Of a stretch of 25,709 nucleotides of DNA, positions 1 to 25,709 are shown piece by piece. The notes below the pieces were generated by a model. That model made no database searches and was not told the origin of the DNA. It was given only the letters and a program-made list of their open reading frames with translations. Position numbers and translations under genes: made by a program. The number at the start of each line of letters is the position of its first letter. Position 1 is the stretch's first letter. Source of the DNA: a virus; the IMG/VR virus record IMGVR_UViG_3300021467_000021, positions 1 through 25,709 of that record; one strand, written 5' to 3'.

Positions 1-52
1 TATGCGAAATTGCTTTAATTATTTCTTTAGGATAGCACTCGGCTTCTTTCAT
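1..52 (-). CDS. 5' end of an unidentified gene, cut by window edge
   Basis: A leftward frame starts with ATG at 52 and stays open to the window edge (17 codons, beginning MKEAECYPKEIIK). A good Shine-Dalgarno (GGGAG, about 7 nt upstream) and the position just after the exonuclease stop suggest it is the next gene of the same operon. Too little is visible to assign a function. Confidence 0.6.
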   Translation of the reverse strand, partial: MKEAECYPKEIIKAISH

Positions 53-62
53 TTCTGTCTCC

Positions 63-815
63 CTATATTGATGTTTTGGTTTCTCTAATAAATGGCAGCA
101 GCAAAAGATAGTTCTTTTCGCCCTGTTTTACATCATATTCGTTATGCTGTAGTACATAGTCTAATGCCTCTTTTCGCTCCCGTGCACCACCAAACTGCAC
201 CTGTAGCCATTTTTCTGGATGGATAGAAGTTTTAATGTCTTTTCCTTGAATAGCACGAGCCACAGAACCTTGGCGGTTTGAGTTTAATCTGAGCTTATTA
301 CGTGCTATTCGCCATACGTCCGTATGCCAGATATAGCCGTATTCTGGAAATAAAATGTTGTGAACCAAAGCACGGGTTCGTATAAATGGAATATCAAACT
401 TACAACCATAGTGAGTAACAAGACGGTCATATTTCCAAAAATGGTCAACCAGGGTTTCAACTATACGTCGGTCTGTTATACCAGACCGCAAATCTTTTGG
501 TGTTAGACAGTCATAATATATTTCATCTTTGCCAATAGTTTTAATGCACCAGCTTAAAATGATACCAAAATTAGCATCAAGATTACTGGCCTCAATATCC
601 AGAAATCCTTTTCGTTCTTTAATGTTGTGAGCAGCATTGTAACAAGCGATATGCCCAGTTGACAATCCGTTATGTCTATGATTTGGGCAATGCCAGTTTA
701 GCCGCCGTAAATACTCTGCTTTAGAAAACCGAAGCGGATTTACTTGCGAGTACTGATACGGTTCTATGTATTTCCAGGGTTCTCTAAGCCGCTCTTGTAA
801 ATCTATTTTATCCAT
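63..815 (-). CDS. DEDD-family 3'-5' exonuclease (RNase H-like fold)
   Basis: Predicted 250-residue DnaQ/YprB-like exonuclease, probably acting on DNA during phage replication. The DEDD acidic set is visible: D73 and E75 in FLDIEAS (Exo I), D141 in HYGCKFD (Exo II), and D166 and D228 in WHTD and NEYD (Exo III region, with Tyr227 next to the last Asp). A Cys/His-containing N-terminal stretch (HCPNHRH, residues 42-48) may bind metal. No polymerase domain is attached, so it is a stand-alone nuclease. The ATG at 815 follows AGGAG, and the same start region is duplicated upstream (see repeat at 785-1040). Fold assignment is fairly secure; the substrate is inferred. Confidence 0.75.
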   Translation of the reverse strand: MDKIDLQERLREPWKYIEPYQYSQVNPLRFSKAEYLRRLNWHCPNHRHNGLSTGHIACYNAAHNIKERKGFLDIEASNLDANFGIILSWCIKTIGKDEIYYDCLTPKDLRSGITDRRIVETLVDHFWKYDRLVTHYGCKFDIPFIRTRALVHNILFPEYGYIWHTDVWRIARNKLRLNSNRQGSVARAIQGKDIKTSIHPEKWLQVQFGGARERKEALDYVLQHNEYDVKQGEKNYLLLLPFIRETKTSI

Positions 816-1040
816 TTTCTGCTCCTATTTTTAACGCTATCTGCTCCTATTTTTAACGCTATTAGCTCTTTAATTGCCTCAATTACTATATCGGTAACAT
901 CACAGAGTGCAATTATAAGCCGCTCTTGTAAATCTATTTTATCCATTTTCTGCTCTTGTAAATCTATTTTATCCATTTTCTGCTCCTATTTCCAGTGTTA
1001 TCACTTCTTTAATTGTATCAATTACCATATCGGTAACATC
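785..1040. repeat. Nested tandem duplications at a gene junction
   Basis: Three duplications overlap here. A 34-bp stretch carrying the exonuclease start region occurs at 791-824, 922-955 and 952-985; the last two are tandem with a 30-bp period. A 22-bp unit is tandem at 819-840 and 841-862. A 35-bp stretch encoding the end of the deoxyribosyltransferase-like gene occurs at 1006-1040 and, with 3 mismatches, at 867-901. The offsets fit one 131-bp duplication plus the 30-bp and 22-bp ones (131 + 30 - 22 = 139, the observed offset of the 35-bp copies). Confidence 0.9.
803..976 (-). CDS. Chimeric 57-residue frame made by tandem duplication
   Basis: The frame opens with two copies of MDKIDLQE (the exonuclease N-terminus), then continues as DVTDIVIEAIKELIALKIGA, which resembles the C-terminus of the upstream deoxyribosyltransferase-like protein (DVTDMVIDTIKEVITLEIGA). 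ATG 976 overlaps the upstream stop and has AGGAG in front of it. The frame ends at TAG 803-805 inside the start of the exonuclease gene, so all three genes overlap. It is translatable, but it may be no more than duplication debris. Internal ATG 946 is a weaker alternative start. Confidence 0.4.
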   Translation of the reverse strand: MDKIDLQEQKMDKIDLQERLIIALCDVTDIVIEAIKELIALKIGADSVKNRSRKWIK

Positions 1041-1391
1041 GTTGAATACAATCATAGGCACATTATGCTCTCTGGCGTATTCTATTTCCTTCATCATTCC
1101 TCTGCTAATATAACCTTGCCAATCATACACAAGCAGTAAGCTGCACCTACTTATAATTGTACAATCTACATCCAAAATTTCAGTTTCTGTTAAAAACCCC
1201 TTATCATAAGCTATCTGGATAAACTCATCGTGCTGAGCAGGCACATATAAATCTATCTCCGGTACACAACAAGATATAATTGTGCCCGCTACAATCGCCT
1301 TATTGCAGTTTTCGCTTATAGTTCTTTTATCAGCATCTAATCCCAGGCGACCCCGTATAGCGTGGCTCATATATGCTCTTATTCGTTTCAT
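969..1391 (-). CDS. Nucleoside 2-deoxyribosyltransferase-like protein
   Basis: About 140 residues. The start MKRIRAYMSHAIRG at ATG 1391 is preferred over a longer frame beginning at 1469, because it lies 1 nt after the upstream stop (TAA-A-ATG) and begins directly with the family's first strand. Features of the NDT/DUF4406 group: an N-terminal AYMSHAIRG loop, a central Asp-rich segment (DVDCTIISRCSLLLVYDW), and SRGMMKEIEYA, whose Glu matches the usual catalytic Glu position. The family cleaves or exchanges the N-glycosidic bond of deoxynucleosides. In phages it sits with nucleotide-pool genes, as here. Activity is inferred. Confidence 0.6.
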   Translation of the reverse strand: MKRIRAYMSHAIRGRLGLDADKRTISENCNKAIVAGTIISCCVPEIDLYVPAQHDEFIQIAYDKGFLTETEILDVDCTIISRCSLLLVYDWQGYISRGMMKEIEYAREHNVPMIVFNDVTDMVIDTIKEVITLEIGAENG

Positions 1392-1392
1392 T

Positions 1393-1737
1393 TTATTTAT
1401 TATCCTTTCTGCTATAGAGAAACCTATTGTCAAACTTCTTATATTCGCTGGGATGGGCCTCGTACACAATTAAAAACGCTAAGTTGCAGGCAGCGTGCCA
1501 TAAATGACTAAATCCTGTTTCGTTATCGTAGTCCTCTCCTCTCCACCACGCCAAAAGATGCCGCCGCAGTGCCCCATATACTCTCTTATAGTTTATGCCC
1601 TTTCTCCAGTTTTCGTCCTCATATTTCTGAGCACCATATGTTAGAATTGTAGCAACCGCTTCTTCAAATTCCGGCGGGATTAAATCCATCCTGAGCTTAC
1701 CGCCATCAAACTTTGTACCTTCAGTTAGCTCGCTCAT
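1393..1737 (-). CDS. dATP/dGTP diphosphohydrolase-like protein (DUF5664 type)
   Basis: 114 residues. The family signature is easy to read: GTKFDGGKLRMDLIPPE near the N-terminus, then ATILTYGAQKYEDENWRKGI, RRHLLAWWRGEDYD and SHLWHAACNLAFLI. These helices carry the Glu/Asp/His residues expected of an all-alpha NTP pyrophosphohydrolase-like protein. Related phage proteins reshape the dNTP pool, sometimes alongside base-modification genes. The ATG at 1737 follows GGAGAGGAAAG. It overlaps the small gene upstream by 17 nt and is followed by the deoxyribosyltransferase-like gene, so a shared nucleotide role is plausible. Confidence 0.75.
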   Translation of the reverse strand: MSELTEGTKFDGGKLRMDLIPPEFEEAVATILTYGAQKYEDENWRKGINYKRVYGALRRHLLAWWRGEDYDNETGFSHLWHAACNLAFLIVYEAHPSEYKKFDNRFLYSRKDNK

Positions 1738-1861
1738 CTTTCCTCTCCTTTAACTTTTGTAGCTTTTTGTCGAGTCCCTCTCTACTAATTATACCAAATG
1801 CCAAGTTAAAACGCAAGGAGTATTCCCCATCAGAGATAAATCGGAGACTTTTTTGTTTCAT
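1721..1861 (-). CDS. Small protein, paralogue of the 65-residue protein at 2401-2598
   Basis: 46 residues in a frame missed by a 60-residue cutoff. Its core LRFISDGEYSLRFNLAFGII closely matches PRFISDEEYSLRFDLAFGKI in the neighbour at 2401-2598, and the DNA is also alike. The start at ATG 1861 has only a weak ribosome site; in-frame TTG codons lie just upstream. It ends inside the next gene. It is either a real diverged duplicate or a shortened remnant. Function unknown. Confidence 0.5.
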   Translation of the reverse strand: MKQKSLRFISDGEYSLRFNLAFGIISREGLDKKLQKLKERKDERAN

Positions 1862-1868
1862 CAACAAA

Positions 1869-2411
1869 TCACGGATTTGCCTCAAAAAACGCCTGGGCAA
1901 AAGCAGGCGGGGTTATAGCACGTGTAACTCCACCATCATTCGGCATATTGTTAATCTTTTGTAACAGCGCCGGCGGTTCTGTGTATTTACGCTTCGGCTC
2001 ATTGAAATAGCCCCATAGGTCTGTCGGCTTACTAATATTATCGCCAAATTCCCAATAGCGAACAGTCATTGATGGTTTGCCTAAGAATTGACGCAAAAAA
2101 CCTCTCGGATTCTCTAAGCACCAAAAAGCTAAAGGTGCTTGGAACCGGCATTTCCAAATAATATGGAGACAGGCCTCAACGATTTCCATTCCCAAACGAA
2201 AATTGCGAGGTGCACTTCCCTTAGCAAGGCTAAACTCAGTACAAGGTGGGGCGGCCAAAATACCGTAAACGTTTTCGGGTGGTTCGTAATCACGTACATC
2301 ATACTCTGGCAGCGTAATAAGTCTCACGTCGTACCCGTGTTCTGCATAGGGACGCGACCACGCCCCTGTCCCGCCGCATAAATCAAGGATTATTTTATTT
2401 TTATTCGTCAT
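1869..2411 (-). CDS. Short C5-cytosine methyltransferase-like protein
   Basis: 180 residues from ATG 2411, which overlaps the upstream stop; an in-frame ATG at 2435 lacks a ribosome site. It has a SAM-binding motif I (ILDLCGGTGAW, residues 8-18), a Pro-Pro-Cys motif IV (APPCTEFS, Cys57 as candidate nucleophile) and the Glu-Asn-Pro motif VI (CLENPRG, residues 99-104). SKPTDLWGYF near 128-137 is common in phage members. There is no room for a normal target-recognition domain (full C5 enzymes exceed 300 residues). It may need a partner, recognise a minimal site, or act in another modification. Confidence 0.65.
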   Translation of the reverse strand: MTNKNKIILDLCGGTGAWSRPYAEHGYDVRLITLPEYDVRDYEPPENVYGILAAPPCTEFSLAKGSAPRNFRLGMEIVEACLHIIWKCRFQAPLAFWCLENPRGFLRQFLGKPSMTVRYWEFGDNISKPTDLWGYFNEPKRKYTEPPALLQKINNMPNDGGVTRAITPPAFAQAFFEANP

Positions 2412-2598
2412 CTGCGTACTTTTTTGCCATATCATTAGCGGCCCCTTTCAATTTTTTCATCTTCTGTTCAAATTCTTCTTTACTAATCTTACCAAACGCC
2501 AGGTCAAAACGCAAGGAGTATTCTTCATCAGAAATAAATCGAGGGCGTGGCAGGTCGCCCTTGCCGGCAGATGATTTATGCTTGGCTTTCTCTGTCAT
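2401..2598 (-). CDS. Small charged protein, family shared with 1721-1861
   Basis: 65 residues with a Lys-rich N-terminus, the core RFISDEEYSLRFDLAFGKI and a Lys/Glu-rich helical tail. AGAGGA lies about 6 nt before ATG 2598. It overlaps the upstream zinc-binding gene by 23 nt and the methyltransferase-like gene by 11 nt, so translation is probably coupled. I do not recognise the family. The core is duplicated in the 46-residue protein on the other side of the methyltransferase-like gene. Confidence 0.6.
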   Translation of the reverse strand: MTEKAKHKSSAGKGDLPRPRFISDEEYSLRFDLAFGKISKEEFEQKMKKLKGAANDMAKKYADDE

Positions 2599-2890
2599 TT
2601 TTGTCCTCTAATCTATATCTTTTCCTCAGATTATCTATTGTCTTTGTCGAGATATACGGGTCGTCCAAATAGGGGTCTCTATTTTTATACCAGCAATTCC
2701 ACTTTTTTGGTCGCTTTTTCCAACCATCACAATATCGACCTCTATCGTCTGCTATACGGCCCGTCAAAGAAAGAGTACGACCAAGTAAAAGACAGTGGGA
2801 AACCGTTGCAGACGTATCACTGTGTGTTTTACCAATTCGATAGTATCGACAAGTCGCACAACATTTCTCAACAAATTTTAACTTAAACAT
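2576..2890 (-). CDS. Small Cys-rich, probably zinc-binding protein
   Basis: 104 residues from ATG 2890, chosen because AAGGA lies about 7 nt before it; the ATG at 2899 sits directly on that site. The N-terminal half has CCATCRYYR, a later HCLLLG and then RYCDGW, a C-x2-C ... C ... C arrangement that fits one structural zinc. The C-terminal half is basic and helical (TIDNLRKRYRLE). Such proteins are common in phage accessory genes. No function can be read from it. Confidence 0.6.
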   Translation of the reverse strand: MFKLKFVEKCCATCRYYRIGKTHSDTSATVSHCLLLGRTLSLTGRIADDRGRYCDGWKKRPKKWNCWYKNRDPYLDDPYISTKTIDNLRKRYRLEDKNDRESQA

Positions 2891-2942
2891 AATTTCCATC
2901 CTTTCATTGAGTTCTGCTCCTTTTTATTTTACACTTTCTAAA

Positions 2943-3063
2943 ACCGCCAGGCAGGAGTCGAACCTGCTGATGCCTACGTTCCAGCCTATGCCGGATAACC
3001 CATCCCATCCAGGCGTCCCTGGTCTGGCATCTTGCCCGTGCGTTTCCCACACGCCGCTGGCGG
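2943..3063 (-). tRNA. tRNA-like element, oversized (121 nt)
   Basis: Read leftward, CCGCCAG (3063-3057) pairs perfectly with CTGGCGG (2950-2944) as a 7-bp acceptor stem. Just inside is a textbook T-arm, GCAGG-TTCGACT-CCTGC. A 4-bp D-arm-like hairpin GCGT-GTGGGAA-ACGC follows the 5' acceptor strand. Between the D-like arm and T-arm lie about 71 nt instead of about 22, with no contiguous 17-nt anticodon arm. This insert can form GATGCC/GGCATC and CCAGG/CCTGG helices. CCA is not encoded; the base after the stem is U. The stretch is GC-rich beside AT-rich genes. It could be an interrupted tRNA, a tRNA remnant, or a tRNA mimic. Confidence 0.5.
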
Positions 3064-3078
3064 CCTCACTTACTTAAG

Positions 3079-3195
3079 CTACTCTTCTACCCTTTTCGAT
3101 AGTCGGCGAATCAAAGCCTTCAGCAGAGGATAACCGATATAACCTGCCAGAACACCGACCACCAACAACACAATGTTCTCGAAAATGTTTCCCAT
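3079..3195 (-). CDS. 38-residue single-span membrane protein
   Basis: ATG 3195 follows a strong AAAGGAGA site. The product starts MGNIFENIVLLVVGVLAGYI and has one hydrophobic segment (about residues 8-22), then a basic tail (IRRLSKRVEE). It sits between the lipoprotein gene and the tRNA-like element. Size and topology would allow a holin or other lysis accessory, but nothing specific shows this. Confidence 0.6.
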   Translation of the reverse strand: MGNIFENIVLLVVGVLAGYIGYPLLKALIRRLSKRVEE

Positions 3196-3206
3196 AGTCG
3201 TCTCCT

Positions 3207-3716
3207 TTACACTTTAGACTTTTTAATTGATGCTCTTACATCTGCTACTAATTTACGTGTGCTTTTAGACTGTACGTCATCGTGCACACTGGCAAAAGAC
3301 TGTTTATAAGCAGCCTTTGGGTTGGCTTCAATAATCTTTTTGTATATCTCATTTCCTTCAATAATCTCAAACAACGCTCTACGCCGTGCCACAATACTAA
3401 ACAACGCCGCAGCAATCGAGCCAATTAGCCCACAAACGGCCATCCACTCCGCATACCGTGCTACAGCCAGAGATAGGTATAAGCTGGTAGCACTCGCCGC
3501 TATAGAGGCCGCCCCCAATTTAGCTGCACCGTTTATCAAAGCAAATACTCCGGCGGCTATTCCTAAAATAGACAGCGTAACCAGCCAATTAGACTTCTTT
3601 ATGGAGTCGTATAGCCGCTCTTGTGGCGTAGGCGGAGCACTGTCGGGGCTATCTCGTTTTGGCGGTATTGCACATCCTACAATAATAAGCATTAACACTA
3701 TCAGCACAGTTCTCAT
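3207..3716 (-). CDS. Predicted membrane lipoprotein
   Basis: 169 residues. The N-terminus MRTVLIVLMLIIVGCAIPP is a lipoprotein signal peptide with a lipobox ending at Cys15. A Pro-rich linker follows, then two or three hydrophobic helices (about 44-62, 68-85 and 91-108) rich in Ala and Gly, and a charged C-terminal region. AGGAG precedes ATG 3716. The protein should sit in the cell envelope. With the 38-residue membrane protein next to it, a role in lysis (spanin- or holin-like) or superinfection exclusion is possible but unproven. Confidence 0.6.
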   Translation of the reverse strand: MRTVLIVLMLIIVGCAIPPKRDSPDSAPPTPQERLYDSIKKSNWLVTLSILGIAAGVFALINGAAKLGAASIAASATSLYLSLAVARYAEWMAVCGLIGSIAAALFSIVARRRALFEIIEGNEIYKKIIEANPKAAYKQSFASVHDDVQSKSTRKLVADVRASIKKSKV

Positions 3717-3727
3717 TTTTGTTTCTC

Positions 3728-4102
3728 CTACCTTTTAGTAACTTTTGCACAATGAGCACAAGCTGCTCCTGCAACTTTCCTTATTTTCAAATCCGGTTTG
3801 GCTTTTTTATAGACTTTGACGACAGCCTTCGCAAATATCAACGGAGCCTTGTCTTTCCCGTACTCTTCATAAAAAGCCTTACTATATGCCCGCTTGCCGT
3901 GAACCCAGGCGTGGCATCCTCGACACAAAAGAACAATCAAGTTCTGCTCATAATCTGTATGGTGTCTACACCAATTTCTCTTGTTAAGTTGTCGCCTACA
4001 AATCATACACTTGTCGCCAAACGCAGAGAAGTACGCCTCTCTCTTTATATCCGAGCAGGTTTTTGATAACTTTTTTTTACGCTCTAATTCTTTTTTTGAC
4101 AT
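3728..4102 (-). CDS. HNH endonuclease
   Basis: 124 residues. Zinc-stabilised HNH fold: C32-x2-C35, then CRHHTDYEQNLIVLLC with H47/H48 and N54, then C60-x2-C63-H64 and H68 (RGCHAWVHG). These residues give the beta-beta-alpha metal site that cuts DNA. The basic N-terminus and the C-terminal CAHC may help DNA binding. AGGAG precedes ATG 4102, and the gene overlaps the primase end by 26 nt. In phages such genes are either mobile (homing) or assist packaging; the location beside the primase favours neither. Confidence 0.7.
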   Translation of the reverse strand: MSKKELERKKKLSKTCSDIKREAYFSAFGDKCMICRRQLNKRNWCRHHTDYEQNLIVLLCRGCHAWVHGKRAYSKAFYEEYGKDKAPLIFAKAVVKVYKKAKPDLKIRKVAGAACAHCAKVTKR

Positions 4103-4874
4103 TTTCAGCTCCTACTATCTTAACCCATTCCCTTAGGTCTTTTCCCTTCTCCGGTATTATTATTGTAACATCTCTATCTTTGTTTGTCAACTCTTTTTTT
4201 AGTTTTTCTGCTGCTGTTATCCCCGCATCATCATTATCTGCCATAATGGCTACAGACAAAGTAGAGGGGACAAGCGACTTTAGTATGTTATCTCCACCCG
4301 TAGCACACGTCTTACCAATAGCATTAAGTCCTATATCTATCGCAGTTGCTGTATCTGAAACGCCCTCGCAAATTATTATCGGCCTATACCAGCATACCTG
4401 GGCCGGTAATAGCAGCCCCATTCTGCTGCCTCGCACTGTTCGTTTGTGCCCCTCAGGGTACACACGCTGTATGCCGATAATCTTAAACAAATCATCATAA
4501 AGAGGAAAAGACCAGGCTTGCCCAGTCCAACCTGCCGCCATCCTAAATAGTGTTTCTTTATGCCTAAGACTCCAATAATCCATCAGGCGAGATAGTGCTG
4601 CTTTAGTCAAATGGGTACGATAAATATGGCTTAACATCTCCCATTCAACAGAAACAACTACTCGTGGCTCTTTGTGCTCAATATGTAATCCCTTGACGGC
4701 CCCCTTTGCTCCGCACGCCCAACATATAAACCGCCCCGCATACGGGCCTGTTTTATCCACCTGTAGATTAGGGCGGCTTTTATCATTATGAAACGGGCAG
4801 TAAGCAATAATCATCTGCTCGTTTTCTCGGACAACCTTTAAGTCATTAAGATTGATAGTCGAATATGCAACCAT
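4077..4874 (-). CDS. DnaG-type DNA primase (zinc ribbon plus TOPRIM)
   Basis: 265 residues. An N-terminal zinc site CPFHND (C26, H29) with CWACG (C51, C54) resembles the CHC2 template-binding domain. A TOPRIM domain follows, with E170 in IICEGVSDTATA and the DxD pair in MADNDDAG (D213, D215). It should make RNA primers for phage DNA replication. It is much shorter than bacterial DnaG and lacks a helicase-interaction domain. The start lies 1 nt after the helicase stop (TAG-A-ATG), so the two are translated together. Confident by motifs and context. Confidence 0.85.
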   Translation of the reverse strand: MVAYSTINLNDLKVVRENEQMIIAYCPFHNDKSRPNLQVDKTGPYAGRFICWACGAKGAVKGLHIEHKEPRVVVSVEWEMLSHIYRTHLTKAALSRLMDYWSLRHKETLFRMAAGWTGQAWSFPLYDDLFKIIGIQRVYPEGHKRTVRGSRMGLLLPAQVCWYRPIIICEGVSDTATAIDIGLNAIGKTCATGGDNILKSLVPSTLSVAIMADNDDAGITAAEKLKKELTNKDRDVTIIIPEKGKDLREWVKIVGAENVKKRIRA

Positions 4875-4875
4875 T

Positions 4876-5742
4876 CTAAAATTCTCCCAATGGGACTCCT
4901 TCTGAAAAGGCCATACAATGCGAATCCCACATACAGTTTACTACTCCGGTGGGGCCGTTTCGATTTTTAGCCACTATAATCTCTGCCGCCCCATCGTCTA
5001 TTGCATTTGGGCTTCGTATTTGTTTATAGTAGCCTGGCCGATATAATAAAAGCACAATATCTGCGTCCTGCTCAATGCTACCAGAATCTCGCAAGTCGCT
5101 GAGTTGTGGACGCTTGTTCTCTCGAAATTCAACGGCCCGATTTAACTGGCTCAATAACACAATCGGGATATTATACTTTTTTCCAACAGCTCTTAAATGC
5201 CGACAGATTACTGATAGCTCTTGATTACGATTCTCTGCAGGATGAGATAGTGTCATCAGTTGTAGATAATCAATTAACACACAATTTATTGCATCCTCTG
5301 GATTTACGTTCAATAGCTGTATTTGCTTATCTATATCCGCCGGTGTAACAAGAGCGTTGTCGTTAATAAACAGCTTTCGTTTTGACAGTTCTTTTTGGGC
5401 AACCTCTAATCGGCTCTTCTCGTTCTTTGATAATGCTCCGGCCTTCAAACGTCTATAATCGACACGCGATAAATTGACAAGCATCCGCTCAATCAAAACT
5501 GTTGCACTCATCTCCAGGCTAAATATCAAAACATTTCCCGTCCTGCTGATATGCAAACCCACACCAATAGCCAGACTTGTTTTCCCCAGACCAGGGCGTC
5601 CGGCCAGAATAACTAACTCAGCAGGACTTAGCCCACAGATTTTCTTATCAAGGTGGGGAAGCCCAGTTGAAAGCCCAATAGCTTTGTTTGAAAGGTCCTG
5701 CACTACCTTTGGCAAATAATCTGCCACTTTTATTATGGACAT
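4876..5742 (-). CDS. DnaB-type replicative helicase, RecA core only
   Basis: 288 residues. Walker A GRPGLGKT (48-55), Walker B CVLIDYLQL (D158), the sensor-like LLSQLNR (196-202), then DLRDSGSIEQDADIV and KNRNGPTG near the C-terminus are the DnaB/gp4 core. Family members are usually about 450 residues; the N-terminal primase-interacting domain is missing. The hexameric fork helicase role follows from the motifs. Primase, SSB and annealing protein genes flank it. With no N-terminal domain, contact with the primase must use another surface. Confidence 0.88.
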   Translation of the reverse strand: MSIIKVADYLPKVVQDLSNKAIGLSTGLPHLDKKICGLSPAELVILAGRPGLGKTSLAIGVGLHISRTGNVLIFSLEMSATVLIERMLVNLSRVDYRRLKAGALSKNEKSRLEVAQKELSKRKLFINDNALVTPADIDKQIQLLNVNPEDAINCVLIDYLQLMTLSHPAENRNQELSVICRHLRAVGKKYNIPIVLLSQLNRAVEFRENKRPQLSDLRDSGSIEQDADIVLLLYRPGYYKQIRSPNAIDDGAAEIIVAKNRNGPTGVVNCMWDSHCMAFSEGVPLGEF

Positions 5743-5768
5743 TTTTCATCCCAGATATTCTCATTTGT

Positions 5769-6143
5769 CTAAAATGGTATATCGTCGTCTAACCCGCTCA
5801 CATTGTTTGAGCCACCTGTATCGGTGCTATTCGACTTTTTCCTATCTAAGAATATTACGCTAAAAGCTACAACTTTTAGCCTACTACGTTTTGTACCTTC
5901 ACTATTTTCCCATCGCTCAGTACGTAGAGAGCCATTTACCAAAACACGAGAACCCCTATCAAGATAGGCACTCACGTTTTCTGCTAATTTGCCAAATGCA
6001 GTACATCTTACAAACGTAGTCTCATCATTAGGCTGATTGATGGCTACATCAAAATCAGCGATTGGTGTGCCGGACGTACTATAACGTAGTTCCGGTATTC
6101 TTGTCAAGTTCCCACAAATTGTACAATTTGAAAACCCAATCAT
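5769..6143 (-). CDS. ssb: Single-stranded DNA-binding protein
   Basis: 124 residues with an OB fold starting GNLTRIPELRYSTSGTPIADF, the typical TTFVRCTAFGKLAENVSAYL core and RVLVNGSLRTERWE. A polar linker leads to the acidic tip DDDIPF (119-124), which in bacterial SSB binds replication and repair partners. AAGGAG precedes ATG 6143. It sits between helicase and annealing-protein genes. Confidence 0.92.
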   Translation of the reverse strand: MIGFSNCTICGNLTRIPELRYSTSGTPIADFDVAINQPNDETTFVRCTAFGKLAENVSAYLDRGSRVLVNGSLRTERWENSEGTKRSRLKVVAFSVIFLDRKKSNSTDTGGSNNVSGLDDDIPF

Positions 6144-6154
6144 ATTTTTTCTCC

Positions 6155-6910
6155 TTAATCGTCAAGACCTTTAATTGTCGGTTCTGGCCCATCTAAATCG
6201 GCACTTACGGAACCGTCGTTAGGGATAGAAACATCTTCTACAGGTATTCTGTCAATCACAGTAGCAACAGACTCCATCCGAGTAGGTAGCTTGCCAAACT
6301 CCTCTATGATTTTGTGTTCTAATAGGCCCATCTCTACTTTTTGCCCGCTTGTTTTAGCAAGCTCAGAATACGTATCAAAAAGCGTCTTCATAACCGCCTT
6401 AGTGCCTGCTGGCTTTGCTTGTTTAACAACCGGAGCTTTATCTTGTTCGCCCCCATACTTCTTAGATAGCTCTGCAACATATCTACTATCATCAAATTTC
6501 CCCTCGAATACATCAGAATTAAATCCCAATCTTGACAGAGCCTTTGTAATACAGTCTGTCTGCAATTTCTTGAAACACTCATCGTTGGGGCGGTACGGCA
6601 TATCAGATGCTATAGGAAATTGCCCATCAGGATAATAAAATTCTCCTACTAAAGAAATGCCTACTATTTTACCAGCAGGCTGTTCATAAATATAGTTAAA
6701 TCCTAAAGAGCGAAGGCCCCACTTATTTCCAAACGGCCCCCATAATTCGGTAGCTCTCTTAATCTGCGACTGAGCATCAATAGCAGTGAAGCCGCCTCGC
6801 TGATTTACCCGCTTGGTGATAGCAGGGTTCGTTTCACATACTTGATTCCATAACTCCATATTATTATTCTCCGGCGGTCTGGCTTTTGTAGCTTTCTTTG
6901 CTTTTGCCAT
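6155..6910 (-). CDS. ssDNA-annealing recombinase, ERF/Rad52-like
   Basis: 251 residues. A basic N-terminus leads into GGFTAIDAQSQIKRATELWG, then LVGEFYYPDG, then QTDCITKALSRLGFNSDVFE and GKFDDSRYV. This order of motifs, especially the Q-T-D-x-x-T-K-A-L-x-x-L-G-F helix, is typical of phage single-strand annealing proteins of the ERF/Rad52/DUF1071 group. The C-terminus is an acidic tail ending near PEPTIKGLDD. It should pair with the nuclease at 7145-8014 and SSB in strand-annealing recombination. A GGAG embedded in the end of the upstream gene precedes ATG 6910. Confidence 0.75.
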   Translation of the reverse strand: MAKAKKATKARPPENNNMELWNQVCETNPAITKRVNQRGGFTAIDAQSQIKRATELWGPFGNKWGLRSLGFNYIYEQPAGKIVGISLVGEFYYPDGQFPIASDMPYRPNDECFKKLQTDCITKALSRLGFNSDVFEGKFDDSRYVAELSKKYGGEQDKAPVVKQAKPAGTKAVMKTLFDTYSELAKTSGQKVEMGLLEHKIIEEFGKLPTRMESVATVIDRIPVEDVSIPNDGSVSADLDGPEPTIKGLDD

Positions 6911-6914
6911 TTGC

Positions 6915-7148
6915 TTACTCCTTAAAAATTAACTTATTATCGACACTACTAATTGTAATAGGTTCCGGTTCTTTTATACGAAACTTTTTCAATCTATCTA
7001 ATGTAGATAAAAAGGGACTTTTCTTAAGAACGTACTGGTCATAGCATTTCTCACAGTACCACTTAATTTTCATTAGCTCATTATATGAGCTGGCTTTAGC
7101 TATACACTCCACACCACATTTAACACATCTAACAGTTTTCTTAATCAT
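6915..7148 (-). CDS. Zinc-ribbon protein in recombination block
   Basis: 77 residues with a treble Cys pattern CVKCGVEC followed by WYCEKC, i.e. C-x2-C ... C-x2-C binding one zinc. A basic middle (LDRLKKFRIK) could contact nucleic acid. Its ATG overlaps the nuclease stop (ATGA), and its end supplies the ribosome site of the annealing-protein gene. It probably works with one of these neighbours; exact role unknown. Confidence 0.65.
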   Translation of the reverse strand: MIKKTVRCVKCGVECIAKASSYNELMKIKWYCEKCYDQYVLKKSPFLSTLDRLKKFRIKEPEPITISSVDNKLIFKE

Positions 7149-8014
7149 ACCTGCTCCTTTTTTCTATAGGGACATACGTTTCTTACTATACAATAATTCT
7201 CGCATCTAACATTACATCCTTCCCTCTTCTCTACATATATTTTACCAGATTCCCAGTCCTTTGTCAAGCCTTTTTCTTTTATGTATTGCACCATTTCCTT
7301 ATAGGACGGAAGGACACGACGGGCCGTTTTGACTCCCTTTTTTTTCAAAGCGTATGTTGTTGGGCGTTGCCACTGCTCTTCTGGCGTACAGATATACTCT
7401 CCGCCCTTTGCTACCCGCCTGTGTAGCTCTACTCGTTCTTTGATATACCGCTCAATATCTTCGTTTTTCCATAAAGGCAACTGAATACGGTGAAACCGGT
7501 GTTTAGGATAATCCTTATTCCTGCCCTTCATTGCTTCGTATTTGCTCCAATCCCGCAAGAAACTATTTATGTAGAGCTTTGTTACAGGATACCCATTTTG
7601 ACGTATCAAATAGGCGTAGCAATTCAACTGGCGTTCCCAATTCTTATTGCCAAAGACAAAAGCCCAGGCAGACTGGGTTTTTATATCTTCAATATACCCT
7701 TCGTCCGGTTTATAAATGTCCGTTTGTCCCGTTATAATATAATCACCCATATTCACAGACCAGCGGCGTTCAATCATTGCATTAGATTCAAAGCCAGCCA
7801 GAAACTTATGAAAAGCAGTCCCGAACAGCGAGGATGATACTACTTCGTCCACGTCAATTTCTATTTTATCCCAGAATTTTAACATCAGCCGCTTAATCAG
7901 TGGCGAATCTATTAGCTCACTAACACGAAGCACTCCTTCTCGTGGCTTATAAATTTCTGCTTGCACTGCCTTCATAATGGCCGCCGGATAATTATATTCA
8001 TTTCGTAGAATCAT
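7145..8014 (-). CDS. PD-(D/E)XK exonuclease (RecB/Cas4-like), probable Fe-S cluster
   Basis: 289 residues. The nuclease core shows H69 (GTAFHKFL), D99 (ITGQTDIY), the D110-I-K112 pair (GYIEDIKTQ) and Q129 (WERQLNCYAYL). The C-terminus carries C267-x3-C271-x3-C275-x5-C281, a four-Cys cluster like the Fe-S site of Cas4/AddB-type nucleases. No CRISPR genes are present, so it is a phage recombination nuclease rather than an adaptation Cas4. It lies directly upstream of the zinc-ribbon and annealing-protein genes. Confidence 0.8.
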   Translation of the reverse strand: MILRNEYNYPAAIMKAVQAEIYKPREGVLRVSELIDSPLIKRLMLKFWDKIEIDVDEVVSSSLFGTAFHKFLAGFESNAMIERRWSVNMGDYIITGQTDIYKPDEGYIEDIKTQSAWAFVFGNKNWERQLNCYAYLIRQNGYPVTKLYINSFLRDWSKYEAMKGRNKDYPKHRFHRIQLPLWKNEDIERYIKERVELHRRVAKGGEYICTPEEQWQRPTTYALKKKGVKTARRVLPSYKEMVQYIKEKGLTKDWESGKIYVEKREGCNVRCENYCIVRNVCPYRKKEQV

Positions 8015-8234
8015 CCTCTTTCTCCTCTACTTTAATCTCTACTGGCAAAACTCGTGCTTGTTTCCAATGACAATAAGCCGAACCTACCATTGTTCTAAAA
8101 TCTATTAACCTTTTAGCAGCATCTTCAGATTCAAAAAACGTTGCTTCTCGGAGCGGCCCCCAACCGGCCCTCTTATTATAATAATAAATGTCTAACTGTA
8201 TAACATACACCTTTATACGATTCTGATATTTCAT
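7998..8234 (-). CDS. Small unknown protein
   Basis: 78 residues from ATG 8234, preceded by GGAG at 8 nt (an in-frame TTG at 8249 is less likely). Sequence: VYVIQLDIYYYNKRAGWGPL, a strand-rich half, then FFESEDAAKRLIDFR and a beta-like end. The layout resembles the protein at 14440-14691, which has YVISSTT...YYW...HFDTEEDAKIEI. Small alpha/beta proteins with an EDA motif of this sort are common in phages and have no known role. It overlaps the nuclease gene by 17 nt. Confidence 0.55.
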   Translation of the reverse strand: MKYQNRIKVYVIQLDIYYYNKRAGWGPLREATFFESEDAAKRLIDFRTMVGSAYCHWKQARVLPVEIKVEEKEDDSTK

Positions 8235-8249
8235 TTTGCTTCTCCACAA

Positions 8250-9203
8250 TTAACACAAATCGTCAACAAACATCAAATCCTCACAATCAACTCTACTACA
8301 ACAAACGCTACAACGTCCGCTCTCGTTTAAGACCGTATTGCAGCCACAAATAGGGCAAACGATAGTCTTATTCCGTATAATGTTCCAGCAAGAATGGCAA
8401 TAAAATGTCCCGTAAGATACATACTTGCCCTCGTTGTGTTTATACTTGCTACCGCAAAAACTACATACAGAGTAATACGACGCTTTGGCTCTCTCTCTTA
8501 TAGCACACGTTTCACACATCCAACCACTAATAACAAAATCCCATCTTAGTTCTGAAAGTGGAAACGATAGACCACAAATCTCACATCGCCCTTGATACTT
8601 TGAAATGTACACATTCTTCCCATAATCGTAGGTTGTTTCTATATCATAATTATCATAGTTTGTCCACTTCCATATCATATTGCTAAACCATATCCCGTCT
8701 TCCCACACTCCGCCGCCCTCATTAAGCAGTGTAACCTTTCCTTTATTATCCATAAACGCCAACTTAGAACTTGTTTCTTTACACCATTTTTCTAATTCAT
8801 TCTTTATCTCCTCATTTTTAAGGAAATTTTCTGGCAAGCATTGTAAGATTGTTCGATTAAACTCCTGCGTATCCGATTCAGCATCGCTTCCCATTTTCGG
8901 AAAAACTCCATTATGAGCAAATGCCAGATTCTCATTCACATAAAACGGGTGGCATTTATCCGCACTCACTCCGCCGCTTGTTGCAAGGCGGAAATGCAGC
9001 AAAATATTAGCCTCAGGATAAGTACGCTCTATCTTGCGAAAATATCTATAGAGCCTACGAAACCCAAAATAGCCACGAGATACATATAGCCTGTTATTAA
9101 CTGCAAAGGCCATACCGGCCCCGTCGTCGTTAGTCTTATAACACGCCTTCAACATCCGACGTGTTATTGTAGTTCCGGCAGGTTTGTAAACTATCACACA
9201 CAT
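8250..9203 (-). CDS. Class II glutamine amidotransferase with zinc-ribbon tail
   Basis: 317 residues. N-terminal Ntn-hydrolase domain: catalytic Cys2 (MCVIVYKP), NDDGAGMAF (25-33), LHFRLAT with R72, CHPF and AHNGVF (96-101), the usual glutamine-binding set of YafJ/PurF-type amidotransferases. These hydrolyse glutamine and pass ammonia to a partner. From about residue 205 three C-x2-C pairs of pairs follow: 207/210 with 230/233, 247/250 with 269/272, 283/286 with 298/301. Such a zinc tail is not part of the standard enzyme. The start overlaps the end of the amidoligase gene by 10 nt, implying coupled synthesis. Confidence 0.82.
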   Translation of the reverse strand: MCVIVYKPAGTTITRRMLKACYKTNDDGAGMAFAVNNRLYVSRGYFGFRRLYRYFRKIERTYPEANILLHFRLATSGGVSADKCHPFYVNENLAFAHNGVFPKMGSDAESDTQEFNRTILQCLPENFLKNEEIKNELEKWCKETSSKLAFMDNKGKVTLLNEGGGVWEDGIWFSNMIWKWTNYDNYDIETTYDYGKNVYISKYQGRCEICGLSFPLSELRWDFVISGWMCETCAIRERAKASYYSVCSFCGSKYKHNEGKYVSYGTFYCHSCWNIIRNKTIVCPICGCNTVLNESGRCSVCCSRVDCEDLMFVDDLC

Positions 9204-10135
9204 TCAGTAATTATCTCCTCAAATAAAGGTTTTTGATTAACTATAAATCGCCACAAATTTGGATAAGACTTCTTTTGTGGCAACAGCCAATTCATAAAAT
9301 CTTCGTGCACCATCTGTTCTAATGGTGCGTTCATTGAAAAATCATAAAGGGCCTTTGTAAACTCAACATTTTTCCAAAAACTACTCGGATTTAATGTACC
9401 TCTAAAAATTCGCAGTTCAACAGTAAACCCACGACACAAATTAACTGCTGCGTGGTGCGTTTCATAATCAGAACCGCCAGCAAAAACCCAACCTTTAATA
9501 GTATTATTAGAGTAACATCTCTTCGCCCACTGTTCTAATGTTTTTGGAATTCTCTGACTCATCCATAAAATAAAGCTGCTATTGTGGCGATTATAAATAA
9601 ACTGCATAAACTTATACAAATGGTAACACCCGAATGCCCGCTTTGATAAATGTATATGCATCCCACACGTACCGACATCATAGCTTCTAAACCCAGCTCT
9701 TACTAAATCAAAGACAGGCAACCACTTTTCTTTATTTTCCATCAGCCAGGCCCAGGATAAAGGGTGCGATACTAACTCTACACCAAATCTTAAACTGCTA
9801 TCATATTTGAAGTATAGCCAATTCGGCAATTTTCTCAGACGTTTAACGACTTTATCTTGCACGGCTTTGCTTGTAGCCGCCTCTATCGGCATCTCGACTT
9901 CAAGCTCAATGCCAAAAAATAATTTTCTCTTTGTTCTTTTCTCTTGTTTTGTCTGATAAAAATGCCAGCACGGCTCATACGCATACTCTTGTATCAGCTC
10001 AGGGTCAATATCTCTTGGGTGCTCTATTACGTGGAAATCTGGGCATTGCTCTTCAATAGAAGTTCCGCCCGTAGCAGACCACACATGCACCGGACTATTA
10101 GGTAACCATCCGTATTCTTGATTATTATCTGGCAT
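9194..10135 (-). CDS. Amidoligase (COOH-NH2 ligase, glutamine-synthetase-like fold), copy A
   Basis: 313 residues from ATG 10135, chosen for GGGGAG 4 nt upstream over an in-frame start at 10168. Motifs of the amidoligase family (PF12224): FFGIELEVE (73-81), FGVELVSHP with E120, TCGMHIHLS (156-164), and TVELRIFRGT with R242 and R245. These acidic, His and Arg residues bind ATP-metal and substrate in the glutamine-synthetase fold. The family forms amide or peptide bonds. Glutamine amidotransferase follows in the same operon, and a second copy lies upstream. Substrate unknown. Confidence 0.82.
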   Translation of the reverse strand: MPDNNQEYGWLPNSPVHVWSATGGTSIEEQCPDFHVIEHPRDIDPELIQEYAYEPCWHFYQTKQEKRTKRKLFFGIELEVEMPIEAATSKAVQDKVVKRLRKLPNWLYFKYDSSLRFGVELVSHPLSWAWLMENKEKWLPVFDLVRAGFRSYDVGTCGMHIHLSKRAFGCYHLYKFMQFIYNRHNSSFILWMSQRIPKTLEQWAKRCYSNNTIKGWVFAGGSDYETHHAAVNLCRGFTVELRIFRGTLNPSSFWKNVEFTKALYDFSMNAPLEQMVHEDFMNWLLPQKKSYPNLWRFIVNQKPLFEEIITECV

Positions 10136-10145
10136 CGTTCTCCCC

Positions 10146-10424
10146 TTATAGCTCCACAAGACTCTCACCGAACATCTTTAATCTTGTTTCTCTGTCATAA
10201 TTCTGAAACGACTCTTCGTCATTAAACGGCACAGGATTTGAGTAAAAGGTTTTTGCAAATCTATGCGTTAAGTGGACTAATCTTTGTATTTCCTTTTCCG
10301 ACAAACATTCTCGTATATCCGTATCGTCCTTAACTTCAATTCCATATACCCATTTTAGAATATCTCTGCTATGCCCAACCACATCTATAATCTGTAAACC
10401 AATGGCCTGTTTTGATTCATTCAT
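10146..10424 (-). CDS. Small unknown protein, paralogue of upstream gene
   Basis: 92 residues. The segment ILKWVYGIEVKDDTDI followed by LSEKEIQRLVHLTH closely matches MLRWVYGVEIKDDADI and LSKKEIRKLIRLVP in the gene at 10426-10770. The start lies 1 nt after that gene's stop (TAA-A-ATG), with the GGAG inside its last codons. Predicted all-helical. It sits in front of amidoligase A and could be a small partner, but no function is recognisable. Confidence 0.65.
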   Translation of the reverse strand: MNESKQAIGLQIIDVVGHSRDILKWVYGIEVKDDTDIRECLSEKEIQRLVHLTHRFAKTFYSNPVPFNDEESFQNYDRETRLKMFGESLVEL

Positions 10425-10425
10425 T

Positions 10426-10770
10426 TTATTTCTCCATAGGTACTAAACGAATCAATTTTCGTATCTCTTTTTTTGACAAATGTTTTAATATATCTGCATC
10501 ATCTTTAATTTCAACCCCATATACCCATCTTAACATTTCCTTTGCCCAATTTCCCCAACTACCCAGAAACGGCATTTGGCTATTGGCTTCAAATTCCTCT
10601 TGGCAAACAGTAGTAGAATACGCATCACCTAAATTGATATACTTTAATTCATATCTATCGCAACTAATATACTCAACGCCGTGCCCATTCAATAACTTAT
10701 TAGCTGCATCCCACTCGCCCTCTTCAGCTAATTTCAACGCCTTTTGTAGTTTTTCTGTTGCTTTGTTCAT
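10426..10770 (-). CDS. Small unknown protein, first gene of the amidoligase A unit
   Basis: 114 residues from ATG 10770 (AAAGGGG about 8 nt upstream). An in-frame start at 10806 would add 12 residues but has its ribosome site touching the ATG. The N-terminal third is a helix with TPR-like spacing (NKATEKLQKALKLAEEGEWD), the middle is unique, and the C-terminus shares the WVYGVEIKDD module with the next gene. It follows promoter 10833-10860 directly. Confidence 0.65.
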   Translation of the reverse strand: MNKATEKLQKALKLAEEGEWDAANKLLNGHGVEYISCDRYELKYINLGDAYSTTVCQEEFEANSQMPFLGSWGNWAKEMLRWVYGVEIKDDADILKHLSKKEIRKLIRLVPMEK

Positions 10771-10797
10771 TTCATTTTCCCCTTTAATGGAAGTCCG

Positions 10798-10817
10798 AAA
10801 AAGCATCCTTGCCTAAC
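10798..10817 (-). repeat. Leader repeat, copy 1
   Basis: Leftward reading GTTAGGCAAGGATGCTTTTT, identical to 12272-12291, and both copies are preceded by AATAGGA. It lies in the 5' leader behind promoter 10833-10860 and contains AAGGATG. It may be a short regulatory leader shared by two transcription units. Confidence 0.6.
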
Positions 10818-10832
10818 CCCTGTCCTATTTAT

Positions 10833-10860
10833 AGTATAACACATTTTCAAGAAAATGCAA
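10833..10860 (-). promoter_or_regulatory. Promoter of the amidoligase A / replication unit
   Basis: Leftward -35 TTGCAT (10860-10855), 16-nt spacer, -10 TATACT (10838-10833). The same form recurs at 12119, 13880 and, with a 17-nt spacer, 15304, each just before a gene or gene group. Confidence 0.65.
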
Positions 10861-10871
10861 GTACTTTTTTG

Positions 10872-10896
10872 AAAAAAGTTAGCATTGGCTTCTAAC
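10872..10896 (-). terminator. Candidate terminator after amidoligase B
   Basis: Leftward GTTAG-AAGCCAATG-CTAAC followed at once by six T. The stem is only 5 bp and overlaps the gene's last codons and stop, so it may be weak. A promoter starts 12 bp further on, which fits a unit boundary. Confidence 0.45.
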
Positions 10897-12075
10897 TATT
10901 TGTCGCTCACTCACTGGCTTTTCTCTAAACTCTTCAACGATGTTAGGTTCGACTAATTTTAGAAGCCGCTCCGGTTGACGCCATAGCCAGTAGTAAAGAT
11001 TTTCATATCGGTCTTTATGCTCTTTGATAAAAAGCAAAAACTCCGGCAATGGTCTACCGCTTTTTTTCGTAAACTGATAAAGAGCTTCTACATACTCAAC
11101 ATTTTTCCAAAAACTCTCCGGCAATAATGTCCCCCGAAAAATCCTAATCTCAATCGTTTCAAAGTTCTGTGTATTCACCGCCGTATATCGGCTATGCGGC
11201 TCACCATCATACACTTTGGCTCTAATTTCTGCACTATCAGAATCTAATTTTGCCCAACACCTTAACTGGCCCGAAGTACGCTCCGAAATTAGCTTTGTAA
11301 ACTCCGGCCACAAATAAACGGCCCGCATAAACCTATACAAATGTATTTTAGTGCGAAACGCTTTTCTTGATATATGTATGTGCATTCCACAACTATCTGT
11401 ATCATAGCTCCGCAAACCATAGTCGGCTAAATCAAAGATTTGTTGCCATTTATCTTGATTGGCCTTCAACCATTCAAACGTGGCCGGTTGAGATACGATT
11501 TCCACTCCGAATGAAACATCACAATTATCATAAATGCTCGTATCCGGTTGAGTATAAAAATAGTCATATGGTATCTCGGCCAAAATGTTATTAAACTCAT
11601 ACACATCATCTATATCGTCCCTAAACACTCCGCACTCCAATTCTATCCCGTAGTATTTTGCTGCGGGCCGCCCTTTATAGTGCTGGAAAAATTCAAATAT
11701 TCCAAAAAAGTCGTCCCGATATTCGATATTCTCCCGCTGCTCCTCAATATCTGCTTCTCTTATATTATTGTAGCAGTATTCGCAATAGTCGTCCATTGCT
11801 TCATTAAGGTGAACAAATTCACCACATTCGGCACACGTGATATAATAATCTTCGTAACATCCTTCGCACAAATGAAGGCCACGCACATCAAAAACCATAT
11901 CGTCCTTAAAATAAACTCCCCCGCACTCATAACAGAGCAGGCATTCGTCATAGTGTTCCGCTTCACATCGCGGGCATAATCTTATCGTCTGCGTATAGTG
12001 CCCACTTGCAATATAATCCTCTATTGCAAACGATTGAACCGATTCATCATATCGCCCACATATTTCGCACTGCAT
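10879..12075 (-). CDS. Amidoligase with N-terminal zinc ribbons, copy B
   Basis: 398 residues. The first 101 residues hold six C-x2-C pairs (3/6, 34/37, 48/51, 70/73, 81/84, 98/101), giving about three zinc ribbons. The amidoligase domain follows: YYGIELECG (141-149), FGVEIVSQP, SCGMHIHIS (228-236), and EIRIFRGT (309-316) then SFWKNVEY. The catalytic half clearly shares ancestry with copy A (both have SYD...CGMHIH and RIFRGTL...SFWKNVE). The zinc ribbons may bind nucleic acid or a partner, as in the zinc-tailed amidotransferase. It has its own promoter at 12119-12146. Confidence 0.82.
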   Translation of the reverse strand: MQCEICGRYDESVQSFAIEDYIASGHYTQTIRLCPRCEAEHYDECLLCYECGGVYFKDDMVFDVRGLHLCEGCYEDYYITCAECGEFVHLNEAMDDYCEYCYNNIREADIEEQRENIEYRDDFFGIFEFFQHYKGRPAAKYYGIELECGVFRDDIDDVYEFNNILAEIPYDYFYTQPDTSIYDNCDVSFGVEIVSQPATFEWLKANQDKWQQIFDLADYGLRSYDTDSCGMHIHISRKAFRTKIHLYRFMRAVYLWPEFTKLISERTSGQLRCWAKLDSDSAEIRAKVYDGEPHSRYTAVNTQNFETIEIRIFRGTLLPESFWKNVEYVEALYQFTKKSGRPLPEFLLFIKEHKDRYENLYYWLWRQPERLLKLVEPNIVEEFREKPVSERQIVRSQC

Positions 12076-12118
12076 TTTTCTACCCTTTACTACTTTTGGC
12101 CATTGCTTTTCTACTTAA

Positions 12119-12146
12119 AGCATAACACAACATTCGTAAAATGCAA
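12119..12146 (-). promoter_or_regulatory. Promoter of amidoligase B
   Basis: Leftward -35 TTGCAT (12146-12141), 16-nt spacer, -10 TATGCT (12124-12119), 44 bp before the amidoligase B start. It belongs to the same promoter family as 10833, 13880 and 15304. Confidence 0.6.
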
Positions 12147-12156
12147 GTCTTTTTTT

Positions 12157-12258
12157 TCATTTTTCTCGAAAAATTATTATCACAAGAAGGCCCCAAAGTA
12201 TGCCCACTGCTAAGTAACATTCACCATAGTAAACCAATTTATCCGGTATAATGTCCAT
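12157..12258 (-). CDS. 33-residue membrane protein
   Basis: ATG 12258 opens MDIIPDKLVYYGECYLAVGI, followed by LWGLLVIIIFREK. One membrane span (about residues 15-29) and a charged end. AGGG lies about 9 nt upstream. Too short for normal gene calls. It resembles the other micro-membrane frames in this arm (3079, 12729, 13778). Confidence 0.45.
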   Translation of the reverse strand: MDIIPDKLVYYGECYLAVGILWGLLVIIIFREK

Positions 12259-12271
12259 TATAACAAACCCT

Positions 12272-12291
12272 AAAAAGCATCCTTGCCTAAC
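12272..12291 (-). repeat. Leader repeat, copy 2
   Basis: Exact 20-bp match to 10798-10817, again preceded leftward by AATAGGA. Here it lies just after the stop of the gene at 12299-12529 and before the 33-residue membrane protein. The ATG inside it opens a 13-codon frame (MLFRVCYNGHYTG). Confidence 0.6.
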
Positions 12292-12298
12292 GTTTATC

Positions 12299-12529
12299 CT
12301 ATTCGCGGATATAATCTAACATATAAACATTTCTACATCGCAAATCCCGCACCGTTCCTAAACCACTATATCCGATTTGTTGATTTCGAAGAGTCCACAG
12401 GACTGTCCGATAACCCTGTTCCTGCAATTTCTTTGCCGTTTCCCGCCGCTCCCGTAGTGCTTCTTTACGGTCTGCATATTTCAATGGGTCGAATGCCAAT
12501 TGTCCAATTTCTCTTAGTTCTAAATGCAT
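12299..12529 (-). CDS. Small unknown protein
   Basis: 76 residues from ATG 12529, 1 nt after the upstream stop (TAA-A-ATG), with AGAGGA in front; an in-frame start at 12583 would overlap the neighbour. A charged helix (ADRKEALRERRETAKKLQEQ) is followed by GYRTVLWTLRNQQIGYSG. I do not recognise it. Confidence 0.55.
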   Translation of the reverse strand: MHLELREIGQLAFDPLKYADRKEALRERRETAKKLQEQGYRTVLWTLRNQQIGYSGLGTVRDLRCRNVYMLDYIRE

Positions 12530-12530
12530 T

Positions 12531-12716
12531 TTAGTTCCTCTTAAAACCATTCCTACTTGTTTTATTCTTAGCACACTTTTCACATAAAACCATTTCCTTC
12601 ACTATTTCCCAGCCGAAACCGCCATTTTCGTACCTCTTTTCTCTTGTTTCTATTACTACTTTGTGGCATTTCTCTTTTGGCCGCGATACTTGCCTACACC
12701 GCTCACATCTAAACAT
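12531..12716 (-). CDS. Zinc-ribbon protein
   Basis: 61 residues: MFRCERCRQV and MVLCEKCAKN form a C-x2-C ... C-x2-C zinc ribbon around a basic hairpin (VIETREKRY). AAGGGGG lies upstream of ATG 12716. It is one of several single-ribbon proteins in this early cluster; DNA or protein binding is likely but unproven. Confidence 0.65.
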   Translation of the reverse strand: MFRCERCRQVSRPKEKCHKVVIETREKRYENGGFGWEIVKEMVLCEKCAKNKTSRNGFKRN

Positions 12717-12728
12717 TCTTAAACCCCC

Positions 12729-12866
12729 TTAAATCAGGTAAAGAGTAGTGGCTTTTTTCTCTTTTTCGTATTCCTCTTGATACTTTTTCTGCCGTTTGGC
12801 ATATCTTATATCGGCGTATTCTAATAATATAAGATATGCCAAAATCGCCACTAATATGCCGCTCAT
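12729..12866 (-). CDS. 45-residue membrane-anchored protein
   Basis: ATG 12866 follows AAGGGG at a good distance. The product has an N-terminal span (SGILVAILAYLILLE), then a charged helix (YAKRQKKYQEEYEKEKK), a single-pass anchor with a cytoplasmic coil. This frame is preferred over the overlapping 73-residue frame at 12709-12930. Its coding region contains a perfect 17-bp inverted repeat. Confidence 0.55.
   Translation of the reverse strand: MSGILVAILAYLILLEYADIRYAKRQKKYQEEYEKEKKATTLYLI
12795..12843. repeat. Perfect 17-bp inverted repeat inside a coding region
   Basis: TTTGGCATATCTTATAT (12795-12811) is followed by 15 nt, then its exact reverse complement (12827-12843). The transcript can form a 17-bp hairpin. 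No T-run follows in either direction, so it is not a simple terminator. TTTGGCATA occurs again at the -35 of the promoter at 12910-12938. Confidence 0.85.
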
Positions 12867-12909
12867 TTTCAATCCCCTTATAGTAGTTTTGTCGTATCCC
12901 GTTTTTTAT

Positions 12910-12938
12910 AGTATAGCACACAAATCGCACTATGCCAA
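12910..12938 (-). promoter_or_regulatory. Promoter of the 12866-12157 gene group
   Basis: Leftward -35 TTGGCA (12938-12933), 17-nt spacer, -10 TATACT (12915-12910), 44 bp before the start of the 45-residue membrane protein. Confidence 0.6.
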
Positions 12939-12966
12939 ATTAATTTTCGATTTTTTTCAAATTTTC

Positions 12967-13230
12967 TTAAACTAATTGGCTTGCTATATTTGTTTCTTGT
13001 ATCAAAACGGCTTCTTGAGCGTTGGCCTTCTTGATTTCATAGGCAATCGCTTCAATCGCCGCTCTGTCTGATTCAGTTCCGATAATCTCAACCACTAAAC
13101 TTTGCTCTGGCATTCCTTGCCAGTATCCGATACCGTTTAGCAAGGTGAACCCCTTAAAGTACCGGCCTACAATTTTTGTTACGTGTTCGGTATTCTTATG
13201 TTCGGTGAAAATGCGATATAGTCTGTCCAT
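12967..13230 (-). CDS. Small unknown protein, ferredoxin-like pattern
   Basis: 87 residues starting MDRLYRIFTEHKNTEHV. AAAGGGGG precedes ATG 13230. The alternation of strands and helices (GRYFKGFTLLNGIGYWQG, SLVVEIIG, AAIEAIAYEIKKANAQEAVL) suggests a small beta-alpha-beta sandwich like ACT, P-II or DUF3574 proteins. That is a guess from the pattern. Confidence 0.6.
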   Translation of the reverse strand: MDRLYRIFTEHKNTEHVTKIVGRYFKGFTLLNGIGYWQGMPEQSLVVEIIGTESDRAAIEAIAYEIKKANAQEAVLIQETNIASQLV

Positions 13231-13258
13231 TTTAACCCCCTTTTGCTTATTTAGTATT

Positions 13259-13441
13259 TTACCGGCCTAATGTTACCGGTAGAATCTTGAGATTTTCTCT
13301 GTCATAATGATAGGCGGTTTCCGTATCACAATACTCACAGACGTAGATTGCTACGTTACAATCTACGCCGATTTCATTCCGAGCGTGAAATGTATCACGC
13401 CCACAATTTCGGCATCTCACTTTTAGTTCATCGACTGTCAT
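13259..13441 (-). CDS. Zinc-ribbon protein
   Basis: 60 residues from ATG 13441 with AAGGGGG upstream. RCRNCGRDTF and YVCEYCDTET form a C-x2-C ... C-x2-C ribbon around an acidic loop. Function unknown; it is one of the zinc-ribbon set in this cluster. Confidence 0.65.
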   Translation of the reverse strand: MTVDELKVRCRNCGRDTFHARNEIGVDCNVAIYVCEYCDTETAYHYDRENLKILPVTLGR

Positions 13442-13452
13442 TTTCAACCCCC

Positions 13453-13599
13453 TTATCTCGCAAGGTCAAATCTACCGCCAAATACGATTTGACGGCTTGC
13501 CTTTAAGGACCTAATCGGCTTAACCCTTATTTGGTAAAATCGCTTTAACGCTAATCCTTCTGCCTCTGCCTCTTTATCGTATTTGTCTAATTGTCTCAT
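13453..13599 (-). CDS. 48-residue unknown protein
   Basis: Begins MRQLDKYDKEAEAEGLALKR and ends IVFGGRFDLAR. ATG 13599 follows AAAGGA, which lies in the last codons of the upstream gene. The longer 64-residue frame from 13647 would overlap that gene and lacks a site. Basic and partly helical. Confidence 0.5.
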   Translation of the reverse strand: MRQLDKYDKEAEAEGLALKRFYQIRVKPIRSLKASRQIVFGGRFDLAR

Positions 13600-13603
13600 T
13601 TTT

Positions 13604-13756
13604 TTAGTTCCTTTTAATTGTGTATCGTTGACTATCCCTACCGACATAGTATCCGTCTTTAGCCGGCACTACAAAAACTTCATACTCATTATCTGGGTTT
13701 AGGACCTTTATCAAGTTCTGAAGTTCCTTACGTGTTCGACATTTGTACCATCGCAT
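13604..13756 (-). CDS. 50-residue unknown basic protein
   Basis: Begins MRWYKCRTRKELQNLIKVLN, then a strand-rich end (YEVFVVPAKDGYYVGRDS). It has the extended ribosome site AAGGGGGATTGAAAATG shared with neighbours. It is missed by a 60-residue cutoff but has a convincing start and fills the gap exactly. Confidence 0.6.
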   Translation of the reverse strand: MRWYKCRTRKELQNLIKVLNPDNEYEVFVVPAKDGYYVGRDSQRYTIKRN

Positions 13757-13777
13757 TTTCAATCCCCCTTAACAGTT

Positions 13778-13837
13778 TTAGCATAACGCGACAAACGCCA
13801 AAATCGCTAATTTTATCAAGTTCATTATATCGCTCAT
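13778..13837 (-). CDS. 19-residue hydrophobic peptide
   Basis: MSDIMNLIKLAILAFVALC, starting at ATG 13837 with AGGA 5 nt upstream. It is the first frame behind promoter 13880-13907. It could be a small membrane peptide or a leader controlling the next gene. Very short, so uncertain. Confidence 0.35.
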   Translation of the reverse strand: MSDIMNLIKLAILAFVALC

Positions 13838-13879
13838 TTTATCCTGCCTTTATTGCCTTTGCCTTGCCTTGCTACTCAA

Positions 13880-13907
13880 AGCATAATGCAGTATCGGCAA
13901 AATGCAA
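13880..13907 (-). promoter_or_regulatory. Promoter of the small-protein cluster
   Basis: Leftward -35 TTGCAT (13907-13902), 16-nt spacer, -10 TATGCT (13885-13880). It lies immediately left of the gene-free region holding the repeat array. Confidence 0.65.
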
Positions 13908-13939
13908 ACGAAACATTAGAAAATTTTAGGTTTTTTCTA

Positions 13940-13964
13940 TAAATCCTTTAGTGGCAAGGATTTA
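13940..13964. repeat. 9-bp perfect hairpin upstream of promoter
   Basis: TAAATCCTT-tagtggc-AAGGATTTA. It lies 33 bp upstream of the promoter at 13880-13907. No T-run follows the stem in either direction, so an operator or a replication-related site is more likely than a terminator. Confidence 0.6.
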
Positions 13965-14027
13965 GGATACAAAATTTATTGTGAGTAGGATTCCTAATAT
14001 AAGGATAGTGCTATATGGTGTAGGTGT

Positions 14028-14049
14028 GGTATCGGTATGGTATCGGTAC
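14028..14049. repeat. 11-bp tandem direct repeat
   Basis: GGTATCGGTAT (14028-14038) is followed directly by GGTATCGGTAC (14039-14049), in the gene-free region beside the 36-bp array. Confidence 0.7.
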
Positions 14050-14087
14050 CAACCCCCCGGCCGATTCCATCCCCCCTTCGTGTGCAA

Positions 14088-14337
14088 AGGATTAGTACAC
14101 TAATCGGCTCTGAATTTTCCAGAATGCTGATTAGAATACTGGACAAACCGACTACAGAAATACCGATTATAATAGTGGACAAATCGACTACAGAAATACC
14201 AATTGGATTAGTGTACTAATTGGCTCGACAAATACTGATTATAATAGTGGACTAATCGACTACAGAAATACTGATTATAATAGTAGATAAAATCGTTCCA
14301 AAATGCCGATTGTAATACTGGACAAATCGGCTCTTAA
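14088..14337. repeat. 36-bp-period array of dyad elements
   Basis: Seven units. The shared GATT (or AATT) starts at 14129, 14165, 14201, 14237, 14273 and 14308 (period 36, 36, 36, 36, 35), with an outlying unit at 14090. A typical unit is CCGATTATAATAGTGGAC plus AAATCGACTACAGAAATA: a 25-bp dyad with arms CCGATT/AATCGG around 13 bp, then an 11-bp linker. In the unit at 14199-14223 the arms read CCAATT/AATTGG, a paired change. No convincing gene runs through it (about 13911-14439 has none). It could be an origin with iterons, an operator array, or a transcribed hairpin series. Confidence 0.85.
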
Positions 14338-14439
14338 AAAAGAGGAAAAGGGAGGATAGGGGGGTAGCGACGCCGAAGAAGGAACGGCGGGGTGGTAGGT
14401 ATGGCCTCAGAAATTTTATACGGATTTTCCAACCCACAA

Positions 14440-14691
14440 TCAATCCTCAAGATAGAAGACAATTTCGGGCCTGGGATAGTATTTCATAAGATAACTCGGC
14501 CTACGAAATACCTCTCTACAGATGTGAATTTCGATTTTCGCATCTTCCTCAGTATCGAAATGGAGTGCCTTATATGGGTCAGATACCCACCAATTTATAG
14601 GTCCTGCCCAATAATACGTCTTACCGGATATGGTTGTACTACTAATCACGTATATTTTGCGTGGTTTATTGCTTTTCTTTATATGGTTCAT
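14440..14691 (-). CDS. Small unknown protein
   Basis: 83 residues. A basic start (MNHIKKSNKPRK) leads to IYVISSTTISGKTYYWAGPI, then HFDTEEDAKIEIHI and a final strand (RPEIVFYLED). GGGGA precedes ATG 14691. The layout is like the 78-residue protein at 7998-8234. Function unknown. Confidence 0.6.
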   Translation of the reverse strand: MNHIKKSNKPRKIYVISSTTISGKTYYWAGPINWWVSDPYKALHFDTEEDAKIEIHICREVFRRPSYLMKYYPRPEIVFYLED

Positions 14692-14701
14692 AGTAATTCC
14701 C

Positions 14702-14869
14702 CTATTTGAGGGTTTCCATCAATTTCTGAAGTTTCTCCAGGTCATCTATTACAGACTCAAGTATCTCTTTTGCCCTATTTGTAGTCCCCATTTTGGCTAT
14801 TTGAAGCCTACGGGCCATCCTATAAATCAAAAATAGGGCGTTATTTATGCGAATTTTCGTATTTTTCAT
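14702..14869 (-). CDS. 55-residue helical basic protein
   Basis: Begins MKNTKIRINNALFLIYRMAR and ends with an amphipathic helix (ESVIDDLEKLQKLMETLK) that could be a coiled coil. ATG 14869 follows AGGA, which overlaps the upstream HTH stop. Missed by a length cutoff. Function unknown. Confidence 0.55.
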   Translation of the reverse strand: MKNTKIRINNALFLIYRMARRLQIAKMGTTNRAKEILESVIDDLEKLQKLMETLK

Positions 14870-14878
14870 AATATAGTC

Positions 14879-15235
14879 CTAAAAAATGTGTCTTATCAAT
14901 CCGTATTTCTCGGCAAAAGTAATATAATCCTTAAAATCGTCGTGTTCATTTGAATATCTGCCGGTCAGAATATAATAATTCTGTCTTGGGTCGCGTTTCC
15001 AACGTAGTTTGTACCGGTCATCGCGGGCCAATTTTCTTAGTCCTATAAAATTTTTCCAGGCTTCAGGGTACTTTTTCTTGAAAATTCTCAATCTATAATA
15101 GACCGTACTCTCTGCTACTCCTAAATCTTCTGCGACTTCCCTGATTTTCATCCCTTTACCGATTGGCCCAGGGGCCAGTCTTACCAGAACGTCCATATAA
15201 ATTTTCTTGACTTTTGGTCTTTCTCGCCTTTTCAT
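14879..15235 (-). CDS. HTH DNA-binding protein
   Basis: 118 residues from ATG 15235, 6 nt after AGGAG. A helix-turn-helix is clear: MKIREVAEDLGVAESTVYYR (about 29-48), in the style of sigma region 4 or resolvase-type HTHs, with a basic N-terminus. The C-terminal half (DPRQNYYILTGRYSNEHDDF) is unassigned. It is the first leftward gene, next to the promoter pair that separates the two arms, so a regulator of the early/late switch is a fair guess. Confidence 0.65.
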   Translation of the reverse strand: MKRRERPKVKKIYMDVLVRLAPGPIGKGMKIREVAEDLGVAESTVYYRLRIFKKKYPEAWKNFIGLRKLARDDRYKLRWKRDPRQNYYILTGRYSNEHDDFKDYITFAEKYGLIRHIF

Positions 15236-15303
15236 CACATTCTCCTTGCTATAATTAACTTTAACAACTATTTCATAACTAAACTCTTTCCCCCTCTAAT
15301 TAT

Positions 15304-15332
15304 AGTATAGCATATACTATAAGATAATGCAA
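15304..15332 (-). promoter_or_regulatory. Leftward promoter of the HTH gene
   Basis: -35 TTGCAT (15332-15327), 17-nt spacer, -10 TATACT (15309-15304), with a very AT-rich upstream stretch. It lies back to back with a rightward candidate at 15371-15399. Confidence 0.65.
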
Positions 15333-15370
15333 GTAAAAATTAAAAAAATTTCAAAAAAATTTATGAAAAT

Positions 15371-15399
15371 TTCTCATTTTTCTTATAGCTTTTTATGCT
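15371..15399 (+). promoter_or_regulatory. Candidate rightward (late) promoter
   Basis: TTCTCA (15371-15376), 17-nt spacer, TATGCT (15394-15399). The -10 matches the phage's other promoters; the -35 is poorer, which would suit a promoter needing an activator. It would give a leader of about 380 nt before the terminase genes. Confidence 0.45.
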
Positions 15400-15521
15400 T
15401 ATATCTCCCCAAAGTGATGTTATTACATATCTTTTACTTACTTCTGTAGGACAAATACATAACCTGATTACTTTATCGGACTAACGGATACAAAGCTAAC
15501 ACATAGGTATCACCACTGTTA

Positions 15522-15599
15522 AAGTTCAGGGATGAACTTGTTAATAAGCAGGATGCGATAAAGATATTCAGGATGAATATCGATAGTTCAGGGATGAAT
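15522..15599. repeat. Three TTCAGG(G)ATGAA dyads in the late leader
   Basis: AAGTTCAGGGATGAACTT (15522-15539) and ATATTCAGGATGAATAT (15564-15580) are dyads with 7-bp arms. A third core, GTTCAGGGATGAATA, at 15586-15600 has only the inner 4-bp arms. Between the rightward promoter and terminase there is no supported gene, so these are operator or RNA-hairpin candidates. Confidence 0.65.
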
Positions 15600-15657
15600 A
15601 GTATAAGATATAACGTAAGTTTATTTATGAGGCGTATTCTACCCTGGCATAAGTGAT

Positions 15658-15711
15658 AAACTGGGAGCGTACAGTGTCCTATAGTGGAGGACTTGGCGAT
15701 GTATCCAGTTT
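15658..15711 (+). ncRNA. Structured leader element before the late genes
   Basis: Rightward transcript: AAACTGG (15658-15664) pairs with CCAGTTT (15705-15711). Inside it TACA pairs with TGTA, and GTCCT (15676-15680) with AGGAC (15688-15692) around a 7-nt loop, giving a long hairpin with asymmetric internal loops. A terminator-like hairpin follows 10 nt later. The order suggests an attenuator, a riboswitch-like switch, or a put-type antitermination RNA. I do not recognise a known class. Confidence 0.5.
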
Positions 15712-15721
15712 TTCGACGGCC

Positions 15722-15757
15722 TGGGTGCGGCCTGTAGAAAATAGCACCCACTTTTTA
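15722..15757 (+). terminator. Terminator-like hairpin upstream of terminase
   Basis: TGGGTGC (15722-15728) pairs with GCACCCA (15744-15750), a 7-bp GC-rich stem with a 15-nt loop, followed by CTTTTTATT. It lies 27 bp before the small terminase start, so it would cut late transcription unless bypassed. Confidence 0.55.
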
Positions 15758-15783
15758 TTCATATATCCAGAATAGGTCATAAA

Positions 15784-16455
15784 ATGGGCAAAAGAGCGAG
15801 CAAAAAAGAGGCAGAGGAAGCCAAACGCACAAAAATTGACTACGGTTTGACTCCGCCGAAGACTATTACCAATAAATTGCACGATAAATATATGGAACTG
15901 TACAAGGACGAGTATGCCGAAATGGCGTCGAGGCTGGTCGCTGCCGGATTCAGTGAGAAGGATTTGGCCTATACGTTCGGAGTGCCCGAAAACTGCATCA
16001 AAAGTTGGAAAAGACATATCCCGCAGTTTAAGATAGCCCTCACGGATGGAAAAAGACGTGAGAAGTGTAAGCTCGTGGCCAAGGCCCTTCTCGCTGCCGT
16101 AGGATATGATTACGAGTCTTCCAAGACCAGAATTCAGAAAGACCCCGATGGGACTATCTTAAAGATTGAGGAGACAAAATTTCGTAACCATCAGCCCCCG
16201 AACCACCAATTATTGATGTTCTTGCTAACCAACCTGTCCTATCAGCTCAAGGATGGGCCGGAAGAGAAGTGGCAAGGGCGGCAGAAAGTAGAACTTGAGG
16301 ATAATAAGAAAGTCTCAGTAAAGATAGATGGTAAGCTGGCGAGCGACGAAATCAGGGATTTGGCTGGTCGGCTGCTGACAGAGGCTCGTTCCGGTAAGGC
16401 CGCCTCGATTATGACGACTGCTCAGACGCTTGAGGCACTAACTGAAGATGACTAA
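15784..16455 (+). CDS. Small terminase subunit (TerS)
   Basis: 223 residues. An HTH lies in AGFSEKDLAYTFGVPENCIKSW (about 54-75), followed by RHIPQFKIALTDGKR, the DNA-recognition pattern of phage small terminases. The C-terminal third is charged (oligomerisation and TerL contact in known cases). It overlaps the next gene by 8 nt. It should recognise the packaging site and recruit the large subunit. The ribosome site is modest (AGG, 7 nt upstream). Confidence 0.75.
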   Translation: MGKRASKKEAEEAKRTKIDYGLTPPKTITNKLHDKYMELYKDEYAEMASRLVAAGFSEKDLAYTFGVPENCIKSWKRHIPQFKIALTDGKRREKCKLVAKALLAAVGYDYESSKTRIQKDPDGTILKIEETKFRNHQPPNHQLLMFLLTNLSYQLKDGPEEKWQGRQKVELEDNKKVSVKIDGKLASDEIRDLAGRLLTEARSGKAASIMTTAQTLEALTEDD

Positions 16456-17395
16456 ACTTTCTAAAGTAATTACAACTCCAGAGGATTTTTTAGAGCAGGT
16501 CCCGCACGACCCTGTAAAAAATATTCGGTTTAGGCAGAAAATTCACGCGAAGTTGGCGGAAGACCCTGTGGCCCAGAAGGAGTTTTTGGAACTATGTTAT
16601 GCTCAGCCGCAGATTGCTTTCGATACCTGCTTTTTTACATATGACCCGCGACAGCCGGTAGGATACCGAAATCGGCCGTTTATCCTGAGGCCACAGCAGC
16701 GGAAATTCGTCGATGCTCTCAAGGATGCGATTGATAATAAGCACGACCTGATTGCCGACAAGAGCCGAGAGGAAGGGGCGACCGAGGTCATTTGTAAGAT
16801 GTTCGCCCTGTACTGGATGTTGGTTCCAGATATGTCTTTTTTGGTCGGCAGTCGTAAGGAGGACCTGGTCGATAATGCGGTCGATTATAAGCACGGAAGA
16901 TTGTTGGGTGCTCATCAGAGCCTGTTTCACAAGATAATGTATGCTATTGTGAACTCGCCGGTATGGATGCGGCCCGCGTTTAATAAGAAGCACTTGTTTT
17001 TGCAGAATCTGGATAATAATTCGATGATTGAGGGCGAGAGCACAAACGAGTCATTTGGTGCTGGTAACAGGGCGTCGGCGGTTCTTATAGACGAGTTAGC
17101 CAGGGTCGAACCTGAAGTGGCCGAGCATATTGTAGAGAACATCCACGATACGTCGCCGACGGTTATCTACAACTCGACTCACTTTCGTTGGGGCGCGAGC
17201 CACGTTTATAGCAAGTTGTTGAGGAGCAATAAGGTTCCAGTAGTAACGTTGGGTTATGAGGATAATCCCGAAAAGAATGTTGGGGCCTACTATAGCCCTA
17301 TTGAGGACGTAGTTGAAATAATTGATGTTGATTATTATAAAAAGCACTATCCTGAGATATTTCAGTACGCAGAAAATTATAAAGAGACAGAGTAG
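16448..17395 (+). CDS. Large terminase, ATPase half
   Basis: 315 residues. Motor motifs: a variant Walker A ADKSREEGAT (103-112), Walker B SAVLIDELARVE (D215, E216), and coupling motif VIYNSTHF (239-246). This half powers DNA translocation into the prohead. The frame stops at TAG 17393-17395, exactly where the nuclease half starts, so TerL is encoded as two proteins. A single-chain TerL is usual (450-600 residues); the halves together have 675. Confidence 0.85.
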   Translation: MTKLSKVITTPEDFLEQVPHDPVKNIRFRQKIHAKLAEDPVAQKEFLELCYAQPQIAFDTCFFTYDPRQPVGYRNRPFILRPQQRKFVDALKDAIDNKHDLIADKSREEGATEVICKMFALYWMLVPDMSFLVGSRKEDLVDNAVDYKHGRLLGAHQSLFHKIMYAIVNSPVWMRPAFNKKHLFLQNLDNNSMIEGESTNESFGAGNRASAVLIDELARVEPEVAEHIVENIHDTSPTVIYNSTHFRWGASHVYSKLLRSNKVPVVTLGYEDNPEKNVGAYYSPIEDVVEIIDVDYYKKHYPEIFQYAENYKETE

Positions 17396-18477
17396 TGTAT
17401 ATTCCAGAGTGTTTTAGACATCATAAGCCCGTTGTGATTCGCCGCGATAGTCTGCCCGAAGAATTCCACGATTTATTTGTTTGGGATGGCGGGGCCGGTA
17501 ACTGGGGCCGTATGCGGTCTATCTGGTTCGATAACGAGGAAAGACGTGGCCGTTCTAAAATAGACATTGCTCAGAATATTTTACGTATTCCGCAGGCTTC
17601 CTCAGAGCAGTTTTTTGATTATGAAGTGTTGCAAAAAATACGAGCCAAGTATCTGAGGAAGCCCAACTATAAAGGCAAAATACAATTTGAAAACATAGGT
17701 GGAGTTTTTCATAACATTAAGTTTTTGCCAAAGGAATCTGGAAATGTCTTGAAGTGGTGGGGGTCTCTCCCAAACAAAGCACATAATTATATTGTGGCGT
17801 GTGATATATCGCGTGGCACTGGGGCATCTAATTCGGTGCTGACTATCTGCGATGTAAATAAACACGAACTTGTTGGCATATACGCTGACCCCTACATTGA
17901 TGTTCCAGATTTCGCAGAGATGGCCGTAGCTACGTGTAAATGGCTTGGCGATGCTTATTTGATTTGGGAAGCTAACGGACCTGGCGATACCTTTGATAAG
18001 ACGGTTTGGAAACTCGGATACAACAAAGTTTATTTCAATGTTAACGAACGTAAGATGGTTCGTAAACGCGGGTTGAATCGCGGATGGCGTAGCACGCCAG
18101 GGCCGAACGGCTCCAAAATGATGCTTCTTGATAGGCTGGATTCGGCTCTTGCAGAAAGCCTAAAACCGGAACGATATTATAACTATTTGGTTATTCACGA
18201 CGAAGCCTTGCTCAATGAGCTGGAAGATTATATCTTTATTCCTGGTCGCATTGATGCTGGCCTAAGCAACTCGGTTTTGGACGAAAGCGGTGCTCGTTAT
18301 GCTCACGGTGATAGAGTAATTGCAACCGGTCTCTGCGTTCTTGCTATGGTAGAAGTGAGGCCCGCAGATTTGCGTAGAGAAAAAGAGCCGCCGCCAGAAT
18401 CTTTTGAGGCCAGGTTTAGAAAATGGCAAGCTGAGCAAGAGAATATAAAACGAACAATGAGGCGATTTAGATATTGA
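17395..18477 (+). CDS. Large terminase, nuclease half
   Basis: 360 residues starting at GTG 17395, sharing its first base with the upstream TAG (TAGTG). RNase H-like nuclease motifs: D137 in IVACDISRGTG, E192 in LIWEANGPGD, D306 in YAHGDRVIA. These bind the metals that cut concatemeric DNA. The linker with RRGRSKIDIAQN is also normal TerL sequence, so only the chain is broken. No separate ribosome site is obvious; restart after termination is likely. Confidence 0.85.
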   Translation: MYIPECFRHHKPVVIRRDSLPEEFHDLFVWDGGAGNWGRMRSIWFDNEERRGRSKIDIAQNILRIPQASSEQFFDYEVLQKIRAKYLRKPNYKGKIQFENIGGVFHNIKFLPKESGNVLKWWGSLPNKAHNYIVACDISRGTGASNSVLTICDVNKHELVGIYADPYIDVPDFAEMAVATCKWLGDAYLIWEANGPGDTFDKTVWKLGYNKVYFNVNERKMVRKRGLNRGWRSTPGPNGSKMMLLDRLDSALAESLKPERYYNYLVIHDEALLNELEDYIFIPGRIDAGLSNSVLDESGARYAHGDRVIATGLCVLAMVEVRPADLRREKEPPPESFEARFRKWQAEQENIKRTMRRFRY

Positions 18478-18485
18478 GGACAAAA

Positions 18486-20288
18486 GTGGCAGACTTAAAA
18501 ACCCAAAGTAAAAAATTAAAGTTTCCGCGTAGGTTGCAGCTTATTTGTAAAGCGTGGAGACGCTTACAGGAGCCGGTGCTGAAGCATCGACAAAAACTGA
18601 TACAGGCGTATGCTGCTGGTTATTATACGCCAGGATTTCACCCGTTTCATACTATAAACTTGATAGGTCGAGGAGTCGATAGTATTGTACCGTTTTTGGT
18701 TGAGGGCGACCCCAAGTTTATGGTAGAAACTAAAATAGCCAACTTTCGTCATTGGGCTTATGTAACACAGTTGGCTATAAACCACTATATTGAGCATCTG
18801 AAGTTGGCCGAGAACGTACTGATTCCTGCCGCTGTAGCGTCAATGTTTGGTGCTGCTATCACCAGAACGATGTTAACGCATAGCGGGAACATTAGACTCG
18901 AAGAAGGCGGAGTCATAAAAACGGGTGTTCCGTCTGTTACTGTAATTGACGAGGCGAACTATATTGGGGACCCAGCCGCTAAGCGGCGAGCCGACTTTAC
19001 TTTGGAAGGCGACATATATCGGCTACCGACAGATTATGCAAAAGACTTTTTTGCGGGAAAAGATAAGTGGGGAAACCAGATAGCCGATTACATTACTCCT
19101 GATGGCAAGATGATTCAGGACTACTCGCCAGAGGAGGTTACGAAACACAATTTTGATAGAAGTAGGCTTGGCCTTCGAGATTATACGACCTTTATTGATT
19201 TGTATTTGTATGATGAGAATGTTATTGTTACGATAATGCCAGAAGGCAAAAAGGCTAAGATACTTCGTACTATCGAGTGGACTGGCCCAGAAGGCGGCCC
19301 ATACGACTATCTTGGTTATAGATTTTTACCGGAAACGCCAACGCCGCTACCGCCTGCTTGGTCTTGGCACGACCTTGATGTAACAATGAACATATTGTTT
19401 GATAAAGCCAGAGAGCAGGCGGAGAATCAGAAGAAAATTTTGGCTTATGAGTCTGCTGCCGAGGGCGACGCCAAACGCATCACTCAGACGCCGAATATGG
19501 GCACTGTGCGAGTAGATAACATACAGTCGTTAAAAGAGATTGAGTACGGCGGCGTCAACCCCTCGAACTTGCAATGGATGGCGTTTGCCGAGGCAGAGTT
19601 TACGAAACAAGGCGGCAATCCAGACGTGCTTGGTGGTCGCGGAGTGCAGGCCCCGACGTTGGGACAAGAGCAGCTTGTGTTTAATAATGCTACGCGAATC
19701 ATTCGCAATATGGCATCGAGATTTGATTCGTTCGTAACTTCGATTGTGAAAAAGCTCGCGTGGGATTTCTGGTATAACCCGTTAACGTATGTGCCCGTGC
19801 TTCGGGATATTTATGGTTATGGGCAAATGCCAGCAGTATTCTCAAGTTCTCGGAAGGTGGGCGAGTTTAATGACTTTGTCTTTAAGCTCATACCTTACTC
19901 GATGCAGCGAGAATCGCCAGAAATTAAGTACCAGAAGCTAATGAGCTTTATGACATCGTGGGTGTTACCATCTATGTCGATGGCTGCACAGCAAGGGGCG
20001 GTTGTGGATGTTCCTACTGCAACCAGAATTCTTGCCGAATATGCAGGGCTTGACAACTTTAATCAGATATATGAGACTGCGGTTCCTCACGAGTTAGCAC
20101 AATTTCCATATACAATGCAGCCTATAAGAACGCCAGCCAGTGCTGGAAAAATAAAGAAATCAGCTCAAACGAATGACCAGTTTGGGGCAACTGAAATAAG
20201 TCGTTTGGCTAATTTAGAACAGCAGCAGCGTAGGGCTGGTGGACAGCCAAGTCCGCCCCACTATGAAGGAGAAAGGGTGTTAGAATGA
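18486..20288 (+). CDS. Portal protein
   Basis: About 600 residues. GTG 18486 is preferred over TTG 18474 because GAGGA sits 5 nt before it. The gene follows terminase directly, which is the standard place for the portal. Mixed strands and helices, with a long C-terminal helical region (FNNATRIIRNMASRFDSFVT, then AWDFWYNP), fit a dodecameric portal that attaches the packaging motor. The last 50 residues are polar and Gln-rich. Family assignment rests on order and size more than on a strict motif. Confidence 0.7.
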   Translation: MADLKTQSKKLKFPRRLQLICKAWRRLQEPVLKHRQKLIQAYAAGYYTPGFHPFHTINLIGRGVDSIVPFLVEGDPKFMVETKIANFRHWAYVTQLAINHYIEHLKLAENVLIPAAVASMFGAAITRTMLTHSGNIRLEEGGVIKTGVPSVTVIDEANYIGDPAAKRRADFTLEGDIYRLPTDYAKDFFAGKDKWGNQIADYITPDGKMIQDYSPEEVTKHNFDRSRLGLRDYTTFIDLYLYDENVIVTIMPEGKKAKILRTIEWTGPEGGPYDYLGYRFLPETPTPLPPAWSWHDLDVTMNILFDKAREQAENQKKILAYESAAEGDAKRITQTPNMGTVRVDNIQSLKEIEYGGVNPSNLQWMAFAEAEFTKQGGNPDVLGGRGVQAPTLGQEQLVFNNATRIIRNMASRFDSFVTSIVKKLAWDFWYNPLTYVPVLRDIYGYGQMPAVFSSSRKVGEFNDFVFKLIPYSMQRESPEIKYQKLMSFMTSWVLPSMSMAAQQGAVVDVPTATRILAEYAGLDNFNQIYETAVPHELAQFPYTMQPIRTPASAGKIKKSAQTNDQFGATEISRLANLEQQQRRAGGQPSPPHYEGERVLE

Positions 20289-21025
20289 GAGACGACGACC
20301 TTGTGTATAGAACCAAGACAGACGACAAGAAAGCGGAAAAGGCAGTTAGAATATCATACAATAAGAGAATGTTTTTTGTATGGCTGGCTTTGTTTATAAT
20401 TTGCTACTTGGTGTTTGCTATAACTGGGCCTTCTAAAGAAGTAGTTGAAGCGAAATTTCTTACAAGTTTAGTTAATAGTACAGCAAAAATAGTAGTTGAA
20501 ACGGATTATGCCGGATGGGAAGGTACTGGCGTTTTCATTAAAGACGACTTAATTTTGACTGCTGGGCACGTAGTTGATGGAGCCGCAGCTATTACTGTTA
20601 TATTGGCAGATGGAAGTAAATATGAGGCCATAGATTGGTATAAAGAAAGTGAAGCAGACTTAGGTTTTATTGAAGTTAAGACAGAACGTAAAGAAGACAT
20701 TGTACAATTTGATGATGCCGTCCTCGGAGAAGCAGTTTGGGCCATCGGTAATCCGTTTGCTGTCTATCCAGTGGTTAGCAAAGGCATTGTTTGTGCTGTA
20801 GATATGCCCGATATTTATATGCATCAAAAGGATATGATTATTGTTGATGCAGCTATAAATCCAGGAAACTCTGGTGGGCCAATTTATGATGCCGAAGGAA
20901 AAATACTTGGTATTTGTAGCTGGGGATTTAATGGACAAGGAATGTCTTATTTTGTTCGTGGAGAAGTTTGTAAACTTTCGTTAGCTAAATTTTTGGCGAT
21001 AAAAGCATTGGAAGAGGTAAAATAA
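20285..21025 (+). CDS. Membrane-anchored trypsin-like serine protease (HtrA fold)
   Basis: 246 residues. A single N-terminal span (VWLALFIICYLVFAI, about 30-44) precedes an S1C-type domain. The triad reads H in LTAGHVV, D in SEADLGFI, and S in NPGNSGGPI. There is no PDZ domain. The ATG overlaps the portal stop (ATGA). Phage head proteases are normally of other folds (S78, ClpP-like, U9), so this placement is unusual. It may mature head proteins at the membrane, or act on host proteins. Confidence 0.8.
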   Translation: MRDDDLVYRTKTDDKKAEKAVRISYNKRMFFVWLALFIICYLVFAITGPSKEVVEAKFLTSLVNSTAKIVVETDYAGWEGTGVFIKDDLILTAGHVVDGAAAITVILADGSKYEAIDWYKESEADLGFIEVKTERKEDIVQFDDAVLGEAVWAIGNPFAVYPVVSKGIVCAVDMPDIYMHQKDMIIVDAAINPGNSGGPIYDAEGKILGICSWGFNGQGMSYFVRGEVCKLSLAKFLAIKALEEVK

Positions 21026-21252
21026 TGGCAGGTAAACTATATCGAAGAAAAAAGAAAGAGAGACCTTCGGCTGGGATGAGCAAAGCCGAGAAGTCTGCTT
21101 TAGTTAAGAAAGCAAGGGCCGGTAAGGACATCGGAAAACCAGGAAAAATGTTTGCAAAAATAGCTGAAAAGGCTGCCAAGAAATACGGTTCTATGGAAAG
21201 GGGCCGTAAAGTGGCCGGTGCTGTTCTCTGGGAACATAAACGAGGTAAATAA
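21025..21252 (+). CDS. Small basic protein
   Basis: 75 residues, very rich in Lys and Arg (KLYRRKKKERPSAG, then AKIAEKAAKKYGSMERGRKV). The start overlaps the protease stop by 1 nt. Probably binds nucleic acid or sits in the head. Short basic proteins of this sort occur in many phage head operons; I do not know its role. Confidence 0.6.
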   Translation: MAGKLYRRKKKERPSAGMSKAEKSALVKKARAGKDIGKPGKMFAKIAEKAAKKYGSMERGRKVAGAVLWEHKRGK

Positions 21253-21414
21253 ATGCCGTTCAAAAGTAAGGCACAACGGGCTTATATGTTTATTCATCTT
21301 CCGCGTATTGCGAAAAGATGGGTTGAAAAGTACGGGCCTGGAAAAAATTTGCCAAAACACGTAAATAAATCACGTGTTTCTGCAAAGAAACGCAAGCTCT
21401 ATAAAAAGAAATAA
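21253..21414 (+). CDS. 53-residue basic phage protein
   Basis: Begins MPFKSKAQRAYMFIHLPRIA, then KRWVEKYGPGKNLPKHV and a Lys-rich tail. The MPFKSKAQRRY...AKRW...LP pattern is a widespread small phage and plasmid protein of unknown function. The ATG lies 1 nt after the upstream TAA. Missed by a 60-residue cutoff. Confidence 0.65.
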   Translation: MPFKSKAQRAYMFIHLPRIAKRWVEKYGPGKNLPKHVNKSRVSAKKRKLYKKK

Positions 21415-21416
21415 GT

Positions 21417-21698
21417 ATGAGACCTAAAAGGTTTAAGAAATTTACACCCATAGCTGTTTATTGGGAAGATATAGTTTCAGAAAGTAAATGGAATACGCCG
21501 TCTGATATAGATAAAGCTAAAACTGCGTCTGTTATAACTCTTGGGTTCTTCTTAAAGAACAAAAAGAAAGCTATAATTGTAGCTCATAATTTGACGGACG
21601 ATAACGAATCAGATTATACAATTATTCCGTTTGGTTGTATAAGTAAAATAATTCCGATTGATATAGGAGATAAAGGTGGCTGCCGAAGCAAGAATTAA
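21417..21698 (+). CDS. Small unknown head-operon protein
   Basis: 93 residues: FTPIAVYWEDIVSESKWNTP, then SVITLGFFLKNKKKAIIVAH and DYTIIPFGCISKI. This strand-rich layout is common in small phage proteins found between portal and capsid genes. It overlaps the next gene by 23 nt. Function unknown. Confidence 0.6.
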   Translation: MRPKRFKKFTPIAVYWEDIVSESKWNTPSDIDKAKTASVITLGFFLKNKKKAIIVAHNLTDDNESDYTIIPFGCISKIIPIDIGDKGGCRSKN

Positions 21699-22044
21699 GC
21701 TAATAGTTGAACTTACGGGCCTTGGACAAGAAGAGAGTTTTTCTGAAAACTTTGCTACGACTACGACACCAACAAGGGCTTTATATCATTATGCTGTCCA
21801 AGATTCTGCGGATACGGCCCAAGCTCTTGAGCTTGGAGATGTTGGCACTATTCAGCTTTTAGCTATAAAGTGCGTATCAAACGATGTAGATATTGATTTA
21901 GATTATTCGTCTTCGTTTGATGCAGATTTGACTATACAAGAGGGCGAATGTGCGGTAATACCAAAGCCTGCCGGTACTGTATATTTCAAAAATAATAGTG
22001 CAGGAGAAACATCTACAATAGAGTACTTAGTAGTGGGGACGTAA
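21676..22044 (+). CDS. Unknown beta-rich, probably structural protein
   Basis: 122 residues starting at GTG 21676, with AGGAG upstream. Strand-rich throughout (ARIKLIVELTGLG, GTIQLLAIKCVS, CAVIPKPAGTVYFKN, TIEYLVVGT) with a Thr-rich loop, like head-decoration or fibre-associated proteins. Acidic. No specific family recognised. Confidence 0.55.
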   Translation: MAAEARIKLIVELTGLGQEESFSENFATTTTPTRALYHYAVQDSADTAQALELGDVGTIQLLAIKCVSNDVDIDLDYSSSFDADLTIQEGECAVIPKPAGTVYFKNNSAGETSTIEYLVVGT

Positions 22045-22045
22045 A

Positions 22046-22408
22046 ATGGCAAGACGTAAGACATTTGTTTGTAGATGGTTCTGCGAGAAGTGTGGAGTTT
22101 ATTACAACCCGCCTGGGAAGATACAAGAATTTACTTGTCCTAAATGTAATAGTAAAACGAGACCAGAAGCTGTTGAAAAGAGCTTAGTGGCTCCGCAAGA
22201 TAAAGGATGTCTTGTTGATATTATGATGAGGGATAACCCTCGTCTAAGCTGGTCTTTGGGTTGTAATGAGAATGAGTTGCCGAAGATGCAAAAAATACAC
22301 CCTGGGGCCGAATTTCGTAAAGCTAAAGGCGGCGGCTATCAGATGGTTATACACAATCGGGTCGAAAAACTAAGACGAATGAAAGAAGCGGGAATGGAAG
22401 AGTATTAA
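22046..22408 (+). CDS. Zinc-ribbon protein in head operon
   Basis: 120 residues. FCEKCGVYY and FTCPKCNSK form a C-x2-C ... C-x2-C ribbon near the N-terminus. The rest is basic (VIHNRVEKLRRMKEAGMEEY) and has two further single Cys. The ATG lies just after the upstream stop. A zinc ribbon here may guide DNA or protein contacts during head assembly; its role is unknown. Confidence 0.6.
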   Translation: MARRKTFVCRWFCEKCGVYYNPPGKIQEFTCPKCNSKTRPEAVEKSLVAPQDKGCLVDIMMRDNPRLSWSLGCNENELPKMQKIHPGAEFRKAKGGGYQMVIHNRVEKLRRMKEAGMEEY

Positions 22409-22439
22409 GATATAAATTGTTTATTATAGGAGACAGAAG

Positions 22440-22790
22440 ATGGACTTAGAAAAGGTACATCCCAAGTTCGCAAAAGAGAGAAAATGTAAGAACGACCGTT
22501 GCCAAACATTTTTTTTAAGCGATGAGGACGAAGACTTGTGCCCGTTTTGTCGTAGTCGTGGCCTGACTTCGGAGCAAGAACGGAAGAAGGACGTAGTTTA
22601 TCAAGAGCCAAATGTTACTGAGCTGGAAGCAAAAGTGGCCGAACTGGAGAAAAAGTTAGAGGAAAGCGAATCGCATCGTAAGCGGCCCACATTTAAGCCT
22701 AAGGAGTGTAGTGATTGTGGGAAGATGTTTGAGCCTCATTCGGGGCATCAAAGGCTTTGTCCTTCGTGTCGAGCAAAATTAACTAATTAA
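22440..22790 (+). CDS. Double zinc-ribbon protein with central coiled coil
   Basis: 116 residues. The first ribbon has CKNDRC and CPFC (about 16-37), the second CSDCG and CPSC near the C-terminus. Between them VTELEAKVAELEKKLEESES shows clear heptads, so a dimer with a ribbon at each end of a rod is likely. AGGAG precedes ATG 22440. It lies directly before the scaffold-like gene. Confidence 0.65.
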   Translation: MDLEKVHPKFAKERKCKNDRCQTFFLSDEDEDLCPFCRSRGLTSEQERKKDVVYQEPNVTELEAKVAELEKKLEESESHRKRPTFKPKECSDCGKMFEPHSGHQRLCPSCRAKLTN

Positions 22791-22803
22791 AGGAGACAGA
22801 ATA

Positions 22804-23844
22804 ATGGCTGGTGAAGAAGAAATTAAAAATCAAGAGATAGAGGAAACGAATGAGACATCAGAACAGGAATCTGAAGATACTGCAGTAGATACTGCTAAAG
22901 AGGCCGAACTCGATGGCCCCAGTCCTGGCGTGCTTGAAAAAATTGCCAGCATTTTTAAGAAGAAGCCCAAGGAAGAGTCTGCTCAGGAAGAGGACGCCGA
23001 AGAATCTGAACCGGATAGTGGTGCTGAGGAGGCAGATGCTGCTGAAGAGGATACGGAAACAAACGAAGAATATGAGTATGAAGAGATAGACCCGACATTT
23101 GTCGAAGTTGCTCGTAAGTATGGTTGGGACGATAAACGGATTATAGAATATGCCGAAGGACATAGCTACGAAGATATACTTTTGCTTAGTAATCTGATGC
23201 AGGATTTTCTTGCGAAATCCCAGCCAGACGATAAAACTGCTGTAGAGAGCAAAACAGCAGAAGACGAATTATTGGATTCTAAAGCTCTCTTGGAGTTAGC
23301 AGAGGGAGACCCGAAGGTCGCAGCGGCGTTGAAGCGAGCCGTTGAGCCTCTGGCGAAGCGACTTGAGAGCATATCTTCTACTTCAGAGGAATTGAAAAAG
23401 ACTCTGGGTAGCAAGGAAGAGGAGCGGCGGATAGAGGAAGCTATCCGTAATTATGAAGTTGCTATGGAGATGTTTGATAAAGCAGGGATTCCGTCTTTGG
23501 GTAAAACAGAGGAACTTCCTACTTATCCTGATGGGTCGTTTGTGATAGACCATCCGGCGTTTCAGGAAAGAGCTAAAGTTTGGGATGTTGCTCAAGCGTT
23601 TTACGCCACTGGTGGGACCTTCAAACAGGCAATGGAAAACGCTCTACAGTGGTACAAAGGTGGTAATCTTGAAAAGGAAATTCAAGATAAAGTTGTAAAG
23701 GATTTGAAGAAACAGGAACAAAGAGTTACGCCACGACGACAGAGTGCTACAGAAACTAAGACTTACGCTAATGAAGAGGAGCGTAAGGCTGATATTATCA
23801 ACGAAGCGTTGAGGAAGTATAATAAAGAACTTCCTATATCATAG
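22804..23844 (+). CDS. Probable scaffolding protein
   Basis: 346 residues directly upstream of the capsid gene. The first 95 residues are almost all Glu, Asp, Ser and Ala (AEEDTETNEEYEYEEIDPTF); helical segments and a basic C-terminal region follow (KKQEQRVTPRRQSATE). Acidic, helical, capsid-adjacent proteins of this size are typical scaffolds that leave the prohead before DNA entry. No protease domain is visible within it. Assigned by position and composition. Confidence 0.65.
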   Translation: MAGEEEIKNQEIEETNETSEQESEDTAVDTAKEAELDGPSPGVLEKIASIFKKKPKEESAQEEDAEESEPDSGAEEADAAEEDTETNEEYEYEEIDPTFVEVARKYGWDDKRIIEYAEGHSYEDILLLSNLMQDFLAKSQPDDKTAVESKTAEDELLDSKALLELAEGDPKVAAALKRAVEPLAKRLESISSTSEELKKTLGSKEEERRIEEAIRNYEVAMEMFDKAGIPSLGKTEELPTYPDGSFVIDHPAFQERAKVWDVAQAFYATGGTFKQAMENALQWYKGGNLEKEIQDKVVKDLKKQEQRVTPRRQSATETKTYANEEERKADIINEALRKYNKELPIS

Positions 23845-23886
23845 TAGCTTGGTCGGAGGCGTATCTCACATTAGAGGAGGCCACTT

Positions 23887-24966
23887 ATGGACGATGTATT
23901 GATTGCTCAAGCTACAGATATACTTCAGGCCACTCTGCCCGATTTAGCCAAAAAGAGGTGCGTTCTTACTTACGCCTACAGCAACTATGGCTTTATGAAT
24001 ACGTTTTGGAAGAATAGAGCCAAGTTGGGTGGTGGCGATAAGGTCGAACGCTTTATCACTCTTGAGGATGAGGGTAATGCTGGCCATCGTAACAGGTGGT
24101 CGGAAGATACGCATAATGTTGTAAATACCGACCACACCATCTCGGTTGACTGGGTTCTTCTTTCCGGCAACCTGAGTTGGAACGTTGTTGAGCAGGATAT
24201 GAACAAAGGTGCTGCTCGCATTTATGATAAGATTGAGAATAAGTATAACAACGCAATTAGGGAAATGGCCGATGCGCTTTATCCCGCGTTGCTGAAGACC
24301 CCGACTTCTGCTACCGACAAAGATAGACCACACGGTCTGGCTGCCTGGCTTTCGCTGGGTACTGATGGTTCGACCGGCGGTTGGACCGGTGCGTATGGCC
24401 ATTATAACGACGGTAATACGCCTGGTACGACCTATAATGTTGGTGGTATAAACGGCAGTACTTATTCTCGGTGGGCATCATATTATGCTGACCACGACGG
24501 AGACCTGGACGACAGCTTGCTGGTTCTGCTTGATAGGGCCACTCGTAAGCTGAATTTCCAGGGGCCGCAGCTTGGTCGTAGCCTTGATAAAGAGAGCGGC
24601 AACTTCTCCTTGTATTCTAATGACAACGTTATTGGTAGCATCAATCTTTTGTATGCCCAATCGGATGACCAGATGGGCATTCGACCGAGTCAACATTTTG
24701 GCGATTCTCCTGTTTTCAAGAGAATGCCGATTCAGTATGTTGATGTGCTTGATACTGCCAATACTTCTGTTTATGGTACTGACCCGATTTTCGGCGTCAA
24801 CCATAATCTTCTGTATCCGGTTGTGCTGAATAACTGGGATATGAAAATTGGCAAGCCGCGTCAGAGAGATAAGCAGCACTTGGTATTGACTGTTGATATG
24901 GATATAGTCTATGCCATAATCTGCGAAGACCGCAGACGTGCTGGTTTCTTGATTTCGCAGCAATAA
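23887..24966 (+). CDS. Probable major capsid protein
   Basis: 359 residues behind the best ribosome site of the operon (GAGGAGG, 7 nt before ATG 23887). It follows the scaffold-like gene, and its size suits an HK97-type shell protein. Segments such as TISVDWVLLSGNLSWNVVEQ, then KIENKYNNAIREMADALYPA (a possible spine helix), then a Gly- and Asn-rich loop region, and NWDMKIGKPRQRDKQHLVLT near the end are consistent with that fold. Identity is from context; I cannot confirm the fold. Confidence 0.7.
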   Translation: MDDVLIAQATDILQATLPDLAKKRCVLTYAYSNYGFMNTFWKNRAKLGGGDKVERFITLEDEGNAGHRNRWSEDTHNVVNTDHTISVDWVLLSGNLSWNVVEQDMNKGAARIYDKIENKYNNAIREMADALYPALLKTPTSATDKDRPHGLAAWLSLGTDGSTGGWTGAYGHYNDGNTPGTTYNVGGINGSTYSRWASYYADHDGDLDDSLLVLLDRATRKLNFQGPQLGRSLDKESGNFSLYSNDNVIGSINLLYAQSDDQMGIRPSQHFGDSPVFKRMPIQYVDVLDTANTSVYGTDPIFGVNHNLLYPVVLNNWDMKIGKPRQRDKQHLVLTVDMDIVYAIICEDRRRAGFLISQQ

Positions 24967-25021
24967 GAGAGACAGAATTTAGGCGTGGGGACGAGGTTGG
25001 ATAACTTCACACCCGAAAACG

Positions 25022-25046
25022 GCCCGTTCGGAGACACGTAACGGGC
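25022..25046 (+). terminator. Hairpin between capsid gene and next gene
   Basis: GCCCGTT (25022-25028) pairs with AACGGGC (25040-25046), a 7-bp GC-rich stem with an 11-nt loop. Only short T stretches follow, so it may be a partial terminator or an RNA-processing or stability element that raises capsid mRNA over downstream mRNA. Confidence 0.4.
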
Positions 25047-25087
25047 GGGCCTACGTATCTTTAACTTTAGTTTAATGAGGTGATAAT

Positions 25088-25709
25088 ATGTCAAGTGCGG
25101 TTTCTTTTGGGACTAATGTTAACGCTAAGCGTAAACGAGTCTATTATGAAGGCTCGGATACGATTTATGAGGGCTATGCTCTCTGCTATAACTGGGACAC
25201 CACCAGCAACATTCTTGGTGTCGATAGGGCAGATGGCTCGAAAAGCTCTACTACTACTGCGGGTTCCAAGAACGAGGGCAAGTTCCTTCGTGTTGAGAAG
25301 CCCGCTACTGCCAACTTCTTTGCCTTTGCTGGTGTTGTTGCTCCTGGTAGCTGGTGCGGCAAGGCTGGCCCAATGTGGCTTGAGATTTATGTTCCTAATG
25401 GTGCAATAGTTCCGGTCTATACCGATAAGAGCATTACGGCTGGCGATAAGATGTATCTTGAGAATGCTCAATATACTATTATCAATACTGAGTCCGCAGG
25501 TGCTTATGTCGGCGAAGCCTGTGATACTATTGACCGAAGCTCGACGGCTGGTCTTGTCCAGGTGAAGCTCATTGACCCCTGCTTCAATCAGAGGGTTGAT
25601 GATTTGTTCCAGACGCATCTTAGCGATGCTTGGACGGCATTTAGCAACGCTATTCCGTCTCAAACGTTTAATGATGCGGATGTGTCGGCTCTGGCATCTG
25701 ATATGAATG
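25088..25709 (+). CDS. Unknown structural protein, 3' end missing
   Basis: The frame stays open from ATG 25088 to the window end (207 codons). GAGGTGAT 4 nt before the start is a strong site. The product begins MSSAVSFGTNVNAKRKRVYY and is strand-rich with Thr/Ser/Gly loops (WLEIYVPNGAIVPVYTDKSI, DKMYLENAQYTII), typical of a head-decoration or accessory shell protein after the capsid gene. The overlapping 25080-25409 frame is its shadow. Confidence 0.65.
   Translation, partial: MSSAVSFGTNVNAKRKRVYYEGSDTIYEGYALCYNWDTTSNILGVDRADGSKSSTTTAGSKNEGKFLRVEKPATANFFAFAGVVAPGSWCGKAGPMWLEIYVPNGAIVPVYTDKSITAGDKMYLENAQYTIINTESAGAYVGEACDTIDRSSTAGLVQVKLIDPCFNQRVDDLFQTHLSDAWTAFSNAIPSQTFNDADVSALASDMN

Follow-up and report, generated by a model that had tools for sequence, protein, structure and literature searches.

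A bacteriophage cassette of two amidoligase paralogues and a class II glutamine amidotransferase, with putative zinc ribbons on both partners, probably encodes an amide-forming enzyme

Peptidoglycan is amidated by the host enzymes MurT-GatD and AsnB/LtsA, in which a carboxylate is amidated in a glutamine-dependent manner by a ligase and a glutaminase. For MurT-GatD, peptidoglycan amidation has been described (PMC3267633). The phages phiEco32, RIO-1 and LUZ24 carry amidoligases and a class II glutamine amidotransferase (GAT) in an operon among DNA-metabolism genes, and for cassettes of the phiEco32/RIO-1 type peptidoglycan modification has been proposed as a hypothesis (PMC5498523, PMC10580990, PMC11318856). 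In the Methylophilales phages MEP401 and MEP402 (gp05-06 and gp06-07), a ligase-GAT pair reported as PF12224 and PF13522 (PMC10580990) lies just upstream of primase and helicase. In mycobacteriophage Marvin, a PF12224-type ligase is followed by a class II GAT (gp105-gp106). The ligase-GAT pair is thus already known in the literature; no report of its substrate was found.

The window analysed here, the entire stretch of 25,709 nt (25.7 kb), is an IMG/VR fragment from a virus of bacteria. Its minus strand encodes a class II GAT, two amidoligases of PF12224, termed copy A and copy B, and a pair of small paralogous genes, all where the first-pass annotation had placed them (Table 1); this gene set stands first in an operon that also has genes for recombination and replication. 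Like MurT-GatD and AsnB/LtsA, the cassette is predicted to couple a ligase to a glutaminase, although the ligase folds are unrelated. The seven-gene cassette of phiEco32/RIO-1 is a distant relative (47 bits for StenR_269 in the ligase comparison) that, unlike the window, also includes GGCT, ATP-grasp and COOH-NH2 ligase genes. PF06094 (GGCT) and PF14395 were absent by search from the record, a fragment, and from its close relatives, and no ATP-grasp domain was seen in Pfam scans of the main genes of this fragment. In MEP401 and MEP402, ligase and GAT overlap by 10 nt at the same place as in the window, but there is one ligase with one CxxC pair and no CxxC on GAT. As in the window, CxxC motifs lie N-terminally on the ligase and C-terminally on GAT in Marvin, but its ligase is single, its zinc motifs are fewer and identity is 25-30%.

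Table 1. Genes, motifs and putative zinc ribbons of the cassette (positions in the window)
Feature	Position	Strand	Remarks
Class II glutamine amidotransferase (GAT), 317 aa	8250..9203	-	Cys2 nucleophile; three C-terminal zinc ribbons
GAT zinc ribbon 3, residues 283-301	8301..8357	-	CxxC at 283 and 298
GAT zinc ribbon 2, residues 247-272	8388..8465	-	CxxC at 247 and 269
GAT zinc ribbon 1, residues 207-233	8505..8585	-	CxxC at 207 and 230
Copy A stop/GAT start overlap, 10 nt, ATGTGTGTGA	9194..9203	-	
Amidoligase copy A, 313 aa from ATG (324 aa if GTG 10168)	9194..10135	-	Without zinc ribbons; canonical KxDxS
RIFRGT of copy A	9395..9412	-	
CGMHIH of copy A	9650..9667	-	
Helper gene 2, 92 aa	10146..10424	-	
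Helper gene 1, 126 aa	10426..10806	-	Paralogue of helper 2
Amidoligase copy B, 398 aa	10879..12075	-	Three zinc ribbons and glutamine-synthetase-type ligase domain
RIFRGT of copy B, residues 311-316	11128..11145	-	R311 and F313 invariant in 63/63
CGMHIH of copy B, residues 229-234	11374..11391	-	G, H, H invariant in 63/63
Copy B active-site loop, residues 176-192	11500..11550	-	Gln replaces near-invariant Lys
Copy B zinc ribbon 3, residues 81-101	11773..11835	-	CxxC at 81 and 98
Copy B zinc ribbon 2, residues 48-73	11857..11934	-	CxxC at 48 and 70
Copy B zinc ribbon 1, residues 3-37	11965..12069	-	CxxC at 3 and 34

The assignment of the three main genes was borne out by their motifs and, for copy B and GAT, by fold models. 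Copies B and A each contain GIELE, CGMHIH and RIFRGT, as expected of the two paralogous amidoligases first described, and GAT starts with MC and has HFRLATSG, CHPF, HNG and SDT, with R72, N98, G99 and D111 conserved. The AF2 model of copy B (pLDDT 87.7) has a glutamine-synthetase (GS)-type fold, in agreement with the fold that had been assumed; its Foldseek matches include YbdK-type 1tt4, glutamine synthetase, gamma-glutamylmethylamide synthetase and PafA/Dop, at modest TM-scores of 0.3-0.4 to the solved GS-fold enzymes. The Ntn domain of GAT was modelled at pLDDT >90 and matched the GlmS glutaminase, EgtC and PurF. In HMM searches, copy B scored above the PF12224 cut-off (25.4 bits against 22), copy A alone fell just under it (19.9 bits) and GAT missed the curated PF13230 cut-off of 23 by 1 bit (22.0 bits). 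All 63 members of the family alignment, copy A included, match PF12224 at E<=0.001; copy A matches PHROG 16683 (E 8e-24) and the GAT family profile matches GlmS and PurF at 1e-9 to 1e-7.

The catalytic residues of copy A are intact. Its start is most likely the ATG at 10135, which has AGGGGAG ahead of it, and not the GTG at 10168, and this reading would correct the earlier 9194-10168. The overlap of copy A with GAT is real and is preceded by GAGGAGATAA; from this gene coupling we infer a copy A-GAT complex. The two helpers share 51% identity over 35 aa (E 1e-12), so that their paralogy stood. Helper gene 1 has no Pfam or PHROG family at E<=0.01. Helper 2 resembles a 70-aa ORF flanked by the two amidoligases of one relative (L100:5333-5545; phmmer E 0.0012, the value on which this likeness was judged, the HMM E-value being circular); a wider link of the helpers to the cassette is at best hinted at by this one counterpart.

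Relatives keep ligase and GAT together. GAT lies within 1 kb of the amidoligase in 84/85 dereplicated loci and is adjacent in 80/85, nearly always directly downstream (75 loci and L004). In the reciprocal scan, with a four-row GAT alignment as query, an amidoligase was found by HMM in 63/80, and for all eight of the exceptions inspected, the gene upstream was judged by eye to resemble a divergent amidoligase. Amidoligase and GAT divergence are correlated (r 0.78; 0/1000 permutations). Amidoligase divergence also tracks that of the terminase (r 0.90), so the correlation is partly due to shared phage descent. Natural ligase-GAT fusions numbered 0 among >230 loci. At least 578 stretches with the ligase were confirmed in one IMG/VR scan, and the pair is not rare; scans of viral_contigs with single window proteins gave no match, since the window has diverged so far from its relatives that alignments are needed. 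The ligase also occurs in a C. difficile phage in which no nearby GAT could be recognised, which indicates that ammonia from GAT is not obligatory everywhere. One relative (L155) was binned in a Lokiarchaeota MAG; an archaeal host was rejected, as its gene content is that of a normal phage contig, with synteny to the window, and misbinning is likely. A defence-system reading was also dropped, as PADLOC models gave no match to a known anti-phage defence protein.

Copy B differs from the rest of the family at the active site. The Lys of KxDxS is present in 57/63 family members and in 168/180 other copies, and in 0/4 copy-B orthologues; the spacer from D.S to E is 11 in the copy B loop instead of the usual 5, and the loop is lengthened in 4/4 orthologues. 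The catalytic acids, histidines and arginines are invariant in 63/63 members of the family alignment. The orthologues form a clade in four phages (support 100/96 and 99/95). Judged by these sequences, copy B is an old, separate paralogue, a point overlooked in the first-pass annotation, and the amidoligase-B/amidoligase-A/GAT cassette common to the window and three other phage contigs looks like a new variant. Copy B probably acts on a different carboxylate or amine substrate. If it were instead inactive as an enzyme and regulated copy A, a reading that suits any of the targets, the lost Lys and the longer loop would be accounted for, but it retains all remaining catalytic residues (GxExE, D.S, E, H.H, R, E.R) and we find this rather doubtful.

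The putative zinc ribbons were borne out as CxxC pairs on both partners, three N-terminal ones on copy B and three C-terminal ones on GAT; copy A has none. The columns of C48, C51, C70 and C73 in copy B ribbon 2 are >=90% conserved in the family, and C207, C210, C230 and C233 of GAT ribbon 1 are conserved among relatives. PF00412 (LIM) was found in 6/63 relatives at E<=0.001 and is absent from copy B itself, where DZR scored 17.8 bits, under the cut-off. Four or more CxxC occurred in 0/191 other ORFs of 240-550 aa at the same loci, and hence the motifs on ligase and GAT are not due to chance. Zinc on the ligase is associated with zinc on GAT (Fisher p 2.6e-4, loci counted without phylogenetic correction); the CxxC counts themselves show no significant rank correlation (0.14, p 0.22). 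In the literature searched, which did not extend to Iyer et al. 2009, no description of zinc arms on ligase and GAT alike was found. Both partners carry zinc motifs in 48/78 dereplicated loci, and those of the named phage Marvin do so too. Of the first-pass annotation, the fold, the class II GAT, the tight coupling and the zinc motifs on both partners held, and the implied rarity of zinc on both partners did not.

The most likely role of the ribbons is in protein docking, whereby they would join ligase to GAT, bind the target, or do both. At least six CxxC on GAT, and three ribbons, were seen only in four dereplicated phages, the same four that have the copy-B paralogue; ligase duplication and enlargement of the GAT tail thus went hand in hand. 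The three-ribbon tail could conceivably be a scaffold on which two amidoligases of different specificity draw on one source of ammonia, an arrangement we consider unlikely. If the scaffold reading is true, a single glutaminase supplies the synthesis of two different amides.

Taken together, the linkage of amidoligase and GAT, the predicted folds, the intact catalytic residues, the orthology of copy B and the zinc motifs are best explained if the cassette makes a glutamine-dependent amide-forming enzyme with two ligases of different specificity, and we regard this as probable. GAT would split glutamine via Cys2 and release ammonia, the GS-fold amidoligase with ATP would convert a carboxylate to an acyl phosphate, and attack by ammonia would give the carboxamide. 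Copy A would be the canonical ligase, translationally coupled to GAT, and copy B a paralogue retained over a long time, its active-site loop altered. GAT might instead cleave a gamma-glutamyl amide, as the class II fold is also that of EgtC, a hydrolase.

Leading candidates for the target are a host protein and a stem peptide of the cell envelope, the latter already proposed for phiEco32 and RIO-1. Tentatively, the pair may amidate a peptidoglycan stem-peptide carboxylate in the manner of MurT-GatD and AsnB/LtsA and so block superinfecting phages or lysins. This would agree with the published proposal cited above and with the occurrence of the pair in phages of Mycobacterium, Methylophilales and Acinetobacter, very different hosts that all have peptidoglycan; the lack of any match to the GGCT, ATP-grasp and PF14395 ligase partners in the record and close relatives argues against it, as do zinc-ribbon arrays, which are unexpected for enzymes of small cell-wall precursors. 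Alternatively, the zinc arms may bind a host or phage protein, such as RNA polymerase or a replication factor, whose Glu, Asp or C-terminal carboxylate would be amidated. In the family, the N-terminal arrays have matches among LIM and zinc-ribbon domains of the kind that bind proteins, Dop and the protein ligase PafA are among the GS-fold neighbours, and the operon continues into recombination and replication genes. However, no target was seen and the LIM-like modules may serve ligase-GAT assembly alone, and a protein target is possible but somewhat doubtful.

A passage in Iyer et al. speaks for a role in making a small molecule or a peptide metabolite, but such a role is quite unlikely, as neighbour clustering revealed no other biosynthetic gene recurring beside the pair. 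The modification of a DNA base, one of the substrates first suggested, found no support and is highly improbable. Replication genes are nearby and the record has MazZ-like (PF18909), deoxyribosyltransferase-like and DNA-methyltransferase-like genes, but no base-modification neighbour recurs in the clustering and PF18909 is in just 8/20 such records. The Z-genome (2-aminoadenine) link prompted by the MazZ-like gene was rejected, since the PurZ family (PF00709) is absent from the record and 19 relatives.

The fact that phages of unrelated hosts have so widely kept the pair suggests that these hosts share the target. In Marvin and MEP401, both cultivable, the two-gene form can be tested in its simplest state, and with the copy-B variant two specificities can be compared as they occur in nature.

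Loci related to the amidoligase and class II glutamine amidotransferase (GAT) genes of the window were gathered by alignment-based scans and by tblastn against named phages. Among the matches listed were 157 amidoligase loci, of which 85 remained after dereplication at 70% identity. The GAT adjoins the amidoligase in 80 of these 85 and lies within 1 kb of it in 84, the sole exception being a C. difficile phage; locus L004 was counted as having a GAT since its annotation places one directly downstream. In the reciprocal, GAT-first scan, an amidoligase was detected by HMM in 63 of 80 loci, and the exceptions inspected by eye (8/8) have a diverged amidoligase upstream with the same motif order. 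The 10-nt overlap of the ligase and GAT genes is also found in phages MEP401 and MEP402. Neighbour clustering of the loci revealed no further gene as constant as the GAT. This linkage, with no comparably constant neighbour, suggests that ligase plus GAT form the functional unit.

Ligase-GAT pairs were also seen in Clostridia MAG contigs (L158:4727-6799 and L159:7701-9411), where the adjoining genes, judged by eye, are integrase- and transposase-like and not those of phage structure; the similarity of their GAT to that of the phages is only weak (77-80 bits). A phage contig inside a Lokiarchaeota (Asgard archaeal) MAG (L155, JAHPYZ010000033.1) has the order of the window: split terminase, ligase-GAT pair, exonuclease, SSB, helicase. 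This contig is probably misbinned, although it may instead have an archaeal host.

Zinc motifs were counted in 78 dereplicated loci with both genes. At least four N-terminal CxxC are present in 61 ligases, at least two C-terminal CxxC in 53 GATs, and both in 48 loci; among background ORFs of similar size, 0/191 have at least four. The arrays are similar to LIM and zinc-ribbon modules; some ligases have in their place a long N-terminal stretch that lacks paired cysteines. Phage Marvin has CxxC motifs on both proteins. These counts, together with Marvin, indicate that the putative zinc motifs are a general family trait and not peculiar to the window. The amidoligase at L065:5590-6837 has as its N-terminus a densely spaced cysteine repeat, in which ~145 residues hold 27 overlapping CxxC (e.g. 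CDSCGQCFNCC) and which differs from the ribbons of its relatives.

The order copy B (the zinc-ribbon amidoligase), copy A (the second amidoligase), GAT is common to the window and loci L014, L017 and L100. In a tree of 59 rows that omits L100, copy B falls into a single clade with the first ligase of L014 and that of L017 (99/95); a 29-row tree that includes L100 again unites all four (100/96). Copy A groups with the second ligases at 99/88 in the former tree, with no resolved grouping in the latter. The KxDxS lysine is missing in all four copy-B proteins and present in 57/63 aligned members and 168/180 other copies. The distance from D.S to the next catalytic Glu is 10-11 residues in copy-B proteins versus the usual 5, and all remaining catalytic residues are kept in 4/4. 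Among the 78 loci, GATs with at least six CxxC occur only in these four phages (L095 in the zinc counts is the same contig as L014). The four are probably one clade; therefore, co-occurrence of copy B with such a GAT would represent one evolutionary event at most. A small ORF between the two ligases of L100 resembles helper 2 (E 0.0012). Independent ligase duplications are present in L046 and L047, and L096 has two complete ligase-GAT cassettes. The ligase-GAT pair was already known; for the copy-B variant, in which a ligase and the GAT each bear three zinc ribbons, no description was found in the literature covered, Iyer et al. 2009 aside.

At 25,709 bases, the window is a linear fragment and a complete IMG/VR record. 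The first-pass annotation was borne out in all its motifs, coordinates and zinc counts and in the overlap. One point is corrected: copy A probably starts at ATG 10135, directly behind AGGGGAG.

Features of the window, minus strand in order of transcription
Feature	Position	Strand	Remark
Copy B	12075-10879	-	
Helper 1	10806-10426	-	small gene
Helper 2	10424-10146	-	small gene
Copy A	from 10135	-	probable ATG
GAT	9203-8250	-	
83-aa gene		-	
Exonuclease		-	PHROG 2139
Exonuclease-like	6155-6910	-	matches phage PHROGs annotated exonuclease
SSB-like		-	assigned by sequence
DnaB-type helicase, Toprim primase		-	
DNA-methyltransferase-like	1869-2435	-	clustered with next two
MazZ-like dATP/dGTP diphosphohydrolase	1393-1737	-	PF18909, 117 bits
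Nucleoside deoxyribosyltransferase-like	969-1469	-	
Terminase large subunit (TerL), first half	16448-17395	+	matches TerL proteins
TerL, second half	17395-18477	+	matches part of cyanophage gp17 TerL
Trypsin-like protease	20285-21025	+	PF13365, 88 bits; among rightward genes past terminase; probable head-maturation protease

The terminase large subunit is seemingly split, its two ORFs meeting at one base. The halves are likewise separate in L155 (1637-2713 and 2700-3623, both minus strand), and single ORFs in L024 (639 aa) and L048 match both. PF18909 is present in 8/20 related records; the PurZ family was searched for and is absent.

Copy B scores above the PF12224 cut-off; copy A alone falls below it, yet 63/63 alignment members match PF12224. 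For copy B, the predicted model (pLDDT 87.7) has its matches among enzymes of the GS fold, namely glutamine synthetase, gamma-glutamylmethylamide synthetase, a YbdK-type protein, and PafA and Dop of the Pup system. Because its TM-scores are modest, the model supports the superfamily and no particular substrate. Matches to the model of the GAT were GlmS glutaminase, EgtC and PurF.

Peptidoglycan modification against superinfection has been put forward as a hypothesis for phiEco32- and RIO-1-type cassettes that hold amidoligases and a GAT (PMC5498523, PMC10580990, PMC11318856). Searches of the record and its near relatives for two components of that cassette, GGCT and PF14395, found neither, and the main genes of the window, scanned with Pfam, showed no ATP-grasp gene. 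Their absence counts against membership in that cassette and is no argument against a similar mode of action. Given what is established about the reactions of class II GATs and GS-fold carboxylate-amine ligases, glutamine-dependent amidation is the leading reading; within it, the ammonia transfer, the ligase-GAT complex, the target and the part played by copy B are inferred.
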